From positions 2,790,001 through 2,854,000 of the forward strand of contig NZ_CP028426.1 in NCBI RefSeq assembly GCF_003010915.2: a DNA stretch of 64,000 nt, in the 5' to 3' direction. The translations under genes and the position numbers were made by a program. Below the pieces are notes generated by a model, which ran no database searches, was not told the DNA's origin, and saw only the letters and a list, made by a program, of their open reading frames with translations. The stretch comes from Gulosibacter molinativorax. Lineage in GTDB: Bacteria > Actinomycetota > Actinomycetes > Actinomycetales > Microbacteriaceae. Each line of letters opens with the position of its first letter. The stretch's first letter is position 1. Positions 1 to 64,000 of the stretch are shown piece by piece.

Positions 1-309
1 TCGAGCCTAGGGGCGAATGGCATCACTTCGTTTTTCACCGTGTACCTGCCGCTATCGCGGCCCGGCATCTTCGCCGGCAGCGTTACGGTGTTCATCCTCG
101 GCCTTGGCTTCTACATCATCCCCTCACTGCTCGGATCGCCACAGGAGGCAATGATCTCTTCCCTGATTTATCTCCAGGTGAGCCAGTTCCTCGAATGGGG
201 CCATGGCGCAACCCTGGGCGTAGCACTTCTGGCGGTGACCGCGCTCCTCCTCGCAGGGTTTAGCAAGCTCACCAAACAGTCCGCGGCGAAGGCGGGAGCC
301 GATCGATGA
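1..309 (+). CDS. ABC transporter permease, C-terminal part (polyamine type)
   Basis: Inner-membrane permease of a spermidine/putrescine-type ABC importer; the gene begins before the window and 102 residues are visible. The first visible residues (SLGANGITSFFTVYLPLSRP) match the second half of the EAA loop that contacts the ATPase, followed by two hydrophobic helices and a short basic tail. The stop codon overlaps the start of the next permease (ATGA at 306-309), so the two are translationally coupled. The PotB role is inferred from order (permease, permease, ATPase); the substrate-binding protein is not in the window. Confidence 0.85.
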   Translation, partial: SSLGANGITSFFTVYLPLSRPGIFAGSVTVFILGLGFYIIPSLLGSPQEAMISSLIYLQVSQFLEWGHGATLGVALLAVTALLLAGFSKLTKQSAAKAGADR

Positions 310-1106
310 CACTCAAACGCGTTCTTGGTGTGCTGTCGGTGCTCACAATCATTTGGTTGTTGGTGCCCACACTGGTGATTATCCCGATGTCGTTCAACGA
401 GGCACAGTCATTCAACTTTCCGCCGAAGGGATTTTCGACTCGCTGGTACGAGAATTTCTTCACCAATGGTGTCTGGCTTAAGTCACTCGGTAACTCGTTT
501 TTGATCGCCATTTTGACGGCAATCATTGCGACCACTCTCGGGGTCCTTGCTTGCCTGGGGCTCATCCGCTTGAAGCCAAGAGCCCGTGGAATCTTCGAGA
601 ACCTCTTCCTCGCGCCAATGATTGTCCCGGGTATCGTCCTCGCGATTGGCCTCTATTCGATATACCTGCGGTTGCAGTCGTCGACAGGGTTCCTATGGCT
701 CGGAACGCTGCAGGGCTTCGTGTTCGCACACGTGATTTTGGCATTGCCCTTGGTGATCACGAACGTCATGGCGAGTCTGCAAGGGGTGGATGACCGGCTC
801 GGACAAGCCGCAGCGAGCCTCGGAGCTTCCCGAATGACGACGTTCTTCACCGTCACGTTGCCGCTCATCATTCCGGGCGTGACGGCTGGCGCACTCTTTG
901 CGTTCGTCACGTCGTTCGATGAAATTATCCTGTCGCTGTTCATTCAGACGCCAAACATGCAGACCCTACCGGTTCAGCTCTTTAACTCGGTTCGCCAGAG
1001 CAACGATCCCACCGTGGCGGCTGTTGCCGTGGTCATGATGGTGCTCTCGCTCCTCGTCCTGCTCGCCGCGCAGTCGGCAACTCGAAAACGAAAGGTAAAG
1101 GCATGA
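306..1106 (+). CDS. ABC transporter permease (PotC-like)
   Basis: Second membrane subunit of the same importer, 266 residues. An N-terminal hydrophobic helix is followed by about five more, and a complete EAA motif near residues 165-190 (AAASLGASRMTTFFTVTLPL) forms the ATPase contact. Length and layout are normal for PotC/YdcV-type permeases. Start and stop both overlap neighbours by four bases. Polyamine specificity is inferred from family resemblance and from the amine oxidase gene next door; iron(III) or 2-aminoethylphosphonate importers of the same permease class cannot be excluded. Confidence 0.88.
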   Translation: MTLKRVLGVLSVLTIIWLLVPTLVIIPMSFNEAQSFNFPPKGFSTRWYENFFTNGVWLKSLGNSFLIAILTAIIATTLGVLACLGLIRLKPRARGIFENLFLAPMIVPGIVLAIGLYSIYLRLQSSTGFLWLGTLQGFVFAHVILALPLVITNVMASLQGVDDRLGQAAASLGASRMTTFFTVTLPLIIPGVTAGALFAFVTSFDEIILSLFIQTPNMQTLPVQLFNSVRQSNDPTVAAVAVVMMVLSLLVLLAAQSATRKRKVKA

Positions 1107-2305
1107 TCGCTCCTCGAAATAAGCGCGTGCAAGATGAATCAACGACCCTGGACACGCAGGGCGTCAAACAGCAGATTCGTGACCTCGACTACGACACGAC
1201 GGCAGTTGAGACGATTGCACGCTCAGGAATTAGTCTTCGCGGGGTGACTAAGCGTTACGGCACAGCGACTGTTGTCGAGGACATCGATCTCGAGATTGAA
1301 GCTGGCGAGTTTATGACCTTCCTTGGGCCCTCAGGTTCGGGGAAGACGACGACGCTGAACATGATCGCGGGCTTTACCGACGTGACTGAGGGCGACCTCT
1401 TCATTCACGGGAAGCCAGTTGCGAAACTGCCTGCTCATAAGCGTGATCTGGGGGTCGTTTTCCAGAACTATGCGTTGTTTCCGCACATGACCGTCGCTGA
1501 GAATGTCGCCTACCCGCTTAAGCGTCGCAAAGTTAATAAATCCGAACAGGCCGACCGAGTGAAAACCACGCTCGACATGGTGAAGCTCGGCGACTATGGT
1601 CGTCGGTTCCCATCGGAGCTATCGGGTGGTCAGCAGCAGCGCGTCGCCCTCGCGCGCGCACTCGTATACCGCCCCAAGGTTCTCTTAATGGATGAGCCGC
1701 TTGGAGCGCTCGATAAGAAACTCCGCGAATGGCTCCAGATTGAGATCAAGCGAATTCACCACGAGGTGGGTTCCACCTTCGTCTTCGTCACTCACGACCA
1801 AGAAGAGGCGTTGTCCATGTCCGACAGAATCGCGGTGTTCAACGAAGGAAAAATCGAGCAAGTCGGCACAGGCGTGGAATTGTATGAGCACCCTGAGACG
1901 CTCTTTGTAGGGCGGTTCCTGGGAGAATCAACTGTGATCACCGGGGAGTCTTCAGCGACATCCAACGACGGAACCGAGCTGGTACATGAGGGTCATCGCA
2001 TCGTGGTACCTGGGCAAATCAGCGCGTCCAAGCAGGTCATCCTGGTGCGTCCGGAGAACCTCTCGCTCGAGCCGACGGCCGATTCGGCCGTCGCTCCAGG
2101 AGTGTCGAGAAATGCACTTCCGGTCCAGGTCTATGCAGCCACCTATCTCGGGATCGGCTGGCGCTACGACGTGACGTTGCCCAACGGCGACCGCGGTGTC
2201 GTGCGATCGGCACACTCGGCCTCGCGGTTTGGTGTTGGCGAATCGGCGCTCATGACCTGGCGTCCCGAAAACGGGGTTCTTCTGGAGGACTTGCCCCAGT
2301 CCTAG
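1103..2305 (+). CDS. ABC transporter ATP-binding protein (PotA-like)
   Basis: Energy-coupling subunit of the importer, 400 residues. Visible motifs: Walker A GPSGSGKTT, Q-loop VFQNYALFPH, signature LSGGQQQR, Walker B VLLMDEPLGALD and H-loop VTHDQEEA. The C-terminal third (after about residue 285) is a TOBE-like regulatory domain, as in PotA/MalK-type subunits. The first 48 residues before the ABC fold are hydrophilic and unusually long; a downstream start is possible, but the ATGA overlap with the permease supports this one. The operon ends at the strong hairpin at 2323-2373. Confidence 0.9.
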   Translation: MIAPRNKRVQDESTTLDTQGVKQQIRDLDYDTTAVETIARSGISLRGVTKRYGTATVVEDIDLEIEAGEFMTFLGPSGSGKTTTLNMIAGFTDVTEGDLFIHGKPVAKLPAHKRDLGVVFQNYALFPHMTVAENVAYPLKRRKVNKSEQADRVKTTLDMVKLGDYGRRFPSELSGGQQQRVALARALVYRPKVLLMDEPLGALDKKLREWLQIEIKRIHHEVGSTFVFVTHDQEEALSMSDRIAVFNEGKIEQVGTGVELYEHPETLFVGRFLGESTVITGESSATSNDGTELVHEGHRIVVPGQISASKQVILVRPENLSLEPTADSAVAPGVSRNALPVQVYAATYLGIGWRYDVTLPNGDRGVVRSAHSASRFGVGESALMTWRPENGVLLEDLPQS

Positions 2306-2322
2306 ATCCTCGATTAATGGTG

Positions 2323-2373
2323 AGAAACGAGTGGGGGTCCGCACGGAGTTATGTGCGGACCCCACTCGTTTCT
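2323..2373. terminator. Bidirectional hairpin terminator
   Basis: A stem of about 21 bp (2323-2344 with 2353-2373, one bulged G) and an 8-nt loop lies between the convergent transporter ATPase and amine oxidase genes. A short run of A on the left and T on the right fits termination from both sides. Confidence 0.8.
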
Positions 2374-2385
2374 ACGCGGAAGGAC

Positions 2386-3624
2386 TTAGGACCCGGTTGC
2401 CAAGTCGATCGCATGTGCCGCGCGTTCGCCGGTACGAAGCGCGCCTTCCATCAACCCCGCAAATTCGAGATCGATGTATTCGCCTGCAAAATAGAGGCGA
2501 CCGTGAGGGGCTTCGAGCGCGTCTGCATGCTCTTGCATGAAACCGGGCCCGTGCGCGGTGTAGCCACCTTTTGAAAGCGGGTCAAACGGCCATGCCGTGA
2601 CAACCGGCTCCTTATCTGCGAACGGAAGGTCGGGGCGCAATTGGGCCACTCGAGTGGCCCATTCTGTCGGGCCCTCATCAATGCGAAGGTCTCGTAGATG
2701 GTCAATTTCCGCACCGAAACAATTGAGAACCGGTGCTACCTGCCCATCTTCAGCGATAGCAGTCCAGGTCCAAAAGCGGTCGCTCACCGACATGACGGCG
2801 CTGGTTTCCGGACCTTCGACCAGCTCTAGATGTAGTTTTGCTGCATTACCTTGGACGACGTGGTCGAGGGCCGCCACCTTCCAGTCGGGGAGCTCGAGCA
2901 GTGGTGACTCACGATCGTTCAGGATTCCAAAGGGTAGCGCGACGACTGCGAAGTCAAACCTCTCGCTCTCACCGTCGGCAGTGACGGCGACACCCATGTC
3001 GTCTTGCGTGACTTCCTCGATCAAGTGGTTAAGCCGAACTCGATTTCCTAATGCTTCGCCCATAGCTATTGGTAGGCGTTGGTTGCCACCGCCGATCCGC
3101 CAACTCGGTCCCGGCGTGAAAGACGCAGTGTGCTCGAGGGTTTGCTCCGCGGTGACTTGGTCCACCCGAACCGAAGTCGACATCTCTATGCGCGCCTCGA
3201 GTGCTTCGCGGGCCGCACCAGTAACACCAACTTCACTAAGCACATCTGCTACCGACCGCGCGCCAGAGCCTGCGGCTGCGTTCAGGGCAGCTTGAGCCCC
3301 AAGGGATGCCATCGCCTCGGTCGTTACGTCAGGTCGATCCGCAGGTTTGCGAATGTAGTAACTCATCCCAGTGTCGACAAGGTTGAGCCCATGGGTCGAG
3401 CAGTACTCGCGAAGCGTTGTGTATCCATCCAATACAAATTCGGCGCCCCGTTCGATGACGTAGGTGCGATCAACGCCCGCGACTGTTTCTGACCACACGC
3501 GGCCACCAAGCCGGTCTCGAGCCTCGTAAACCGTCACTTCGTGACCAAGTTCAACGAGCTTCGTTGCTGCTGCGAGACCGCTGAGGCCGGCGCCGAGAAC
3601 GGCGATTCGGCTAGATGCTGACAT
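2386..3624 (-). CDS. Flavin monoamine oxidase, putrescine-oxidase-like
   Basis: FAD-dependent amine oxidase, 412 residues, expected to oxidise putrescine or a related primary amine to an aminoaldehyde with release of ammonia and H2O2. The dinucleotide fold is at the N-terminus (G11-x-G13-x-x-G16, then VYEARDRLGGRVWS), and the C-terminal FAD segment is LYFAGEYIDLEFAGLMEGAL. The spot where mammalian MAO has its FAD-linked cysteine reads SKGGYTA, so flavin is probably bound non-covalently. The start is set by AGGACAGGA just upstream of ATG at 3624. It converges on a polyamine-type importer, suggesting uptake plus catabolism. Substrate is inferred. Confidence 0.82.
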   Translation of the reverse strand: MSASSRIAVLGAGLSGLAAATKLVELGHEVTVYEARDRLGGRVWSETVAGVDRTYVIERGAEFVLDGYTTLREYCSTHGLNLVDTGMSYYIRKPADRPDVTTEAMASLGAQAALNAAAGSGARSVADVLSEVGVTGAAREALEARIEMSTSVRVDQVTAEQTLEHTASFTPGPSWRIGGGNQRLPIAMGEALGNRVRLNHLIEEVTQDDMGVAVTADGESERFDFAVVALPFGILNDRESPLLELPDWKVAALDHVVQGNAAKLHLELVEGPETSAVMSVSDRFWTWTAIAEDGQVAPVLNCFGAEIDHLRDLRIDEGPTEWATRVAQLRPDLPFADKEPVVTAWPFDPLSKGGYTAHGPGFMQEHADALEAPHGRLYFAGEYIDLEFAGLMEGALRTGERAAHAIDLATGS

Positions 3625-3637
3625 TCCTGTCCTTCCA

Positions 3638-3661
3638 TTTGATTGCAGCGCTGCAATCAAA
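3638..3661. promoter_or_regulatory. Perfect 24-bp palindrome, probable operator of the amine oxidase gene
   Basis: Half-site TTTGATTGCAGC is followed directly by its reverse complement, with no spacer. It lies 14-37 bp upstream of the amine oxidase start, where a TetR- or GntR-type dimer would block the promoter. No regulator gene is visible beside it. The lack of a T-tract and loop makes a terminator unlikely. Confidence 0.7.
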
Positions 3662-3874
3662 ACTTCGTGCTTGAAAATCGTGCGCCACCATTAGCCGCCC
3701 TATCTGCTTATGACAATACGTTTGTATCGGTTAATTATCGAGCGGCAAATCCTGGATTTGTACGCACCTGAGCACACGGTCGGGCAAAGTGATGCGGTCA
3801 CGGGTAAATTTGGGGGTAGATCTGGCCGTAAAGTGCACCTAATGCCACCAGCGGCACTCGAGGAAGTGATGAGC

Positions 3875-6187
3875 ATGACGAAATGTCCCCAATGCGGTGC
3901 AACGACGAACCCGTCACAGCGCTTCTGCGGTGAATGCGGCACGCGGTTGCACGCAGCTCCGACGCCGCAGCCAACGGATGACCGTAATGCGGTTCCGCAC
4001 CGTCCCGGTGGGGGCAAGCCAGACCCCTGGGACGTCGGCGCCACGGACCAGTCCGCAGGCTCAGAGGACGATTTCTTTAGCATCTATCGACCAAAGTCGG
4101 CCGCCCCGGAAGGCGAGCCGGAGACTCCTCAGCCCGCGCATCCTCGCCGACTGCGTCGACGCTTCGAACCCGACCTAGACGGTCGGAGCGCGCCACCGAC
4201 TCCGCCATCGGTGCCGCCGCTGTTTACGCAGCACGCCGACGAAGGCACAGCAACGCCGGCACCGGCTCCTCGTGAATCCCAACCTGCACCCTCTGCACCC
4301 GCAAAGTCGCCATTTGAGGGGCAGCAAAATGCCACGCAGTGGGATGCACTGGCCGAGCAGCAGCAGCGAGAGCAGGCTCAGCGTGAGCAGGCGCAGCGTG
4401 ACGCTCTTGCCGCGCAGGAGCGAGCCCGCCAGGAGCAGGCTCAGCGAGAGCAGGCACAGCGCGAGCAGGCGCAGCGTGACGCTCTTGCAGCGCAGGAACA
4501 AGCTCGTCAAGAACAAGCACGTCAAGAGCAAGCCCAGCAGGAGCAGGCCCGCCAGGCGGATGAGCGTCGAGTCCGTCAGGAACAGGCTGAACGCGAACGA
4601 CGAGCGGCTGAAGAGCGTGCCCGCCAGATCCAGGCAACACAGGAGCACCAAGCCCGGGAGCAGCAGGCGCGGGAGCAGCAGGCGCGGGAGCAGCAGGCGC
4701 GGGAGCAGCAGGCGCGGGAGCAGCAGGCGGCCGGTCAGCAAACGCCCGAGCAACGCGGCAGCCAAGCGATGCCGTGGCTTCCCGCGGTCGACGCGGAATC
4801 GAAGCACGAACCGGACGACGCGACGTTCACGCAGCTCATCGAGGGCCTGAAGGACGACCCTGCGGACAAGCCCATCCTGGCCGATGGTGGATTCGACAAG
4901 ACCGGTATTGTGCCGCTGCCTCCTCGCGAGCAGGATGCGGCGCAGCCTGAGCCCTCGCAGGAAGAGCGTGCGGCCCAACAGCGAGCCGCAGAGTTTTACG
5001 GCACGTCGTCGTCGGCGCCGAACCAGCAAGCGCCGAACCAACAGGCGCCGAACCAGCAAGGTATGCCCGCTTTGCCGCCACTGAGCACAAGCCCGCAGAA
5101 CCAGGCCCCGGCCGACTCGGCGCAGTCCGGCCCGACAAGTCCGGACGCAGCCGACCAGACGCAGTCGCCCTTTAGCTCGCCGTTTGCGCAGGAAGCGACG
5201 ACCCCGGATGCCGCTGGATCGCGGCAGCAAGCCGCATCCGAGCCAGCTGCCGCGGCGAACAGCACGACCGCTTGGCCGACGCGCGATCGGGCCGAGGGTA
5301 AGAAGCAGCTGCCGCAACAGAACCGCTACCAGTCGGGCGCGGGGTCGGCGGTAGGCGCAGGTGCATCGGCAGGGACTGCCGCGGTGGCCGGACACGTATC
5401 GGAATTTGACAAGGCGATTCGCGGCGACGAAAGCGGCGGTCAGGGTCATGGTCGCGACGACTCGGGATTCGGCGATTCACGCTTCAGTGGGTCCGGGTTC
5501 GGCGGCGGCGGTGCCGGCGGCTCAGGAACAGGCGGCTCTGGATCGGGCGGACCTGGCTCGGGCGACGACGCTGAGCAGAAGCGGAAGGGCCTCAAGACGA
5601 TCTTGATTGCTGCCGTCGCTGCGGTCGTCATTATCCTTGGTGCCTTTGCCATCAGCGGGCTATTCGGTGGCGGTGACGACCCGGTCGCGGACACGACCCA
5701 GGCCGAAACCACCGTGCCCGAGACCGCTGAGCAGCCGGCCAACCCGGAGATCACGGGGCAGACGCCTTCGCCGTCCCCGGAAACCACGGCTCCAGCTGAA
5801 TTCGAGCCCGTCGCGTTCCAATCCGAGTCCGGAAACCTCGTCTGCGAGATCACTCCTGAGAGCGGTGCGGCCTGCCAAATTTACGACAAGAGCTTCACGA
5901 CTCCGGATGAAGCGTGCACGTCGGGCAGCAACCGCGGCGTGATCGTGGGCGTCAACGAAGAAGGCATCACGTGGCCGTGCGCCACCGCCAATCTCGGTAC
6001 CGGAGAAGTGGTCAGCTACGACGAGCCGATCACCGCAGGCGATTACACCTGCTCGATCAACTTCGCAGCCGGTGCGATGTGCGAGAACGGTTCTGGCGAC
6101 TCCTTTGCACTCGAGTACTACTCGGGCGTCGAGACGAGTGGGAAGACTTCGCCCGACCCTCAGTTCACCCTCGAGCCCAACAACTGA
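3875..6187 (+). CDS. Zinc-ribbon, Gln/Glu/Arg-repeat, single-pass membrane protein
   Basis: Function unknown; 770 residues. Layout: a zinc ribbon at residues 4-22 (CPQCG, then CGECG), a proline-rich stretch, a long Gln/Glu/Arg/Ala coiled-coil-like region around residues 155-290 with tandem repeats, further disordered Pro/Gln/Ser/Gly regions (including three APNQQ repeats), a glycine-rich segment, one transmembrane helix at about 571-595 (TILIAAVAAVVIILGAFAIS), and an external domain with six cysteines (VCEI, ACQI, ACTS, PCAT, TCSI, MCEN) likely forming disulfides. The zinc ribbon is cytoplasmic and the cysteine domain outside. Start chosen from AGGAAG 8 nt before ATG at 3875; an upstream in-frame ATG at 3710 lacks a ribosome site and conserved-looking sequence. 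A cell-envelope role is a guess. Confidence 0.72.
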   Translation: MTKCPQCGATTNPSQRFCGECGTRLHAAPTPQPTDDRNAVPHRPGGGKPDPWDVGATDQSAGSEDDFFSIYRPKSAAPEGEPETPQPAHPRRLRRRFEPDLDGRSAPPTPPSVPPLFTQHADEGTATPAPAPRESQPAPSAPAKSPFEGQQNATQWDALAEQQQREQAQREQAQRDALAAQERARQEQAQREQAQREQAQRDALAAQEQARQEQARQEQAQQEQARQADERRVRQEQAERERRAAEERARQIQATQEHQAREQQAREQQAREQQAREQQAREQQAAGQQTPEQRGSQAMPWLPAVDAESKHEPDDATFTQLIEGLKDDPADKPILADGGFDKTGIVPLPPREQDAAQPEPSQEERAAQQRAAEFYGTSSSAPNQQAPNQQAPNQQGMPALPPLSTSPQNQAPADSAQSGPTSPDAADQTQSPFSSPFAQEATTPDAAGSRQQAASEPAAAANSTTAWPTRDRAEGKKQLPQQNRYQSGAGSAVGAGASAGTAAVAGHVSEFDKAIRGDESGGQGHGRDDSGFGDSRFSGSGFGGGGAGGSGTGGSGSGGPGSGDDAEQKRKGLKTILIAAVAAVVIILGAFAISGLFGGGDDPVADTTQAETTVPETAEQPANPEITGQTPSPSPETTAPAEFEPVAFQSESGNLVCEITPESGAACQIYDKSFTTPDEACTSGSNRGVIVGVNEEGITWPCATANLGTGEVVSYDEPITAGDYTCSINFAAGAMCENGSGDSFALEYYSGVETSGKTSPDPQFTLEPNN
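4652..4726 (+). repeat. Five tandem 15-nt repeats inside a coding region
   Basis: Unit GCGCGGGAGCAGCAG (first copy has one change), encoding AREQQ five times. It is part of a longer repetitive block from about 4366 in which a unit of roughly 63-78 nt (QREQAQRDALAAQE-type) also occurs twice. In-frame unit length means copy-number change would preserve the reading frame. Confidence 0.9.
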
Positions 6188-6205
6188 CCGAGCGCAACGC
6201 GCACA

Positions 6206-6251
6206 ACTGCCAAGGCCCGCACCGGATGATTCCGGTGCGGGCCTTGGCAGT
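6206..6251. terminator. Bidirectional hairpin terminator
   Basis: A perfect 21-bp stem (6206-6226 with 6231-6251) and 4-nt loop lie between the convergent zinc-ribbon protein gene and phosphoglucomutase gene. It is very GC-rich with a weak T-tract. Confidence 0.85.
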
Positions 6252-6269
6252 CTTGCTAGAACGGTGCGC

Positions 6270-7898
6270 TTAGGCCCAGGTCAGCGCCTGGTCGACGATC
6301 GCCTTCGCCTCCGCCTGCACGAGCGCCAGGTGGTCGGGACCCTTGAACGATTCCGCGTAGATCTTGTAGACGTCCTCAGTTCCCGAGGGGCGCGCGGCGA
6401 ACCAGGCGTTCTCGGTCACGACCTTGAGTCCCCCGATCGCGGCGTGGTTGCCCGGGGCCTCGGTCAGCTTCGCAACGATCGGTTCACCCGCGAGCTCGGT
6501 CGCGGTGATGTTTTCGCCCGACAACTTCTTCAAGGCGGCTTTCTGCGCGGGCGTCGCCGGCGCATCCACTCGCTGATAGGCGGGGTTGCCGAACTGCTCC
6601 GTGAGCTCCTGGTAGCGCAGCGAGGGGCTCTTCCCCGTGACCGCGAGGATCTCGGAGGCAAGCAGCGCCAACAGGATGCCGTCCTTGTCGGTGGTCCACG
6701 TGCCACCGTTGAACTGCACGAACGACGCTCCCGCGGACTCCTCACCGCCGAACAGGATCGAACCGTCCGTCAGGCCTGGCACGAACCACTTGAAACCGAC
6801 CGGGACTTCAACGAGGTTGCGGCCGAGTGACGTCACGACGCGGTCAATCATCGAGCTCGAGACGAGCGTCTTGCCGATGCCAGCCCCGGTCGACCACTCG
6901 GGACGGTTACTCGCGAGGTAGTCGATCGCGACGGCGAGGTAGTGGTTCGGGTTCATCAGGCCGCCGGTCGGCGTCACGATGCCGTGACGGTCCGCATCCG
7001 CGTCGTTGCCAGTCAGGATGTCGTACTCATCCTGGTGCGCCAACACCGAGGCCATTGCAGCGGGGGAGGACGGGTCCATGCGGATCTTGCCGTCCCAGTC
7101 GAGCGTCATGAATGGCCAGCGTGGGTCGACCTTCGGGTTCACGACCGTGAGGTTGATGCCGTACTTTTCGGCGATCAGCTGCCAGTACTCGACGCTCGAG
7201 CCGCCGAGCGGGTCGGCACCGATCCGTATGCCCGAGTTCTTGATCGCCTCGAAGTCAATCGCCTTCGCGAGGTCGGTGACGTACGCCTCACGGAAGTCGT
7301 AGAAGCCGATTCGGTTATCCGAGTTGGTTTCCTTCACGCCCTCGAGCCCGGCCGCGATGAGCTCGTTCGCGCGGTTCTCGATCCAGCTGGTCGCATCCGA
7401 ATCCGCGGGGCCACCGTGTGGCGGGTTGTACTTGAAGCCGCCGTCCTCGGGCGGGTTGTGGCTCGGCGTGATGATGATGCCGTCGGCGAGTTCTTCCCGG
7501 TCACGGTGGGAATTGTGCACGATGATCGCGCGCGAGAGCGACGGAGTCGGGACCCACGAGTTTCGCGAGTCGGCGAGCACTTTGACGCCGTTCCCGGCCA
7601 GCACATCAAGCGCCGTCTTCTCGGCTGGGTCGCTCAGCGCGTGCGTGTCGCGGCCGATGAAGAGCGGTCCGCGGATGCCCTGCGAGGCGCGGTATTCGAC
7701 GATCGCTTGGGTGATGGCCTTAATGTGCTGCTCGTTGAACGAGCTCTTGAAGCTCGAGCCACGGTGGCCGGACGTTCCGAACGCAACGCGTTGGGCGGGA
7801 TCAGACACATCAGGCACGTTGCGGTAGTACGCGCCAATGAGCTGGTCGACATCAATAAGATCCTGGGGACTGGCGACAGTGCCTGCTCGTTCATGCAT
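6270..7898 (-). CDS. pgm: Phosphoglucomutase (alpha-D-glucose phosphate specific)
   Basis: Interconverts glucose-1-phosphate and glucose-6-phosphate in the cytoplasm, feeding glycogen, trehalose and cell-wall sugar nucleotides. The protein has 542 residues, normal for this actinobacterial/enterobacterial Pgm type. Visible motifs: active-site serine loop FGTSGHRGSS near residue 45, ITPSHNPPEDGGFKYNPPHG, metal loop GNDADADRHG, sugar loop FGGEESAGASF, and phosphate-binding RPSGTEDVYKIYAESF at the C-terminus. Start at MHERAG matches the family; longer upstream extensions do not. It is divergent from the prephenate dehydratase gene, with 62 bp between the starts. Confidence 0.95.
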   Translation of the reverse strand: MHERAGTVASPQDLIDVDQLIGAYYRNVPDVSDPAQRVAFGTSGHRGSSFKSSFNEQHIKAITQAIVEYRASQGIRGPLFIGRDTHALSDPAEKTALDVLAGNGVKVLADSRNSWVPTPSLSRAIIVHNSHRDREELADGIIITPSHNPPEDGGFKYNPPHGGPADSDATSWIENRANELIAAGLEGVKETNSDNRIGFYDFREAYVTDLAKAIDFEAIKNSGIRIGADPLGGSSVEYWQLIAEKYGINLTVVNPKVDPRWPFMTLDWDGKIRMDPSSPAAMASVLAHQDEYDILTGNDADADRHGIVTPTGGLMNPNHYLAVAIDYLASNRPEWSTGAGIGKTLVSSSMIDRVVTSLGRNLVEVPVGFKWFVPGLTDGSILFGGEESAGASFVQFNGGTWTTDKDGILLALLASEILAVTGKSPSLRYQELTEQFGNPAYQRVDAPATPAQKAALKKLSGENITATELAGEPIVAKLTEAPGNHAAIGGLKVVTENAWFAARPSGTEDVYKIYAESFKGPDHLALVQAEAKAIVDQALTWA

Positions 7899-7960
7899 GG
7901 ACCAAGTTTCGCAATTCAGATTGAACGCTGGCTGGCGGCAAGCCATTTAGGCTGGAACCT

Positions 7961-8908
7961 ATGACCGATTCCGAAACGCTCCCCGACGCATCCCAAACCG
8001 TCTCCTTCCTGGGGCCAGCCGGGACCTTTACCGAGGCGGCGTTGAAGCTCGCCCCGGAGGCGAAGGGCAAGCACTGGAAGCCGGTCGCCAATGTCCTCGA
8101 GGCGTTGATGGATGTGCAACAGGGTCGGTCGTTCGCGGCGATGGTCGCGATTGAGAACTCGGTCGAGGGTGGCGTGACCGCGTCGCAGGATGCGCTTTCC
8201 ACCATGGACGGGCTGCGGATCATCGGCGAATACATCGTGCCGATTCGGTTCGTGCTCGCGACCCGGCCAGGGACCACGATGCGCGACGTGCAGACCGTGG
8301 CCGCGCATCCTGTTGCGTATGGCCAGTGCCGACGCTGGCTGCACCAGGCGCTGCCCGAGCATCTCTACGTGCAGGCGTCGTCGAACGTCGCCAGCGCTCG
8401 GCAGCTCTTTGAAGAGGATGGGTTGGCCGACGCGGCGATCGCGCCGCCGACGATTCAGGACCACTTCGACGTCGATATCCTCGCTGAGGACATTCAGGAC
8501 TCGTCGATCGCGCGTACCCGATTCCTGCTCGTGACGACGCGCACGGATCTGCCGTCGCGCACCGGCACGGACAAGACCTCGCTCATCGTGACGCTGCCGG
8601 ACGAGCGCCCCGGCGGGTTGCTGTCGATGCTCGAGCAGTTCGCGGCCCGCGGCATCAACCTCTCGATGATCACGTCGCGACCCATCCCCGAAAGCCCCGG
8701 ACGCTACCGCTTCGTGATCGATCTCGACGGCCACCTCGAGGATGCGCGCGTCGCGGATGCGCTGCTCGGACTTCGTCGCTACAGTCCGTCGGTGAAGTTC
8801 CTCGGTTCGTATCCGCGCGCGGTGCCCTCGCCGGTCGCGGTCGATCCGGCGTACTCCGACGAGAACTACGCGGAGGCCCGCGGCTGGCTAGACGGCCTCG
8901 TCCGTTAG
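7961..8908 (+). CDS. pheA: Prephenate dehydratase
   Basis: Converts prephenate to phenylpyruvate in phenylalanine synthesis. The protein has 315 residues, the length of monofunctional actinobacterial enzymes with no chorismate mutase domain. The N-terminal periplasmic-binding-like catalytic fold starts at SFLGPAGTFTEAAL, includes AIENSVEGGV and the catalytic SSIARTRFLLV (Thr-Arg-Phe triad), and is followed from about residue 205 by an ACT domain (LPDERPGGLLSMLEQFAARG, ITSRPIP, YRFVIDLDG) that binds phenylalanine for feedback control. It stands alone, with no trp/aro neighbours. Confidence 0.94.
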   Translation: MTDSETLPDASQTVSFLGPAGTFTEAALKLAPEAKGKHWKPVANVLEALMDVQQGRSFAAMVAIENSVEGGVTASQDALSTMDGLRIIGEYIVPIRFVLATRPGTTMRDVQTVAAHPVAYGQCRRWLHQALPEHLYVQASSNVASARQLFEEDGLADAAIAPPTIQDHFDVDILAEDIQDSSIARTRFLLVTTRTDLPSRTGTDKTSLIVTLPDERPGGLLSMLEQFAARGINLSMITSRPIPESPGRYRFVIDLDGHLEDARVADALLGLRRYSPSVKFLGSYPRAVPSPVAVDPAYSDENYAEARGWLDGLVR

Positions 8909-8929
8909 GTCAGTGAGTAGCCGCGCAGC

Positions 8930-9055
8930 GGTGGAGTAGGTCATTGAGTATCCGCGAAGCGGCGTCTCGAAACGCCCGGCGCGCCTCGAAACGGGCTTCG
9001 CCGCTACTCGGCGAGCGGTGTCGAGACTTGCTTCGCCGCTACTCGGCGAGCCGAA
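8930..9055. repeat. REP-like palindromic intergenic repeat cluster
   Basis: The 150-bp gap between two convergent genes is filled by repeated palindromic units. A 21-nt unit beginning CTTCGCCGCTACTCGGCGAG occurs at 8996-9016 and again at 9031-9051, and inverted relatives (GAGTATCCGCGAAGCGGCG) sit around 8946-8964. A related unit is at 14976-15035. The layout resembles extragenic palindromes, possibly with a termination role between the convergent genes. Confidence 0.75.
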
Positions 9056-9058
9056 GCA

Positions 9059-9919
9059 TCATTCGAGCAATCCGCTGCCGAGCACGGAAAGTGCAGCGGC
9101 CTGTGCTTCGCGTCCCCGCTCGCCGCGATGCTGGATGAACAACTCGATCAGCTGCTCGATGACGAGCATGATTGCGGCGCGCGAGGTATGGATCAGTTCA
9201 TCCTGAAAACTCTCGTTGATCGGCGGAACAACGAGCGCCAAGTCGGCCAAGTCGGCCACCGCAGATCGCGCGAACGAGGTAACCGCCACGACGGATGCAC
9301 CACTGGCTTTTGCTGCGCGCATCCCGTCCAGAGACGCGCGGTTCGCGCCGGAACCAGAGATCACGATGCACACAGACCCGGCTCCGAGCTGGGCTGCCGC
9401 GATCTGCTGGGACATCGCATCCATCAGCATTTCTGCGGGGCGACCAGCGGCGTTGAGACGCAGCACGAGATCGAGTCCGAGCGACAGCGAGAGACCGTTG
9501 GCGAGCACCAGCACGCGATCGGCACCGTCAAGTAGCCGCAAGAATTCTGCGATGTCGTCTTCGGTCAGCGCCGATACCGTGTTGGGAAGCCGCGCACCGA
9601 ATCGAGCAACTCCCGCGCGCAGCGAACCGGCAAGTGTGCCGTCCGACTCCTCATTGGCATTCCCCTCGAGAGCCAGCTCGCGAGCGAGCGCGACGCGCAG
9701 CTGCGGATACCCCTCGTACCCGAGGGACTGCGCGGCGCGAATCACTGTCGTTCGGCCGACGCCCACTGCATCCGCGAGTTCTTGCGCGGTTCGCTCGACC
9801 GTGCCTGCACGATCTTTGAGGATTGAATCGACGACCCGTCGTTCGCCGGGCTGCAGCGACGGCGAGAGCGCCGCGATGCGAGCGTGCGGTGGCGCGTCAG
9901 GCGCTCCTTGCCAGTTCAC
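9059..9919 (-). CDS. RpiR-family transcriptional regulator with SIS domain
   Basis: DNA-binding regulator of 286 residues that senses a phosphorylated ligand. The N-terminal RpiR HTH spans about residues 15-85 (RTAQELADAVGVGRTTVIRA). The SIS sugar-phosphate-binding domain runs from about 120 to the end, with VLVLANGLSLSLG, the phosphate loop VISGSGANRAS and AVTSFARSAVADLADLAL. A GTG start at 9919 preceded by AAGGGA overlaps the phnE end by 23 bp. As last gene of the phosphonate-type importer operon it probably controls that operon. RpiR proteins usually sense sugar phosphates, which hints at the substrate. Confidence 0.85.
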   Translation of the reverse strand: MNWQGAPDAPPHARIAALSPSLQPGERRVVDSILKDRAGTVERTAQELADAVGVGRTTVIRAAQSLGYEGYPQLRVALARELALEGNANEESDGTLAGSLRAGVARFGARLPNTVSALTEDDIAEFLRLLDGADRVLVLANGLSLSLGLDLVLRLNAAGRPAEMLMDAMSQQIAAAQLGAGSVCIVISGSGANRASLDGMRAAKASGASVVAVTSFARSAVADLADLALVVPPINESFQDELIHTSRAAIMLVIEQLIELFIQHRGERGREAQAAALSVLGSGLLE

Positions 9920-10787
9920 GGATTCGTGTCCCTTCCATGATTCGCCGGCGAATCGCACCCGAGATCGCATCCACGATCATCGTCGTGACAATGACGACGA
10001 TGAGGAGCATCCCCACGGTGTCCCACTCCCGGTAATTCGTGTAGTTCGAAAGCATACTGCCGATGCCACCCGCGCCAACGAGGCCGAGCACAGCCGAGGT
10101 GCGGATGTTGATCTCGAAGCGATAGAGCGCAAACGACATGATCGAGGGTGCGACCGCGGGCCACAGGGCCCAACGCGTTACCTCGGCCGTCGTGCCGCCC
10201 GCGGCGCGGACCGCCTCCGAAGCACCCTCCTTCGCCGACTCGATCGACTCGTAGACCCACTTGCCTTGGGTGCCGATTCCCGCGATGCCGAGGGCGAGCG
10301 CGCCGGTGAAGGGTGTGAGCCCAGTCACGGTAAGCAAGATGATGGCGATGATTACCTCGGGTACGGCGCGAATGATCGCGAAGAGCCCGCGCAGGATTGC
10401 GCGGAGCCAAGCCGGCCCGACGCCTCGGGCCGCGAGCATGCCCAGCGGCACCGAAACGACCACGCACAGGATCGCACCGAGCCACGCCATCGAAATCGAC
10501 CGCCACATCTCGGTGAGGGCTCGCGGCAGCTTCTCCCAGTTCGGCGAAGCGAACATGAGCTGGAGGTAGTTCGCGACGTTCGCGGGAATTTGCGGGATGT
10601 CGGCCCACGAAATCTGGAGGCCCGCGCCGGCCGCGAGAACGATCGCCCCGACGCCGATGGTCAGGATGTTTGGCCACAGCAAGGAAGGCTGCGGCGGGAT
10701 TTCGAGACGACCGGACTGGGGCTCGATGGTCTCCGTGTTCGTATCTGGCTGCATCGCAGTTTGGGTGGTTCGAGACGATGCGTTCAT
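9897..10787 (-). CDS. phnE: Phosphonate-type ABC transporter permease
   Basis: Membrane subunit of a PhnCDE-type importer, 296 residues, with about six helices and the EAA loop EAVRAAGGTTAEVTRWALWP. The C-terminal signature NIRTSAVLGLVGAGGIGSML is characteristic of PhnE. The first 35 residues are hydrophilic and variable. There is no clear ribosome site; translation is coupled to the upstream phnE through an ATGA overlap at 10784-10787. Two different PhnE subunits presumably form a heterodimer. Substrate could be a phosphonate, phosphite or a phosphate ester. Confidence 0.88.
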   Translation of the reverse strand: MNASSRTTQTAMQPDTNTETIEPQSGRLEIPPQPSLLWPNILTIGVGAIVLAAGAGLQISWADIPQIPANVANYLQLMFASPNWEKLPRALTEMWRSISMAWLGAILCVVVSVPLGMLAARGVGPAWLRAILRGLFAIIRAVPEVIIAIILLTVTGLTPFTGALALGIAGIGTQGKWVYESIESAKEGASEAVRAAGGTTAEVTRWALWPAVAPSIMSFALYRFEINIRTSAVLGLVGAGGIGSMLSNYTNYREWDTVGMLLIVVIVTTMIVDAISGAIRRRIMEGTRIRELARSA

Positions 10788-11593
10788 TTCGTGAGTTGCT
10801 TTCGGATGACGTTCGAGAAGAACTCGATGAGGACCACGACGAGCAGGATCTCGAGGATGATGACGGAGACGTCGCCGTAGGCATAGAACCCACGTCGCTC
10901 ATCGAGAAGTCGACCGATACCTCCGGCGCCCACGATGCCGAGGATCGCGGAGATGCGCACGTTCAACTCGAGTGTGTACAGCCACTGATTCGTGAACAGC
11001 GACCAAGTCTGGGGGAGCGCGGTGGCGCGGTTGATTTGGAACTGGCTGCCGCCAGCGGCGCGACCGGCCTCCATGTAACCGTGATCCGCGGAATCAATCG
11101 CCTCGGAGACGAGCTTCACGATAATGCCGAGATCGAACAAGATGAGCGTGAGCAGACCGGGCAGCGCGCCTACACCGACCATAGCCACCAGGATGGTGGC
11201 GTACACGAGGTCGGGCACCGATCGAATCACGTTGATGATGGTGCGGACGACGAAGCGGCCGGTCGAATTCGGGTTGGTTGGTTTTGCGGCCCACAGCGTG
11301 AGCGGTACCGACACGAGGGCCGCAATCACCGCGCCGACGACGGCCATCTGTAGGGTTTCGAGCATTGGCAGCACGGTGCGCGGGAAGAACGCGAAGTTCG
11401 GCTGCAGCAGCTCGATGAGTTTGTCGGCACCGTTTCGCCAATTTTTTGCAATCGAGGCGAGGTCGATTTCGACACCGCCAATCGCGGGGATGCAGGTGGC
11501 GACAGTGAAGGCCACAACCGCGAGCACGACCAGCGCGGTGCGTCCACGATTTCGGGGGCGGGGCGGTAGGACGAGTTCGCGGGATGCGCTCAT
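10784..11593 (-). CDS. phnE: Phosphonate-type ABC transporter permease
   Basis: First of the two PhnE-like permeases of the operon, 269 residues. Helices include [20 protein letters not shown] and [19 protein letters not shown], with EAA loop [20 protein letters not shown] and signature [20 protein letters not shown]. It overlaps phnC (11590-11593) and the following permease by four bases each. The two permeases resemble each other throughout, so they probably arose by duplication, as in other actinobacterial phnC-E1-E2 operons. Confidence 0.88.
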
Positions 11594-12375
11594 CCTTCAG
11601 CTCCAAGGCGGTCGCGAACCTGAATCTCGCGACCGTAGATCTCCTCGAAATCCGCGTCGGTGGCGGTATTCGCTGGGCCGTCGTAGACGATCTCGCCGTC
11701 GCGAAGACCGATCATTCGCGTGGTGTACTGCCGCGCAAGGTCCATGAGGTGGATGTTTACGAGGACGGTGAGACTGCGCTCGCGGTTGACCCGCCGCAGG
11801 TCATTCATCACGGCGTGTGCGGTGGGTGGATCCAGGCTCGCCACGGGCTCGTCGGCGAGCATCACGCTCGGCTCCTGCGTCAGCGCACGAGCGATTGCGA
11901 CGCGCTGTTTCTGCCCGCCCGAAAGGGCATCCCCGCGCGCCCAAAGCTTGTCGAGCATCCCCACCGAATCGAGTGCGCGGAGTGCGATGTCGCGGCTCTG
12001 CGCGGACGGCATACCGAGGAGGGTTCGCCACGCGGGCGAATGCGCGAATCTCCCGACGAGCACGTTGTGATAGACGTCGGTGCGGTCTGCGAGGTTGAAG
12101 CCTTGAAAGATCATGCCGACGTGGCCGCGGAACTCTCTGAGCCCACGGCCCCGCAGGGTGTTCACCGTGTGCGGGCCAACCGTGACACTGCCGTCAGTCG
12201 CTTGCACGAGGCCGTTAAGGGTGCGGATAAGGGTCGACTTCCCAGAACCCGAGAGCCCAACGATCGAAACCATTTCACCAGGTTCAATACGTAGCGAGAC
12301 GTCCTTGAGCGCACGAGTGCCGTTCGGGTAGATGACCGATACGCGGTCAAGCGCGACATGCCAGGACGTGTCCAT
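11590..12375 (-). CDS. phnC: Phosphonate-type ABC transporter ATP-binding protein
   Basis: ATPase of the importer, 261 residues. Motifs: Walker [11 protein letters not shown]-loop [22 protein letters not shown] (the last part is typical of PhnC), signature [15 protein letters not shown], Walker [13 protein letters not shown]. The switch segment reads [10 protein letters not shown], PhnC-like. ATG at 12375 is preferred because AAGAAAGAG lies just upstream; an in-frame TTG six codons earlier is the alternative. It is separated from phnD by 78 bp containing a strong hairpin. Confidence 0.9.
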
Positions 12376-12411
12376 TTGCTGCTCTTTCTTCAAGGCTTCG
12401 ACGTCTCGGAC

Positions 12412-12445
12412 GGTCGCGGGGCGGGTATGAGCCCGCCCCGCGACC
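12412..12445. terminator. Intercistronic hairpin between phnD and phnC
   Basis: Perfect 14-bp GC-rich stem (12412-12425 with 12432-12445) and 6-nt loop. It has no strong T-tract. It sits between the binding-protein gene and the rest of the importer, so it probably protects phnD mRNA or reduces read-through, giving more binding protein than membrane subunits. Confidence 0.75.
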
Positions 12446-12453
12446 GGGCAGGA

Positions 12454-13467
12454 CTAGTTCTGGAACTGCTTGAGGATCTCGCCGTAGCGATCGATCTGCT
12501 CGGATTCGGTCTCGGCGGTCCAGTCGGAGAGGCCGACGAGGTCGAACATCACGGTTTCGGCCTCGGCCGAGGACTGGGCGTAGCCATCCATGAGCTCGGC
12601 GAGCTGCGCGACGAGGTCCTCCGGGAGGTCCTGCGTCACCGCAACGCCGCCGTTCGGGATCATCTCGGTGTAGCTGAATGCGACGACCTTCTCAGCAACA
12701 TCCGGTGCCTCTTCGAGGACCGTCGAACGCGCATCCCAGAACCCGAAGCTCACCTCGGCGTCGCCGTTGTAGACCGCGAGGACCGCGTTGTTGTTGCCCT
12801 CGACCGGAACCTGCTTGATGCCGTTGTCGGTGTCGATACCGGCAGCCTGCATTGCGACGACGGGGTACTGGTAACCGGCGGGGGAGGTCGCAGCCTGCAG
12901 CGCTACTGCGGTGCCCTCGTCAATTTTCTTCAGGGCGTCCTCGGCGGCTGGGCCCTGTCCAGCCGCAGCTTCGGCTGCCGTCTCGATGCCGTTGCAATAC
13001 GACAGTTCCTCGCCGTTGGCCGCGTAGGTGGCCATGACCGGTTCGTCGTCGCAGTACTTATCGGGATTGTTCGTGTAGGCAACCGAAGCGTAATCGGTTG
13101 CGCCGAAACGGACGTCGCGCAGGATGAGCTTCGCGTCGTGCTGGTTGATGGCCTGGTAGAGCGAGCCCGCATCGGTGATGATGACCTGGGCCTGGTCAGC
13201 ACCGAGTGCCTCGACCGTCGCGGCGTAGTCCGTTGCGACGACACCGTTCACCTCGATGCCGAGGTTCTCCGACAGGTAGGTCGTGAGCGGGTCGAGCGCT
13301 TCGGCGAGGTTCTCGCCCTCGGTGGAGGGAACGAGCGAGATGGTGATCGATTCGGGCCAGGAACCAGAGCCCGTCGCGTCGGTGCTGGACGCGGTGTCGC
13401 TGGCGCAGCCCGTGAGGGTCAGCGCCGCTGCGGTGAGGAGGCTGGTGGCGATGAGTGGTTTGTGCAT
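12454..13467 (-). CDS. phnD: Phosphonate-type ABC transporter substrate-binding lipoprotein
   Basis: Extracytoplasmic ligand-binding protein of 337 residues, lipid-anchored: signal MHKPLIATSLLTAAALTLTG followed by the lipobox cysteine (LTGC) at about residue 21. The PhnD/TauT fold is recognisable from ISLVPSTEGENLAEALDPL, AQVIITDAGSLYQAI, GNNNAVLAVYNGDAEVSFGF and VVAFSYTEMIPNGGVAV. An in-frame reading extends 132 codons further upstream but lacks a signal peptide, so the start at 13467 is preferred. It is the second gene of the minus-strand operon, after a HAD phosphatase. Confidence 0.88.
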   Translation of the reverse strand: MHKPLIATSLLTAAALTLTGCASDTASSTDATGSGSWPESITISLVPSTEGENLAEALDPLTTYLSENLGIEVNGVVATDYAATVEALGADQAQVIITDAGSLYQAINQHDAKLILRDVRFGATDYASVAYTNNPDKYCDDEPVMATYAANGEELSYCNGIETAAEAAAGQGPAAEDALKKIDEGTAVALQAATSPAGYQYPVVAMQAAGIDTDNGIKQVPVEGNNNAVLAVYNGDAEVSFGFWDARSTVLEEAPDVAEKVVAFSYTEMIPNGGVAVTQDLPEDLVAQLAELMDGYAQSSAEAETVMFDLVGLSDWTAETESEQIDRYGEILKQFQN

Positions 13468-13537
13468 GTTCGAGAAGCCTTTCGGTGGGGATGCGGTGAG
13501 TGGGTTGTGGTGCGTCGGATTGAAGAGTGTCGGCGAC

Positions 13538-14224
13538 CTAATTGGGGCGCTGAGCCAGCGCGGCGGTAGCCCAGGTCTGGATGCTCGGGACGAGAGTGGC
13601 GAGGTCGTGCGCGCGCATCGTCGATGTCGGTGCGGCCTCGCCCGGTAGCCGGTCGGTGGCGTTTGCCCCGAGGAATGCGGTATCGGCACCGAGGGCAGCG
13701 GCGGGAGCGAGATCGAACTCGTAGATGTCGCCGATCGAAAGTACCGGCCCGCGTGAGAGTGCGTCGCGCAGAATCGGCTCGAGACCTGACGGCTTCCCAA
13801 CCGAAAAGTGGAGGCGCGAGAACTTCTCCCGAATACCCCAGCGGTCGAGTAGCTCGAGCACACCGGAGTTCGGGGCGTTCGTCGCCAGCTCGAGGTGGAT
13901 GCTCGGGTCGAGCGAGTCGAGGAGGGTGATGAGCCCAGGTGCTGGCTCGACGGCCGCTTCTTCCTTTCCGAGGATGTCGCGGCTCAGCGCGTAGGCCGAA
14001 TTCAACACGCCTTCTTCCACGCCACGGTCACGGGCGAGCGAGCCAACGACGTCGTAACCATCGCGGTAGCGTCCAGCGCCGAGGTCATGCCGCTGAAGCA
14101 CCTCGGCTACTGCATCGAGGTATCCGGGGCCGATGACTTCCGCGACGAATCGGGCGTAGGCCAGCACGGGGCCGTTGCCGACGGCAACGGTGCCGTCGAA
14201 GTCAAAAATGATGGTGGCTGTCAC
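13538..14224 (-). CDS. HAD-superfamily phosphatase, first gene of the phn-type operon
   Basis: Predicted phosphatase of 228 residues. The nucleophile motif is FDFDGTVA (Asp-x-Asp), motif II LELATNAPNSG, and motif III and IV residues K and D appear in FSVGKPSG and GDIYEFDLAPA. It lacks the features expected of phosphonoacetaldehyde hydrolase. GTG at 14224 is set by AGGAGGA six bases upstream. Co-transcription with a PhnDCE importer and an RpiR regulator suggests it dephosphorylates the imported compound or a product of it; this is inference. Confidence 0.8.
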   Translation of the reverse strand: MTATIIFDFDGTVAVGNGPVLAYARFVAEVIGPGYLDAVAEVLQRHDLGAGRYRDGYDVVGSLARDRGVEEGVLNSAYALSRDILGKEEAAVEPAPGLITLLDSLDPSIHLELATNAPNSGVLELLDRWGIREKFSRLHFSVGKPSGLEPILRDALSRGPVLSIGDIYEFDLAPAAALGADTAFLGANATDRLPGEAAPTSTMRAHDLATLVPSIQTWATAALAQRPN

Positions 14225-14273
14225 GCTAGGTCCTCCTGTGAACGTTGCGTCCAAGGATGCGCGACAAAGTGGA

Positions 14274-14960
14274 CTAAGTGTCTACGTGCGGGTGAACAGT
14301 TGGTGACGAAGCGTCCGGAATTGCCGCATTCCAGTGCAGTCTTCGATCAGTCAGGAAGTCTCGTACGATTGAATCGGGGTTGCCATTCACTGGAAAACAC
14401 GTGATCAGTTGCATTTGCTTGCTCATGTTGACTCCGTAAATGAGCGCGGACGTTTCGTCCGTACCGACGATCACCATTCGAGTATTCACGGTGGAGAGCC
14501 TCACTTCGGCCTCGCCGCGGATCGCGACCTGGAACGATGGCTCGGCCTGACTGGGCGTGGCCGCCTCGCCGGGCACTGCGAGCAACAGGGGGAGAGCGGC
14601 TGACGTAACCCGCTTGAGCAGGGTCGAGCCGGTGTGATGAAGATGAAATGCGTCATCGGGGAGGCCCAGTGCGCCCGAAAGGTCGCCGTCGAGCCAGCGG
14701 TCGCGCTTGTACCCGTATGGGGTTAGCACGGTAGAGAACCAGTAGCCGTACACGTGGATCACGCCCGCGTTGCCGATTGGGAACGTGGCTTGGATGCCGG
14801 CGGCGTCGTGCAAGCGATCGAAGAGCGCGGGGTCAATGATGGCTTTACCGACGTGCTCGTCTACGACCGTGGACCAGCCCCATGGGGCGAATCGATTCGC
14901 CGCGGCGTCGGCACGGATCTGGTCGAGGACCAGGTTGAGGTCGGGGATAGTTTGAGGCAT
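14274..14960 (-). CDS. Uncharacterised protein
   Basis: Not recognised; 228 residues, soluble, no signal peptide or membrane helix. The central part contains FPIGNAGVIHVYGYWFSTVL and TPYGYKRDRWLDGDLSGALG, with a His pair (FHLHHTGSTLL) that could bind a metal. The second half has VAIRGEAEVRLSTVNTRMVI. The overall look is of a conserved small-molecule enzyme. ATG at 14960 has no strong ribosome site. It lies upstream of the HAD/phn operon on the same strand with a 49-bp gap, so co-transcription is possible. Confidence 0.6.
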   Translation of the reverse strand: MPQTIPDLNLVLDQIRADAAANRFAPWGWSTVVDEHVGKAIIDPALFDRLHDAAGIQATFPIGNAGVIHVYGYWFSTVLTPYGYKRDRWLDGDLSGALGLPDDAFHLHHTGSTLLKRVTSAALPLLLAVPGEAATPSQAEPSFQVAIRGEAEVRLSTVNTRMVIVGTDETSALIYGVNMSKQMQLITCFPVNGNPDSIVRDFLTDRRLHWNAAIPDASSPTVHPHVDT

Positions 14961-14975
14961 AGGTTGGCTCGGTTG

Positions 14976-15035
14976 GCGACCTCGATACGGGCTTCGCCCT
15001 ACTCGGCGATCGGAAGCGGTACTCGGTGATCGCTA
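14976..15035. repeat. REP-like palindromic unit
   Basis: A second member of the family seen at 8930-9055: CTCGATACGGGCTTCGCCCT followed by ACTCGGCGAT and a degenerate inverted half (GGTACTCGGTGATCGCTAC). It fills the gap between two minus-strand genes. Confidence 0.6.
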
Positions 15036-16001
15036 CTAGCGGGCAACTCGGACGGTCAGCGCGGCTGGCCGGGCGACAACGTGTGCGGCGACGATCTCGC
15101 CCGCCTCGTCCCCGTCCAGCTCGAAGTGCTCGGGGTGGGAGTCGACGCGGAACGTGAATCTTTCGTTCTGGTAGTAGCTCAGCACCCGGACGTTGCGAGT
15201 GCCGGCCAGGCTCGTGCGCAGCCCGAACTCGCGGAACTGCTTCGCGATGCCGCGGGCGATCAATCCCGCGCCGACCATGGCCCACCCCATCGGCCCGCGC
15301 GGCCGCATGATGATCATGTCGAGGATTCCGTCGTCCAGCTTCGCCTCGGGGAGGAGTCGGAAGCCGCCGGTGAGGAGGCCGCAGTTGCCGATCATGATGC
15401 TCGACGCGCGCGATCCCCACGTGCGTCCCTCGCCGACGCGGTAGCGAGTGCGAAAGGCTCCCGAGCCGATCATCCACTTCGCGATGCCGCCGATGTACGC
15501 GAGCCAGCCGATCTTCTTCTTGAGCTCGTCGTCGGTGTGCGCCACCATGCCGGCGTCCACGCCGATACCAGCGATGACGGTAAAGAGGAATGTCTCGTGG
15601 TCGCCGTCCGGCCGTTCGATCTGTGCCTCCGCAAGATCGATGCGGCGGTCCGCGCCCGAGAACGCGACGTCGAGCGCTCGCGGCACCGTGAGCGCATCCA
15701 GGTCGAGATTGCGGGCGAGCAGGTTGCCGGTACCGGCGGGGATGATGCCGAAGGCGACGTCGGTGTCGGCCAGCTGCTCAGCGACGACACGAACCGTGCC
15801 GTCGCCGCCGGCGGCGATCACCAAATCGACGCCCTCGGCCAGCGCCTCGCGAGTCTGGCTCGAGCCCGCATCCTCTTCGCTGGTTTCGATGATCAGCGTC
15901 GGCCCCCAGCCGTATCGATCCTCGACGCGAGGCAGCTCGACGAGTAATTCTTCAAGATTCAGCTTGGTCGGATTCACAACGACCGCGGCTCGTGGCGACA
16001 T
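15036..16001 (-). CDS. Diacylglycerol kinase-family lipid kinase
   Basis: ATP-dependent lipid kinase of the DagK/YegS/BmrU family, 321 residues. The catalytic-domain signature [13 protein letters not shown] is near residues 65-80, followed by [17 protein letters not shown] and the second-domain motifs [14 protein letters not shown] and [20 protein letters not shown]. Likely substrates are diacylglycerol or related lipids; in actinobacteria some members act in phosphatidylinositol mannoside or undecaprenol pathways. It is divergent from seryl-tRNA synthetase, with 53 bp between the starts. Confidence 0.87.
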
Positions 16002-16054
16002 GGCAGCATCCTACGTTCACGATCCGCGTCGAAACTGGCGGCTACCATGGCGAT

Positions 16055-17317
16055 GTGATTGACGTTCAACTCCTTCGTGACCAGCCCGACCTCGTGAAGT
16101 CCTCGCAGCAGGCTCGCGGCAATGATCCCGCGACGGTGGATGCAGCCGTAGCGGCCGATCTCGCCCGTCGCGAGGCCCTCCAGCACTTCGAGTCGCTGCG
16201 CGCTGAGCAGAACGCCAAGTCGAAGGAAATCGGCAAGGCCTCGAAGGAGGACCGCCCCGCACTCCTCGCGTCGGTGCAGGAACTCGCGCAGCAGGTGAAG
16301 GATGCGCAGGCCGCGGTCAATGAGGCCGAGGATGCGTTCACGCAGGCGGTCATGAAGATCGAGAACATCGTGCTCGAAGGGGTTCCCGTCGGTGGCGAGG
16401 ACGACTTCGTGGTGCTGCGGCACGAGGGCGAGAAGCCGGTCTTCGATTTCGAGCCGCGCGATCACCTCGAGATTGGTGAGCTGCTCGGCGCGATCGACAT
16501 GCAGCGCGGTGCGAAGGTCTCGGGTGCGCGCTTCAGCTTCCTCCGCGGTATTGGTGCGCAGCTCGAGCTAGCGATCATGCAGCTCGGTCTGAACAAGGCG
16601 ATCTCGAACGGCTTCGTCATGCTCACCCCGCCGACCCTCGTCAAGCCGGAAATCATGCGCGGTACGGGCTTCCTCGGCGAGCATGCCGACGAGGTCTACA
16701 ACCTGCCGGCCGACGACCTCTACCTCACCGGCACGAGCGAGGTCGCGCTCGCGGGCTACCATTCCGACGAGATCATCGATGTGACCGATCCCGTGCGCTA
16801 CGTCGGCTGGTCGACCTGCTATCGCCGCGAGGCTGGCTCCGCGGGCAAGGACACCCGTGGAATTATCCGCACGCACCAATTCAACAAGGTCGAGATGTTT
16901 GTCTACACCGACCCGGCCAACGCCGAGACCGAGCATCAGCGGCTCCTCGGGTGGCAGGAGGAGATGATGCAGGCACTCGGGCTGCACTACCGGGTGATTG
17001 ACACCGCGGCAGGCGACCTCGGGTCCTCCGCGGCACGCAAGTACGACATCGAGGCCTGGGTTCCCACGCAGGATGCGTACCGCGAGCTCACCTCGACCTC
17101 CAACTGCACGACCTACCAGGCCCGCCGCCTGAGCATCCGGGCCCGAGGCGAGGATGGCAAGGCCGCGCCGGTCGCAACGCTGAACGGCACGATCGCCACC
17201 ACTCGCTGGCTCGTGGCAGTCCTCGAAACCCACCAGCAGGCCGATGGCTCTGTGCTGGTCCCCGAAGCCCTCCGCCCGTACCTGGGTGGGCAAGAAATAC
17301 TGCTGCCGAAGGAATAG
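16055..17317 (+). CDS. serS: Seryl-tRNA synthetase
   Basis: Charges tRNA-Ser; 420 residues, the usual length. The N-terminal antiparallel coiled-coil tRNA-binding arm covers about residues 25-105. Class II motif 2 is [20 protein letters not shown] and motif 3 is [15 protein letters not shown]. The GTG start ([14 protein letters not shown]) matches the family N-terminus; an in-frame ATG at 15992 would add 21 residues foreign to it. Two tRNA-Ser genes lie 1-2.5 kb downstream. It is followed 8 bp later by a HAD hydrolase. Confidence 0.96.
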
Positions 17318-17325
17318 TCACCATC

Positions 17326-18138
17326 ATGACCACTGATCGCATGCTCATTGCCCTCGATATCGACGGCACAATCTTGGATGTTGATGGCGAGATTCCCGAC
17401 GCCACGCATCGTGAGATCGATCGGCTGGTCACGGCCGGTCACGAGGTCATGCTCGCGACTGGCCGTTCGGCGCGCGACACGCTTCCGGTGCGCGAGCGGC
17501 TCGGCATCGAGCCGCAGTACGTCGTATCGGCGAACGGCGCGATGACGCTCGAGAAAGAACCGGCGGATGCGCGGGGCTATACCGCGCGCTGGGTCGAGAC
17601 ATTCGACCCCACCGGCGCTCTCGAGGCGCTGAGCACCGTGTTGAAGGATGCGCGCTTCGCCGTCGAGGGCTCGGACGGGGTCTATCGGTACTCGGGGCGT
17701 TTCCCGGAAGGAACCTTCGAAGCCCAGGGGCTCGAGGTGCCGTTCGAGGAGCTCGCGAAGGAGCCGGTCACGCGTCTCGTCGTAGTCTCACCGGATCAAA
17801 CCATCGAGGAGTTTCTCGAACAGATCGCGGAATCCGGCCTCCACTCGGTGAGTTACTCGGTGGGCTGGACGGCCTGGCTCGACATCGCGCCGGAAGGGGT
17901 CAATAAGGGCACAGCGCTTGAGCGAGTGCGGGAGTCGCACGGCATCGACCGCAAGAACGTGTTCGTCGCGGGGGACGGTCGCAATGACATCGAGATGCTG
18001 CGCTGGGCCGCCGAGGGCGGCGGCCACGGTGTCGCGATGGGCAATGCTCCACAGGAAGTGATCGACGCGGGCAACGCGATGACCACCGACTTCTACCACG
18101 AGGGTCTAGCGAGAGCGCTCGCAAAAATCCCTAGTTAG
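17326..18138 (+). CDS. HAD-superfamily hydrolase, Cof type (subfamily IIB)
   Basis: Cytoplasmic sugar-phosphate or nucleotide-phosphate phosphatase, 270 residues. Motif I LIALDIDGTILD, motif II VMLATGRSARDT, a large C2 cap domain between, then K in APEGVNKGTAL and motif IV VFVAGDGRNDIEMLRWAAEGG. Probably co-transcribed with serS (8-bp gap). Substrate cannot be told from sequence; Cof-type enzymes are promiscuous. Confidence 0.88.
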   Translation: MTTDRMLIALDIDGTILDVDGEIPDATHREIDRLVTAGHEVMLATGRSARDTLPVRERLGIEPQYVVSANGAMTLEKEPADARGYTARWVETFDPTGALEALSTVLKDARFAVEGSDGVYRYSGRFPEGTFEAQGLEVPFEELAKEPVTRLVVVSPDQTIEEFLEQIAESGLHSVSYSVGWTAWLDIAPEGVNKGTALERVRESHGIDRKNVFVAGDGRNDIEMLRWAAEGGGHGVAMGNAPQEVIDAGNAMTTDFYHEGLARALAKIPS

Positions 18139-18264
18139 TGGGGCCGAATCCCTTTACACTGGGAGCTTGCACAATGGCAGAGTGGCACGTTCGGCACCCT
18201 CGCACGATCTCCGCTACTATTGTGCGCAGCCAAGTAAATTCGTTATCGAATTGTTGCTTGGCAG

Positions 18265-18349
18265 GGAGGGCTGTCCGAGCGGCCGATGGAGCTGGTCTTG
18301 AAAACCAGTGGGCAGAAATGTCTCGTGGGTTCGAATCCCACGCCCTCCG
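18265..18349 (+). tRNA. tRNA-Ser (anticodon TGA)
   Basis: 85-nt type II tRNA. Acceptor GGAGGGC pairs with GCCCTCC, discriminator G, T-arm GTGGG-TTCGAAT-CCCAC, anticodon loop CTTGAAA, and a long variable arm. CCA is not encoded. It reads UCA and by wobble other UCN codons. Confidence 0.96.
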
Positions 18350-18397
18350 CGTAGTGCCGAAGTGCCCCCTGCTTCGGCGCATCGCCGAACACAGGAA

Positions 18398-19690
18398 ATG
18401 AGGCCGGCCCCCTTGTCACGTCATACCGCCAAGCATGGCGCGCAGCTTCCGCGCGTAGGCGGGACGGAGGCGCGTCACGGACGGCTCCCAACCACCACCG
18501 TTGCCAAGTCAATCGGCAAAGGAATCGCCATGGTGATGGGGGTCGTGCTCGTCTCGCTGGTCACGTTCGGCGGGATTGTTTACGCGAACCTCCAGTCTGG
18601 CGTCGAGACGTTCGACCTCGCGGATAATTCGGCCCAGGGCGACATCTTCGAGGGTGGCGTCAACATCCTGCTCGTCGGCAGCGACTCTCGCGCGGATGCA
18701 CAGGGCAATATTCAGGCTGGCGCATCCGAGAGCGTCCTCAACGATGTCAACATGATCTTCCACCTCTCGGAGGATCACTCAAACGCGACTGTTGTGTCGA
18801 TCCCCCGTGACACGCTCGTGAGTCGGCCGGATTGCACGGGCGACGATGGCTCGGAGTACTACGCCCAGGACGGCGTGATGATCAACTCCATCCTCGCCGA
18901 GGGTGGCATGAACTGCATCGTGAGTACCGTCGAGGGCATGAGCGGACTCGACATTCAGTTTGCCGGAATGATCGAGTTCAACGGCGTCATCGAAATGTCG
19001 AACGCCGTGGGCGGCGTCGAGGTTTGTGTCGAGCAGCCCATCGACGACTCGTACTCGAAGCTGACTCTGGATGCGGGTTACCACACGCTCCAGGGCGAAG
19101 AGGCGCTCAAGTTCCTGCGCACCCGGCACGGGGTCGGCGACGGCTCCGACCTTGCGCGAATCGAAAATCAGCAGGTCTTTCTCTCGGCACTGATGCGCAC
19201 GATCAAGAGCAACGAGACTCTCACGAATCCGACCAAGGTGTACGGCCTTGCACGCGCCGCGACGCAGAACATGCTGCTCTCGAGCAACTTGAACAGCGTC
19301 GACACGCTCGTGAGCCTCGCGAACGCGCTCGCGCAGGTGCCACTCAGCGAGTTCACCTTCGTGCGCCTCCCGGTGGTCGACTCCGAGTGGTATGCGGGCC
19401 GCGTCGAGCCCGCGTATCCCGATGCGGAACAGATGTGGCAGCTCATCGCGGACGACCAGTCGCTCAACGTGGGCAACGACGAGACGACTGCCCCGACCGA
19501 TGGTTCGGGCGAGGCTGATGCGCCGACCGCGGACAGCAGCGGCGCAGATGCTGGCACGACCGACAGATCGGCTGATGGCTCGGCCGATGTCGAGGGGCCA
19601 GCTGCATCCGCGGAGTCCACTCCAGCCCCGACACTGCAGGGGCAGACCGCCGATACCGAATCCTGCTCCAACTCCGATTCCTTGTTCTAG
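18398..19690 (+). CDS. LytR-CpsA-Psr (LCP) family cell-wall glycopolymer ligase
   Basis: Membrane-anchored phosphotransferase of 430 residues expected to attach secondary polymers to peptidoglycan outside the cell. A short basic cytoplasmic N-terminus precedes one transmembrane helix around residues 45-65 (VMGVVLVSLVTFGGIVYANL). The LCP domain shows ILLVGSDSRAD, VVSIPRDTLV, and LKFLRTRHGVGDGSDLARIE with the conserved Arg residues. The C-terminal 80 residues are an Asp/Ala/Ser/Thr-rich, probably disordered tail. Start at 18398 is tentative because AGGAA is very close to ATG; TTG at 18413 is an alternative. Confidence 0.86.
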   Translation: MRPAPLSRHTAKHGAQLPRVGGTEARHGRLPTTTVAKSIGKGIAMVMGVVLVSLVTFGGIVYANLQSGVETFDLADNSAQGDIFEGGVNILLVGSDSRADAQGNIQAGASESVLNDVNMIFHLSEDHSNATVVSIPRDTLVSRPDCTGDDGSEYYAQDGVMINSILAEGGMNCIVSTVEGMSGLDIQFAGMIEFNGVIEMSNAVGGVEVCVEQPIDDSYSKLTLDAGYHTLQGEEALKFLRTRHGVGDGSDLARIENQQVFLSALMRTIKSNETLTNPTKVYGLARAATQNMLLSSNLNSVDTLVSLANALAQVPLSEFTFVRLPVVDSEWYAGRVEPAYPDAEQMWQLIADDQSLNVGNDETTAPTDGSGEADAPTADSSGADAGTTDRSADGSADVEGPAASAESTPAPTLQGQTADTESCSNSDSLF

Positions 19691-19736
19691 AGCCAAACTG
19701 ACGGCGTCGAAAAATCCATGTACACTTGGCGAGTCT

Positions 19737-19825
19737 GGACACGTGCTAGAGCGGCCGAATAGACCACCCTGCTAAGGTGGAGTCCCTGGTTACGGGGACC
19801 GAGGGTTCAAATCCCTCCGTGTCCG
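19737..19825 (+). tRNA. tRNA-Ser (anticodon GCT)
   Basis: 89-nt type II tRNA. Acceptor GGACACG pairs with CGTGTCC, discriminator G, anticodon stem CCACC/GGTGG with loop CTGCTAA, T-arm GAGGG-TTCAAAT-CCCTC. It reads AGC/AGU. Its 3' 24 nt are repeated downstream. Confidence 0.96.
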
Positions 19826-19925
19826 CAGATGGAGATTTCTCCGAAATCTCTTAACTGAACATTGCAAGCGAATTCGTTGGGACGCAAGGCGGTGCCTTGC
19901 GGGGTTCAAATCCCTCCGTGTCCGC
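19803..19925 (+). repeat. 24-bp direct repeat of the tRNA-Ser 3' end
   Basis: Positions 19803-19826 (T-arm to the end of tRNA-Ser) recur exactly at 19902-19925, beginning GGGTTCAAATCCCTCCGTGT. The 75-bp interval contains a small hairpin (GCAAGGC/GCCTTGC) and no gene. The arrangement looks like two att sites around an almost completely lost element, or a decayed second tRNA copy. Confidence 0.85.
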
Positions 19926-19931
19926 CAATCG

Positions 19932-19974
19932 AAAACCCCCAACTCCGTCAACTGATGGCCAAGTTGGGGGTTTT
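19932..19974 (+). terminator. Rho-independent terminator after tRNA-Ser
   Basis: Stem AAAACCCCCAACT with its complement at 19962-19974 and a T-run. It ends the tRNA-Ser transcript just past the repeated tRNA 3' end. Confidence 0.85.
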
Positions 19975-20077
19975 ATGTTTCGCTGCATCGGTGAGTCTGT
20001 CTCTATATTGAGTATTCTGATTCAAGTATCGAAACGTGGGCGTAGATTGCGTTCGCGCACACGAGGGTGGTGGTGAC

Positions 20078-20725
20078 GTGGCTGAAGCGGGATCGCAGAC
20101 CCTGTCGCGGGGGCTAAGGGCGCTCGAGCTCATTGGGGAATCAACCACCCCGCTATCCGTGCCCGAAGTGGCGGAGAAGCTGGGCATCCATCGCTCCATG
20201 GCGTACCGCCTGGTGCGCACGCTCGAGGACCACGCACTCGTGGTGCGGAACGCTGATGGCGGGCTCGAAGTAGGCGTGCGCATGGTGTCGCTCGCGCGGA
20301 ATGCCGCGCGGGACCTGCGCGCAGCGGCCACGCCGGAGCTCACGCGGCTCGCCCAGGAGCTTGGCAAAACAGCCTTCGTCGCAACGTTCGACGGCGCCGA
20401 GGTGGTCACGCTCGTGACCGTCGAGCCGCAGCAGGCGGACTCCACGGTGGGGCAGCGGCCCGGCAGTCGCCACCCGATCGACAGCGGTGCGCCGGGACGG
20501 GTGATCCGCTCGCAGGTCAACCCCGAAGAGTTTCCCGCCGAGCGATACGAGCTCAGCCACGACGAGGTCATCGGTGGGCTCACCTCCATTGCCGTGCCGA
20601 TTCGGCTCACGAGCGGCGTGCCGACTTCGCTGGCGATCGTGTACCTCACGCAGGAGATCGACATCGACTCGACTGTCGCCGAACTGGAAGCGTCGGCACG
20701 TCGAATCGAGCGCGCTTCGCACTGA
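20078..20725 (+). CDS. IclR-family transcriptional regulator
   Basis: Regulator of 215 residues, shorter than typical IclR proteins (about 250). The N-terminal winged HTH spans about 8-65 (LRALELIGE, VAEKLGIHRSMAYRLVRTLE), followed by a compact ligand domain with GAPGRVI in place of the usual S-x-GKA-x-LA-type segment. The GTG at 20078 is chosen because it leaves the family-like GSQTLSRGLRALELI start. It heads a group of hydroxy-acid genes and likely controls them in response to a carboxylate. Confidence 0.83.
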   Translation: MAEAGSQTLSRGLRALELIGESTTPLSVPEVAEKLGIHRSMAYRLVRTLEDHALVVRNADGGLEVGVRMVSLARNAARDLRAAATPELTRLAQELGKTAFVATFDGAEVVTLVTVEPQQADSTVGQRPGSRHPIDSGAPGRVIRSQVNPEEFPAERYELSHDEVIGGLTSIAVPIRLTSGVPTSLAIVYLTQEIDIDSTVAELEASARRIERASH

Positions 20726-20845
20726 CGCACTGGACCGTGCTTCCCACTGTGCGGGACATTTCTTTCGCTGTGTGGAAAAGATCGTCCACTGGCCGGTAGC
20801 TTTTCGCATATCACCTCACCGGTACATGCAAAGGAGCAACACGAG

Positions 20846-21943
20846 ATGACGAAGCCTGCCTACGAGATCGCCGTATTCCCCGGCGACGGAATTGGTCCCG
20901 AAGTAATTGATTCGGCGCTCGCCGTCCTGAACGATGCGCAGTCGCGCTACGGCGTCACGCTGAACTACACGACGCACGACTTCAGTGCCGACCTCTACCG
21001 CCGCACCGGCAAGAAGATCACCGAGGCTGACATGGATGCGATCGACGACAAGTCGGATGCGGTCTTGTTCGGCGCGATGGGGCTTCCGGATGTTCGCGGT
21101 CCTGAGGGCCTCGAGCTCGGCGCGCAGGTTGAGATGCGTGCCCACTACGGCCTGTTCGCGAGCCTTCGCCCCGTGCGACTCTTCGACGGCGTCGAGGGTC
21201 CGCTCAAGGATCGCAACGTTGACATGCTCGTCATCCGCGAAACCTCCGAGGGCATGTTCGCGGGTCTCCACGACAAGCACGAGCCGAGCGACGAGACCGC
21301 GTCGGACCGCATGACCATCACCCGCGCCAACTGCGAGCGACTCTTCGATGTCGCGTTCTCGCAGGCTCGGATGCGCCGCAAGCGCGGCACCCCCGGTCGC
21401 GTCACGCTCCTGCACAAGTCGAACGCGCTGCGCAGCAACGTCCTCATGGAAAGGGTCTTCGACGAGGTCGCGGCCAAGAACAGCGACGTCGAGAGCACCA
21501 AGTTCTACATCGACGTCGGCTCGATGTACATGGTCACCGACCCGAAGCGCTACGACGTGGTCGTCTCCGAGAATATCTTCGGCGACATCACGAGCGAGAT
21601 TGTGGCGGGCATCGGCGGCGGCCTCGGCATCGCGCCGTCGGCCGACGTGAGCCTCACCCAGGGCGTATTCCAGCCATCGCACGGCAGCGCGCCGGACATC
21701 GCGGGCCAGGGAACCGCGAACCCGATCGCCATGATCCTTTCGGCCGCCATGATGCTCGAGTGGCTTGGCGACCAGCACGAGGACGAGCGCTGCACGCTTG
21801 CCGGCCAGGGCATCCAGGCCGCGGTCGAGAAGGTGCTGGCCGAGGGCCCGCGCGCGAAGGACCTCGGCGGTGACGCCGGCACGCAAGACGTGACCGACGG
21901 CGTAATCGCCGCCCTCGCCACCGTTGGTGTCGTCACCGCATAG
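20846..21943 (+). CDS. Beta-decarboxylating dehydrogenase (tartrate/isopropylmalate dehydrogenase family)
   Basis: NAD-dependent 3-hydroxyacid oxidative decarboxylase of 365 residues. Family marks: FPGDGIGPEVID at residues 11-22, substrate arginines in RAHYGLFASLRPVRLF and DMLVIRETSEGMFAG, the metal-binding Asp segment YDVVVSENIFGDITSEIV, and the C-terminal QPSHGSAPDIAGQGTANPIA adenine loop. RETSEG differs from the leuB RELTGG, so leucine synthesis is unlikely; tartrate, D-malate or a related substrate fits. AAAGGAG precedes the ATG. It is followed 40 bp later by a 2-hydroxyacid dehydrogenase. Confidence 0.85.
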   Translation: MTKPAYEIAVFPGDGIGPEVIDSALAVLNDAQSRYGVTLNYTTHDFSADLYRRTGKKITEADMDAIDDKSDAVLFGAMGLPDVRGPEGLELGAQVEMRAHYGLFASLRPVRLFDGVEGPLKDRNVDMLVIRETSEGMFAGLHDKHEPSDETASDRMTITRANCERLFDVAFSQARMRRKRGTPGRVTLLHKSNALRSNVLMERVFDEVAAKNSDVESTKFYIDVGSMYMVTDPKRYDVVVSENIFGDITSEIVAGIGGGLGIAPSADVSLTQGVFQPSHGSAPDIAGQGTANPIAMILSAAMMLEWLGDQHEDERCTLAGQGIQAAVEKVLAEGPRAKDLGGDAGTQDVTDGVIAALATVGVVTA

Positions 21944-21983
21944 GTGCGGCGAAGCCGCCACGAATCAACAAAGGATTCAATTC

Positions 21984-23048
21984 ATGACGTACAAAGTGCT
22001 CGTTCTTAACCCCCTGCGCGACTACATTGACAAGCTCAAGGAGGCGACGCCCGAGGGCTTCTCGCTCACGGTGATGTCGCCGGATGCCTCCGTCGCGGAG
22101 ATGTCCGCCGAGGCCGCGGATGCGGACTTCATCATCTCGGGCGTCGAGATCCCCGAGGCCGTATTCCGCGCCGCGACGCAGGCCAAGTTCATCCAATACA
22201 TGAGCTCCGGCTACGGGCAGCTGCCGCTGGACGTGCTCAACGACCTGGGCATCCCCGTCGCGCAGATGAAGACGCATTCGATCTCGGTGGGGGAGCACGC
22301 CGTGACGCTGATGCTGACCGCGCTGCGGCGCATCCCCGCATCCCTCGAGCTGCTTCGCGAGGGTGCGTGGCGCCCCGACCTCGACGAGACGTCCTACTCC
22401 GAGCTGTATGGCAAGACCGTCGGGATCGTCGGCCTCGGGAACATCGGGCGCTGGGTCGGGAAGGTCGTGCGCCAGGGCTTCGGTGCCGAGGTGATTTACT
22501 ACGACAGCGCCGAGATCCCGCTCACGGTGTCCGAGCTCATTCCTGCGACCGCGGTGTCGCTCGACGACCTGATGCGCGAGTCGGACATCGTCTGTGTGAA
22601 CCTGCCGCTGAATGCAACCTCCGAGAAACTGATCGGTCGGGAGCAGCTCGAACTGATGAAGCCGAGCGGCATTCTCGTCAACGTCGGTCGTGGCGAGGTC
22701 ATCGACGAGGATGCGCTGATCGAGGTGCTTCGCGAGCGTCGGATCGACGGTGCGGGACTCGACGTGTTTGCGAATGAGCCGCTCGACCTCTCGAGCGAGC
22801 TCCTCGAGCTCGACAACGTTGTCTGCACGCCGCACATGGCGGGCGTCGGCTGGGAGAACGTCCAGCGCCGCATCGTGACCGGGTGGGGCAACATTCAGGC
22901 TGTGCTTCGGGGGATGTGCCGACTGGCGTCATTACCGAGGTCAAGCGAGCCGAACAGGTGCTCGTTCCCTGAGCACCCTTCCCGAGAGGTGGGAAATATC
23001 GCTCTAATAATTGCCGATATTTCCCACGTCTCTCTACTCTCGCTGTAG
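21984..23048 (+). CDS. D-isomer-specific 2-hydroxyacid dehydrogenase, C-terminus frameshifted
   Basis: NAD(P)-dependent 2-hydroxyacid/2-oxoacid oxidoreductase. Rossmann motif GIVGLGNIGRWVG near residue 150; catalytic Arg in NVGRGEVIDEDAL, Glu in DVFANEPLD and His in TPHMAGVGWEN. After codon 308 the frame appears wrong: a run of five G at 22909-22913 with one more G would give the family-like ending RGDVPTGVITEVKRAEQVL and stop at 22972 (329 residues). As written the frame runs on to 23048 with an unrelated tail, past a hairpin. AAGGA precedes the ATG at 21984. The active site is unaffected. Confidence 0.8.
   Translation: MTYKVLVLNPLRDYIDKLKEATPEGFSLTVMSPDASVAEMSAEAADADFIISGVEIPEAVFRAATQAKFIQYMSSGYGQLPLDVLNDLGIPVAQMKTHSISVGEHAVTLMLTALRRIPASLELLREGAWRPDLDETSYSELYGKTVGIVGLGNIGRWVGKVVRQGFGAEVIYYDSAEIPLTVSELIPATAVSLDDLMRESDIVCVNLPLNATSEKLIGREQLELMKPSGILVNVGRGEVIDEDALIEVLRERRIDGAGLDVFANEPLDLSSELLELDNVVCTPHMAGVGWENVQRRIVTGWGNIQAVLRGMCRLASLPRSSEPNRCSFPEHPSREVGNIALIIADISHVSLLSL
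22989..23027. promoter_or_regulatory. 13-bp inverted repeat upstream of the hydroxycarboxylate transporter
   Basis: GTGGGAAATATCG pairs with its exact complement at 23015-23027 across a 13-nt AT-rich spacer, with further imperfect pairing outside. No T-tract follows. It may be an operator for the IclR-type regulator or an mRNA hairpin. It lies past the predicted true end of the dehydrogenase gene. Confidence 0.65.
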
Positions 23049-23144
23049 TCAACAAGCGCACTCTTGCTCAATCGGGCAAGCGCACGAGATCACTTCCCCT
23101 AACCACACTCTCCGCAAGGATGCGGACAATCGAGTAGGACAACG

Positions 23145-24608
23145 ATGTCAAGCAACGAAGCCGCGTCGAAGGCAACTGCCGTCGATGCCAATGCTGCCGA
23201 GCCGAACGAGGCGAACATGGAGCAGAACCAGGGTCAGGCCCCGAAGGGCCCCTCGCGGACCGAAATGATCGCGACCAGCAACCCCGCCATCGCGACGCAG
23301 AAGAAGCGCTACACCTGGCGCCGCATCAACGACATGCCGATCTGGTGGTTCCTCGCGGTCCTCGCCACGGTTGCCGTGGCCGTGTACACCGGTAACCTCC
23401 CCGAGGCGCTCCTCGGCGGCTTCGCGGTAACCCTTACCCTCGGTGGCCTCCTCACGTGGATCGGTTCGATGATCCCCGGTCTGCGTGACTACGGTCTCGC
23501 GACGCTGCTGTGCACGTTCGTACCCTCGGCAATCATCTTCTTCGGGTTGATGCCCGAGATCGTCACCGAAACCGTCACGGCATTCATGACCGAGGTCGGA
23601 TTCCTCGACTTCATCGTCGCGGCGATCATCACCGGTGCAGTGCTCGGCATGCCCCGCAAGCTGCTCATCAAGGCGGGCCCGCGCTTCCTCGTGCCACTCG
23701 CAGGATGCATCGTCCTCACCTTCGCGATCATCGGCGGACTCGGCGCTCTGTTCGGCCGTGGCTTCATCGAGACCATGCTGCTCATTGCGGCCCCGACCAT
23801 GGCCGGTGGCATCGGCGTCGGCGCGATCCCGATGTCGGAGATGTATGCGGCCGAAACCGGCCAGGACGTCGGCGTCTACTTCGCGCAGCTCGTCGCCGTC
23901 ACCGCACTCGCGAACGGTATCTGCATCCTCATCGCCGGCATCGTCCGCGGTCTCGGAAGCAAGAAGCCCAACCTCTTCCCCGGGTTCTACGGTGGCGGCC
24001 AGCTCATGCGCATCGAGGACAAGAACGGCGACCTCACGATGCCGAAAGCCAAGGCGTCCGCGACGTTCCTCAGCCTCGGCAAGGGCCTGCTCATCACGGC
24101 AGTCCTCTACACGCTCGCGAACGTGCTGAACGCGTACATGCCGCTGCTGCACACCTTCGCGTGGCTCATCATCTCCGCCGCGATCCTGAAGATCTTCAAC
24201 CTGTTCCCGAGCGAGCTCGAAGAGGCTGCGACCGAGTGGGGTAGCCTCATGACCACCTACTTCGTGCCTGCACTGCTAGTCGGTGTGTCGATCGCTTACA
24301 TCAACCTCGAGGAGGTCATCCACGCGGTTGCCGACCCGGTATTCCTGCTTCTGGTCGTGCTGTGTGTGGCTGTCTCGGGTCTGGTTGCCGGCTTCCTCGG
24401 TTACCTACTCAAGTTCTACTTCGTGGAGGCGATGGTCATTCCAGGCTTCGTGATGGCGGACTCGGGTGGTAGTGGTGACGTCGCGGTGCTCTCGGCGTCG
24501 AACCTCATGCACCTGATGCCGTTCGCCGCACTCGCAACGCGAATTGGTGGCGCGTTCACGCTCTTCATCACCGCGCTTCTGGTGCCACTACTCTCTGTGG
24601 TGTCGTAG
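23145..24608 (+). CDS. 2-hydroxycarboxylate transporter family protein (citrate/malate type)
   Basis: Secondary transporter of 487 residues in the cytoplasmic membrane, family 2HCT (CitS, CimH, MaeN). It has about eleven helices and the two reentrant-loop signatures GGIGVGAIPMSEMY and DSGGSGDVAVLSASNLM, with Arg in TRIGGAF near the C-terminus as the carboxylate-binding residue. The first 60 residues are a hydrophilic, Ala/Asn/Glu-rich extension longer than usual; the start ATG has GTAGGA upstream. With the two dehydrogenases and IclR regulator it suggests import and oxidation of malate, citrate or a similar hydroxy acid. Confidence 0.88.
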   Translation: MSSNEAASKATAVDANAAEPNEANMEQNQGQAPKGPSRTEMIATSNPAIATQKKRYTWRRINDMPIWWFLAVLATVAVAVYTGNLPEALLGGFAVTLTLGGLLTWIGSMIPGLRDYGLATLLCTFVPSAIIFFGLMPEIVTETVTAFMTEVGFLDFIVAAIITGAVLGMPRKLLIKAGPRFLVPLAGCIVLTFAIIGGLGALFGRGFIETMLLIAAPTMAGGIGVGAIPMSEMYAAETGQDVGVYFAQLVAVTALANGICILIAGIVRGLGSKKPNLFPGFYGGGQLMRIEDKNGDLTMPKAKASATFLSLGKGLLITAVLYTLANVLNAYMPLLHTFAWLIISAAILKIFNLFPSELEEAATEWGSLMTTYFVPALLVGVSIAYINLEEVIHAVADPVFLLLVVLCVAVSGLVAGFLGYLLKFYFVEAMVIPGFVMADSGGSGDVAVLSASNLMHLMPFAALATRIGGAFTLFITALLVPLLSVVS

Positions 24609-24629
24609 CGGCGCATCCACTCCCGAACA

Positions 24630-25898
24630 CTAGGCCTGCCGGGCCGCCTGTAATGGGCGGCCCGGCAGTACTGTTGCGGCGATTACGAACGCGATAAGAA
24701 AAAGCGCGCCGACCATCCCGACCAGCCCCGGCCATCCCCATTGCTGAAAGAAGAGACCGCCGACGAAGCCGAGGACGCTGGAGCCGATGTAGTAGGAGAG
24801 GTTATAGAGCGCGGTCGACTGGGCCCGGCCGAATTTCGGGAAGGACCCAGACCATCCTGACGTGATCGCGTGCGCGCCGAAGAATGCCGCGGTCAGGATA
24901 ATCAGGCCGCTGACGATCGCCACGATGTTCGGGACGAGCATGATGGCGAGGCCGACCCAGGTGATCGACTGAAAGATCAGGAGCATCCGCTTGCGCCCAT
25001 ATTGGCTGGCGAGGCGGCCCGCGAATGGCGACGTGAATGTGCCCGCGAGATAGGCGAGGAAGACGAGCGACGAGACCCACACCGGCAGGAAGAATGGCGC
25101 CTTGGTGAGGTGATAGCCGAGGTAGTTGTAGATCGCGACGAAGCCGCCCATGAGGAGGAACGGTTGCGTGTAGAGCGCGAGCAGCACCGGGTTACGCAGA
25201 TGCTTCCACGCATTCGACAGCGTGAGTTGGATGGACTGGCCGAGAGTGCTGCCTGTGCCACCCATCGGGATGAAACCGCGCGGTTGCGGCGTCAGCAGCA
25301 TGAAGAGGATGGATGCGAGGATCGACAGCGCGGCGACCGCCAGGAAGCCAATTTCCCAAGAACCGGTCGCCTCGCCGACCGGCCCGCTGATGATTCGGCC
25401 CGAGAGGCCGCCGATCGTGTTCCCCGCGACGAAAGTGCCGCCCGCGACCGCCGCATCCGACCGGTGGATTTCCTCGTTGATATAGGCCATCGCGACCGCT
25501 GGGACGCCGCCGAGAGCGATGCCTTCGAGGAACCTGACGGCGAGGGTGAGCTCGAACGTGGGCATCGCGGTTGAGAGGAGGCCGAGCAGGGTTGCGGCGA
25601 CGACGGCGATCGAGATCGTGCGCTTTCTGCCGATGCGGTCGGCGACGAGCGACCATGGCACCACTGCGATGGCGAGACCGCCGGTGCCCATCGAGACCAT
25701 GAGTGACGACTCGGCGATGGTGACTTGGAACGACTCGGCGATTTGGGGGAGGAGCGCTTGGGGTGCGTAGAGCTGTGCGAACGTCGCGATCCCGGCGAGC
25801 AGCATCGCGAGTTGGATGCGCGTGTACGGGCCGGTGCCCCGGCGGTGGCCAATCCAGGTTGAGCCTGTTTCGGAGAAGCCGGGGTCGTTCGTAGTCAC
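24630..25898 (-). CDS. MFS transporter (YnfM/arabinose-efflux type)
   Basis: Twelve-helix major facilitator of 422 residues. First-half motif A is VADRIGRKRTISIAV and second-half equivalent ASQYGRKRMLLIF; VRFLEGIALGGVPAVAMAYI is typical of the YnfM/AraJ group. Drug or metabolite efflux is the usual role, not known here. The start is GTG at 25898; TAGTCT six bases before it would fit a leaderless transcript. It converges with the 2HCT transporter and faces away from tRNA-Arg. Confidence 0.85.
   Translation of the reverse strand: MTTNDPGFSETGSTWIGHRRGTGPYTRIQLAMLLAGIATFAQLYAPQALLPQIAESFQVTIAESSLMVSMGTGGLAIAVVPWSLVADRIGRKRTISIAVVAATLLGLLSTAMPTFELTLAVRFLEGIALGGVPAVAMAYINEEIHRSDAAVAGGTFVAGNTIGGLSGRIISGPVGEATGSWEIGFLAVAALSILASILFMLLTPQPRGFIPMGGTGSTLGQSIQLTLSNAWKHLRNPVLLALYTQPFLLMGGFVAIYNYLGYHLTKAPFFLPVWVSSLVFLAYLAGTFTSPFAGRLASQYGRKRMLLIFQSITWVGLAIMLVPNIVAIVSGLIILTAAFFGAHAITSGWSGSFPKFGRAQSTALYNLSYYIGSSVLGFVGGLFFQQWGWPGLVGMVGALFLIAFVIAATVLPGRPLQAARQA
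24636..24668. terminator. Hairpin terminator overlapping the MFS gene end
   Basis: Perfect 13-bp stem CTGCCGGGCCGCC with complement at 24656-24668, 7-nt loop. It lies 30 bp after the transporter stop and inside the last codons of the convergent MFS gene. Confidence 0.7.
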
Positions 25899-26053
25899 GG
25901 TCCTAGACTAGGCCCGGCACGGGATGCTGGTGTGTCGGGCGAGCTGGTGCGGATGTGAGGGTGATTTTGCGCTCCGTTCGGGCCTTTGTCTGGCCTGATT
26001 TGCGAATGCGTTTTTATGTAGCTATGCTAGATCAGTCGCCAGCACGGCGGCCT

Positions 26054-26126
26054 GCGCCTGTGGCTCAATGGATAGAGCATCTGACTACGGATCAGAAGGT
26101 TGGGGGTTCGAGTCCCTCCAGGCGCA
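26054..26126 (+). tRNA. tRNA-Arg (anticodon ACG), prophage insertion site
   Basis: 73-nt tRNA: acceptor GCGCCTG with CAGGCGC, discriminator A, anticodon stem TCTGA/TCAGA and loop CTACGGA, T-arm GGGGG-TTCGAGT-CCCTC. No CCA is encoded. Its 3' half overlaps the 3' end of the prophage repressor gene on the other strand. Confidence 0.97.
26092..26126. other. Left attachment site (attL) region of the prophage
   Basis: Phage genes begin immediately after tRNA-Arg, and the repressor reading frame continues into the tRNA to a stop at 26092-26094. The phage must carry a copy of the tRNA 3' end, so the core lies within or around this stretch. The exact core cannot be set without attR, which is outside the window. 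Confidence 0.7.
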
Positions 26127-26397
26127 CGTTACGCCCCTCGCCCTCACCGGCGGGGGGCGTTTTTTGCTTTCCGAAGAGTGATTCGATGCTGACTCCGAGG
26201 ACATCGGCAAAGAGGGCGATGTCGTTCGGGTCGAGGGGTGTGGCCCCGGAAGCGCGGCGGTTTACCCAGGTGGGTTGTACGCCTAGTCGGTTGGCGAGTT
26301 TGCGGCCGCTCCAACGCTGGCGCGCCATTTCAGCGCGAATATTGTCGGCAACCACAGTATTCCAGTCTGTCGCGTGGTGGTTTTGCGGGGTAGTCAT
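26092..26397 (-). CDS. XRE-family prophage repressor, 3' end inside attL/tRNA-Arg
   Basis: Probable immunity repressor of 101 residues. The HTH covers about residues 20-70 (SGRKLANRLGVQPTWVNRRA, then ALFADVLGVSIESLFG). The last ten or so residues (RLEGLEPPTF) are encoded by the tRNA-Arg complement, so the C-terminus depends on integration; in the free phage genome the reading frame should continue differently. ATG at 26397 has no Shine-Dalgarno, but TACACT ends six bases before it, consistent with a leaderless mRNA. Divergent from a Cro-like gene. Confidence 0.8.
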   Translation of the reverse strand: MTTPQNHHATDWNTVVADNIRAEMARQRWSGRKLANRLGVQPTWVNRRASGATPLDPNDIALFADVLGVSIESLFGKQKTPPAGEGEGRNVRLEGLEPPTF

Positions 26398-26415
26398 GCC
26401 TCTAGTGTAGCGATA

Positions 26416-26430
26416 TTGCGCCCAGCGCAA
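26416..26430. promoter_or_regulatory. Candidate repressor operator
   Basis: Inverted repeat TTGCGC-CCA-GCGCAA in the 131-bp gap between the divergent repressor and Cro-like genes, overlapping the presumed -35 region of the repressor promoter. Size and position suit an XRE dimer. Confidence 0.55.
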
Positions 26431-26492
26431 CAGAGTTTGTACGAATGAAACAAAAAACGGCTCGCAATGACGCGACACGCGGTGTGTTGGAT

Positions 26493-26521
26493 TTGCACTG
26501 AATCAAAATGTGATCCAAGAT
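26493..26521 (+). promoter_or_regulatory. Candidate early rightward promoter
   Basis: TTGCAC at 26493-26498 and CAAGAT at 26516-26521 are separated by 17 bp. The -10 ends 7 bp before ATG 26529, so transcription may start at or next to the start codon. Confidence 0.45.
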
Positions 26522-26528
26522 GGAACAC

Positions 26529-26747
26529 ATGACGAGCAAACGAATCGCAGCAGAGGTCAGGGCAATCATCGCCAGAGACCAGCTCTCACAGTCAGTCGTC
26601 GCAAAAGCTGCGAACCTCTCGGACTCCCAGTTCTCGCGACGACTCAACGGCCACATCCCCTTCAGCGCGGATGAGGTCGCGGCCATCGCCAAGGCGATCG
26701 GCACCAACGTATCCGTCCTGTACGGAGAGACCGCCTACGCGGCATAA
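26529..26747 (+). CDS. Cro-like XRE-family HTH protein
   Basis: Small DNA-binding protein of 72 residues (75 if the ATG at 26520 is used). The HTH is SQSVVAKAANLSDSQFSRRL followed by FSADEVAAIAKAIG. It is divergent from the repressor, the place of Cro in lambda-like switches, so it probably turns down the repressor in lytic growth. No Shine-Dalgarno; a leaderless start at 26529 fits the promoter spacing. Confidence 0.8.
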   Translation: MTSKRIAAEVRAIIARDQLSQSVVAKAANLSDSQFSRRLNGHIPFSADEVAAIAKAIGTNVSVLYGETAYAA

Positions 26748-26752
26748 GAAAA

Positions 26753-26780
26753 GCTCCCGCGCAGGATCAGTGCCGGGAGC
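26753..26780 (+). other. Leader hairpin before an early gene
   Basis: 7-bp stem GCTCCCG/CGGGAGC directly after the Cro-like gene and 26 bp before the next start. It belongs with similar GC-rich hairpins at 29380, 38790, 40337 and 46496 in the prophage. Confidence 0.5.
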
Positions 26781-26806
26781 ACGGATCGCCTTAGAAGGAG
26801 GCAACC

Positions 26807-27163
26807 ATGTTCAATTCTACTCCCGATGCCCAGGTTGGTGCGATGTGGGCTGGCGCCGATGTCGCGTCGCCTGCGGTGCGTGACGGCATCGATCGTGTCC
26901 AGTCGGAGCACTGGGCGGCGCGTAGCGCGGAGATCATCGGCCGCATCGGCGCTGATGCGGGCCGCGGTTTGGGTACGTCGCTTGGCACGATTCTTGAGCG
27001 TTCGCGGTCGTCGCGTCGTTCGCCGTTCCTCCCTGGTCGCGCCGTCTACAGGGACGAGTCGCGTGGGGTCACCGCGGTCTGTGACTCGCAGCGCGACGAG
27101 GACTGGGACGACCACATGTGGGACGTGGACCGCATGCAGCATGAAGCGGAAGGGGCCAACTGA
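26807..27163 (+). CDS. Hypothetical phage protein
   Basis: Not recognised; 118 residues, hydrophilic, Arg-rich middle (RSRSSRRSPF) and acidic C-terminus (DEDWDDHMWDVDRMQHE). Preceded by an excellent ribosome site (AAGGAGG). The stop overlaps the next start in TGATG, so it is coupled to the excisionase-like gene. Confidence 0.7.
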   Translation: MFNSTPDAQVGAMWAGADVASPAVRDGIDRVQSEHWAARSAEIIGRIGADAGRGLGTSLGTILERSRSSRRSPFLPGRAVYRDESRGVTAVCDSQRDEDWDDHMWDVDRMQHEAEGAN

Positions 27164-27417
27164 TGGCTGCTGTGTTGAAGCTCGACTTCGGGGGCGAGCA
27201 GGCGCCGGAAGAGGCGCTGAAACCTCTCGCGATTTCGCCGGAGACGTTGAGCATCCTGCTCGACGGGATTGGCCTCTCGACGCTCGCTGATTGGCGTGCG
27301 ACGTGGAAGAACGGCCGTGAGGGTGAGGGGCCGCGGTTTTTCAAGGTCGGACGTCTTGTCCGGTATTCCGTGGCCGCGGTTGAGGAATGGCTGACCGACT
27401 TGGAGAACGCGTCATGA
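27163..27417 (+). CDS. Excisionase-like winged HTH protein
   Basis: 84 residues with an HTH_17/MerR-like C-terminal half: LADWRATWKNGREGEGPRFF, VGRLVRYSVAAVEEWLTDLE. The R-Y/F-S-x-x-x-V-x-x-W-L pattern is typical of Xis and AlpA-like DNA-binding proteins. It could be the excision factor or an early regulator; a second such gene is at 30789. Confidence 0.65.
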   Translation: MAAVLKLDFGGEQAPEEALKPLAISPETLSILLDGIGLSTLADWRATWKNGREGEGPRFFKVGRLVRYSVAAVEEWLTDLENAS

Positions 27418-27431
27418 ACGTCGCTGTGGAA

Positions 27432-27872
27432 CTAATCACTGGTACGGGGTTCGTCGCCGCGCTCGTCGCTCCTGTTGCGGTGGCGGTGGTGCAAGAACGT
27501 CGTTCGGATAAGCGACGCGCCCAAGGCGCCGAAAGACAGACCATTGGCGTAATTCATGACATGCGCCCACGCGTTCACTGTGGGGTCACTGATGGTAGTG
27601 GCACCGTCGAAGTCTGCACGCACCCAACTGATGTTTGCGTAGATGACGAGCAGCGTAAAGACGTAGAACACGATGTCGTACCAGGCCGAGGACCGGTCGT
27701 AGGAGCCAGGCCGAGTCCTCTCGGGGATTCTGAATGTTCCGTACCCATCGACGTGGATCTCACGGGTAGCGAGGGATCCACGTTTCTGCGGGTCGAAGAT
27801 CGTGGCGAGCATGAGCACGGCAAGTACTTGCGTGAACAGCTCGAGGCCCGCTTTGAAGGACGTGACGTCCAT
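27432..27872 (-). CDS. Predicted membrane protein on the opposite strand
   Basis: Not recognised; 146 residues with three clear hydrophobic helices (GLELFTQVLAVLMLATIF, IVFYVFTLLVIYANISW, LSFGALGASLIRTTFL) and a basic His/Arg-rich tail. AAAGAGGAG lies 7-8 nt before the ATG. It is the only minus-strand gene apart from the repressor, so it could be expressed from the lysogen, as superinfection-exclusion morons are; this is inference. A plus-strand reading frame from 27414 to 28055 overlaps both neighbours by four bases and is the alternative, but its middle looks like antisense of this gene. Confidence 0.6.
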   Translation of the reverse strand: MDVTSFKAGLELFTQVLAVLMLATIFDPQKRGSLATREIHVDGYGTFRIPERTRPGSYDRSSAWYDIVFYVFTLLVIYANISWVRADFDGATTISDPTVNAWAHVMNYANGLSFGALGASLIRTTFLHHRHRNRSDERGDEPRTSD

Positions 27873-28051
27873 GTCGAAGCTCCTCTTTCTAAGCCCCTGG
27901 GTGGGGTGAGTGTGGGTGGTGCTCCTCACCCTACCCAGGCTGTTCGTTGCTCGAATGCTGAGCGCCGTAGCCGGCATGCGGGCTCTCGCGAGTCGCTGGC
28001 TCGTGGGGTTGCCGCACTGTTCGGGCGCAAGCCGGAAGGGAAGCGTGCGAA

Positions 28052-28870
28052 GTGAACGACATCACGCCATTCAGTTTCGAGTCGCACGAGGTGCGCGTCG
28101 TCACGATCGACAACGATGTGTGGTTCGTCGCGAAGGACGTCGCCGTGGCACTCGGTTACTCGAACCACTCTGAGGCGATTAGCCGCCACTGCCGTGGGGT
28201 CGTGAAACGCTACCCCATCCAAGACGCCCTCGGTCGCGGTCAAGATGTCCGCGTGATCGCTGAGTCGGATGTGATGCGCCTCATCGTGTCGAGCAAGCTC
28301 CCCTCCGCGGTGGAATTCGAGCGGAAGGTGTTCGAGGAGATCCTCCCATCGGTCCGGAAGCACGGCGCGTATCTCACGGACGCGAAGATCGAAGAGGTTC
28401 TCTCGGACCCGGACACGATCATTCGTCTCGCTACTGAGCTCAAGAACGAACGCGCGGCGAATAAAGCGCTCGAGGTTCGTGCGGAAGCGGCGGAGGGGAC
28501 CGTGAAGGCGATCGAGTCGCAGGACGGCATCACGCTGCGCGAATTCCACAAGCACTATTTCTCAGATGTGCCAGAGCGGAAGTTCTTCGACTTTCTCTAC
28601 GCGCAGGGGTACCTCATCGATCAGCGTGGCGCTCGCGGTCGAGACGACAACGGGAAGCTCAAGAACGGGAAGCAACATCAGCACCCCTCGTACATCGGGA
28701 AGCAATGGGTGTACCTCCACGGCGCGACTGACGAAGAAGGCATTCGACGAGAACGGCCGAGGGTGCGTCCTGGAAAGCCGGAGACGAACTTTGCCCGGCA
28801 TCTCGCTGAGAAGGGGATGCCGCTCAACCCGATGGCAGCACGACACATCTATAAGGACGGACTTTTCTAA
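28052..28870 (+). CDS. Phage antirepressor (Bro-N domain)
   Basis: 272 residues. The N-terminal Bro domain is clear: VRVVTIDNDVWFVAKDVAVA, LGYSNHSEAI and VFEEILPSVRKHGAYL. A helical linker (residues 110-150) leads to a C-terminal DNA-binding region ending NPMAARHIYKDGLF. Antirepressors of this type bind the phage repressor or operator to promote lytic growth. GTG start overlaps the end of the plus-strand frame before it. Confidence 0.85.
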   Translation: MNDITPFSFESHEVRVVTIDNDVWFVAKDVAVALGYSNHSEAISRHCRGVVKRYPIQDALGRGQDVRVIAESDVMRLIVSSKLPSAVEFERKVFEEILPSVRKHGAYLTDAKIEEVLSDPDTIIRLATELKNERAANKALEVRAEAAEGTVKAIESQDGITLREFHKHYFSDVPERKFFDFLYAQGYLIDQRGARGRDDNGKLKNGKQHQHPSYIGKQWVYLHGATDEEGIRRERPRVRPGKPETNFARHLAEKGMPLNPMAARHIYKDGLF

Positions 28871-29157
28871 TGCGTCTCTACAAAGCACACACGATCGACA
28901 AAGGTAACTACGAAGAGGACGAGTACGGATTCCCGGTCACAGAGCCGGAAGGCTGGCGCGAATATGCACTCGAAAAGTGGGGCACGCTGACCGAACCGTT
29001 CAGCTCGGATGATCTGGAGTACCGCGAGTTCTTCTGGCCGTCCGACGACCAGGTATACCGGTCGCTCTCTGAGATTGAGCGGATCGCTGGTGCACTCGGC
29101 GTTTCGCCGGGCTCGTTGATGTCTCAGGACTTCACGATTTCGAGCCTCGCGGCCTAA
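28870..29157 (+). CDS. Hypothetical phage protein
   Basis: Not recognised; 95 residues, acidic, with aromatic-rich middle (YREFFWPSDDQVYRSLSEIE) and a C-terminal IAGALGVSPGSLM segment that resembles part of an HTH. Start overlaps the antirepressor stop (TAATG). Confidence 0.65.
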   Translation: MRLYKAHTIDKGNYEEDEYGFPVTEPEGWREYALEKWGTLTEPFSSDDLEYREFFWPSDDQVYRSLSEIERIAGALGVSPGSLMSQDFTISSLAA

Positions 29158-29428
29158 CGCTTCCTTATTCGACCGCCCAAAAGGGCCTTACTTGTCGCGC
29201 CTTGACGCGCCTGATTCTGATAACTCGACAGCGGAAATCGCTTCTCTCGATCGGAGAGATACGGGCTGGCCTCGACAACGGTACGGGCTGACCCACACTG
29301 CGCACGGCGTTGGCCGTTGATTCCGGGACGTGCGCAAGGCACCGGCCGATCGAAATGAAGCGAACGACGACATAGAGAAGCCCCGGCGATTGCACTCACC
29401 GGGGCCAGAGAGAACGGAAGAAATTCTC
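29158..29428 (+). other. Early intergenic region with hairpin and inverted repeat
   Basis: 271 bp with no convincing gene. It holds a spaced inverted repeat TGCGCAC (29299-29305) / GTGCGCA (29330-29336) and a hairpin GCCCCGG (29380-29386) / CCGGGGC (29399-29405) just after CATAGA, a weak -10. It probably contains a promoter for the genes from 29429. Confidence 0.5.
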
Positions 29429-29620
29429 ATGGACGATTCTACGCGCGACCTACGCGCAATCAATCAGCGCAATCAGGCGAAGCCAATCCAGGCAAACGCT
29501 GACCAGTTCCCCGACAAGGGCGACGGGCTCGGGCGCGGCCTGGGCGACATCCTCAACGCCATCAGCACCAGCAGAAACCGCGGGCTCGGCTCGCTCATCC
29601 CCACGGGAGACACAGAATGA
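29429..29620 (+). CDS. Small hypothetical phage protein
   Basis: Not recognised; 63 residues, Asn/Gln-rich N-half (INQRNQAKPIQANADQF) and a Gly-rich C-half with GLGRGLGDILNAI. GGAAGAAA precedes the ATG. Overlaps the next gene by four bases. Confidence 0.55.
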   Translation: MDDSTRDLRAINQRNQAKPIQANADQFPDKGDGLGRGLGDILNAISTSRNRGLGSLIPTGDTE

Positions 29621-29988
29621 GCGACGACATCGTAACGCTCGACCTGGACGACCTCATGCGGTACGCCCGTGATGCCTACAAGCGAGAAGGCGTCACGTTC
29701 CGTGCCGGGTTCATGCGGGAGCAGATCAGTAAAGCGCTCGAACTCCTCGGGCCAGCGCGCACCGTGAAGGCCATCGACCGGATGTTGCGCGACGAGGTGG
29801 GCACGATCCCACCGACCCGACCGGGAACCGCGAACGCAAAGAAGGTGGCGCGAGTCGCCGCCGAAGAACATGCGCGCCGAAACGATCCCGTGCTTGCAGA
29901 GATGCTGGCGCGACAGAAGCGCCGCGAGCAAGCATTCCGCGGGCTCGACCGAGTGATGCGCGAAACGCCGTCAGGGAGATACGAGTGA
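29617..29988 (+). CDS. Hypothetical phage protein
   Basis: Not recognised; 123 residues, strongly helical and basic (ARVAAEEHARRNDPVLAEML, RQKRREQAFRGLDRVM). The N-half REQISKALELLGPARTVKAI could be an HTH. Coupled by four-base overlaps on both sides. Confidence 0.65.
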   Translation: MSDDIVTLDLDDLMRYARDAYKREGVTFRAGFMREQISKALELLGPARTVKAIDRMLRDEVGTIPPTRPGTANAKKVARVAAEEHARRNDPVLAEMLARQKRREQAFRGLDRVMRETPSGRYE

Positions 29989-30737
29989 ACGAGATGATCC
30001 AGACCATCGAAGGCGAGCTGCGGATCTCATCGGAGATCATCGCGGAGCGCACCGGCAACCAGCACAAGAACGTGCTCGAGCTAGTCAGAAACAACCGGGC
30101 CGACTTGGAAGCGTTTGGGGAGGTCGCGTTTGAAACGCGAGCTGGCTACAACAACGCGAAGGTGACAGTCGCGCACCTCAACGAGCAGCAGTCCACGCTG
30201 GTCACCACGTACATGCGCAACAGCGAGATCGTGCGGGCGTTCAAGCTCGAGCTAGTCAAACAGTTCTACGAGATGCGGAAGGCGCTCACTGCCCCGGCTC
30301 GGGAACTGTCACCGCAAGAACTCATGGCGCGTGCCGTGCTCGAAGCGAACCGACAACTCAAGGCACTTGAGGCAACCGTGGCGGAGGTCATGCCGAAGGC
30401 GAACGCCTGGGATCACATCGTGAACAGTGCGGGCTCGTGGTCCTACAACGATGCGGCGAAGGTGCTCTTCGAGCAGGGCGTCGCGCAGGTCGGCGAGAAG
30501 CGTCTCGCGCGCGACCTCGTGACGTGGGGATACCTCTACCGAGATCACAAGGGCCGCCCTCACGTCTACCAGCGCTACCTCGAGCAGGGGCTCTTCGCCA
30601 CGAAGGCGCGCGTCTACACCGACCAGGTGAGCGGCGAGACACGCGAATCATCCGCACCGCAAGTGCGCATCACCGGCAAGGGGCTGGACATGCTCTTTCG
30701 CCGCTACCGAGCGAACGAACTAGAAGGAGTCGCGTAA
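29985..30737 (+). CDS. Rha-type phage regulatory protein with KilAC/ANT domain
   Basis: 250 residues. The N-terminal Rha domain shows ISSEIIAERTGNQHKNVLEL, FGEVAFETRAGYNNAK and AHLNEQQSTLVTTYMRNSE; the C-terminal ANT/KilAC domain shows WSYNDAAKVLFEQGVAQVG and DLVTWGYLYRDHKGRPHVY. Such proteins are antirepressors or lytic-switch regulators. It is the second antirepressor in 3 kb. GTG start overlaps the previous stop. Confidence 0.85.
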   Translation: MNEMIQTIEGELRISSEIIAERTGNQHKNVLELVRNNRADLEAFGEVAFETRAGYNNAKVTVAHLNEQQSTLVTTYMRNSEIVRAFKLELVKQFYEMRKALTAPARELSPQELMARAVLEANRQLKALEATVAEVMPKANAWDHIVNSAGSWSYNDAAKVLFEQGVAQVGEKRLARDLVTWGYLYRDHKGRPHVYQRYLEQGLFATKARVYTDQVSGETRESSAPQVRITGKGLDMLFRRYRANELEGVA

Positions 30738-30796
30738 TGCGCACCCTCGACAAGCTGTACTTCATCATCACGGGCAGGCGTGGCCGTCATGGTTGA
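30737..30796 (+). CDS. Very small ORF (19 codons)
   Basis: Starts in a TAATG overlap with the Rha gene and encodes MRTLDKLYFIITGRRGRHG. It ends inside the next gene's start. It may be a coupling leader and not a functional protein; low confidence. Confidence 0.3.
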   Translation: MRTLDKLYFIITGRRGRHG

Positions 30797-30986
30797 GCGG
30801 CTGCTGAAACTATCCACCGTCGCGGAACGTCTCGACGTGTCCGTGTCCACAGTCCGCCGGTTGATCACCGCGGGCCATATCCACGCCGTGCACGTCGACT
30901 ACGTGCGCAACGGCAACGCACCATCCGGGCCGCTACGGGTGCCCGAGTCAGAAGTTGAACGTCTCACGGAAAGGCAAGCCGCATGA
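30789..30986 (+). CDS. Excisionase-like HTH protein
   Basis: 65 residues with a MerR/HTH_17 fold: LLKLSTVAERLDVSVSTVRR, LITAGHIHAVHVDYV, then GPLRVPESEVERLTE. The pattern is that of Xis/AlpA-type DNA benders. ATG at 30789 is preferred; GTG at 30780 adds three residues. Stop overlaps the next start. Confidence 0.75.
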   Translation: MVERLLKLSTVAERLDVSVSTVRRLITAGHIHAVHVDYVRNGNAPSGPLRVPESEVERLTERQAA

Positions 30987-31174
30987 GCGCCGAAGCCCGC
31001 GACGGCAAACACGACCACCACCCGATCCTCCTGCGGATCAACCTCGACGGCGGTCAGGGCGTCATCCGCAAAGACCTCACCATCACGCAGGCGAGACGGC
31101 TTGCCGACTCCCTACACGACCGGTGCGACGCCGCCGAAACGCGACAGAAAGAATCCAATGCGACCAATCATTGA
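30983..31174 (+). CDS. Small hypothetical phage protein
   Basis: Not recognised; 63 residues with an N-terminal His/Asp-rich stretch (DGKHDHHPILLRINLDGGQG) and a helix ITQARRLADSLHDRC. Coupled to the excisionase-like gene by ATGA. Confidence 0.55.
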   Translation: MSAEARDGKHDHHPILLRINLDGGQGVIRKDLTITQARRLADSLHDRCDAAETRQKESNATNH

Positions 31175-31631
31175 CGACGACGGCGACGCGATCACGAGCC
31201 CCATGGCGCTGCAGCTCGGCGCGCAACTCGACTCAGGTGACGCGGTATCGGCATGGTTCGCTGACCGCATCCGGCGGGGAACATTCACCCGCGACACGGC
31301 GGACGGGCAGCGCGCGAAAATCCCGCAAGGCCGCCTGTGGGAAGACCTCGACAAATGCGATATCCCTGCACCCGCCCACGTCGTCATCACCGAGACCGAA
31401 GTTGAAGACCTCCACGCGATCGGCTACCCGATCTACAGCATCGGACAGAACACGCACGTGCTCGGGCGGCCCAGCATCACCCGCATACTGCGGCGCATCA
31501 TAGACCACCTCGCGTGCGCCGACATGTTCTCCGACGCACTCGAAAACGACGACACGTGGCTCGCCTACCAGGCGCGCCGATCCCGGCTCCACACTCTCGC
31601 CGGTCGCATCACGGCAGCGAGGTGGGTGTGA
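31158..31631 (+). CDS. Hypothetical phage protein
   Basis: Not recognised; 157 residues, soluble. Segments VVITETEVEDLHAIGYPIYS and RPSITRILRRIIDHLACADM suggest a compact alpha/beta fold. ATG at 31158 has GAAAG upstream and overlaps the previous gene by 17 bp. Confidence 0.6.
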   Translation: MRPIIDDDGDAITSPMALQLGAQLDSGDAVSAWFADRIRRGTFTRDTADGQRAKIPQGRLWEDLDKCDIPAPAHVVITETEVEDLHAIGYPIYSIGQNTHVLGRPSITRILRRIIDHLACADMFSDALENDDTWLAYQARRSRLHTLAGRITAARWV

Positions 31632-31717
31632 GCGTCGAGACAGACCACTTATGCGATCGGGAATACGAGTCGCTGGAAGACGCCCTGGAGGCGTTCAAGG
31701 GAAGGATTAGACAGTGA
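31628..31717 (+). CDS. Very small phage protein (29 aa)
   Basis: Encodes an acidic peptide MSVETDHLCDREYESLEDAL plus nine residues. Four-base overlaps at both ends support it as a real member of the operon. Confidence 0.45.
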   Translation: MSVETDHLCDREYESLEDALEAFKGRIRQ

Positions 31718-31884
31718 GAGACCTCACGTATTTCGCGGCCATCGGGTTCCTGGTGGCTTTTTTTGTGGCCGCGCTCGTGGCGGGGAACTTGTTTTGGTTC
31801 GTGTTCCTCGTGCTCGCGGTGGTCGTGCTGCTGATGTGGGATGGGGGTGAGCATGCGGGAGTGGACGATCGACCTCGGGTTTGA
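31714..31884 (+). CDS. Small membrane protein (56 aa)
   Basis: Two hydrophobic segments (YFAAIGFLVAFFVAALVAGN, FWFVFLVLAVVVLLMW) and a polar tail. GTG start overlaps the preceding stop; the tail overlaps the RusA-like gene. Function unknown. Confidence 0.55.
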   Translation: MRDLTYFAAIGFLVAFFVAALVAGNLFWFVFLVLAVVVLLMWDGGEHAGVDDRPRV

Positions 31885-32233
31885 GTCGCCGCCGTTGCTG
31901 ATGAATCAGCGGATGCATTGGGCGCCGAAGAACAAGATCACGCAGAACGTTCGTAGCGTCGCTGGCTGGCGTGCACGGGCCGCGGGAATACCCCGGCTAG
32001 AGCAAGTGCAGGTGGTGCTTGTTTGGTCGGTCACGGATCAACGCAGGCGTGATCAGGACGGCCCTACCCCGACGTTGAAGGCCGCGATTGACGGGCTCGT
32101 GGATGCCGGGGTGATTGACGACGACCATCGGCGGATCGTGCGCCGGTCGTACTGCGAGATCGAAGACGCCGCCGAGAAAGGTACGGCGCTGGTGATTACG
32201 GAATTGGGGAGCAATGAGTTTCGAGCGGCTTGA
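31853..32233 (+). CDS. RusA-like Holliday junction resolvase
   Basis: 126-residue crossover junction endonuclease that would cut recombination intermediates of the phage. The RusA pattern is clear: PPLLMNQRMHWAPKNKITQN, the Asp-rich metal site RRDQDGPTPTLKAAIDGLVD and GVIDDDHRRIVRRSYCEIED. ATG at 31853 gives the family-like start MREWTIDLGF; ATG at 31841 is an alternative. It is followed by exonuclease and RecT genes. Confidence 0.85.
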   Translation: MREWTIDLGFESPPLLMNQRMHWAPKNKITQNVRSVAGWRARAAGIPRLEQVQVVLVWSVTDQRRRDQDGPTPTLKAAIDGLVDAGVIDDDHRRIVRRSYCEIEDAAEKGTALVITELGSNEFRAA

Positions 32234-33158
32234 AGAATACGAGCAGGATTCGCCCGAGTGGCATGAGGCGCGGACGCATCATCTTGGTGCGTCGGAGGTC
32301 GCCGCGGTGCTCGGCCTGTCGAAGTGGCAGACACCACTGTCCGTGTACCGCACGAAGATGGGTGTGCCGAATGAGATCCCGGAGAACCTCGCGTATTTCG
32401 GGCACGCACTGGAGGAGCCAATCGCGCAGTGGATTCGCGATAAGCATCCGGAGGTTGGGAAGGTGTGGCGGGGCATGTCGGTGCGCTCGACAGAGTTCCC
32501 GTGGCTGTCCGCAACACCTGACCGGACTGTGCGAGTGCACACCGGCGGTGTGGTGATTCCGATTGAGATCAAAACATCGTCGGCGTACTCGATAGATGAG
32601 TGGGCAGACGGTGTGCCGGACTACTACAAGATCCAGTCCATCGTACAGCAGGGCGTTCTGGGTGCACCTTACGGGTGGCTCGCGGTACTGCATGGCGGGA
32701 ACACTCCCGACCTGCACCGGATCGAGTTCGACGCGTCAGCGTGGGAGTTGATCGTGCAGCACACCAGGGATTTCTGGGAACAACACGTGCTCACGAGAAC
32801 CCCGCCCGACCCGGTAGGGCTGACCGAACAGAACGCGGTGTGGCCCTCGGTCGCGGGGAAGGCTACCGAACTGTCAGACGAAGCATTCGACGTGTTCGAG
32901 CGGCGAAACGTGCTGCTGTCCGACATCAAGTCGATGCAGGGCGAAGCGGACGCACTCCAGGAAGCGCTGGGCGCGTACGTGGAGGACGCAGAAACCCTCA
33001 CCTACCAGGGGCGCAAGGTAGCGACATACAAGACGCAGCAGGGCCGCAAACGGGTCTCTGTGCGTGATCTCGAAGAGCAGTACCCGGACGTGGCCGAAGC
33101 GCTCGTGACGCGTGGCTCACCGTTCAAGGTGCTGCGCACTGTGAAGGAAAAGCAATGA
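32214..33158 (+). CDS. YqaJ-family phage exonuclease
   Basis: Alkaline exonuclease of 314 residues, partner of RecT in single-strand annealing recombination. Lambda-exonuclease-like nuclease core: EWHEARTHHLGASEVAAVLG, AYFGHALEEPIAQW (Glu), LSATPDRTVRV (Asp) and VIPIEIKTSSAYS (Glu-x-Lys). A helical C-terminus may bind RecT. It overlaps RusA and RecT genes at its ends. Confidence 0.9.
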   Translation: MSFERLEEYEQDSPEWHEARTHHLGASEVAAVLGLSKWQTPLSVYRTKMGVPNEIPENLAYFGHALEEPIAQWIRDKHPEVGKVWRGMSVRSTEFPWLSATPDRTVRVHTGGVVIPIEIKTSSAYSIDEWADGVPDYYKIQSIVQQGVLGAPYGWLAVLHGGNTPDLHRIEFDASAWELIVQHTRDFWEQHVLTRTPPDPVGLTEQNAVWPSVAGKATELSDEAFDVFERRNVLLSDIKSMQGEADALQEALGAYVEDAETLTYQGRKVATYKTQQGRKRVSVRDLEEQYPDVAEALVTRGSPFKVLRTVKEKQ

Positions 33159-33943
33159 CAGATTTGACGGAGAAGATCGCGACGAAAGCGGTCGCGGTGA
33201 AGAAAGATCCGAAGATCGCGGATCTCATGAAGTCGTACGAACCGCAGTTCGCGCGCAGCCTCGGCAAGTCGATGGACGCGGCGAAGTTCGGGCAGGACGC
33301 GCTGACCGCAATCAAGCAAACACCGAAGCTGCTGGAGGCTGACCAGCGGTCGCTGTTCGGCGCAATATTCCTCGCCGCGCAACTGAAACTCCCGGTGGGT
33401 GGGCCGCTCGCACAGTTCCACCTGACACCGCGCAAGGTCGCGGGAGAAATGACCGTGGTGCCGATCATTGGCTACAACGGCTACATCCAGCTCGCGATGA
33501 ACACGGGCCTGTACTCGAAGGTGGGGGCGTTCACGGTCCACGCGAATGACCATTTCAGGACGGGCGCGAACTCGGAACGTGGCGAGTTCTACGACTACGA
33601 GCGTGCCACGGGAGACCGCGGGGAACTGACCGGCGTAATCGGCTACGCGAAGGTGAAGGGCTTCGACGAGTCCAGTTTCGTGTACCTCGATGCGGCGACG
33701 GTCCGGGAGCGGCACCGCCCGAAGTTTTGGGACAAGACACCGTGGGCATCCGACGAAGGAGAAATGTTCCGCAAGACCGCGATCCGTGTCTTGCAGAAGT
33801 ATCTACCGAAGTCGATTGAGGCGGCACCGTTGGCGCTCGCCGCGCAGGCCGATCAGGCGACAGTACGCCGGGTTGATGGGGTCGATGATCTCCAGATCGA
33901 CCACGAGGACATCGCTATCGCCGAGGTGATCGAGGATGACTAG
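33155..33943 (+). CDS. recT: RecT-family single-strand annealing protein
   Basis: 262 residues; anneals complementary single strands generated by the adjacent exonuclease. RecT signatures: FGAIFLAAQLKLPVGGPLAQ, FHLTPRKVAGEMTVVPIIGY, GYNGYIQLAMNTG and EMFRKTAIRVLQKYLPKS. An acidic C-terminus follows. Coupled to the exonuclease by ATGA. Confidence 0.93.
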   Translation: MTDLTEKIATKAVAVKKDPKIADLMKSYEPQFARSLGKSMDAAKFGQDALTAIKQTPKLLEADQRSLFGAIFLAAQLKLPVGGPLAQFHLTPRKVAGEMTVVPIIGYNGYIQLAMNTGLYSKVGAFTVHANDHFRTGANSERGEFYDYERATGDRGELTGVIGYAKVKGFDESSFVYLDAATVRERHRPKFWDKTPWASDEGEMFRKTAIRVLQKYLPKSIEAAPLALAAQADQATVRRVDGVDDLQIDHEDIAIAEVIEDD

Positions 33944-33958
33944 CCCGGAGGGATACCG

Positions 33959-34186
33959 ATGACTGTGTTACTCGCGCACCGCGTGAAGGTGACGGGCGAG
34001 CTTGAAGTGCGCACCTCGTCGGGGTGGTTCGTGATCGGCAGTATCGCCCGCCGTGGCGATGCGTTCTATGCGTGTCACGCGAACGGCACGCAAGTCAATG
34101 AAGTGTTCAGGCGTCGCCATCAGGCGGTGCTTGCCCTGCTACAGGCATGGGGAATGTTTAGGGGTGATACCAGTGAAGCCTGTTGA
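33959..34186 (+). CDS. Small hypothetical phage protein
   Basis: Not recognised; 75 residues, a beta-rich N-terminus (HRVKVTGELEVRTSSGWFVI) and a helix VFRRRHQAVLALLQAWG. Follows RecT by 15 bp and overlaps the next gene by 14 bp. Confidence 0.55.
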   Translation: MTVLLAHRVKVTGELEVRTSSGWFVIGSIARRGDAFYACHANGTQVNEVFRRRHQAVLALLQAWGMFRGDTSEAC

Positions 34187-34433
34187 AGTTCCGCTCCCTG
34201 GCCTGCTCCGGCCTGACCTGCCGGGCCTGGTGCATGGTGTTGTGGGCCGTGACCCGTGGGAGATTCAGTGTGATGGCTGCGGGCGTGTGGATACGTGTAA
34301 TCCGGTGATTTCTGACATCCGGTTCCATGCCCATCGTTTTGGTGATGAGCGGCGCATGTGTAAGCCGTGTTGGATCGCGGACGGCTGGGAGTGGGATGGG
34401 CACTACGGGATTCGAGGTCGTCGTGACTCCTGA
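34173..34433 (+). CDS. Zinc-finger phage protein
   Basis: 86 residues with a C-x2-C ... C-x2-C zinc site: IQCDGCGRVDTC and RRMCKPCWIADGWEWDGHYG. The N-half is Pro/Gly-rich. GTG start has GGGGTGA five bases upstream. Probably a nucleic-acid-binding accessory protein. Confidence 0.6.
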   Translation: MKPVEVPLPGLLRPDLPGLVHGVVGRDPWEIQCDGCGRVDTCNPVISDIRFHAHRFGDERRMCKPCWIADGWEWDGHYGIRGRRDS

Positions 34434-34626
34434 ATCGATTGTGATTTATCAGCGCAACGAGCGGTTGATTGAGCTGCAGGCGGTTCCTGCTCGGGCGGTG
34501 GAGGCGGAGCGGGTGACGCTCACGCATTCTCAAGCGGTCGAGGTGTGCGCCGGCCTCCTGCGGGAGCTGGGGGAGCACACGCTGGCGAGGATGGTGAGTG
34601 AGATTGGTTCCGAAGAAGATCGTTGA
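34396..34626 (+). CDS. Small hypothetical phage protein
   Basis: Not recognised; 76 residues, one strand-rich half (FEVVVTPESIVIYQRNERLI) and a helical half (SQAVEVCAGLLRELGEHTLA). A GTG at 34423 preceded by GAGG is an alternative start that removes most of the overlap with the zinc-finger gene. Confidence 0.55.
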   Translation: MGTTGFEVVVTPESIVIYQRNERLIELQAVPARAVEAERVTLTHSQAVEVCAGLLRELGEHTLARMVSEIGSEEDR

Positions 34627-34966
34627 ACTCGTGCTGGAACGTGACGGCCGCCTATGTGTGATAGGTGGCCGTCATTGTTTGGGGGAGGCGACGGTCGCTG
34701 ATCATCGCGCGAACCGCGGCTCTGGCGGGAGCCGGTCGTTGGATGTGCCGCATGTGCTCATCGCGGCGTGCACGCTCTGTAACGGGCTGAAAGAGGACGC
34801 CGTTGGCCTGTACCGGGAGTCGCTGATTGACCGCGGGATACGGGTGCTGAAGGCGGCGACGAACCGTGAGACGGCGCACCGCTGCGAACTCGCGCCGGTG
34901 CAGTACCCGGATGGGCGCTGGTGGCTCCTACATCCTGACGGGAGCCGCACGCCGGTCGGGCCGTGA
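34598..34966 (+). CDS. HNH-like nuclease domain protein
   Basis: 122 residues. KKIVELVLERDGRLCVIGGR, HCLGEATVADHRANRGSGGS, then CTLCNGLKEDAVG resemble an HNH fold with paired cysteines (C-x6-C ... C-x2-C) and His as general base (ADHR). GTG start, overlapping the previous gene. Probably a phage nuclease. Confidence 0.65.
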   Translation: MRLVPKKIVELVLERDGRLCVIGGRHCLGEATVADHRANRGSGGSRSLDVPHVLIAACTLCNGLKEDAVGLYRESLIDRGIRVLKAATNRETAHRCELAPVQYPDGRWWLLHPDGSRTPVGP

Positions 34967-34996
34967 ACACAAACTATTGATACGGAGGAACAAGGA

Positions 34997-35716
34997 ATGG
35001 CAGTAACAAAGAGAACACTGTTTGAGGTCCTTCGTCGGGACGCTCACGCGTGCCAGTACTGTGGCGCGCAAGCCCCAGATGTGAAGCTGCACATTGATCA
35101 CGTCGTTCCGGTCGCGCTCGGGGGCAGTGACAAGCCAGACAATCTTGTTACTGCATGCAGCGACTGCAACACGGGCAAAACGTCGATCGCGCCGGACAGC
35201 CCGTTCGCTTCGGCGGTGAGCGAAAAGGCCGCGGCCTACGCTCTGGCAATGCAAGACCACATGGTCAGGTTCAGGGCATCGCTTGAGGCCCTCGATGACT
35301 ACGTTGACGAGTTCGAAGCCGAATGGAACTCGTGGACGTCCAACGCGACTGGCAGGGCAGTGCCGTTACCGCCTGACTATCGGGCCAGCCTGTACCGGTG
35401 GCAGCAGCTCGGGATACCCGCCGACGTGTTCGCCATCGCCGTGCCCAAAGCAATGATGAAGGACAACATACGTGGCGAGCACGGCACCTTCTCCTATATG
35501 GCTGGCGTGATCAACAACATGGTCAAGCTGGACGAGATCGACATTGGGGTGACCGTAGAAACCGCTGCCGTCTACACGGCACTCGATGCGGAGAATGAAC
35601 GCATCGACGGCTACGAGCATGGCGTCCGGTACGGCAAGCTGTGGGGTTGGGCGCTCGTGCATGACAACGACCCCTTGTCGTTGCATATCGATAGGGCGGT
35701 TAGGGATGGCGCGTGA
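34997..35716 (+). CDS. HNH endonuclease with C-terminal extension
   Basis: 239 residues. HNH module at residues 15-60: DAHACQYCGAQAPDVKLHID, HVVPVALGGSDKPDN, LVTACSDCNTGK; it has both zinc pairs and His-Asp-His/Asn catalytic residues. The remaining 180 residues, helical with PPDYRASLYRWQQLGIP, are not recognised. GGAGGAACAAGGA precedes the ATG. Confidence 0.82.
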   Translation: MAVTKRTLFEVLRRDAHACQYCGAQAPDVKLHIDHVVPVALGGSDKPDNLVTACSDCNTGKTSIAPDSPFASAVSEKAAAYALAMQDHMVRFRASLEALDDYVDEFEAEWNSWTSNATGRAVPLPPDYRASLYRWQQLGIPADVFAIAVPKAMMKDNIRGEHGTFSYMAGVINNMVKLDEIDIGVTVETAAVYTALDAENERIDGYEHGVRYGKLWGWALVHDNDPLSLHIDRAVRDGA

Positions 35717-36626
35717 CAGGGCAAACATATTCACTGACATTTGGGCCGATCAGGATTGGCGGGAGCTGTCAGTCACAGCGCAGCATCTGTATCTGTTGAT
35801 GCTTACCCACGGCACGCTGAATTATGCGGGCGTCATGGACTGGCATCCGGGGCGGCTCGCGGCGATGAGCGATGGGCGTGCCGCTGCCGACGTGGAGCGG
35901 GATGGTGCCGAGCTAGAGGCGGGCGGATTCGTCCTGATCGATACGGATACGGGGGAGGGTCTTGTCCGGTCGTTCTTGAAACACGACGGCGTGCTGAAGC
36001 AGCCGAAGATCGTCGTGTCGATGACGAATGCGTTTGCGTCTGTGGCGTCTAAGAAGATTCGGCAGGTGATCGCGTTCGAGGTGCAGAAGTTGCAAGTTCA
36101 GCAGCCTGAGTTGCGTGCGTGGGAGGTGAAGCAGGTGCGGACGATCCTTGAATTTGCGGCTGCATCTATCCATGAGGTTACCCCCGGCCTTGCCCTTGCG
36201 GTTACCCCTGGCTTTACCCCTGGGGTTACCCCAAACGGCGACCAGGCGCAGGGGTTGCCTACTACTACAGCTACTACTACAGCTACATCTATCTCTAACG
36301 AGATAGATATTGGGGAGCCCCCAAAACAAAAACGGAAGCCTGAGCATCCGATTCCTGCCGACTGGTCACCGAACGAGTCGGCAGTTTTGTTTGCCCAGCA
36401 GAACGGTTTGGATCTGCGGCATGAGGCCGGGCAGTTCGTTGCTCACGCTCACTCGAAGGAGCGCCGGTTGAGGAACTGGGATGCCGGGTTCCGGACGTGG
36501 CTGGGCAACGCGGTGAAGTGGCGGGCCGAGAACCGTCGGCTCACACCGACGGAGCGAGCCGCGCAAACCGTGTCGATCGGGCGGGCACCACTCGCCACTG
36601 ATTTGCAGTTAGGAGAAATCGCGTGA
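35706..36626 (+). CDS. Phage replication protein with DnaT-like C-terminal domain
   Basis: 306 residues. The N-terminal 120 residues (NIFTDIWADQDWRELSVTAQ, LYLLMLTHGTLNYAGVMDWH) look like the winged-helix replisome-organiser domain of phages. A linker around residues 158-195 has VTPG repeats and a Thr/Ala micro-repeat. The C-terminal domain (PADWSPNESAVLFAQQNGLD, RNWDAGFRTWLGNAVKW) matches DnaT-like ssDNA-binding domains that load the helicase. Probably initiates phage DNA replication. Confidence 0.8.
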   Translation: MARDRANIFTDIWADQDWRELSVTAQHLYLLMLTHGTLNYAGVMDWHPGRLAAMSDGRAAADVERDGAELEAGGFVLIDTDTGEGLVRSFLKHDGVLKQPKIVVSMTNAFASVASKKIRQVIAFEVQKLQVQQPELRAWEVKQVRTILEFAAASIHEVTPGLALAVTPGFTPGVTPNGDQAQGLPTTTATTTATSISNEIDIGEPPKQKRKPEHPIPADWSPNESAVLFAQQNGLDLRHEAGQFVAHAHSKERRLRNWDAGFRTWLGNAVKWRAENRRLTPTERAAQTVSIGRAPLATDLQLGEIA

Positions 36627-38206
36627 AACCTTATTTTGATGACGGTCTCGTGCAGCTGTACCACGGCGACTGTCTCGCCGTCCTGCGCACCCTGCCCGAC
36701 GAATCCATCGACGCGGTGGTCACCGACCCGCCGTATGGCCTGAGCAATACCGACCCGAAGCACGTCGCCGAGACCTTGACCAAGTGGGTCACCGGGGACC
36801 ACGAATACACCCCGCCTGCCAAGGGGGGTTTCATGGGCAAGACGTGGGACTCGTTTGTGCCCCCACCGGCAGTGTGGATCGAGTGCATGAGGGTGCTCAA
36901 GCCTGGTGGGCACCTGCTTGTGTTCGCGGGCACCCGCACGCAGGATCTCATGGGCATGTCCATCCGCCTCGCCGGGTTCGACATTCGCGACGGCATCGGC
37001 TGGATATACGGCAGCGGATTCCCGAAGTCGATGGACGTGTCCAAGGCCATCGACAAGGCCCGCGACGACAGGGGCGACATCCTGCGCGTGACCTCGTGGC
37101 TGGCCAAGCAACGAGACCGCGCAGGCAAGACCAACCGCGACATCGACGCAGCGTTCGGTACCGCCGGGATGGCCGGGCACTGGACTTCGACCAAGTCTCA
37201 GCCCGCCGTCCCGAAGTGGGAACAGTGGCAGACCTTGCGCGAACTGCTCGACCTGCCCGATGACATGGACGCCGAGGTCTGGCGGCTAAACGGCCGTAAG
37301 GGCACCCCCGGCGAAAACTGGGACAAGCGCGAGGTCGTCGGAAAGAACGCATGGACCAACAGCGCGAACCACTTTGTCCCCGGTGAGGACCACACGCAGC
37401 GTGTCCACACCGACATCACCACCCCCGCCACTCCCGAGGCCGAGCGATGGTCTGGTTGGGGGACGGCTCTGAAACCGGCCATCGAGCCGGTCATCGTCGC
37501 GCGTAAGCCGATCAAGGGCACCGTCTCGGCGAACGTGCAGGAGCACGGCACAGGGGCACTCAACATCGACGCGAGCAGGGTGGCTACGGATGAGGATACT
37601 GCGCGGCCTTGTAGCGGCTTGGGTAATCCTTCTTCGTTCAACATGGCAGCCAGTGGAGAGCGGAGGATTACTGTCGGTTCCCCTGCTGGTCGTTGGCCTG
37701 CGAATGTGTTGCTCGACCCCGAAGCCGCCGCCGCGATGGACGAGCAAAGCGGGGTGAGCACAAGCAGGCAGTATCCCGCGGCCAGCATTAAAACCAAGCG
37801 GAACGCGATGGCAGGGGGTGCCATGCACAGTGGGGCCCACGTGCATTCCGATCCTGGTGGTGCTTCCCGCTTCTTCCCTGTGTTCAAGTACCAGGCCAAA
37901 GCGCCGAAGCGTGAACGGCCCGTCATTGAACGGGAGGACGGCACGAAGGTACAGCACCCCACGGTCAAGCCGCTGGCGCTCATGGAATGGCTGGTCACCC
38001 TCATCACCCCGCCAGGTGGTGTTGTGCTCGACCCGTTCGCGGGCTCGGGAACCACGTTGCAAGCGGCTCGCGACAAGGGTTTCCGGTCTATCGGCATTGA
38101 GGCTGACGCGGATTATGTGGCGTTGATCCGTGAGCGGCTTGAACAGGGATCTGGTGAACCAGATTTGCGCCTGTCGCAGCAGCCTCTCGATATGGAGATC
38201 GCATGA
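36623..38206 (+). CDS. Site-specific DNA methyltransferase (N6-adenine or N4-cytosine)
   Basis: 527 residues, beta-class order: catalytic motif IV VVTDPPYGLSN at residues 32-42 first, AdoMet motif I VVLDPFAGSGTTLQAARDKG near 466-485 last. Between them lie about 400 residues, including a large target-recognition region and FFPVFKYQAKAPKRERP, VQHPTVKPLALMEWLV. No restriction partner is adjacent, so a protective or regulatory role for phage DNA is likely. GTG start overlaps the replication gene. Confidence 0.9.
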   Translation: MKPYFDDGLVQLYHGDCLAVLRTLPDESIDAVVTDPPYGLSNTDPKHVAETLTKWVTGDHEYTPPAKGGFMGKTWDSFVPPPAVWIECMRVLKPGGHLLVFAGTRTQDLMGMSIRLAGFDIRDGIGWIYGSGFPKSMDVSKAIDKARDDRGDILRVTSWLAKQRDRAGKTNRDIDAAFGTAGMAGHWTSTKSQPAVPKWEQWQTLRELLDLPDDMDAEVWRLNGRKGTPGENWDKREVVGKNAWTNSANHFVPGEDHTQRVHTDITTPATPEAERWSGWGTALKPAIEPVIVARKPIKGTVSANVQEHGTGALNIDASRVATDEDTARPCSGLGNPSSFNMAASGERRITVGSPAGRWPANVLLDPEAAAAMDEQSGVSTSRQYPAASIKTKRNAMAGGAMHSGAHVHSDPGGASRFFPVFKYQAKAPKRERPVIEREDGTKVQHPTVKPLALMEWLVTLITPPGGVVLDPFAGSGTTLQAARDKGFRSIGIEADADYVALIRERLEQGSGEPDLRLSQQPLDMEIA

Positions 38207-38583
38207 ACATTCAAGAGACCGCGCAGGTGCTCGCGAAGATCCAGCTTGGCGATAACCGGCAAGTTGATGAACTCACTGTCCGCGAGTGGCACGACACGAT
38301 CGGGCACCTTGAGTTCGTGGATGCGATTGCGGCGGTGAAGGAGCACCGGCAGATGACGGCGGACTATCTAATGCCCGCGCATGTCATCGGCGGGGCTCGG
38401 AGGTCGCGTGAGCGTCGGGCGCGTGAGGCGCGGATTGACCGGCAGTTGACGGCGCGTGATGAGCCTCGCGATGAGGGGCTGATGGAGCGCACGATGCGGC
38501 GGATGCTCGATGACCCGGCGGAGTCGGAGGCGTCGAAGGCATGGATTCGCCGGTGGTTCGAGATGCGGGGCATCGGTGGCTAA
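38203..38583 (+). CDS. Hypothetical phage replication-region protein
   Basis: 126 residues, helical. N-half NIQETAQVLAKIQLGDNRQV, REWHDTIGHLEFVDAIAAVK; C-half very Arg/Glu-rich (RRSRERRAREARIDRQL). Proteins with this N-terminal pattern commonly follow replication genes in actinophages. Coupled to the methyltransferase by ATGA. Confidence 0.65.
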   Translation: MNIQETAQVLAKIQLGDNRQVDELTVREWHDTIGHLEFVDAIAAVKEHRQMTADYLMPAHVIGGARRSRERRAREARIDRQLTARDEPRDEGLMERTMRRMLDDPAESEASKAWIRRWFEMRGIGG

Positions 38584-38746
38584 GCGTCGTGACGGTACGT
38601 GGGCGTCGGATGTGGATCGGCTCGCGCTCTACATGCAGCACAACCCGATGGTGACGTGGATGGCGGCGCGGGTCATGTTCCCGGCGATCCCGGTCGAGGT
38701 GGTGCGGCACATTTTTGATGAACGAAAACGAAAGAAGAACAGGTAA
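38576..38746 (+). CDS. Small hypothetical phage protein
   Basis: 56 residues starting at GTG 38576 (MAKRRDGTWASDVDRLALYM); basic C-terminus FDERKRKKNR. Overlaps the previous gene by 8 bp and has GGGG five bases before the start. Function unknown. Confidence 0.6.
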   Translation: MAKRRDGTWASDVDRLALYMQHNPMVTWMAARVMFPAIPVEVVRHIFDERKRKKNR

Positions 38747-38789
38747 TGGCTCACAAAGCGAGATTTATTCGAGAGAATTCGATAGAATT

Positions 38790-38837
38790 AAAGCGGCCCC
38801 AAACCGAGTGCTGGAAACACTCGCCGGGGCCTAACCC
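38790..38837 (+). repeat. 48-nt leader-hairpin repeat, copy 1
   Basis: Identical over 48 nt to 40337-40384. It folds as GGCCCC / GGGGCC enclosing CGAGTG / CACTCG with a CTGGAAA loop. TTCGATAGAATTA, containing a TAGAAT -10-like hexamer at 38783-38788, lies directly upstream in both copies. The following gene is an HNH endonuclease with a strong ribosome site. Confidence 0.85.
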
Positions 38838-38869
38838 TGAATCAAGAATGAGTTGATTGGAGGGCTGCG

Positions 38870-39361
38870 GTGCAGTCTAACGAAGTTTGGCGACCCGTGC
38901 TCGGCTACGAAGGCAAGTACGAAGTGAGCGACCAAGGCCGAGTGCGAACCGACGAACGCATCTTGAAACCGTGGATCTTGCGGAACGGCTACGAACAGCT
39001 CGCGCTATGGGCCGAAGGGTCGCGGAAGCGGTTCACAGTGCACCGGCTAGTCGCGATCGCCTTCTGCGGCACGCCTAAGGCAGATGAGCAGGTCTGCCAC
39101 GTCGACGGCAACCCTAGAAATAACCGGGCCGAGAACCTTCGGTGGGGAACCGTCTCGGAGAACGCCCACGATCGGGTTCATCACGGCACGGATGCGAACG
39201 CTCGTAAGACCCACTGCAAGAGGGGGCATCCGTTTACGGAGGCAAACACGCGCCTGGTCAATTATTCGAGTGGGCGCGTTCAACGTCAATGCATTACTTG
39301 CAATAAGCAACGGCGCAGAAATGCGTACTTGCGTGAGAAAGAATTAAGAAAGGTTGCATAA
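38870..39361 (+). CDS. NUMOD4/HNH homing-type endonuclease
   Basis: 163 residues. NUMOD4-like start (EVWRPVLGYEGKYEVSDQGR), HNH core (FTVHRLVAIAFCGTPKADEQ, VCHVDGNPRNNRAENLRWGT) and a C-terminal zinc site (HCKRGHPFTEAN, QCITCNKQRRRN). Free-standing homing endonuclease of the kind that invades phage genomes. GTG start with GGAGGG upstream; own promoter/leader at 38775-38837. Confidence 0.85.
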   Translation: MQSNEVWRPVLGYEGKYEVSDQGRVRTDERILKPWILRNGYEQLALWAEGSRKRFTVHRLVAIAFCGTPKADEQVCHVDGNPRNNRAENLRWGTVSENAHDRVHHGTDANARKTHCKRGHPFTEANTRLVNYSSGRVQRQCITCNKQRRRNAYLREKELRKVA

Positions 39362-39771
39362 TGGCAAACATCACTTTTGAAGGATATGTCCAAGAACGCC
39401 GCGGCAAATTGATTCGAGTTTCTGAAGAATACCGAGTTAAAGATGAGTCGGGCCAATGGGCCAATGCTGGGTATGGCGATTATTCCGTCTGGCTTCGTGA
39501 CGACGACTCGCAGCCGGAGATCCAGCCGGGCGCAGTTGTGCTTGTGTCTGGCGATCTTCGAGTGAAGAAGTCGGAGAAGGACGGCAAGGTCTACACGAAC
39601 CTGAATGTGTCGTTCGCGAAGGTTGGCATTACACGGACTACTCAAAAGTACCTCGGGCAGGCGTTTGGCGACGCGCCACAGCCAGATAACTCGCAGTGGG
39701 CTACTCAGGTACCGCCGCGGCAATCTAACCCGTCTAGCGGGCAGCAGTGGGACGAGCAGGTCCCGTTCTAG
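39361..39771 (+). CDS. Single-stranded DNA-binding protein-like
   Basis: 136 residues. An OB-fold-like first 95 residues (GYVQERRGKLIRVSEEYRVK, VLVSGDLRVKKSEKDGKVY) is followed by a Gln/Pro/Ser linker and the tail QWDEQVPF, which resembles the acidic SSB tip that recruits partner proteins. Divergent from host SSB. Located between two HNH cassettes. Confidence 0.72.
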   Translation: MANITFEGYVQERRGKLIRVSEEYRVKDESGQWANAGYGDYSVWLRDDDSQPEIQPGAVVLVSGDLRVKKSEKDGKVYTNLNVSFAKVGITRTTQKYLGQAFGDAPQPDNSQWATQVPPRQSNPSSGQQWDEQVPF

Positions 39772-39780
39772 GGGGAAATC

Positions 39781-40047
39781 ATGGCTACGACAGCTGAGAT
39801 GGAAACAACAGTGGTTTACGACCACGCGGAACAGAAGTACCGCGTTTGGTCGTCCTATCGCCCGCATATCTCTCGTTTCAAAAAGGATGAGCGCGCGCGC
39901 CTAACTGGGGAGGGTGAGGACTGGGCGTCTTTTGAAATCCCTGCATCGCAATACGACATTCGGAATGCGTTCAAGCGCAAGGTCACGATGTCGGACGAGC
40001 AGCGTGAGGCCGCGGCGGAACGTCTACGGAAAGCGAGAGCCGCGTGA
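39781..40047 (+). CDS. Hypothetical phage protein
   Basis: 88 residues, not recognised. YDHAEQKYRVWSSYRPHISR is followed by a helical basic C-terminus (SDEQREAAAERLRKARAA). GGGGGAAATC precedes the ATG. Confidence 0.6.
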   Translation: MATTAEMETTVVYDHAEQKYRVWSSYRPHISRFKKDERARLTGEGEDWASFEIPASQYDIRNAFKRKVTMSDEQREAAAERLRKARAA

Positions 40048-40253
40048 TGGATAACGACGACTACAACGACTATCGAATCAAGGCGCAGAAGGAGCGCGAC
40101 GACGCCGACCTCAAAGACTGGACGATCCCGGAACTCTCGCCCCGTTCCCGCATGTGCGAGCTGGACAATCACCGGCCCTGCACGGGAACCATTCGGGAGC
40201 TTCGTGAGCGGGCTTGCGGCTGCTGGTGCCATGACGAGGCGGTGGCGGCATGA
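40044..40253 (+). CDS. Small Cys/His-rich phage protein
   Basis: 69 residues with a possible zinc site in CELDNHRPCTGTIRELRERA and CGCWCHDE. Acidic N-terminus. GTG-ATG start overlapping the previous stop. Confidence 0.55.
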   Translation: MMDNDDYNDYRIKAQKERDDADLKDWTIPELSPRSRMCELDNHRPCTGTIRELRERACGCWCHDEAVAA

Positions 40254-40336
40254 GTGACCAGAGGTGCTGTGCGCAACTTGGAAAGCAATATTGATCGGGA
40301 CTTTTCGAATGATGTTCGATAGAATTAGAGGGCATA

Positions 40337-40384
40337 AAAGCGGCCCCAAACCGAGTGCTGGAAACACTCGCCGGGGCCTAACCC
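40337..40384 (+). repeat. 48-nt leader-hairpin repeat, copy 2
   Basis: Exact second copy of 38790-38837, again preceded by TTCGATAGAATTA (40316-40328, TAGAAT at 40320-40325), though with 8 extra bases between that motif and the hairpin. It again precedes an HNH endonuclease gene with a strong ribosome site (AAGGAAGGGG). Confidence 0.85.
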
Positions 40385-40417
40385 GATCACTTGATTAGAG
40401 CAAGGAAGGGGCTAGCT

Positions 40418-40969
40418 ATGGATGCTACCCGAAAGTGTCAGTTCGACGGATGCGATAGGCCACTTGATGACAAGGGTGGACGTGGTTTATGCGCCCGCCA
40501 TTACGGGTGGGTACGCGCCAACGGACGGCTCAATGAGTACAACCGGGTGCAGCCAGATTGGGCGACTGCCGAAGAACGATTCTTGGCGAAGGTTGTAAAG
40601 ACGCCGACGTGTTGGGAATGGGCTGCTGGCAAGAACCAGGCTGGTTACGGGAAGTTCGGCTCTGAGGGAGGGCGTAAAGGGCAAATGATGTACGCGCACC
40701 GGTGGTCGTATGAACACTTCGTTGCCCCGATCCCAGATGGCCTGACTATTGACCACCTGTGCAAGAACCCTGGATGCGTCAACCCAGCCCATCTTGAGCC
40801 GGTCACTCTTGTCGAGAACATCCAGCGCGCCCATCCGCTGCGCACTCACTGCCATCGGGGTCATGACTTGGCTGATGCATACGTGCGTAAGAACGGTCAG
40901 CGGATGTGCCAGAAATGCCGCACGGTTCGGTATTGGGAGAAGAAGAACGCGTCGAAGGGGAAGCAATGA
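40418..40969 (+). CDS. HNH homing-type endonuclease
   Basis: 183 residues. N-terminal zinc knuckle (CQFDGCDRPLDDKGGRGLCA), central CWEWAAGKNQAGYGKFGSEG, HNH core (AHRWSYEHFVAPIPDGLTID, HLCKNPGCVNPAHLEPVT) and C-terminal zinc pair (THCHRGHDL, MCQKCRTV). Unrelated in its N-terminus to the HNH protein at 38870, yet uses the same leader. ATG chosen by AAGGAAGGGG. Confidence 0.85.
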   Translation: MDATRKCQFDGCDRPLDDKGGRGLCARHYGWVRANGRLNEYNRVQPDWATAEERFLAKVVKTPTCWEWAAGKNQAGYGKFGSEGGRKGQMMYAHRWSYEHFVAPIPDGLTIDHLCKNPGCVNPAHLEPVTLVENIQRAHPLRTHCHRGHDLADAYVRKNGQRMCQKCRTVRYWEKKNASKGKQ

Positions 40970-41202
40970 CGTGCGTTAACGGTCATCCGGCGTCTGAGCG
41001 CATGCGGAACGGGAATTGTCGGGGGTGTGCGCGGGAGGCGAATCGGCGCTACTACGAGCGGACGCGGGGCGAGAGGCAGTCTTCGTATCAGCGGGTGTGT
41101 AAGCGCTGCGGTGGCGATTTCTATAGCGAGCGGGCGCTCGTCTGGTGTCGGGATTGTCGGGACGTGTACCCGGCTGAGTACAAGGAAGCGAGAGCGGCGT
41201 GA
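40966..41202 (+). CDS. Small zinc-ribbon phage protein
   Basis: 78 residues with two Cys pairs: MTCVNGHPASERMRNGNCRG-C and VCKRCGGDFYSERALVWCRD-C. Basic middle. Coupled to the HNH gene by ATGA, so possibly a partner of it. Confidence 0.6.
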   Translation: MTCVNGHPASERMRNGNCRGCAREANRRYYERTRGERQSSYQRVCKRCGGDFYSERALVWCRDCRDVYPAEYKEARAA

Positions 41203-41231
41203 GCGGCTATATCGAATTGGAAGAGGGAGAA

Positions 41232-41771
41232 ATGAAACCTGAAATTGTGATTGAAGAGCGCGAAGGCCGACTGTGTGTTGATCGTGGTATTCAGCGGATG
41301 GAGATCGTGCCCGAATACGTCGACGCCCTCCGCGCGTATTTCCTTGCGGAGCGTGACGAGCAGCTCGGGCGCTGGCGAGACCCTGTAGACCCGGATTGGG
41401 TTGTCTACCGTAACAGGTCTGAGGATGACGGCGACGGGCGAGCAGTGTACATCTTCAATGAGCGGAGGCGGTGCCGCGCATCAACGTGGGAGCACCTGAC
41501 CCGAACGCCAGGCAAAGGGTCCGATGACGTAGCGAACCGCTATTTCGCTGCGCATCCCCCTAAGCGTGAGCTACCGACCGCGTTGGGCGCGATTGTGGAG
41601 GGCGGCGACTACCGGGCGCACCTGACGAGCATTGATTCTGACGGGCATTGGTGGACAGTGCTGCGGAATGAAGACGTGATCGATGATGCGATTGAATCCG
41701 CCTATTTGGTGGGCTTGCACGTCGGCCATGACTGGAAGCTCGTACACGAGGGGAAGACCGATGAATCTTAG
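41232..41771 (+). CDS. Hypothetical phage protein
   Basis: 179 residues (190 if GTG 41199, which overlaps the previous stop, is used). IVIEEREGRLCVDRGIQRME leads; the C-half TALGAIVEGGDYRAHLTSID, HWWTVLRNEDVIDDAIESAY looks like a small alpha/beta domain. GGAAGAGGGAG favours ATG 41232. Confidence 0.6.
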   Translation: MKPEIVIEEREGRLCVDRGIQRMEIVPEYVDALRAYFLAERDEQLGRWRDPVDPDWVVYRNRSEDDGDGRAVYIFNERRRCRASTWEHLTRTPGKGSDDVANRYFAAHPPKRELPTALGAIVEGGDYRAHLTSIDSDGHWWTVLRNEDVIDDAIESAYLVGLHVGHDWKLVHEGKTDES

Positions 41772-42042
41772 AGAGCAGATCGCTCGGGTGCTGGATGACC
41801 AGATCATGCGCGAGACCGACGCCGTCCTCGCCTTGTTCGCGGAGCCGTCCGAAGGGCTGGTGGAGCAAGTTGCGGCGGCTGTTTGGTCGTACCTGTGGTC
41901 AGGCGAATTCGAAGAGGGCCTACTAAAGCTATCCATTTTCACGCCAGAGCAAGCCGCGGAATCTGCGGCGAAGAAGCGAGCCGAGAAGTGCGCCCTGGTG
42001 CGAGACATTCTGCGAGCGATAGGAGAGAGCGATGACGAGTGA
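41761..42042 (+). CDS. Small phage protein of the early modular family
   Basis: 93 residues, helical: MNLREQIARVLDDQIMRETD, LVEQVAAAVWSYLWSGEFEE. The tail LVRDILRAIGESDDE resembles the LAILDG-x-x-DE tails of the following genes. GAGGGGAAG precedes the ATG. Confidence 0.6.
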   Translation: MNLREQIARVLDDQIMRETDAVLALFAEPSEGLVEQVAAAVWSYLWSGEFEEGLLKLSIFTPEQAAESAAKKRAEKCALVRDILRAIGESDDE

Positions 42043-42346
42043 ACGCATCTCAGATGAGCAGCTCGCGGAGTGCATGGAGTATGCGACGCACGAGGCGGAC
42101 ATGTCGGGGAATGCCGCGCGTGTGAACCCGGATCATGTCGACGACGCGCGGTTCTACCGGAACCTCGAAGCGGCGCTGACGGAACTGCAATCGTTCCGGG
42201 CGCGGGAGGCGGAAGTCGAGGCGAAGCTCGCCAAGGTACGGGAGCAGCTTCTTGAGCCCGTCCCACTCGGGTCGTCCTGGATGCGGGAGTGGGACAAGCG
42301 ACTGACGCGGATGCTCGCGATTCTGGACGGAGACAACGATGAGTGA
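42032..42346 (+). CDS. Early phage protein, MTSERISDE family
   Basis: 104 residues. Starts MTSERISDEQLAE, shared almost exactly with proteins at 43410 and 43646; ends RMLAILDGDNDE, shared with 42920 and 43646. The middle is a coiled-coil-like helix (SFRAREAEVEAKLAKVREQL). Overlaps neighbours at both ends. Confidence 0.65.
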   Translation: MTSERISDEQLAECMEYATHEADMSGNAARVNPDHVDDARFYRNLEAALTELQSFRAREAEVEAKLAKVREQLLEPVPLGSSWMREWDKRLTRMLAILDGDNDE

Positions 42347-42470
42347 GTGTTGCGGCCATGCTGACGGCTGGCACCTCGAATCGGCTGGGCCGGTGATCGA
42401 GCCATGCAATTTCCCTGGCTGCCGGTGCATCCGAGGGGTACGAAAAATCGAAGGACAAGACGATGACTGA
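42339..42470 (+). CDS. Mini zinc-binding protein (43 aa)
   Basis: MSECCGHADGWHLESAGPVI then EPCNFPGCRCIRG: a compact Cys/His cluster. Starts inside the previous gene's last codons and overlaps the next start (ATGACTGA), so it is in the coupled chain. One of three such mini proteins in this array. Confidence 0.5.
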   Translation: MSECCGHADGWHLESAGPVIEPCNFPGCRCIRGVRKIEGQDDD

Positions 42471-42768
42471 TTCCACATTGCGTACCGCGATAGCGCGGGC
42501 GATCCACGATGGGCCTAATGCGCAAGCACAGTACCGGGCTGCGGGCATCGAGCCTCATCCCTTCGGAGAATGTGCTTACACCGATCAGTACCTTGCGGAC
42601 GCCGACGCCGTGCTTGCTGTCCTCGCTGATCTTCTTGAGTCCGTGATCGAACGAGCAGCGGAGGGGTTGCACGATGCCGCTTTCGGGCAAGAGTTGCCGG
42701 AAGCGCCGATTGATCTTGCTCGTGCGGCGCTGCGGGCCGCGTTCGGAGGGGAGCGAGACGATGTTTAG
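42463..42768 (+). CDS. Hypothetical phage protein
   Basis: 101 residues, helical and acidic: LRTAIARAIHDGPNAQAQYR, YLADADAVLAVLADLLESVI. Not recognised; its layout of Ala/Leu helices resembles the other array members. Coupled on both sides. Confidence 0.6.
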   Translation: MTDSTLRTAIARAIHDGPNAQAQYRAAGIEPHPFGECAYTDQYLADADAVLAVLADLLESVIERAAEGLHDAAFGQELPEAPIDLARAALRAAFGGERDDV

Positions 42769-42916
42769 GCGTGACCCGAAATCGTGCCGCTGGTTCCACT
42801 CGTGGGCGGACACGGACAAGTTCTACGACATTTTCAGCATCGTGGATCAATGCCGGAAGTGCGGCTTGTACCGCATCACGAACCTGTTTACCGAGCAGAC
42901 AACTTTCAGGAGGTAG
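42761..42916 (+). CDS. Mini Cys-containing protein (51 aa)
   Basis: MFRRDPKSCRWFHSWADTDK, YDIFSIVDQCRKCGLYRITN: a Cys/His set that could bind zinc, with aromatic residues typical of small nucleic-acid-binding fingers. Overlaps the previous gene by 8 bp. Confidence 0.5.
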   Translation: MFRRDPKSCRWFHSWADTDKFYDIFSIVDQCRKCGLYRITNLFTEQTTFRR

Positions 42917-42919
42917 GCC

Positions 42920-43420
42920 ATGTCTGATTTTGATTTGTCTGGGCTGCGAGAGATCGCGGAAGCGGCGACACCAGGACCGTGGAGGCAGTGGAACCCTGCT
43001 ACGGGGCCATCACACATCACTATCGGCGGCAAAGTTGCGTTCGAGTCTTTGCAGAGCGCTACACGGTTCGCTGACGACGAGGTGATCCCGCACTGGTGCG
43101 ACGCCACACATATCGCCGCGTTCGATCCGCCTATGGTGCTCGCGCTACTCGACCTCATCGCGGAGCAGAAGGCCGAGCACGCGGAGAAGCTGGCTGCGGT
43201 CGGCGGTGAACGTGATCGGTTGCAGCGCATTTATCAGGAGGAAGCGCTGCGGGCTGAGTATTTTCTGTCTGAGCGGGATCAGTTAGCGGCGAAGCTCGAA
43301 AAGGTGCGGGCGCTGTGTGCCGAACGTGTCAGCGGGTACCCGGATGATCCGTACGACTTTGTGCGGGAGTTTGCGCTTAGGGTCCTCGCGGTCCTGGACG
43401 GTGGCGACGATGACGAGTGA
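42920..43420 (+). CDS. Ead/Ea22-like phage protein
   Basis: 166 residues. The Ead/Ea22 pattern is visible: LREIAEAATPGPWRQWNPAT near the start, then THIAAFDPPMVLALLDLIAE at about residues 65-85 (compare FIAAANPATVLALLD in lambdoid proteins), a coiled-coil (EHAEKLAAVGGERDRLQRIY) and the shared tail VLAVLDGGDDDE. Function of the family is unknown. AGGAGG precedes the ATG. Confidence 0.72.
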   Translation: MSDFDLSGLREIAEAATPGPWRQWNPATGPSHITIGGKVAFESLQSATRFADDEVIPHWCDATHIAAFDPPMVLALLDLIAEQKAEHAEKLAAVGGERDRLQRIYQEEALRAEYFLSERDQLAAKLEKVRALCAERVSGYPDDPYDFVREFALRVLAVLDGGDDDE

Positions 43421-43619
43421 ACGGATTAGTGATGAGCGTCTAGCTGAGCTGCGAGCACTCCAGGAGAAGCGGATCAAGGGTCGTGGCGGGGTTCCCGAAG
43501 TTCGAGACCTCGCGAAGGCGCTAACTGAACTGGCCGAGCTCCGGGAGCGGGACAAGCGCAAGGTCGAAATCGTCATCGATGAGCCGCGATGCCGGGCGTG
43601 CGGGCTGCCCAAGTATTAG
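43410..43619 (+). CDS. Early phage protein, MTSERISDE family
   Basis: 69 residues. N-terminus MTSERISDERLAELRALQEK as in 42032 and 43646, then a different C-terminus with a Cys pair (PRCRACGLPKY). Starts inside the end of the Ead-like gene. The DNA around the start (GATGACGAGTGAACGGAT) is nearly identical in the three relatives. Confidence 0.6.
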   Translation: MTSERISDERLAELRALQEKRIKGRGGVPEVRDLAKALTELAELRERDKRKVEIVIDEPRCRACGLPKY

Positions 43620-43645
43620 TGCCCGAACGGCGGGAGGTTGTTGCG

Positions 43646-43885
43646 ATGACGAGTGAACGGATCAGTGATGAGCTGATTGAGAAGATACTCACGAACGACA
43701 TGGCGATCGGCTCATCCACAGACTTCGGAGCGCTCATCTGGCTCCTCGCGGCGGAGGTTGCTGAGCATCGGGAGAGCGGGGCGAAGCTGGCGGAGATACG
43801 CGCGGCAGTGGAGAACCCGTACATCTCACGGGAGCAGTTGAGGCCGCGGCTCCTCGCGATCCTGGACGGAGAATCCGATGAATGA
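43646..43885 (+). CDS. Early phage protein, MTSERISDE family
   Basis: 79 residues. Shared start MTSERISDELIEKIL; shared end LRPRLLAILDGESDE; and a middle KLAEIRAAVENPYISREQLR that closely matches the C-terminus of the 43990 protein (KLAEIRRTVQSPYIEREQLR). This is direct evidence of module exchange. GGGAGGT precedes the ATG. Confidence 0.62.
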   Translation: MTSERISDELIEKILTNDMAIGSSTDFGALIWLLAAEVAEHRESGAKLAEIRAAVENPYISREQLRPRLLAILDGESDE

Positions 43886-43997
43886 GTACAGGTGCGGCAC
43901 GTGTGGCACGACGTATCGCGGGGTCCCGTTCGGCAGGTTCATCGAAGTTGTCGAGCACCACAAGACCGAGTGTGAAGGCGGTGGGAACGATGACTGA
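43878..43997 (+). CDS. Mini zinc-finger protein (39 aa)
   Basis: MNEYRCGTCGTTYRGVPFGR, FIEVVEHHKTECEGGGNDD: C-x2-C ... H-H-x3-C. Fits a single classical zinc finger. Overlaps genes on both sides by 8 bp. Confidence 0.55.
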   Translation: MNEYRCGTCGTTYRGVPFGRFIEVVEHHKTECEGGGNDD

Positions 43998-44586
43998 GTT
44001 GAGTGGAGAGAAGCTTGCCGAGCTGCGGAAGATCGCGGGCCGGGCAACACCGGGACCGTGGAGCGCGATGGGGTACGACGATTATCCCGGCGACGAGGGT
44101 GTGTGCATACTCGGTGCCGCCAACACCGCGACCGGGTCGCACATGATCGGGTATTCGCTTCCTAATGGCCGGTCGCGTGATCAAGTCGAGTCGGACGGTG
44201 CTCATATCGCGGCGTTCGATCCGCCTACCGTGCTGGCGTTACTCGACCGGATCGCGGAGCTTGAAGCGGAGCTTGGCGGTATCCGTGCCAGAGATCAAGA
44301 AGTGAACGATGAGTGTGAAGGCTGGTCGATTGGAGGAGCCTGGGGTGACTACGGGGAAGTCGTAGTGCCACTCAGGATTCTGTCCTATGTCATAGATGGA
44401 GAGCTTGGCCAGCAGGTCGTGGAGACGGACGCTGGGTTCGCTGTGACGTATGCCGAGCAAGTAGCACGCGCCGAGCAGGCTGAGGCGAAGCTTGCCGAGA
44501 TCCGCCGTACCGTGCAGTCACCGTACATCGAGCGGGAGCAGCTACGGGCGCGCCTACTGGACATGCTAGACGGGGAGGGCAAGTGA
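43990..44586 (+). CDS. Ead/Ea22-like phage protein
   Basis: 198 residues. LRKIAGRATPGPWSAMGYDD and GAHIAAFDPPTVLALLDRIA match the 42920 protein; the C-terminal KLAEIRRTVQSPYIEREQLR matches 43646; the end LLDMLDGEGK is a variant of the shared tail. The unique middle (CEGWSIGGAWGDYGEVVVPL) is not recognised. Confidence 0.72.
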   Translation: MTELSGEKLAELRKIAGRATPGPWSAMGYDDYPGDEGVCILGAANTATGSHMIGYSLPNGRSRDQVESDGAHIAAFDPPTVLALLDRIAELEAELGGIRARDQEVNDECEGWSIGGAWGDYGEVVVPLRILSYVIDGELGQQVVETDAGFAVTYAEQVARAEQAEAKLAEIRRTVQSPYIEREQLRARLLDMLDGEGK

Positions 44587-44876
44587 TGACTTGGATTGAG
44601 TTGGTGATGATCGCATGCGCGGCGTTCATGCTTGTGTGCGGTGTCGCGTACATCGTCATGACGGTGCGCATGTCACAAGCGCGGCGCACGTATGAGCACC
44701 TGTCGGAAAAGTACGACATGCCGAAGGTGTACGCGAAGGGCTATTCGCAGGGCTGGGATGACGCCGTGGCGATGTCCAGAAAGCATGAGCACACGGTGGT
44801 TGTCAACCATCCGACTCTGAGCAACGACGAGATCGTGAAGCTCGTGCAGCGGTCCGTCAGAAGGAGCTGGCGATGA
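44586..44876 (+). CDS. Small membrane protein
   Basis: 96 residues. One N-terminal transmembrane helix (LVMIACAAFMLVCGVAYIVM) and a cytoplasmic tail with ARRTYEHLSEKYDMPKVYAK. GGGGAGGG precedes. Function unknown; could affect host membrane during early infection. Confidence 0.6.
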   Translation: MTWIELVMIACAAFMLVCGVAYIVMTVRMSQARRTYEHLSEKYDMPKVYAKGYSQGWDDAVAMSRKHEHTVVVNHPTLSNDEIVKLVQRSVRRSWR

Positions 44877-45100
44877 GTGAGGACAAGGAGCCGCGCATAT
44901 CTGCGATTGGTGGGCATGTTGATGACCTCACGATCACCGATGCGGACAGTATCAGGATTGAGGACATGGGTGGCTCGCATTGGATGCGGATCGAAGCTCA
45001 CGGGAAGGCATACGAGTTCACGATCAGCTCGGTGCAGGGTGGCTCGAATGTCTACCTTGACGACGTCACGCCGGTGGAGGTTGGCGATGAGTGCGGTTGA
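44873..45100 (+). CDS. Hypothetical phage protein
   Basis: 75 residues, acidic and beta-rich (DDLTITDADSIRIEDMGGSH, GKAYEFTISSVQGGSNVYLD). Not recognised. AAGGAG ribosome site and ATGA overlap. Confidence 0.6.
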   Translation: MSEDKEPRISAIGGHVDDLTITDADSIRIEDMGGSHWMRIEAHGKAYEFTISSVQGGSNVYLDDVTPVEVGDECG

Positions 45101-45347
45101 GTACCGGGACGGCTTCGGGCGGTCGTGGTGGCAGCCGAGGCTTGAGAGTGGCGAACGTCTTTACGATCGATGGTCATTTGACGATGTGCACCGGGTGTGG
45201 AGAAGTCACGGATACGTGAGTTATGGCGCGGGCATGGAGCCAGTCATGTTCCGGTCTAAAGCGCGTGCCGAGCGTGTGGCGCGGCGAGAAGATCGGCGCA
45301 GGCTCGCGTGCAAGCTGGCGCGAGTGACGGAGGTTGGAGATGAGTAG
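45087..45347 (+). CDS. Hypothetical phage protein
   Basis: 86 residues, Trp/Arg-rich: YRDGFGRSWWQPRLESGERL, SKARAERVARREDRRRLACK. Basic C-terminal helix suggests nucleic-acid contact. Overlaps neighbours. Confidence 0.58.
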   Translation: MSAVEYRDGFGRSWWQPRLESGERLYDRWSFDDVHRVWRSHGYVSYGAGMEPVMFRSKARAERVARREDRRRLACKLARVTEVGDE

Positions 45348-45552
45348 TGGCCAGAGGCCTCGCACGCGGGAGCACTTCCCGAAGATGAAGGATCGAGCAG
45401 GGAGACGGCGGGTGAGGCGTGCGGAGCAGTTCGGTTGGAAGCTCGTCGCGTTCACGGAGGCCGCAATCGGGGCGAGCCTCTCGGTCCAGCAGCTAGCGCT
45501 ATCGATGGCCGCATTCCAGGCCGCATACGAAAGGAGCCACGAGCGTGACTGA
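45340..45552 (+). CDS. Small hypothetical phage protein
   Basis: 70 residues; basic N-terminus (RPRTREHFPKMKDRAGRRRV) and a hydrophobic helical C-half (EAAIGASLSVQQLALSMAAF). GAGGTTGGAG precedes the ATG. Confidence 0.55.
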   Translation: MSSGQRPRTREHFPKMKDRAGRRRVRRAEQFGWKLVAFTEAAIGASLSVQQLALSMAAFQAAYERSHERD

Positions 45553-45736
45553 GCGCGTGATCTGGGAGGCATCCTCCCTGCCGTACCTCGTGCAGGAGCG
45601 GCGCTGGTGGTGGTGGCGAAAAGTCGCCCGGTTCGAGATGCAGGGCAGTGCCGAGAACGACGCGATCGCGCGGGCGAAAACGGGGGCGTACACGAGGGTG
45701 GTGAGGTATGACGGACTATCGGCAGATTATTCGTGA
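45545..45736 (+). CDS. Small hypothetical phage protein
   Basis: 63 residues with an unusual RRWWWWRKVARFEMQG stretch. GTG start overlaps the previous stop. Not recognised. Confidence 0.5.
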   Translation: MTERVIWEASSLPYLVQERRWWWWRKVARFEMQGSAENDAIARAKTGAYTRVVRYDGLSADYS

Positions 45737-46460
45737 CGTGCCGGAGCTTGCCGCGAAGCTCGCGGGGCAGATCATCCCGAGCAGTGAGCCGGGTGACGGG
45801 CAGCCGCGCGGGAGTAACCGGCCTGACGCGGCTCGTGTGGTCGCAATCGATGAACTCGACCGGCTGTTTCGGGAGATCGGGCAGTCGGTCAGGTTCTGGC
45901 AGCAGGCGTTCTCGACGGAGTGGGAACTGTTGCCGGTCCCGTCGATTGTGGATGTGGTGACCGCACCGAGGTACACCCGGAGCGTGGCGGACGACCCGCT
46001 CGCGGCGGCAAGAGACATCCAGCCAGCCGTGGACTGGCTCCTCGCCCAATGGGCAGACGCTGAGGGGCACCCGCTGCACGACTATTGGCTAGCGGGCCTG
46101 GACGAGTGGCTTGTCCCCGCGGTACGTCGGCTGGAGGTTCGGGAGATCGCGCAGCGCCCGAGGCGGTGCATGGTCTGCTCAGCACTCGACACGTGGGCGG
46201 ACACGGAGCATGCCAGCGCCGTGTGCGAGACGTGCGGGGCGGTGATGCGTGCCGAGGTGTGGCTGTCGGTGCGGGAGGCCGCGAAACGCCTGGACGTGGA
46301 CGTTCGCACCGTGCAGCGTTGGGTAGCGGGTGACCTCGTGGAGCACCGCAAGTCAGGCCGCACGAACCAGGTCGAGTGGGGTTCGTGCAGGGAGCATCAC
46401 GAGATGGCGGTAGCGCGCGCGAAACTCAACCTCATCCAATCCCCGAATGTCGCCACCTAG
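45708..46460 (+). CDS. Zinc-ribbon and HTH DNA-binding protein, end of the early operon
   Basis: 250 residues. Helical N-half (YRQIIRDVPELAAKLAGQII, DELDRLFREIGQSVRFWQQA), a zinc ribbon at about 160-185 (RCMVCSALDTWADTEHASAV, CETCG) and a MerR-like HTH at about 190-230 (SVREAAKRLDVDVRTVQRWV, AGDLVEHRKSGRTNQVEWG). Being the last gene before the late region, it could be the late-gene activator; this is inference. Confidence 0.7.
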   Translation: MTDYRQIIRDVPELAAKLAGQIIPSSEPGDGQPRGSNRPDAARVVAIDELDRLFREIGQSVRFWQQAFSTEWELLPVPSIVDVVTAPRYTRSVADDPLAAARDIQPAVDWLLAQWADAEGHPLHDYWLAGLDEWLVPAVRRLEVREIAQRPRRCMVCSALDTWADTEHASAVCETCGAVMRAEVWLSVREAAKRLDVDVRTVQRWVAGDLVEHRKSGRTNQVEWGSCREHHEMAVARAKLNLIQSPNVAT

Positions 46461-46495
46461 ATGGTAGGCTGACGCCAGGCGCATAGTGCGCACAA

Positions 46496-46526
46496 GGAAG
46501 CCCCGGTTGTATTCGCCGGGGCTTCC
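46496..46526 (+). terminator. Hairpin after the early operon
   Basis: Perfect 11-bp stem GGAAGCCCCGG / CCGGGGCTTCC with 9-nt loop, followed by CTCATTTT. It separates early genes from the tRNA and late region. Sequence-related to the other prophage hairpins. Confidence 0.7.
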
Positions 46527-46683
46527 CTCATTTTCCAGAGCTTGGCGGGGTTGTCGGGTCCCTTCATTGAGCCGCGTGGTGCCGTGGCGAGACCAAGAAA
46601 GAGCACCGATAAGCGGTCGCGAGCCTCCAACTCCCCGCGCATACGAGCCCTTGCAGGTCGGGACGCAAAGACCTGCATTCTTA
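46527..46683 (+). other. Non-coding stretch before the phage tRNA
   Basis: No convincing gene. It contains an 8-bp hairpin TGCAGGTC (46652-46659) / GACCTGCA (46669-46676) directly upstream of the tRNA gene. Confidence 0.4.
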
Positions 46684-46765
46684 GCTCTCGTGGCGAAATG
46701 GTAAACGCGCTGGATTCAAGACCCGGTGCCCGAAGGGCGTGCAAGTTCGAGTCCTGCCGGGAGCA
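46684..46765 (+). tRNA. Phage-encoded tRNA-Leu (anticodon CAA)
   Basis: 82 nt. Acceptor GCTCTCG with CGGGAGC (one G-T pair), D-arm TGGCGAAATGGTAAACGCG, anticodon loop TTCAAGA, class II variable arm (GCCC/GGGC), T-loop TTCGAGT, discriminator A. The anticodon stem and T-stem each have one mismatch, common in phage tRNAs. It reads UUG. Confidence 0.85.
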
Positions 46766-46775
46766 CGGAGGCATC

Positions 46776-46934
46776 GTGAAGCGACGCTGCGTCAACGGTG
46801 ACGAGCAGGACGCGATCCACGCACGCAGGCTATTTGCGTGGCGTGCTGGTGAAGTCGCGAAGGTCAAGCGAGCAATTCGACGGCGAGAACGTCACGAGCA
46901 CAAGCGGATTGATCGAGACACGGGCAGATGGTGA
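46776..46934 (+). CDS. Small basic phage protein
   Basis: 52 residues, strongly basic and helical: MKRRCVNGDEQDAIHARRLF, AKVKRAIRRRERHEHKRIDR. GTG at 46776 with GGAGG six bases upstream, 11 bp after the tRNA. Longer readings run through the tRNA and are artefacts. Possibly nucleic-acid-binding. Confidence 0.6.
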   Translation: MKRRCVNGDEQDAIHARRLFAWRAGEVAKVKRAIRRRERHEHKRIDRDTGRW

Positions 46935-47019
46935 ACAGAAATGCTGACCTCGCACCGAGCGAGACAACGGAATTGATCAGCGAAGCCAGCATGTCGGTGG
47001 CCGCGGATATGATCAGCAC

Positions 47020-47319
47020 ATGACTACCGGCATCCCCGACAAGCCCAGCAACCCGAGACTCGCGCGACTCTACGACAAGCACTTGAAAGCGGGCGACGAG
47101 ATCCGCGCCGCGAACGAAGAGGCACTGATCGTCTGGCACCAAAACGAGTGGGGCTGCGCAGGCTGGCTACTGCTCATCACCCTCGGCATCGTGACCGCAT
47201 TCATCGTGCCGCTCATCCTCTGGCTACTCGGCGCGTTCTCGAAAGACGGGCAGCTAATCACCTACACGATCAAGCGCTCAGGCGGCGTCAAGAAGCACGT
47301 CAAGTACGGGGCGAAATAG
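47020..47319 (+). CDS. Membrane protein before the late operon
   Basis: 99 residues with one or two hydrophobic helices (GWLLLITLGIVTAFIVPLIL) between a hydrophilic N-half and a basic C-terminus. No Shine-Dalgarno; TATGAT ends six bases before the ATG, consistent with leaderless expression from its own promoter. Holin is unlikely from topology; role unknown. Confidence 0.6.
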   Translation: MTTGIPDKPSNPRLARLYDKHLKAGDEIRAANEEALIVWHQNEWGCAGWLLLITLGIVTAFIVPLILWLLGAFSKDGQLITYTIKRSGGVKKHVKYGAK

Positions 47320-47331
47320 CCCCACCCATTC

Positions 47332-47361
47332 AACGCCCCGGTCCATGATGGCCGGGGCGTT
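47332..47361 (+). terminator. Hairpin terminator
   Basis: 10-bp stem AACGCCCCGG / CCGGGGCGTT with a 10-nt loop, 12 bp after the membrane protein stop and before the HNH gene. Confidence 0.7.
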
Positions 47362-47382
47362 CTGCATGTCCGGGGGGTCGAG

Positions 47383-47688
47383 TTGAGCACCAAAGAGATC
47401 CGCAACGGAAAAGGGCATCGGGCATACCGGCGCAAACAAGCTGCGCTGAAACGGCGGACGGCTCGCGAGAACCTGCCGTGCGGGTACGGGTCCAGCTTCG
47501 GATGCGGGCAGCCGATCGACACGACACTGCCGTGGAAGGACCGGTTGGCGTTCACGGCCGACCATCCAGTAGCGCTCGCCAACGGTGGGCACCTCGTCAA
47601 GCAAGACCTCGTGCCGTTCCACCGTGGATGCAATTCACGCAAGGGCGACGCTGAAGAACTCGACATCGAACTATGGGGGGCATCATGA
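47383..47688 (+). CDS. HNH endonuclease next to terminase
   Basis: 101 residues. Zinc pair and HNH core: LPCGYGSSFGCGQPIDTTLP, RLAFTADHPVALANGGHLVK, LVPFHRGCNSRKGDAEE. HNH proteins at this position in cos-type phages assist terminase in DNA cutting and packaging. TTG start preceded by a G-run ribosome site. Confidence 0.83.
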   Translation: MSTKEIRNGKGHRAYRRKQAALKRRTARENLPCGYGSSFGCGQPIDTTLPWKDRLAFTADHPVALANGGHLVKQDLVPFHRGCNSRKGDAEELDIELWGAS

Positions 47689-47891
47689 GCACCATCGGAA
47701 CACTCACGGCCACCATCCTCGTCAAGGTCGGAGACCAGACCACCGATGTCGGTTCGATCACAACCGACATCGACGGCACGCTCACCGAACACGACAGTGG
47801 GTACGCTGTCTGCGTAGAAGTCAAACGATACCGCTGGCGACTCGCACGGCTCTTCCTCGCGGCCGCATGGGCCGCGGTGACCTCAAAGTAG
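47685..47891 (+). CDS. Small hypothetical phage protein
   Basis: 68 residues: MSTIGTLTATILVKVGDQTT, ITTDIDGTLTEHDSGYAVCV. Beta-rich, ends in a hydrophobic stretch. Overlaps the HNH gene by four bases; ATG 47673 is the alternative start. Confidence 0.5.
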   Translation: MSTIGTLTATILVKVGDQTTDVGSITTDIDGTLTEHDSGYAVCVEVKRYRWRLARLFLAAAWAAVTSK

Positions 47892-48081
47892 GGGTCGAGC
47901 GCGAAAGGCCGCGAGGCGGGCGTGAGAGGCCGCGCGAAGTCGGTCGGAGGCTCGAGAGGGTCGAAAAAATCCAGAAACCTTGATCCGATGCCAGTCTCCC
48001 GCCCGCTGTCTGGCATCTCTCTCTCTCGGCTTTTTGAAGAATCTGCGCAATTTGCGCGGCGCGTGGATTGGGGTCAATTCG
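47892..48081 (+). other. Intergenic region upstream of terminase, candidate packaging site
   Basis: 190 bp without a gene. It has a Gly/Arg-codon-like G-rich left part (CGCGAGGCGGGCGTGAGAGG), and a hairpin GATGCCAG (47987-47994) / CTGGCATC (48010-48017) followed by TCTCTCTCTCGGCTTTTT. Position before the small terminase gene and next to the HNH gene suits cos; the hairpin could equally be a terminator. Confidence 0.45.
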
Positions 48082-48519
48082 ATGGCACGTCAAAAGGCTC
48101 CCTGTGGCACGTATTCGGCCTACCGTCGCCATCGGCGCGAGGGTTCTGAGCCGTGTGGCCTGTGCGTTCGCGCTAAGAATGAATACAACGCGTCGCGGTC
48201 GGTGTCTGCAACTGGCCGTGAGCGTGAGGAAGCTGCGGTTCGCGTCGAAGAGTCGGTTCCGGTTGAGGCTGATTCATTGGATGCGTTCGATCGTCGGGCG
48301 GAGCTGTTGCGGACGTTGGAGTTTGTGGACAGGGCGATTGGTGCGGCGATTGGGGATGACCCGGTGAAGCTTGCGCCGTTGATTCGTGAGCGGCGCGAGC
48401 TGATTGCCGAACTTGGCCCGGTTGAGGTTGTCGAGGAGGTTGACCCGTTTGATGAGTTCCTCGCTGGAGAAGGAAATGTTGTTCGGTTCGACTCGGCCAA
48501 GGGTCGAGAAGCGTCCTAA
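48082..48519 (+). CDS. terS: Terminase small subunit
   Basis: 145 residues. The start MARQKAPCGTYSAYRRHRRE, a C-x2-C in PCGLCVRAK, and the C-terminal DDPVKLAPLIRERRELIAEL are typical of actinophage small terminases that recognise the packaging site. The last 44 nt overlap the large-subunit gene. Confidence 0.78.
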   Translation: MARQKAPCGTYSAYRRHRREGSEPCGLCVRAKNEYNASRSVSATGREREEAAVRVEESVPVEADSLDAFDRRAELLRTLEFVDRAIGAAIGDDPVKLAPLIRERRELIAELGPVEVVEEVDPFDEFLAGEGNVVRFDSAKGREAS

Positions 48520-50026
48520 TGCTGCCGGGTCTCATGCGGATCGTGCGCTTCGGTTTCTTGATGCGTGTGGGCTGACGCTTGACGAGTGGCAGCGGTATGT
48601 CGTGTCGGCGCTGGTTGAGGTTGACGACGAGGGGCGCTGGGCTTCGTCGGAGTTTGGCCTACTTGTGGCGCGGCAGAACGGTAAGGGCGAGATTCTGCTC
48701 GCGTATGACTTGCTGCATTTGTTCATGTTTCCGCGCGCGGACAAGAAGCGTAAGACGATCTTGCACTCTGCGCATGAGGTGAAGACCTCGGTGGATGCTT
48801 TTGAGCGCCTCGCGGGCGTTGTCGAGTCGGTGCCGCAGTTGATGGCGCGCGTTGACAATATTTACACGGCGAACGGCAAAGAGGGCATTGTCCTGAAGCG
48901 TCGCGAGGGTCAGCGGAATGGTGACCGTGTACGGTTTATTGCTCGGACGAAGAAGTCTGGTCGAGGTTTCACGGCAGATATTCGTATTGACGATGAGGCT
49001 CAGGAAGAGTCGTTGCAGGCGAATAATGCTTTGGCGTATACGCAGTCGCAGATCACGAATCCGCAGGCGCTGTTCACGGGGACTGTCCCCGAGGATGGCG
49101 TGAATGATGCTGAGGTGTGGGAGGCGCTGCGGGATCGTGGCCGTAAGGGTATCGGTGCGCGCACGGGCTGGATGGAGTGGTCGCCGGAGGGGTCGGACGA
49201 TCCTGATGTTGCGGATGCGATAGACCCTGGTGATCTTGATGCGCTCGTGGCGGCTAATCCTTCGCTTGGCTGGCGGATGCCGATCGAGACGGTGGTCGAT
49301 CAGCTTGAGCGAGCAAACACAGACCCTGATGGGTACTTGCGCGAGAGGCTGTCTGTGTGGCCGAACCGTCGTCCGGTTGAGGCGCAAGCGTTGTCTGAGT
49401 TGGATCTTGACCGTTGGCGGGATAGTGAAGAGCTGGATGCGACGCTTGGTGACGTGTCGGTGATCGCGATTGCGGCTGCTCGTAATGCAGCGTATTGCTC
49501 CGTGTCGGCTGCGTCGAGGTTCGATGACGACACGATTTTTGTTGAGCATGTTCGCACTGATCGCGGAACGATGTGGGTCGCGGAGTTCGTGAAGTCGTTG
49601 AAGGCTGACCTTGGTGATGCGCTTGTGGTGCTGGACTCAAAGAATGCGGCGATGATCCTTGTCGATCTTGAGCGCGCCGGGGTGAAGTTCCTTTCGATGG
49701 ATATGAACGAGGTTGCTGCGGCGCATGCGATGTTCATTGAGGGGTCGAATCTGGGCCTGATTGTGCACCGCGGGCAGGCTGAGCTCACGCAGTCGTTGGC
49801 GTCTGCGACGACTCGGAAGATTGGGCAGGCTGGGATGACGTGGGATGCGTCAGACTCGAAGGTTCCGGTGTCGCATGCGCAGTCGGTGACGTGGGCTGCG
49901 TGGGGGTTACGGAAGCAGGAGGCGCGCCCAAAGCGTGAGCCTGCCCCGCCGCCGCCGAAGCCTGCTGTGTTGACTCGCGATTCTGTCGCTCGGGATGAAA
50001 CGAATTTGAACCATGTGAGGTTCTAG
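48476..50026 (+). CDS. terL: Terminase large subunit
   Basis: 516-residue DNA-packaging motor. ATPase: Walker A-like LLVARQNGKGEILLA at residues 60-75, Walker B RIDDEAQEES near 175. The C-terminal RNase H-like nuclease region includes DVSVIAIAAARN and ALVVLDSKNAAMILVDLERA. ATG at 48476 is set by GGAG/AAGGAA upstream. The gene, like its late neighbours, uses TTG codons visibly often. Confidence 0.92.
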   Translation: MLFGSTRPRVEKRPNAAGSHADRALRFLDACGLTLDEWQRYVVSALVEVDDEGRWASSEFGLLVARQNGKGEILLAYDLLHLFMFPRADKKRKTILHSAHEVKTSVDAFERLAGVVESVPQLMARVDNIYTANGKEGIVLKRREGQRNGDRVRFIARTKKSGRGFTADIRIDDEAQEESLQANNALAYTQSQITNPQALFTGTVPEDGVNDAEVWEALRDRGRKGIGARTGWMEWSPEGSDDPDVADAIDPGDLDALVAANPSLGWRMPIETVVDQLERANTDPDGYLRERLSVWPNRRPVEAQALSELDLDRWRDSEELDATLGDVSVIAIAAARNAAYCSVSAASRFDDDTIFVEHVRTDRGTMWVAEFVKSLKADLGDALVVLDSKNAAMILVDLERAGVKFLSMDMNEVAAAHAMFIEGSNLGLIVHRGQAELTQSLASATTRKIGQAGMTWDASDSKVPVSHAQSVTWAAWGLRKQEARPKREPAPPPPKPAVLTRDSVARDETNLNHVRF

Positions 50027-50038
50027 AGGGGGTCTGTC

Positions 50039-51316
50039 TTGGTTGAGATTGGTTACCAGTCGGGCTCTGGCGTGAGCGGTTGGGGTGCGCTTGCTGCGGA
50101 GACGCATGAGACGAACCCTGACTTGCAGTGGCCGAATTCGATTGATGTGTTTGATCGGATGCGGCGCGAGGATACGCAGGTCAAGTCGGTTCTTCGGGCA
50201 GTGACGTTGCCGATTATGCGCACGGAGTGGGTGATTGACGGGACAGGTTGCCGCCCGGAGGTTGTGGAGCATGTTGCTCGCGATCTTGGCCTGAAGGTGA
50301 AGGGTGAGGCGTTCCAGGCTCCTGTCCGCTCGAAGGGCCGGTTCTCGTTTCAAGAGTTTCTTCGTCTTGCTCTGCTCGAGCTGGTGTATGGGCACTCGTT
50401 TTTCGAGCAGGTGTATGACCAGTCGGATGGCGAGACGCACCTGCGGAAATTGGCTTGGCGTCCGCCGCGGACGATTGCGGATATTGAGACTGCCACTGAC
50501 GGTGGTCTCGTCGCGCTCAAGCAGGCCGGGGCGAACGGCAAAGACGATGTTGTGATTCCGGTTGACCGGCTTGTGGTGTTCACGAATGAGCGTGAGGGCG
50601 CGAACTGGCTCGGTGAATCGCTATTGCGTTCGGCATACAAGATGTGGGTGCTGAAGGATCGCGTCTTGCGAATCCAAGCACTCACGGCGGAACGTAACGG
50701 CCTCGGTATGCCGGTGGCCACGTCTGCCCCACCTCCTGAGGATGCGTCGTTTGACGAGCTGAAGGCGTGGATGGATGAGCAAATCGCGGCGAATCTTGAG
50801 CTCGTGAAGAACGCTCGAGCAGGTGAGTCTGCTGGGGCGTCGATCGCGCATGGCGCGAAGTTCGAGTTTGTCGGGGTGTCGGGTGATTTGCCTGATACGG
50901 ATAAGCCGATCCGGTATTACGACGAGCAGATTGCTCGTGGTGTGCTGGCGCACTTCTTGAACCTTGGTACTGAGACGGGATCTTGGGCACTGGGTTCGAC
51001 GTTCGCGAATTTCTTCACGGACTCGTTGAATGCGGTGGCGCAGCATATTGCTGAGGTCACGAATCAGCATGTGATCGAAGACCTTGTGGACCTTGCTTTC
51101 TCGGAGGATGAGCCCGCGCCGAAGCTAGTTCCTGCGGCGATTGGTGAACAACAGCCGGTGACGGCGGAGTCGATCCGCGCGCTCGTGGAATGTGGCGCGA
51201 TTGAGGTTGATGAGCGGCTCGAGGCGTGGCTGCGTGAACGTTTTGGCGCGCCGGTGAAAGACAGCGCCACAACGAGAGTGAGACCTGCACAAGTGAGAGC
51301 CGAGGGGGCTGCATGA
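50039..51316 (+). CDS. Portal protein
   Basis: 425 residues, DUF935/Mu gp29-like portal. Segments DVFDRMRREDTQVKSVLRAV, EFLRLALLELVYGHSFFEQV, VFTNEREGANWLGESLLRSA and GVLAHFLNLGTETGSWALGS are characteristic. It forms the dodecameric DNA entry ring. TTG start; GTG-like spacing after the terminase stop is 12 bp. Overlaps the protease gene by four bases. Confidence 0.88.
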   Translation: MVEIGYQSGSGVSGWGALAAETHETNPDLQWPNSIDVFDRMRREDTQVKSVLRAVTLPIMRTEWVIDGTGCRPEVVEHVARDLGLKVKGEAFQAPVRSKGRFSFQEFLRLALLELVYGHSFFEQVYDQSDGETHLRKLAWRPPRTIADIETATDGGLVALKQAGANGKDDVVIPVDRLVVFTNEREGANWLGESLLRSAYKMWVLKDRVLRIQALTAERNGLGMPVATSAPPPEDASFDELKAWMDEQIAANLELVKNARAGESAGASIAHGAKFEFVGVSGDLPDTDKPIRYYDEQIARGVLAHFLNLGTETGSWALGSTFANFFTDSLNAVAQHIAEVTNQHVIEDLVDLAFSEDEPAPKLVPAAIGEQQPVTAESIRALVECGAIEVDERLEAWLRERFGAPVKDSATTRVRPAQVRAEGAA

Positions 51317-52476
51317 ATGAGAAATCGCGGCCTTGGTTCCGCATTGAGATGAAGGCTGAAGTTGAGGATGCTCCGGCGTCGGCTGATGTGTATATCTATG
51401 ACGAGATTGGCGAGTCCTGGTGGGGCGGCGTGTCCCCGAAGGCGTTGATTGATGAGATCCAGGCGCTCGAGGTCGATGACCTGAATGTCTACGTCAATAG
51501 CCCTGGTGGTGCGGCGTGGGATGGGATCGCGATCATGAATGCGCTTCGTCGGCATAAGGCGAAGGTGCATGTGACGGTTGATGCTCTTGCGGCGTCGGCG
51601 GCGTCGATGATCGCGATGGCGGGCGACCGGATCACGATGAATCGTGGCGCGCAGTTGATGATTCACGACGCGTCGGGTTTCGCGATGGGTAACGCGCAGA
51701 CGATGGATGAGACCGCGCAGGTGCTCAACAAACTGTCTGACAGCTATGCGGACGCGTATGCGGCGCGCGCTGGTGGCTCGCGTGAGCATTGGCGTGAGCT
51801 GATGCAGGCGGAGACCTGGTATACGGCGGAGGAGGCTGTTGAGGCTGGCCTGGCTGATGACTGGGTGGATGCCGAGCCTGAGGCTACCGCGGCGTTTGAT
51901 CTGTCGCGTTTCAAGTTTCGAGGTCGAGCGATGGCCCCAGCGCCGGTGCTCGCCCGAATAGACCTCTCGGCCAACCGGTCGGGTGAAAGTTCCGCCGAGG
52001 CGGACGTACAGAAGGAGGGCCTTGTGGCTTATCTGGACGATGTAATCGAAGCTCTCGGCATGGACGAGGGCACGACTGAGGAAGAGACGATCACTGAGAT
52101 TAACCGTCTGGTGGATCTTGCGACGGCTCCTGTAGAGCCGGAGTCGAGGCTCCCTGCTGGTGTGCAGGCTGTGGACGCGAATGTGTTCGCGCAGCTCCAG
52201 GCTGATGCTGCTGCTGGCCGTGAGGCGCTCGAGGCGCAGGCTGAGGCTCGCCGGGAGGGCATCGTGAAGGCCGCGATGGCTGATGGCCGCATCACTGCCG
52301 CATCGAAGGCCACTTGGCTTTCGGCGCTCGAGAAGGACGAAGAGGGCGCGAAGGCGCTGATCGAGTCGTTCCCGAAGAACACTATTCCGGTGGCTGAAAT
52401 TGGCCACTCGGACGACATTCAGACCGCCGAGGACGCGCTCCTTGACCGGTTCAACGGCAAGACTCAGGAGGTCTAG
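51313..52476 (+). CDS. ClpP-like prohead protease with C-terminal scaffold
   Basis: 387 residues. The first 190 form a ClpP-like serine protease: VNSPGGAAWDGIAIMNALRR, catalytic Ser in DALAASAASMIAMAGD, His in LMIHDASGF, Asp expected in the ADDWVDAE region. From about residue 230 on is an acidic helical scaffold-like part (DVIEALGMDEGTTEEETITE, ALEAQAEARREGIVKAAMAD). Cleaves scaffold and possibly capsid during head maturation. An internal ribosome site lies at 52010-52019. Confidence 0.88.
   Translation: MNEKSRPWFRIEMKAEVEDAPASADVYIYDEIGESWWGGVSPKALIDEIQALEVDDLNVYVNSPGGAAWDGIAIMNALRRHKAKVHVTVDALAASAASMIAMAGDRITMNRGAQLMIHDASGFAMGNAQTMDETAQVLNKLSDSYADAYAARAGGSREHWRELMQAETWYTAEEAVEAGLADDWVDAEPEATAAFDLSRFKFRGRAMAPAPVLARIDLSANRSGESSAEADVQKEGLVAYLDDVIEALGMDEGTTEEETITEINRLVDLATAPVEPESRLPAGVQAVDANVFAQLQADAAAGREALEAQAEARREGIVKAAMADGRITAASKATWLSALEKDEEGAKALIESFPKNTIPVAEIGHSDDIQTAEDALLDRFNGKTQEV
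52024..52476 (+). CDS. Nested scaffold protein (in-frame internal start)
   Basis: The sequence AGAAGGAGGG at 52010-52019 is a near-perfect Shine-Dalgarno followed 4-7 nt later by GTG at 52024, in frame with the protease gene (codon 238). The predicted product of 150 residues (MAYLDDVIEALGMDEGTTEE...) would be the scaffold alone, as lambda Nu3 is made inside gene C. The upstream region is a poorly conserved-looking linker, which fits. Confidence 0.62.
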   Translation: MAYLDDVIEALGMDEGTTEEETITEINRLVDLATAPVEPESRLPAGVQAVDANVFAQLQADAAAGREALEAQAEARREGIVKAAMADGRITAASKATWLSALEKDEEGAKALIESFPKNTIPVAEIGHSDDIQTAEDALLDRFNGKTQEV

Positions 52477-52478
52477 AA

Positions 52479-52841
52479 ATGGCTGACTACATCCCCAAGT
52501 TTCCCGCTGGCGCGGTCGTGACGCTCACTACGTCGGCAGATGTTACCGGCGGTCACGTTGTCGAGCTTTCGGCGGCTGGCACGGTCGCTCACGCTGCGGC
52601 TGATTCGGCGAAGGTCGTCGGTGTTGCTGCGCGTGACTCGAAGTCGGGCGAGCAGGTCGCTGTTTTCGTCGGCAAGGGCACTGTCCACCGTCTTGTTGCG
52701 TCGGCTGCAATTGCTGCGGGCGCGAAGGTCATCACCGCCACTGGCGGGAAGGTCGCGACCATCGGCGCTGGCACTAACACTGTCGGCCTCGCACTCACCG
52801 CGGCGACTAACGCCGATGACGTCATTGAAGTTCTGGTCTAG
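52479..52841 (+). CDS. Capsid decoration/stabilisation protein
   Basis: 120 residues, Ala/Val/Thr-rich beta protein: FPAGAVVTLTTSADVTGGHV, VVGVAARDSKSGEQVAVFVG, VITATGGKVATIGAGTNTVG. This matches DUF2190/gpD-like head decoration proteins and their position before the capsid gene. Confidence 0.78.
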   Translation: MADYIPKFPAGAVVTLTTSADVTGGHVVELSAAGTVAHAAADSAKVVGVAARDSKSGEQVAVFVGKGTVHRLVASAAIAAGAKVITATGGKVATIGAGTNTVGLALTAATNADDVIEVLV

Positions 52842-52853
52842 GAGGATCGAAAA

Positions 52854-53786
52854 ATGGGCTACACATACCCTGTGCGTCACCAGACTGGGACGCTTACTAC
52901 GGAGCAGCTTCACCTGCTGCTGAAGAATCCGCGGCTGATTGCGCGTCAGGTTGCGTCGCTCACGAACGAGAAGTTCCTCGCGGACTATCTCCTGAGCGGC
53001 CGCTATGACGCTGCTGGTGGCGGGGTCTACTACGAGACCGAGACTGCTGACCTGTACACGGGCACTGACCCGGAGGCGATTGAGCCTGCTGGTGACTACC
53101 CGCTGATTCAGCTTGACGAGGGTGTACCGTCTGCGGCGCGCACTGTGAAGTTCGGTCAGGGCTCGGTCATCACGGATGAGAAGATCAGCCGCGAGGGCAA
53201 CCAGTATGTGCAGAAGGCGCTCATGCGTGTCGGTAACCAGATGGTTCGCTACGTCGACACGGTTGCGTGGGGCGTTATCGCGTCGCGTGTCTCGTCGACC
53301 TCGGCTGCGACCTCAGATGGCGTTGGTGCGTGGACTACCGCGGGTAACGTGCTCGGGCACCTCATGATGGTTCGTGAGGCTCGCGCCGAGCTCGCTACGG
53401 GTCTTGACCTGGACACTGTGGTGCTGCCGTCTGCGAAGTGGGCGAAGCTTGTCGGCATGCTTGTCGACGACGGCGCTCTTCCTCGCGAGCAGGGCAATAT
53501 CGCGCTCTCGGGCACTGCGCCGGTGAGCGCGTTCGGCATGACGTGGCTCACGTCGCCGCACATCACCGGCACGGACCCGTGGCTTTTCGACACTGCGCAG
53601 CTTGGCGGTATGGCGGACGAGAAGCTTCTCTCGGAGGAGTTCGCGGCTGCTGGTCAGACTGGTGTGGAGGCGTCGACTACTCGTATCGCGGATAACGACT
53701 CGTACCTTGTGCGTGGTCGCCGCGTCACGGTGCCGATTGTCACTGAACCTCAGGCTGGCGTGAAGCTCACCGGGACGGGGCTGTAA
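52854..53786 (+). CDS. Major capsid protein
   Basis: 310 residues, HK97-like fold expected. Segments LRTVKFGQ-type E-loop (ARTVKFGQGSVITDEKISRE), DTVAWGVIASRVSSTSA, LDTVVLPSAKWAKLVGMLVD and VSAFGMTWLTSPHITGTDPW. No N-terminal delta domain is apparent; the separate scaffold replaces it. GGAGGATCG precedes the ATG. Confidence 0.85.
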   Translation: MGYTYPVRHQTGTLTTEQLHLLLKNPRLIARQVASLTNEKFLADYLLSGRYDAAGGGVYYETETADLYTGTDPEAIEPAGDYPLIQLDEGVPSAARTVKFGQGSVITDEKISREGNQYVQKALMRVGNQMVRYVDTVAWGVIASRVSSTSAATSDGVGAWTTAGNVLGHLMMVREARAELATGLDLDTVVLPSAKWAKLVGMLVDDGALPREQGNIALSGTAPVSAFGMTWLTSPHITGTDPWLFDTAQLGGMADEKLLSEEFAAAGQTGVEASTTRIADNDSYLVRGRRVTVPIVTEPQAGVKLTGTGL

Positions 53787-54067
53787 TGGCTGACGTGAAG
53801 CCCGGTGAGGGTACTTATGCGGTGACTGCTGCGGTGGCCGTGGTGCGCCTGCTGGACGGCTCGGAGCGTTACGTGTACCGAAACGGTCGTTTCGATGCGG
53901 CTGGCGCTGACGCGGCGAGCGTCGCGCACCTCGAGTCGGTTGGTCTCGTGCGCAAGGAGCCCGTCCCGGTCGAAGGGGCGGAGACTACCGAGACTCCCAA
54001 GGATCCAGAGAAGTCCGAAGCGCCTGAGGATCCGAAGCCAGCGACTCGATCGCGCACGACGAAGTAA
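53786..54067 (+). CDS. Hypothetical head protein
   Basis: 93 residues. N-half beta-rich (AVAVVRLLDGSERYVYRNGR, FDAAGADAASVAHLESVGLV); C-half acidic Pro/Glu/Lys-rich and disordered. Starts in a TAATG overlap with the capsid gene. Commonly found between capsid and connector genes; role unknown. Confidence 0.62.
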   Translation: MADVKPGEGTYAVTAAVAVVRLLDGSERYVYRNGRFDAAGADAASVAHLESVGLVRKEPVPVEGAETTETPKDPEKSEAPEDPKPATRSRTTK

Positions 54068-54080
54068 GGGGTAAGGGGCG

Positions 54081-54428
54081 ATGATTCTTCCAATCGAGAT
54101 TGGCGAGGATGATGATCTTGCTCGCGAGATTCTTGTGATCGGTCGAGGCATTGCCCCTTGCATCTCGTCGCTTGAGGGTGAGGGTCGAGCGGATGCGCTC
54201 GCGATCCTCAAGCGGGTCTATAAGGACACTCGTACTCGTGGGCAGCGGTTCGTGAAGTCGCAGTCGATTGGTCCGGCGAGGGTGGATTACACGGATGTGC
54301 AGTCCATGTTTGACGGTGCCCCGACGATGGCTTTGCGGTCGCTGTGTGGTGCTTCGGGTGTCGCTGGGCTATCACGGGGGTCGTTCCCGAATGAGCGTCC
54401 TGTGGGCAAGATTTGGCCGGAGGAATGA
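54081..54428 (+). CDS. Head-tail connector protein (gp6-like adaptor)
   Basis: 115 residues. ILVIGRGIAPCISSLEGEGR, DALAILKRVYKDTRTRGQRF, then GPARVDYTDVQSMF and a C-terminal SFPNERPVGKIWPEE. Helical N-half and position fit the adaptor ring under the portal. Confidence 0.68.
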   Translation: MILPIEIGEDDDLAREILVIGRGIAPCISSLEGEGRADALAILKRVYKDTRTRGQRFVKSQSIGPARVDYTDVQSMFDGAPTMALRSLCGASGVAGLSRGSFPNERPVGKIWPEE

Positions 54429-54775
54429 TGGATTTCCCGTTTGGCCGCTCTGTGACGAGACTTAGGGCTGGCGTTCAAGTTGACCCGTATTCGGGTGAAG
54501 AAACGTTCTCCGACTGGGGTAGCCCTTCCTCGCTCGAAATCGAGGGGGCGTTTGTCGCGCACACGTCTACTTCGATGCTTGCCACGGCGACTCGCGAGCA
54601 GGCGCTTGAAGCGAAGTCGCTGTTTTGTGGCGAGGCGGAGATCCGCAAGGGTGACCGCATCGTTGACGGTGACTATACGTACACGATTGACGGGATTCCC
54701 CCGGCTGCGGACACGAACCCGTTCACAAATTGGACGCCGCCGCGGGAGATCCCGTTGACGAGATACGAGGGATGA
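54425..54775 (+). CDS. Head-closure (stopper) protein
   Basis: 116 residues, beta-rich: SVTRLRAGVQVDPYSGEETF, GEAEIRKGDRIVDGDYTYTI, DTNPFTNWTPPREIPLTRYE. Resembles SPP1 gp16/HK97-type stoppers by size, position and fold pattern. Double ATG start, overlapping the adaptor gene. Confidence 0.65.
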   Translation: MMDFPFGRSVTRLRAGVQVDPYSGEETFSDWGSPSSLEIEGAFVAHTSTSMLATATREQALEAKSLFCGEAEIRKGDRIVDGDYTYTIDGIPPAADTNPFTNWTPPREIPLTRYEG

Positions 54776-55044
54776 TGGCGAAGAACTTTGTCAATAGTCC
54801 GGGGTTCATTGAGTCCTTGTATGACGATCCGGGTTTGAACGCTGAACTGCAAGCCGCGGCTGAACGTGTCGCGGCGAAGGTTCGCGCTACTGCGCCTGTC
54901 GGGGATAGTGGCGAGTACAAGGATTCAATCCATGTCGAGAAGTCCCCTCGAGGGGGTAGGCCGGTCTATCGTGTGGTTGCTGACGCGCCCCACGCGATGC
55001 TGGTCGAGTCGCGTACCGGGAACCTTGCTCGGGGCGTCAGATGA
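54772..55044 (+). CDS. Tail completion protein (HK97 gp10-like)
   Basis: 90 residues. AAAERVAAKVRATAPVGDSG, EYKDSIHVEKSPRGGRPVYR and the end DAPHAMLVESRTGNLARGVR match the HK97 gp10/neck family, in which an RATAPV-x-TG-x-L(R/K)-like segment is usual. Overlaps both neighbours. Confidence 0.75.
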   Translation: MMAKNFVNSPGFIESLYDDPGLNAELQAAAERVAAKVRATAPVGDSGEYKDSIHVEKSPRGGRPVYRVVADAPHAMLVESRTGNLARGVR

Positions 55045-55457
55045 CCTATACACGCCCGGATATCGAATTGTGGCTGACCGGGTATCTGCGGGGGAAGTTC
55101 CCGCACTGCACGGTCACGAATAAAGAGCCGCCCGATCTTGGGCGGCTCTTGCCGTTAACGAAACCTTTGATCGTGGTGCGGGACGATTCCGGGCCGCGCC
55201 TGGATTTCATGCTGTTTCAGAACGCGGTCGGTGTCTCTGTGCTTGCTGGCACGAAGGCGAACGACAAGCCCGCGAATGACCTCGCTCGTGAGGTTGCCGC
55301 GGTCCTGTTCGATGACGGGATTACCGGTATCGAGCAGTCACCTGTCACTCGGGTCGAGTGGGACGGATGCAACGGGCCGTATGCCGTTGATGAATCAAGT
55401 GATGTTGCTCGCCGCTATATGACGGTCGAGTACATAACCGCGGCTGTCGGCTATTGA
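55041..55457 (+). CDS. Tail terminator protein
   Basis: 138 residues: IELWLTGYLRGKFPHCTVTN, PLIVVRDDSGPRLDFMLFQN, VSVLAGTKANDKPANDLARE, YMTVEYITAAVGY. Size, order and alpha/beta pattern fit the lambda gpU-like tail terminator. An 11-bp perfect hairpin is embedded in the coding sequence at 55123-55150. Confidence 0.7.
   Translation: MTYTRPDIELWLTGYLRGKFPHCTVTNKEPPDLGRLLPLTKPLIVVRDDSGPRLDFMLFQNAVGVSVLAGTKANDKPANDLAREVAAVLFDDGITGIEQSPVTRVEWDGCNGPYAVDESSDVARRYMTVEYITAAVGY
55123..55150. other. Perfect 11-bp hairpin inside the tail-terminator gene
   Basis: AAGAGCCGCCC pairs exactly with 55140-55150 across a GATCTT loop, resembling a factor-independent terminator without the T-run. It encodes part of KEPPDLGRLLP. 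Position within a coding sequence is unusual. Confidence 0.7.
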
Positions 55458-55469
55458 CAGCCCTATTTT
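55442..55469 (+). terminator. Hairpin between tail-terminator and major tail genes
   Basis: 7-bp stem GGCTGTC / GACAGCC at 55442-55448 and 55456-55462, then CTATTTT. It covers the stop codon of the tail-terminator gene and may set off the highly expressed major tail gene. Confidence 0.6.
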
Positions 55470-55483
55470 GAATGGAGTAAATA

Positions 55484-56071
55484 ATGGCCGACGCACAAGG
55501 ATTTGATGTTGACGTTGCCCGGATTTGGCAGACGGGTATGGCGTATATCGATCGCACGCCTGACGCGGTGCTGCTGGATGCTGCCGGTCGGACGGCGCTA
55601 GTCGCTGCCGACGGGAAGATCGTGGTTCCTGCGTCGTACGAGAACGTTGGGCTGTGGACTAAGGATGGCGGGCCGGAAGAGGGCCGCGAGTCTGAGGACC
55701 CGACCGAGTTCTACCAGCCTGGGTATGAGATTGGCGGGGCTACTTCTCGGACGGTCGCGCTCACCCTTGCTGAGGATAACGAGATGGTTCGGTGGCTGGA
55801 TACTGGCAAGACGCCGGTGGCTGGCGAGATGACCGTTGGTGGTGGGAATGACCACCGGTTCCCGCTGCTCATTGTGCAGAAGCGCCGGGATGGTGCGATT
55901 CGCCTTCGGAACGGGTACGCGCGCGTTTCCGAGTTCGCGCCGGAATCGGCTGACCGGGGGACGCTCGAGAGTTCGGTTGCGACGTTCAAGTGGTCGGAAG
56001 CTGACGAGCTCGGCGACGACCTGTATTGGGAGCGCGTAGTTCCGGCGACAGTGACGGTCCCGGCTGGCTAG
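55484..56071 (+). CDS. Major tail protein
   Basis: 195 residues, tail-tube subunit. DVDVARIWQTGMAYIDRTPD, ASYENVGLWTKDGGPEEGRE, GYEIGGATSRTVALTLAEDN and the C-terminal DLYWERVVPATVTVPAG are typical of actinophage tail tubes. Bounded by hairpins on both sides, as expected for a highly expressed gene. Confidence 0.83.
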   Translation: MADAQGFDVDVARIWQTGMAYIDRTPDAVLLDAAGRTALVAADGKIVVPASYENVGLWTKDGGPEEGRESEDPTEFYQPGYEIGGATSRTVALTLAEDNEMVRWLDTGKTPVAGEMTVGGGNDHRFPLLIVQKRRDGAIRLRNGYARVSEFAPESADRGTLESSVATFKWSEADELGDDLYWERVVPATVTVPAG

Positions 56072-56083
56072 TCGTCTTGTTGA

Positions 56084-56110
56084 GGGGCAGGTAACCGCCT
56101 GCCCCTTTTT
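56084..56110 (+). terminator. Rho-independent terminator after the major tail gene
   Basis: 8-bp stem GGGGCAGG / CCTGCCCC, 6-nt loop, then TTTTT. It would lower expression of the downstream chaperone and tape-measure genes. Confidence 0.82.
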
Positions 56111-56130
56111 CGTTTCATTGAGAGGGAATA

Positions 56131-56484
56131 ATGACCAGCACTGACCTGGATAAGTTTTTCGACGGCGACTTCGATGAAGAGAAGGTGCTTGCGGAGATTG
56201 CCGAGAATCCTGGCGTCGAGACAAGATTCTCGCGTGATTTCTTCGCGGCCAAGTTTGAGGATGGCACCCGTGTTGGTGTGCCGTTGAGGCTCACCCGCGA
56301 GATCTACTCGGACATTACCGAGAAGTACGAGGACCCGTTCGATCAGATCGAGGCGCTTTTGATCGCGCTCGGACTTGAGGATGAACTAGAGAAGATCCCG
56401 AATGACGTGACGATACAAGGCGTTTTCGTTGAGCGTTATTTCGATGCGCTCACGAAGAAGCAGAACGCTTCACTGGGGAAATAG
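56131..56484 (+). CDS. Tail assembly chaperone, upstream frame (gpG-like)
   Basis: 117 residues, acidic helical. VPLRLTREIYSDITEKYEDP, FDQIEALLIALGLEDELEKI. It ends TGGGGAAATAG, where a slippery GGGGAAA allows -1 frameshifting into the next reading frame. Needed for tape-measure-directed tail assembly. Confidence 0.83.
   Translation: MTSTDLDKFFDGDFDEEKVLAEIAENPGVETRFSRDFFAAKFEDGTRVGVPLRLTREIYSDITEKYEDPFDQIEALLIALGLEDELEKIPNDVTIQGVFVERYFDALTKKQNASLGK
56475..56481 (+). promoter_or_regulatory. Programmed -1 ribosomal frameshift site
   Basis: Heptamer GGGGAAA fits X-XXY-YYZ with the zero frame read as GGG-AAA-TAG. A slip of one base back gives GGG-GAA-ATA-GCG and continues to 56846, making a fusion of about 238 residues. 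This is the gpG/gpGT arrangement known from lambda. Confidence 0.85.
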
Positions 56485-56846
56485 CGTACGTCGCCCATGT
56501 CAGCTTGGAGCATCCGTCCGCGTTCGCGGTGACGATGCGCCGGTATGGGGTTTCCCCGGCTGACGTTGGCGACGGCGTGACGTTTGGTGAGGCGTATGAC
56601 CTTGTGCTTGCGGCGATGGGTGACACGTCCACGCCACTGTATGCGGCCGTGCAGGGGTGGGCGTTTCCCGCTTCATTTCCGGAGCTGGTGCAGATCGCGT
56701 CCGCTGCTGGGTCTCCTGCTGCGGCGAAGAAGTTGATGCCGTGGACGCTTGGTGCGGAGAGTCGCCGTAAAGCGGCGCTGGAGGTGTCTGCTGATGAGCG
56801 GGCCGAGGCGCTGGCGGAACTACAGTCGATGATTGTGAGGGGCTGA
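56481..56846 (+). CDS. Tail assembly chaperone, downstream frame (gpT-like)
   Basis: About 121 residues expressed only as a fusion to the upstream chaperone. Reads IAYVAHVSLEHPSAFAVTMR then YGVSPADVGDGVTFGEAYDL and ends ELQSMIVRG. No good independent start or ribosome site. The T-part normally binds the tail tube protein. Confidence 0.8.
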   Translation: MAYVAHVSLEHPSAFAVTMRRYGVSPADVGDGVTFGEAYDLVLAAMGDTSTPLYAAVQGWAFPASFPELVQIASAAGSPAAAKKLMPWTLGAESRRKAALEVSADERAEALAELQSMIVRG

Positions 56847-56859
56847 GAGGCCCCTTTTT
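56837..56859 (+). terminator. Rho-independent terminator before the tape measure gene
   Basis: 6-bp stem AGGGGC / GCCCCT with 6-nt loop and a T-run at 56854-56859, overlapping the chaperone stop codon. Confidence 0.75.
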
Positions 56860-56881
56860 TGCGCTCTGAGCGCGGAAGGCG

Positions 56882-59875
56882 GTGTCTCTCGTGAAGCAAG
56901 TCGGTGCCGGGTTCGTCGCCGTGAGCCCAAAATTTTCTGGCTTCAGGCGCGCGGTCGCTGCCGAGTCAACTGCTGCCGGTCGTGAGGGTGGGCGCAACCT
57001 GCAGTCCTCGCTTGGCGGTGCTGGGCGCTCGGCGGGAGCGAAGCTCGGCAAGGACATGAAGTCGGCTTTCTCGTCGGCGTCGGCTGGGCTCGGCGGCGCG
57101 TCGCTCAAGACGCTCACTCGAGAAGTGCAGACTGCGCAGGACAAGCTCACCGCGGCTCGACTGAAGCAGCAAGACGCCGCGGGGACTGTACGGACGGCTG
57201 AGGCGAAGCTCGCTGAGGCTATCCGTAAGTCTGGCGAGAACTCGGCGGCGGCGGTTGGCGCGAGCGAGAAGCTCGAGTCGGCTCGTCGTAAAGAGAAGGT
57301 CGCGGCTGACAATCTGGCGACGGCTTCAACGAAGCTGAAGGACGCTCAGTCGGCGGTGAAGGATGCGTCGAAAGCTGCCGGTGATGCCGCTGGCACGTCG
57401 GTCACTGGTTTCGACCGGTTGAAGGATGCTGCGGGGAGCGCGCTGACTGGGATCGGGGATAAGGCCGGGAATGCCGGTAAGGCGATCCTGGACGGGGTCG
57501 GCGCTGGTATCCAGGCGGCGTCGCAGATGGCGGCGGCGGGGCTCGCGGCGCTCGCTGGGCAGACTGTTGCGATCACGAAGAGTGCCATGTCGGAGTATGC
57601 GACGTGGGAGCAAGTCACGGGCGGTGTCGACACACTGTTTGGTGATGCGTCGGCGACGGTGCAGGGGTTCGCGGATCAGGCGTTCCAGACGGCTGGCGTG
57701 TCCGCGAACGAGTACATGTCGCAGGTCACGAGCTTTTCGGCGTCGCTGATCAGCTCGCTTGGCGGGGACACTGCCGCGGCGGCGGATATCGGCAACATGG
57801 CGATGATCGACATGTCGGACAACGCCAACAAAATGGGCACCGATATCGCGTCGATCCAGAACGCGTATCAAGGGTTCGCGAAGCAAAACTACACGATGCT
57901 CGACAACCTCAAGCTGGGGTATGGCGGCACGCAGGAGGAGATGCAGCGGCTGTTGGATGACGCGCAGGCGTTGTCGGGGCAGACGTATGACATTGGCTCG
58001 TTTTCGGACGTGGTGTCTGCGATCAACGTCGTGCAGACGGAGCTTGGGATCACGGGGACGACTGCCGAGGAGGCGGCGTCCACGATCGAGGGTTCTGTTG
58101 GCGCGATGAAGGCATCGTGGTCGAACTGGCTCACTGAGCTGGGTAAGACCGATGGTGATGTTGAGGGGATGACGGACAATCTTGTCCAGTCGATTGGCAC
58201 GGCGCTGAGCAACATTGTTCCGCGTGTGGGGCAGATCCTTCAGAGCCTCGTGCAGTCGATCCCATCGTTTCTTTCGAGCATCGTCACGATTCTTCCGCAA
58301 CCGTTCCAGGATGGTCTTGACAAGATCAGCGAATCGGTTGGCGGGCTGGATAGCCTGCTCGGCCCGCTGGGCGCGTCGTTTGGTGCGATTGGTGCGGTTG
58401 GTCTCGTGCCGTTGCTGTCGAAGCTGCCGATTGTGGGGAGCCTGTTTTCTGGGCTCGCGACGAAGCTGCCGTTGCTGACGAATCCGCTGTTTATTGCGGC
58501 GGCAGGTCTTGGCGCTTTTGCTGCGGCTGGTGGGGATTTCGGACAGATCGGCGACCTCGTGTCGGGGTTCGTTGACACGATCGTTTCAGCCCTGCCGGGT
58601 GTGATTGATGCGATTGTGTCGGCAATCCCTGAGCTGGTGGACGGCATCCTCACGGCGGTGCCTCAGCTGCTGGAGGCGGCGACGCAGATCGTGCAAGCGC
58701 TGATTGATGGGATCGTTGTCGCGCTGCCGCTGCTGATGCAGGGCGCGTTGACGCTCGTCACGGGGCTGCTGGATGCGATCGTGGCGAATCTGCCGATGAT
58801 CATCCAAGCTGCGCTGACGCTCGTCACGACACTGCTGCAAGGAATCATCCAAGCACTACCGGTGCTGATTCAGGCTGGCATTTCACTGCTGATGGGGCTG
58901 ATTCAGGGCATCATCGAAAACCTTCCGATGATTATCGAGGCGGCACTGTCGCTGATCAATGGCCTACTGACGGCGATTGTCGAGAACCTGCCGCTCATCA
59001 TCCAGGCTGGTATTGATCTGCTGATGGCGCTCGTCACCGGTCTGATTGATGCGCTGCCGATGCTGCTCGATGGCGCGCTGCAGTTGCTTATTGGGCTGGT
59101 GACGGCGATCACGGAAAACCTTCCGTTAATTATCGAGGCCGGTATTTCGTTGATCATGTCGCTGATCCTCGGCATCATCGGGGCGCTGCCTGACCTGATC
59201 ACGTCGGCGGTGGGCATGATTTCGACAATTGTCGAGACGCTGCTCGAGAATCTGCCGATGATTATCGAGGCGGCGATTCAGATCATCCTCGCGATCGTGG
59301 AGGGTCTCGTGGTCGCGATTCCTGATCTGATTGCGGCGATTCCTCAGATCATTGAGGCGATCTGGAATGCCATCACTGAGGTGGATTGGCTCGAGCTCGG
59401 TAAGACGATCATCCAGGGGTTGATCGACGGTATCGGTTCGATGATCGGCGGCGTAGGCGACGCGATCGGCGGTGTGGTCGAGGAGCTGTCGTCATGGCTA
59501 CCTCAGTCTCCGGCGAAGAAGGGGCCGTTCTCGGGTCGTGGCTGGACGCCTCACCGCGGTAAGTCGTTGGTGGAGGGGTTCGCTGAGGGTATGCGGGATT
59601 CGCAGTCTGACGTTGAGTCGGCTGCTGACCAGCTTGCTCGGGGTGCGGTGATTGACCCGCAACGGTATGCGTCGGATGCGGCGATGGCTGTTGAGCAGCG
59701 TGCCCGGATGGCGGTTGATGCCTCGTTCGCGGCTGCACCTCAGCAGGCGACGGCTACGGCGGTCCTGGATCGTCCCGCGATCGGTGACGTGAGGATCACG
59801 ATCAACGCGACGGATGGTCAGTCTGCGCGGGATATTGCGCTCGAGGTGGACAAGATCCTGAGGGGTGGCTTGTGA
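56882..59875 (+). CDS. Tape measure protein
   Basis: 997 residues. N-terminal 140 residues coiled-coil (TREVQTAQDKLTAARLKQQD, KEKVAADNLATASTKLKDAQ); TMP_2-like domain near residues 230-420 (SAMSEYATWEQVTGGVDTLF, DMSDNANKMGTDIASIQNAY); residues 560-840 are tandem hydrophobic repeats of about 40 residues with ALP/NLP-LIIQA units; the C-terminal part has WLPQSPAKKGPFSGRGWTPH. At roughly 1.5 angstrom per residue, a tail near 150 nm would be expected. GTG start. Confidence 0.92.
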   Translation: MSLVKQVGAGFVAVSPKFSGFRRAVAAESTAAGREGGRNLQSSLGGAGRSAGAKLGKDMKSAFSSASAGLGGASLKTLTREVQTAQDKLTAARLKQQDAAGTVRTAEAKLAEAIRKSGENSAAAVGASEKLESARRKEKVAADNLATASTKLKDAQSAVKDASKAAGDAAGTSVTGFDRLKDAAGSALTGIGDKAGNAGKAILDGVGAGIQAASQMAAAGLAALAGQTVAITKSAMSEYATWEQVTGGVDTLFGDASATVQGFADQAFQTAGVSANEYMSQVTSFSASLISSLGGDTAAAADIGNMAMIDMSDNANKMGTDIASIQNAYQGFAKQNYTMLDNLKLGYGGTQEEMQRLLDDAQALSGQTYDIGSFSDVVSAINVVQTELGITGTTAEEAASTIEGSVGAMKASWSNWLTELGKTDGDVEGMTDNLVQSIGTALSNIVPRVGQILQSLVQSIPSFLSSIVTILPQPFQDGLDKISESVGGLDSLLGPLGASFGAIGAVGLVPLLSKLPIVGSLFSGLATKLPLLTNPLFIAAAGLGAFAAAGGDFGQIGDLVSGFVDTIVSALPGVIDAIVSAIPELVDGILTAVPQLLEAATQIVQALIDGIVVALPLLMQGALTLVTGLLDAIVANLPMIIQAALTLVTTLLQGIIQALPVLIQAGISLLMGLIQGIIENLPMIIEAALSLINGLLTAIVENLPLIIQAGIDLLMALVTGLIDALPMLLDGALQLLIGLVTAITENLPLIIEAGISLIMSLILGIIGALPDLITSAVGMISTIVETLLENLPMIIEAAIQIILAIVEGLVVAIPDLIAAIPQIIEAIWNAITEVDWLELGKTIIQGLIDGIGSMIGGVGDAIGGVVEELSSWLPQSPAKKGPFSGRGWTPHRGKSLVEGFAEGMRDSQSDVESAADQLARGAVIDPQRYASDAAMAVEQRARMAVDASFAAAPQQATATAVLDRPAIGDVRITINATDGQSARDIALEVDKILRGGL

Positions 59876-60654
59876 GTCAGATCTATATCGAAATGGATGG
59901 GCTCACCGTGTGGGGTCGCGGGAAGGCGACTCCACATGACCTTTCAGGGTTCGGTATCAAGCGGAACGGGCTCGAGCAGTTTGACGATTCTGCGAGCCGT
60001 TCGGGCGAGGTCGCGAAACGCGATGTTGGTGACGGCTCCTATTGGGGTGATTCCTCGCTTGATGGGATTGTCCGCACGCTGCAGGGTGTCGCGTGGGCTC
60101 AGACTCATCGTGAGGTTGAGGCGATGCACGACCGGCTGATGGCGTTGAACGCCTCGTCTGCGTACCGGCCGCTCACGTACCGGTCGGAGCGTGGCTACCG
60201 GTATGCGATGGCTCGCGTTGAGGGCGCTGTCACGTGGCTGCATGACCGGTGGATCAACAAGCCTCGCGCAGAGTTCACGATTGCTTTCCGATGTGCGGAT
60301 GCGCATTGGAATGGTGAGTCGCGAAAGTACACGCTCACTCCTGGGCAGACGGTCACGGTTGAGAATCGCGGCACTCTCCCCGCTTGGCCGATGGTAGACG
60401 TTCGCGGCCCGCTCGGGGTGAACTGGGGTCTCGGTGTCGGCTCGTCCCGGCTGTATGTCGATCGTGCGGTTGGATCTGGCGAGACGGTGACAGTCGATCA
60501 TGAAAACGGCTGGGTCAAGTCGTCGTCTTCGGGGTTCATTACCGAGGGCATCAGCGGGTACGAGTCGAATCTTGCGCCTGGCGTTGGCACGGTCACCTTC
60601 ACCGGGTCGGGTTCGGGCTCGGCGACGGTGACGTTTACTGACCGGTTCGTGTAG
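59872..60654 (+). CDS. Distal tail protein (Dit-like)
   Basis: 260 residues. N-half GIKRNGLEQFDDSASRSGEV, MHDRLMALNASSAYRPLTYR, WINKPRAEFTIAFRCADAHW resembles Dit N-terminal domains; the C-half (VENRGTLPAWPMVDVRGPLG) is a galectin-like beta sandwich as in many siphophages. Connects tail tube to tip. Confidence 0.75.
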   Translation: MSQIYIEMDGLTVWGRGKATPHDLSGFGIKRNGLEQFDDSASRSGEVAKRDVGDGSYWGDSSLDGIVRTLQGVAWAQTHREVEAMHDRLMALNASSAYRPLTYRSERGYRYAMARVEGAVTWLHDRWINKPRAEFTIAFRCADAHWNGESRKYTLTPGQTVTVENRGTLPAWPMVDVRGPLGVNWGLGVGSSRLYVDRAVGSGETVTVDHENGWVKSSSSGFITEGISGYESNLAPGVGTVTFTGSGSGSATVTFTDRFV

Positions 60655-60664
60655 GGGGGGTTTG

Positions 60665-61798
60665 ATGGTTGAGCGCATTGTCCCCGTGCATACGGTGACT
60701 GGGGAGCGGATCTTCACGAAGATCGGCGGCACGGTCGGTTCGTGGACTACTTCACTCACGACGCCGGGGACTGGTTCGGTGACGATCTACGCGCGGGATC
60801 AGAAACGCAAGCTCGACTTCGAGTCGGTGCGCTTGCTGCGGCGTACCGCCGCGACAGCGATCGTCATCGAAGAAGTCAAGCACGAAGTGTTTTCCGGGCC
60901 GGGGCATATCCAATATGCCGGGTATGTGACGGACTCGGAGTGGGACGACTCCACGGGAATGCTGTCGCTGAACCTTGTCGAAATCAAGAAGCTCGGCGAT
61001 AAACGGCAAATGTGGGTACCTGGCGAGGGCGGCCCGAACGAACTGACGATCACAGGCGCATCCATGTATCGGATCGTGCGTGAGGTGCTCTGGCGGGCAT
61101 TCGGTCGCGAGATCGGAACTAGGCATGCGCTGCCGTTCCTATGGCCAGAGGAGAAGCCTGGGCAGCTCACATATGAGCTGTTCAGGTACCACTACAAGAG
61201 CCTCACTCAGGTCATGTCTGACCTTGACGCTACGGGCGGCCCGGACTGGAACCTTCGCCCGCGGTGGGTCGGTGGCCTACTGAAGTGGGATGTGCATATT
61301 GGTTCGCCCACGTTCGACTGGGGCGAGGTGCGGATGCGTGCAGCGACGCCCGAAAATCCTGTCCGCACTCCCGTATCGAAGCTGAAAGAGCTACAGGATG
61401 GTTCGGAGCAAGCATCTGACGTGTGGGTGATCGGCGCTGGCTCTGAGGCTGACATGCGCGTTGGCTGGGCTGGGCCGGACCAGCTGCCGATGATCGAGGG
61501 CGTTCCGCGGCAGATCGTCACAGAGTCGCACAAGCACGTGGACGTCAATACACAGTTGAATCAGATCGCGTTGACAACACTGTTGGACAGTCGGGGGCCC
61601 CGCCGTCAGTTCTCGTTTGAGCTGCAGTTCGAGCAGGGCGGCTGGCTTACGCCGGACATGGTGCGTATCGGGATGCGGATCAGGTTGGCGCATCCGGGCT
61701 CGGAGGGTATCTCTCGCGGCGAATATCTGCTGTATGTGCTGTCGGTTTCGCGTGCCGGTAAGGGCCGGGTCCGAGTGGAGACGCAGGAGGTCGAGTAA
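60665..61798 (+). CDS. Tail hub / tail-associated protein
   Basis: 377 residues. GTGSVTIYARDQKRKLDFES, QYAGYVTDSEWDDSTGMLSL, LTYELFRYHYKSLTQVMSDL and MVRIGMRIRLAHPGSEGISR are features of actinophage minor tail proteins corresponding to the Tal/hub N-terminus. ATG at 60665 follows a run of G; TTG 60662 is the alternative. Confidence 0.75.
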   Translation: MVERIVPVHTVTGERIFTKIGGTVGSWTTSLTTPGTGSVTIYARDQKRKLDFESVRLLRRTAATAIVIEEVKHEVFSGPGHIQYAGYVTDSEWDDSTGMLSLNLVEIKKLGDKRQMWVPGEGGPNELTITGASMYRIVREVLWRAFGREIGTRHALPFLWPEEKPGQLTYELFRYHYKSLTQVMSDLDATGGPDWNLRPRWVGGLLKWDVHIGSPTFDWGEVRMRAATPENPVRTPVSKLKELQDGSEQASDVWVIGAGSEADMRVGWAGPDQLPMIEGVPRQIVTESHKHVDVNTQLNQIALTTLLDSRGPRRQFSFELQFEQGGWLTPDMVRIGMRIRLAHPGSEGISRGEYLLYVLSVSRAGKGRVRVETQEVE

Positions 61799-62913
61799 TG
61801 GCGCGCTGGCGGAATTTGAAAGACCCGGCAATCCCCGACACGAATCGGCGTGTGCGCGACCTCGAAGCTGGCTCGCCGATCGGCTTTAGCTCTGTGGAGC
61901 GTGGCGGGCTCAGGATCGCGTCAGAGCAGGGCCTTTTGGTCGAGGGCTCGATCTATGGGTCTGCGAATAATGTCCTCGGCATTCCGGCGCATATCGATTG
62001 GCGGGGAACCGCGGTGTTTAGTGGCGGCCTGTCGGTCGGGCACTCCTGGAACTCTCCGAGTGGGGGGCTCGTTGTCGGGGAGACTACGAACCGAAGGCCG
62101 TCAACATTTAACGGTACGACGTCACATAATGATGCGGCGTGGTTCAATGGCCCAATACGCATGCGGGACGGCGGTTGGTCATCTGAGCCGCCTGAACTGC
62201 AGATTGGCGAGCCTGGCGGCTCGATACCATCGTTTTTCAATGGCGATGTTGAACTCAACGGCAATGTTGAGGTGAATGCGACCACTGCCGGGGACAACAT
62301 ATTCCGTGTCGGCACGACAGATGCACCAGTGGATTCCCATATCAACGGGCCACTCACGACTCGCGGTGACCTGCGGCATTTGAACTTGATGGAAACTGCC
62401 ACTCCGGATGACTACAACATTCTGATGGTGAACGTCAATGGTTTCGTGTTCAAGGGACCGAAGGTTGGCGGTATCGGTACAGGGCCGGGACCGATCGACC
62501 CGGGCAATCCTGGCGCTACAGGGCTCGTGAAACCGTTCCCGTGGTCCACGGTCACGTCGGAGTTTGGGCCGCGTGAGTCGCCTGGCGGGATCGGGTCAAC
62601 AAATCACCTCGGGATCGATTTCGGGTACTGGCCTGCCACATACGGCGCTGCGATTGGCGCGGTCGGGTCTGGGACGGTCACATTCGCCGGGTGGGCAGGC
62701 GGCTACGGCAACGCCGTCAGGATCGACCACGGCGGCGGCATCCACTCGTATTACGCGCACCAGTCGAGCATTGTCGTGTCGGTCGGCCAGACGGTGAACC
62801 AGATGCAGACGATCGGCTATATCGGTTCCACGGGCAACTCGACAGGCCCGCACCTGCATCTCGAAATCATTGTCGATGGTGTCGAGCGTAACCCGCGCAA
62901 CTATCTCGTCTAG
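61798..62913 (+). CDS. Minor tail protein with M23 peptidase domain
   Basis: 371 residues. The first 220 are a beta-rich tail part with FNG repeats (STFNGTTSHN, PSFFNGDVELNGNVEVNATT). A Gly/Pro linker near 225-240 leads to a zinc endopeptidase of the M23/LytM family at about 245-371: NHLGIDFGY (His, Asp), SYYAHQSS and GPHLHLE (His-x-His). It would open peptidoglycan locally when the tail ejects DNA. Start overlaps the hub gene (TAATG). Confidence 0.88.
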   Translation: MARWRNLKDPAIPDTNRRVRDLEAGSPIGFSSVERGGLRIASEQGLLVEGSIYGSANNVLGIPAHIDWRGTAVFSGGLSVGHSWNSPSGGLVVGETTNRRPSTFNGTTSHNDAAWFNGPIRMRDGGWSSEPPELQIGEPGGSIPSFFNGDVELNGNVEVNATTAGDNIFRVGTTDAPVDSHINGPLTTRGDLRHLNLMETATPDDYNILMVNVNGFVFKGPKVGGIGTGPGPIDPGNPGATGLVKPFPWSTVTSEFGPRESPGGIGSTNHLGIDFGYWPATYGAAIGAVGSGTVTFAGWAGGYGNAVRIDHGGGIHSYYAHQSSIVVSVGQTVNQMQTIGYIGSTGNSTGPHLHLEIIVDGVERNPRNYLV

Positions 62914-62930
62914 CAAGCCCTCACTCGCTG

Positions 62931-62950
62931 CCACCTTCGGGGTGGTTTTT
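62931..62950 (+). terminator. Rho-independent terminator
   Basis: CCACC-TTCGG-GGTGG hairpin followed by TTTTT, 17 bp after the M23 tail gene. Confidence 0.78.
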
Positions 62951-62968
62951 CTCGTTAAGGAGACTCTT

Positions 62969-63417
62969 TTGGTTGTCTATTCCGGTTATGTTGCGACTCC
63001 GGCGAATGAGGTGCATTCGACGTCGCTCAAGCCTCGGTTGGAGGTGCGTTTGTTGGAGGCGTGTCACCACGGGGGACCCTTGTCAATACGGAGACGAAGC
63101 TGGTGGATGTCGCGTCTTCGGGTGCGTATTCGGTGGATTTGATCCCTAGCGAGCAGTTGCGCTCGCGGTCTGGCGCTCTCGCCTTGTACGAGGTTGCCGA
63201 GTCGTGGCTCGGCGAGGGTGGGCAGCCTGTGAAACGGTCGGAGTGGGGCACGTTCTATTTGCGTGCGTCGGGTGGGTCCTTGTCTGATCACGCGCAGTTC
63301 CCTGCCAGGGTTGGCGCGGTTTTCGTGCAGGAGGCTGACCCGGCGACGCAGGGCGCGGTCGCGAGGAACAGTATTTGGTTGCGCCCTTCGACGGGGCAGA
63401 TTCGGAGGATGGACTAA
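62969..63417 (+). pseudogene. Frameshifted minor tail protein gene
   Basis: TTG at 62969 with AAGGAGA upstream begins MVVYSGYVATPANEVHSTSL and continues to VRLLEA, then the frame degenerates into CHHGGPLSIRRRSWW. One base later the other frame gives SPRGTLVNTETKLVDVASSG and runs normally to 63417. A single missing base near 63059-63063 (GGAGGC-GTGTCA) explains both halves; restored length is about 149 residues. GTG at 63061 could start the second half alone. Real mutation or sequence error cannot be told apart. Confidence 0.7.
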
Positions 63418-64000
63418 TGCCGTGGACTCTCGTAGGGCAGATCGCGGCGGTGACGGATCAGGACATGGCGTCGAAGCTCTCTGCGCCTACTGCGTCGCGG
63501 TCTGCGGTGGATGCGCGTATTCGTGTCCAGGCTGAGGGCATGGTTGGCGATGTGATCGCGTCGAACCCTGAGGTGACTCAGGCGGTGATCGACGGTATTA
63601 ATGCCGATCCGCTGCTGCTTGGCGAGTTGTCGTATTACAAGGGGCAGGCGACGGCAGATAGCCTCGATTCTCTGCCGGGTGGTACGCATTGGATCTCTAC
63701 CGCAAAGGCGACCGAAATGGGCCTCCCAGCCGCGGGCTCGTTACTGCTCGTTAACCGGGATAGTTCATACAAAACAGCGGTTCTCGTCGCGCTGAACCCG
63801 ACTCGGGTTTGGGCTGCGGATCGTAACGGCGCCGCTGGATGGTCCAGCTTCAGTGAAGTCACATCTCGTGTTCGGCAACTCACCACTGAGAATCTGGATA
63901 CGCTCACGACAACCGGAAGTTTTTACCAGAACTCGCCAACGTTTGCGACAAGCGAACGCAACTACCCGTTCCCAACGATGTGCACCATCGACGTGAAACC
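63417..64000 (+). CDS. Tail fibre-like protein, N-terminal part
   Basis: Runs off the window; 194 residues visible. N-terminus PWTLVGQIAAVTDQDMASKL, helical, then a beta-rich region and a pyocin-knob-like stretch (TGSFYQNSPTFATSERNYPF). Such knobs in fibres bind host surface sugars. Starts in a TAATG overlap with the previous gene. Confidence 0.72.
   Translation, partial: MPWTLVGQIAAVTDQDMASKLSAPTASRSAVDARIRVQAEGMVGDVIASNPEVTQAVIDGINADPLLLGELSYYKGQATADSLDSLPGGTHWISTAKATEMGLPAAGSLLLVNRDSSYKTAVLVALNPTRVWAADRNGAAGWSSFSEVTSRVRQLTTENLDTLTTTGSFYQNSPTFATSERNYPFPTMCTIDVK

Follow-up and report, generated by a model that had tools for sequence, protein, structure and literature searches.

The window analyzed here is a stretch of 64,000 nucleotides (C1:2790001-2854000) of a 3.50-Mb genome and contains the left end of a prophage together with the host gene into which it is inserted. 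ARAGORN places a tRNA-Arg(ACG) gene at 26054-26127 on the plus strand, the 3' part of which forms the attachment core. A genome search with 29 bp from the 3' end of the tRNA yielded a second mismatch-free copy at C1:2858557-2858585 and a third place with 3 mismatches. When the repeat was extended outward from the 29-bp stretch, an identical core of 37 bp was obtained, located at 26093-26129 and, as a copy of the tRNA-Arg 3' end, at C1:2858552-2858588 (L018:6552-6588). The distance between the two cores is 42,459 bp (~42.5 kb). A tRNA was also looked for at the right prophage end and was absent. Because the right end is without a tRNA, its core copy was assigned to attR, and the left copy to attL. 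The phage attB overlaps the host tRNA gene, and integration rebuilds an intact tRNA-Arg(ACG) at attL only, in agreement with a preliminary description of the stretch that had named tRNA-Arg as attB.

Next to attL, the minus strand encodes an XRE immunity repressor whose prophage form has 101 aa, running from an ATG at 26397 to a stop at 26092 (26092-26397). Its last codons are within the complement of tRNA-Arg(ACG), as the preliminary description had noticed. HTH_31 matched the repressor above the Pfam cut-off (E 2e-6, with the 131-aa form described below being scanned). A divergent Cro-like HTH gene of 75 aa, also recognized earlier, occupies 26520-26747 on the plus strand and was identified as an ORF, by Pfam and by PHROGs; its product shows a weak likeness to the repressor (26% identity over 62 aa). 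The intergenic control region at 26398-26519 contains an imperfect 16-nt inverted repeat (26405-26420 and 26463-26478), which is a candidate operator. No sigma-70-like site was detected in a promoter scan of 26000-26900. A terminator-like site at 26462-26475 on the minus strand, weaker than the hairpin treated further below, consists of 5 pairs followed by GCCGTTTTTT; it is intergenic and points toward the repressor. An intact second repressor controlling immunity, which the preliminary description had raised as a counter-possibility, was not found: at E <= 0.001 the Cro-like gene was the sole HTH_3 match in the prophage, HTH_31 matched it and the repressor alone, and Peptidase_S24 gave no match, a search by three Pfam families that a CI-like repressor of another fold could escape. 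Near the Cro-like gene, two antirepressor-like genes (Bro-N/Ant and Rha/KilAC) are located at 28052-28870 and 29985-30737, odd companions for a switch that excision would reverse.

The Pfam family PF00589 (Phage_integrase) matched 13 places in the genome. None of them is situated between positions 26130 and 64000 of the window, and the earlier statement that this part of the prophage has no integrase holds for tyrosine integrases. The match belonging to the prophage was found at C1:2857652-2858068 on the minus strand, 3.65 kb past the window end, where it adjoins attR; attR and int thus both turned up beyond 64000, where the preliminary description had suggested looking for them. The integrase gene begins at L018:6464 and encodes, without an internal stop, 285 aa with the C terminus LPRAA. 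It is 51% identical to the integrase of Curtobacterium phage Barebow and 46% identical over 93% to cluster G integrases (Angel). Only the catalytic domain (Phage_integrase) was matched by Pfam, by which alone an arm-binding domain appears to be absent. Elsewhere in the prophage, a 250-aa protein at 45708-46460 has in its C-terminal part a weak match (E 7e-4) to a family of recombination directionality factors; the available part of PMC9262239 states that integration-dependent systems are without such a factor.

attP was rebuilt in silico from the attR phage arm, the core, and the attL phage arm. In the rebuilt attP the repressor ORF remains open across the 37-bp core, which therefore lies inside the repressor gene, and the virion repressor has 131 aa, consisting of the 101-aa prophage sequence followed by C-SVVDITQNNTDAPEIDNPNPVITLFPRAS. 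The 101-aa form ends with LEPPTF*, whereas the 131-aa form reads LEPPTF-C-SVVDITQ…LFPRAS. The two forms part at the codon after TTC, which is TGA at attL (26092-26094, minus strand) and TGT at attP. In this junction stop, TG belongs to the core and A is the host base at 26092, whereas the attR phage arm supplies TGT (Cys), and a single host base converts Cys into a stop. The preliminary description had expected a longer repressor with a small hydrophobic tail from the rebuilt attP, and a repressor of 131 instead of 101 aa was indeed obtained, ending with -RAS much as Angel gp33 ends with -KAS. It had also considered that the stop could lie inside the shared core, making both forms identical; this is narrowly not the case, with two stop bases being core and the third being contributed by the host. 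The stop of the virion repressor and the int ATG share 4 nt (ATGA).

The antisense strand of tRNA-Arg(ACG) closes any ORF in the repressor frame with EPPTF* or EPLTF*, and empty host tRNA-Arg sites also end spurious ORFs in this way (M. franklinii L144; RM44 C8). The overlap with the antisense tRNA is therefore weak evidence by itself. The arrangement is raised above chance by the exact 37-bp repeat 42.5 kb away, by the tail running in frame as far as int, and by the recurrence of the pairing in other genomes. A protein database contained four relatives of the 131-aa repressor, one of which (P0002) is its own short form. The closest known relative, P0001, is 83% identical over 73% and also reads EPPTFC, and it ends with SAIK; P0003 and P0004 end with QLRA and QVTA, and none of these three long relatives has an [AV][AS] end. 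Thirty-nine phage records matching the repressor were left unused, since most of them are different HTH genes lying on the other strand.

The closest described counterpart is the system of mycobacteriophage BPs and cluster G. According to the part of PMC9262239 at hand, tRNA-Arg is the attB of BPs too, and one host base turns a Cys codon into TGA. The available part of PMC4557955 reports that BPs gp33 occurs in forms of 136 and 103 residues, that A135E stabilises gp33, and that gp33-136 and gp33-103 bind DNA alike, so that the tail does not block binding. Sequence facts on BPs were taken here from its relative Angel, whose gp33 has 136 aa and ends with …LDKAS. BPs gp33 presumably ends likewise, which would make the Ala of the -KAS end the site of A135E. 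The cluster G phages (Angel and Sneeze, with gp32 as integrase and gp33 as repressor) resemble the prophage in the tRNA-Arg attB and the attP core inside the repressor, features given in the accessible portion of the literature, as well as in a tail of ~30 residues ending with -[KR]AS and in the divergent gene beside the repressor. With Angel the prophage shares a 4-nt overlap of repressor and int (GTGA in Angel, ATGA here), and its attP core matches those of Angel and Barebow at 34/37 and 32/37 positions, with an HTH repressor reading EPPTFC across the core in each. Cluster G differs in its host and in the repressor, which is just 36% identical over 76 aa, partly in the stretch coded by the tRNA. 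The integrase also differs from that of Angel in having 285 instead of 398 aa; the C-terminal extension seen in Angel gp32 is absent from it, and it has its own -RAA end. Neither Angel nor Sneeze has the terminator-like antisense hairpin of the present prophage.

Curtobacterium phage Barebow (PQ868957, genes 18-20) carries the closest integrase in the phage collection and has in common with the prophage the EPPTFC core, a -RAS tail, and the antisense hairpin. Unlike the prophage, it is a small phage of 18 kb with a gap of 64 nt between repressor and int, and its repressor is annotated only as an HTH protein. A literature search found no paper naming Barebow. The Gordonia phages UmaThurman, Wizard, and Twister6 likewise have attP in the repressor and tRNA-Arg as attB (PMC4929511; available part of PMC5559632) but differ in host, in the core of Wizard, which is in another frame, and in the tail of UmaThurman, which ends with -IPA. 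The Bifidobacterium prophages Bb423phi2 and 689b-1 differ in having tRNA-Met as attB and a tail of 18 residues and are an integration-dependent immunity case in print, as far as the available part of PMC6109161 goes. For a Streptomyces phage that uses a serine integrase the case is made by synteny (PMC12243558, in part), M. abscessus prophages add literature on other hosts (PMC9934374, in part), and Arthrobacter is a negative case in the portion of PMC5513430 at hand. Integration-dependent immunity has already been described in mycobacteriophages and elsewhere among phages, and the present prophage is a further member. The proposal that a phage of a different host group uses this logic is supported here; its framing as a mycobacterial property is too narrow, given the cases from Gordonia, Bifidobacterium, and, by synteny, Streptomyces. 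In the literature searched, no report of integration-dependent immunity was found for the host group of the present prophage.

A profile scan of genome contigs with an alignment of eight integrases gave 146 confirmed loci, of which 80 were kept. Among 110 loci with a related integrase, 27 had a match resembling the tRNA-Arg core (>= 28/37) near or upstream of int. Eleven genomes from the integrase scan were searched for the tRNA-Arg 3' half, and both sites were read. An attL stop was found paired with an attR tail in 12 other genomes and in two reading frames; the attL ORF has a Pfam HTH domain above the cut-off in 11 of the 12, the exception being Cryobacterium. The codon is TGA at attL and TGG at attR in Curtobacterium sp. 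VKM Ac-1376 (WSVVDQAA), Nakamurella lactea (tail …RRRAS, with the ends on two contigs), and Jiangella muralis (…SRAVA). TGA is paired with TGC in Xylanimicrobium pachnodae (…VDRAA) and with TGT in M. komossense (…GDEVA) and Cryobacterium luteum (…NWELAA), where int is ~0.9 kb from the core and the attL ORF is the one without a Pfam HTH domain. Two contigs of M. franklinii carry the virion form (…PSRAA) and an empty tRNA, respectively. In UBA6152 the core is present together with a tail on the attR side (…LAHV), int being ~1.4 kb away, and the attL contig stops at the tRNA.

In Actinomyces polynesiensis, Rothia nasimurium (two contigs), and the RM44 Microbacterium bin, the repressor is fused in the second frame. 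Here a host TAG stop follows RDSNPQPSDP, the TAG being supplied by the anticodon loop (L159, L163, L136, L142), and the tails of RM44, A. polynesiensis, and Rothia end with -SAS, -RAS, and -LVA, respectively. A reading of these three as unfused relatives was rejected, since frame 0 shows fused HTH repressors; frame 2 is closed or without a repressor. In 299 genomes of the same family (own genome included), a strict pattern matched 66, mostly the tRNA alone, and an attR-type junction beside a tRNA copy was present in the own genome and in G288, G177, and G107. The attL ORFs of the latter three end at TGA, and their tails are RIDRD, RGLA, and GTYA. Among 13 named genomes, the host 16S rRNA is closest to that of the Curtobacterium genome (95%), with 90-93% identity to six further matches of full or near-full length, and the host is therefore probably in or near Microbacteriaceae. 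At another locus (L049), the integrase of Microbacterium phage PensacolaC28 is split in the annotation between two ORFs (genes 17 and 18), which may reflect a broken gene or an error in sequencing. The matched attL/attR pairs indicate that the logic recurs in Microbacteriaceae, Promicromonosporaceae, Nakamurellaceae, and Jiangellaceae, with a shared trick in which the stop codon takes its final base from the tRNA anticodon stem. Repressors and tails vary within the set, but integrase, core, and stop are conserved, which permits tests of the tail ends that act as degrons across hosts.

The C-terminal ends of the attP and attR tails were compared. An A[AS] end was present in 18 of 29 tails and an [AV][AS] end in 22 of 29, compared with 6.1 and 8.1%, respectively, of 1782 six-frame stop-to-stop ORFs of >= 150 aa taken from the loci collected up to that point and the window; these classes were chosen after inspection of the tails, and some rows are close kin (Angel/Sneeze, L034/L035), so that binomial values for these counts can serve as a rough indication only. 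The seven tails without an [AV][AS] end are those of UmaThurman, UBA6152, L171, L175, G288, G177, and G107. The 29 tails exclude six loci with another tRNA type (L036, L037, L052, L053, L083, L119), L069 (core 29/37, TTC-TG junction absent), L172 (tail not open), L058 (from the genome already represented by L159), L167-L170 (known from attL alone), and P0001, P0003, and P0004, which are available as proteins only; inclusion of these three proteins changes the [AV][AS] count to 22/32. For rows with attR only, the frame was set by the EPPTF/EPLTF or RDSN reading, with no attL partner. In a comparison with ssrA-like tags, the prophage has -FPRAS, Angel -DKAS, and Barebow -RRAS, whereas the closest database relative P0001 has -SAIK. 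The degron reading in the present case is based on the -RAS end of the repressor, the -RAA end of the integrase, and BPs, and not on a universal rule.

Judged by its sequence, the prophage is likely to carry a BPs-type cassette for integration-dependent immunity, in which integration into the tRNA-Arg gene cuts off the repressor tail and probably switches immunity on. The mechanism is derived from homology of the parts and identity of the logic with BPs. The phage form has the attP core inside the repressor gene, with the stop of the 131-aa repressor overlapping the start of the 285-aa integrase, and by homology both genes would be co-transcribed leftward. The -RAS and -RAA ends would serve as degrons for a host ClpXP-like protease, and, with -RAS read as a degron, the long repressor would be short-lived. 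Integration into tRNA-Arg(ACG) parts the repressor from the integrase, and the host base, by changing TGT to TGA, leaves the 101-aa repressor. Only the integrated prophage would then make stable repressor, which would shut the rightward lytic promoter and confer immunity, and integrase turnover may set the lysogeny frequency.

Truncation could also occur between two forms that are both stable and active, in which case attP in the repressor would be a harmless compact overlap and no immunity switch. The like DNA binding of gp33-136 and gp33-103 fits such an overlap, as do the tails without an [AV][AS] end (7 of the 29 related tails and all three long database repressors, the closest included). 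The 18 of 29 tails ending with A[AS] against a background of 6.1% argue the other way, as does the likeness of the own -RAS to the destabilising type of BPs together with the independent -RAA end of the own int, and we consider a harmless overlap unlikely. Somewhat less probable still is a switch that once existed in a prophage that is now a decayed remnant. The prophage is known from sequence alone, and the phage collection contained no closely similar phage DNA for 11.9 kb of it. However, the genes for terminase, portal, head protease, major head, tape measure, and endolysin are open, all head, packaging, tail, and lysis genes tested have PHROGs matches, the att cores are identical, and int has no internal stop. 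The EPPTF*/EPLTF* end of any ORF in this frame (L144) and the core-like match in only 27 of 110 related loci speak for an ordinary tRNA-integrating prophage whose repressor runs into the tRNA by chance while another gene governs immunity, but this is highly improbable in view of the in-frame virion tail ending 4 nt inside int, the recurrence of the pairing in 12 genomes besides the own one (with an HTH domain in 11), and the lack of any further HTH_3, HTH_31, or S24 match in the prophage at E 0.001 or better.

Besides the cassette itself, the repressor gene contains a hairpin with a perfect 12-bp stem and a T run behind it at 26131-26160 on the tRNA strand (plus), just past the tRNA and antisense within the repressor coding sequence. 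The opposite strand codes for part of the repressor linker around KTPPAGEGEG. None of 1000 synonymous-codon nulls gave an equally strong hairpin. Among 21 repressor genes with a tRNA-Arg core, 11 have an exceptional hairpin (0 to 4 per 1000 synonymous recodings as strong), the codon usage of the own prophage being applied to all rows: the present prophage, Curtobacterium, Barebow, Xylanimicrobium, Jiangella, UmaThurman, L167, L168, L169, L170, and L173. Against the same nulls the hairpin is unexceptional in the remaining 10, namely Angel, Sneeze, Typha, M. komossense, M. franklinii, Cryobacterium, Nakamurella, L035, L171, and L175. The exceptional hairpins thus occur in 11 of 16 members that are non-mycobacterial or of unknown host, compared with 0 of 5 mycobacterial members. 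An MFE version of the test gave 13/21 at 0/60, adding Nakamurella and Cryobacterium. In the 11 positive cases the distance from the tRNA to the hairpin start is 4 to 22 nt. The number of Ts in the 8 nt after the stem ranges from 6 (own prophage, L167) down to 1 (L168), and some of the hairpins would therefore not be classic terminators.

The host hairpin remains at attR, ~41 nt past the tRNA end. We lean toward the view that the repressor codons before the core encode an antisense intrinsic terminator, so that the invaded tRNA gene would receive a new terminator from the phage. In the lysogen, this linker hairpin would end tRNA-Arg transcription in place of the host hairpin, which integration moves by 42 kb. 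There is a slightly better than even chance that the repressor gene at attP carries in this way a third layer of information in addition to the protein and the tRNA 3' end. If true, the terminator would keep tRNA-Arg transcription from entering the repressor gene needed for lysogeny, explaining how such phages avoid transcription from the invaded tRNA into the repressor, and would help to explain the Pro/Gly-rich linker before EPPTF. No published tRNA-replacing terminator of this sort was found in a search that lay outside the founding 2013 papers, and the word "terminator" is absent from the main text of PMC9262239, PMC4557955, and PMC9934374 in the parts of these articles at hand. Hairpins past the tRNA were also present, counted as raw occurrence, on most host sides and in the three members fused in the second frame (A. 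polynesiensis, Rothia, and RM44); the supply of a terminator may therefore be general to elements entering tRNA-Arg.

Two further observations concern the genome and the prophage interior. C1:160146-161149 (L002) is 85% identical to positions 63000-64000 of the window, which suggests a second related prophage near this place in the same genome. L002 contained no repressor like the 101-aa one, and weak HTH_31 matches were located at C1:165186 and C1:128710. Inside the prophage, ARAGORN detected a tRNA-Leu (CAA) at 46684-46766, which is either a phage-borne tRNA or the relic of another attachment site.
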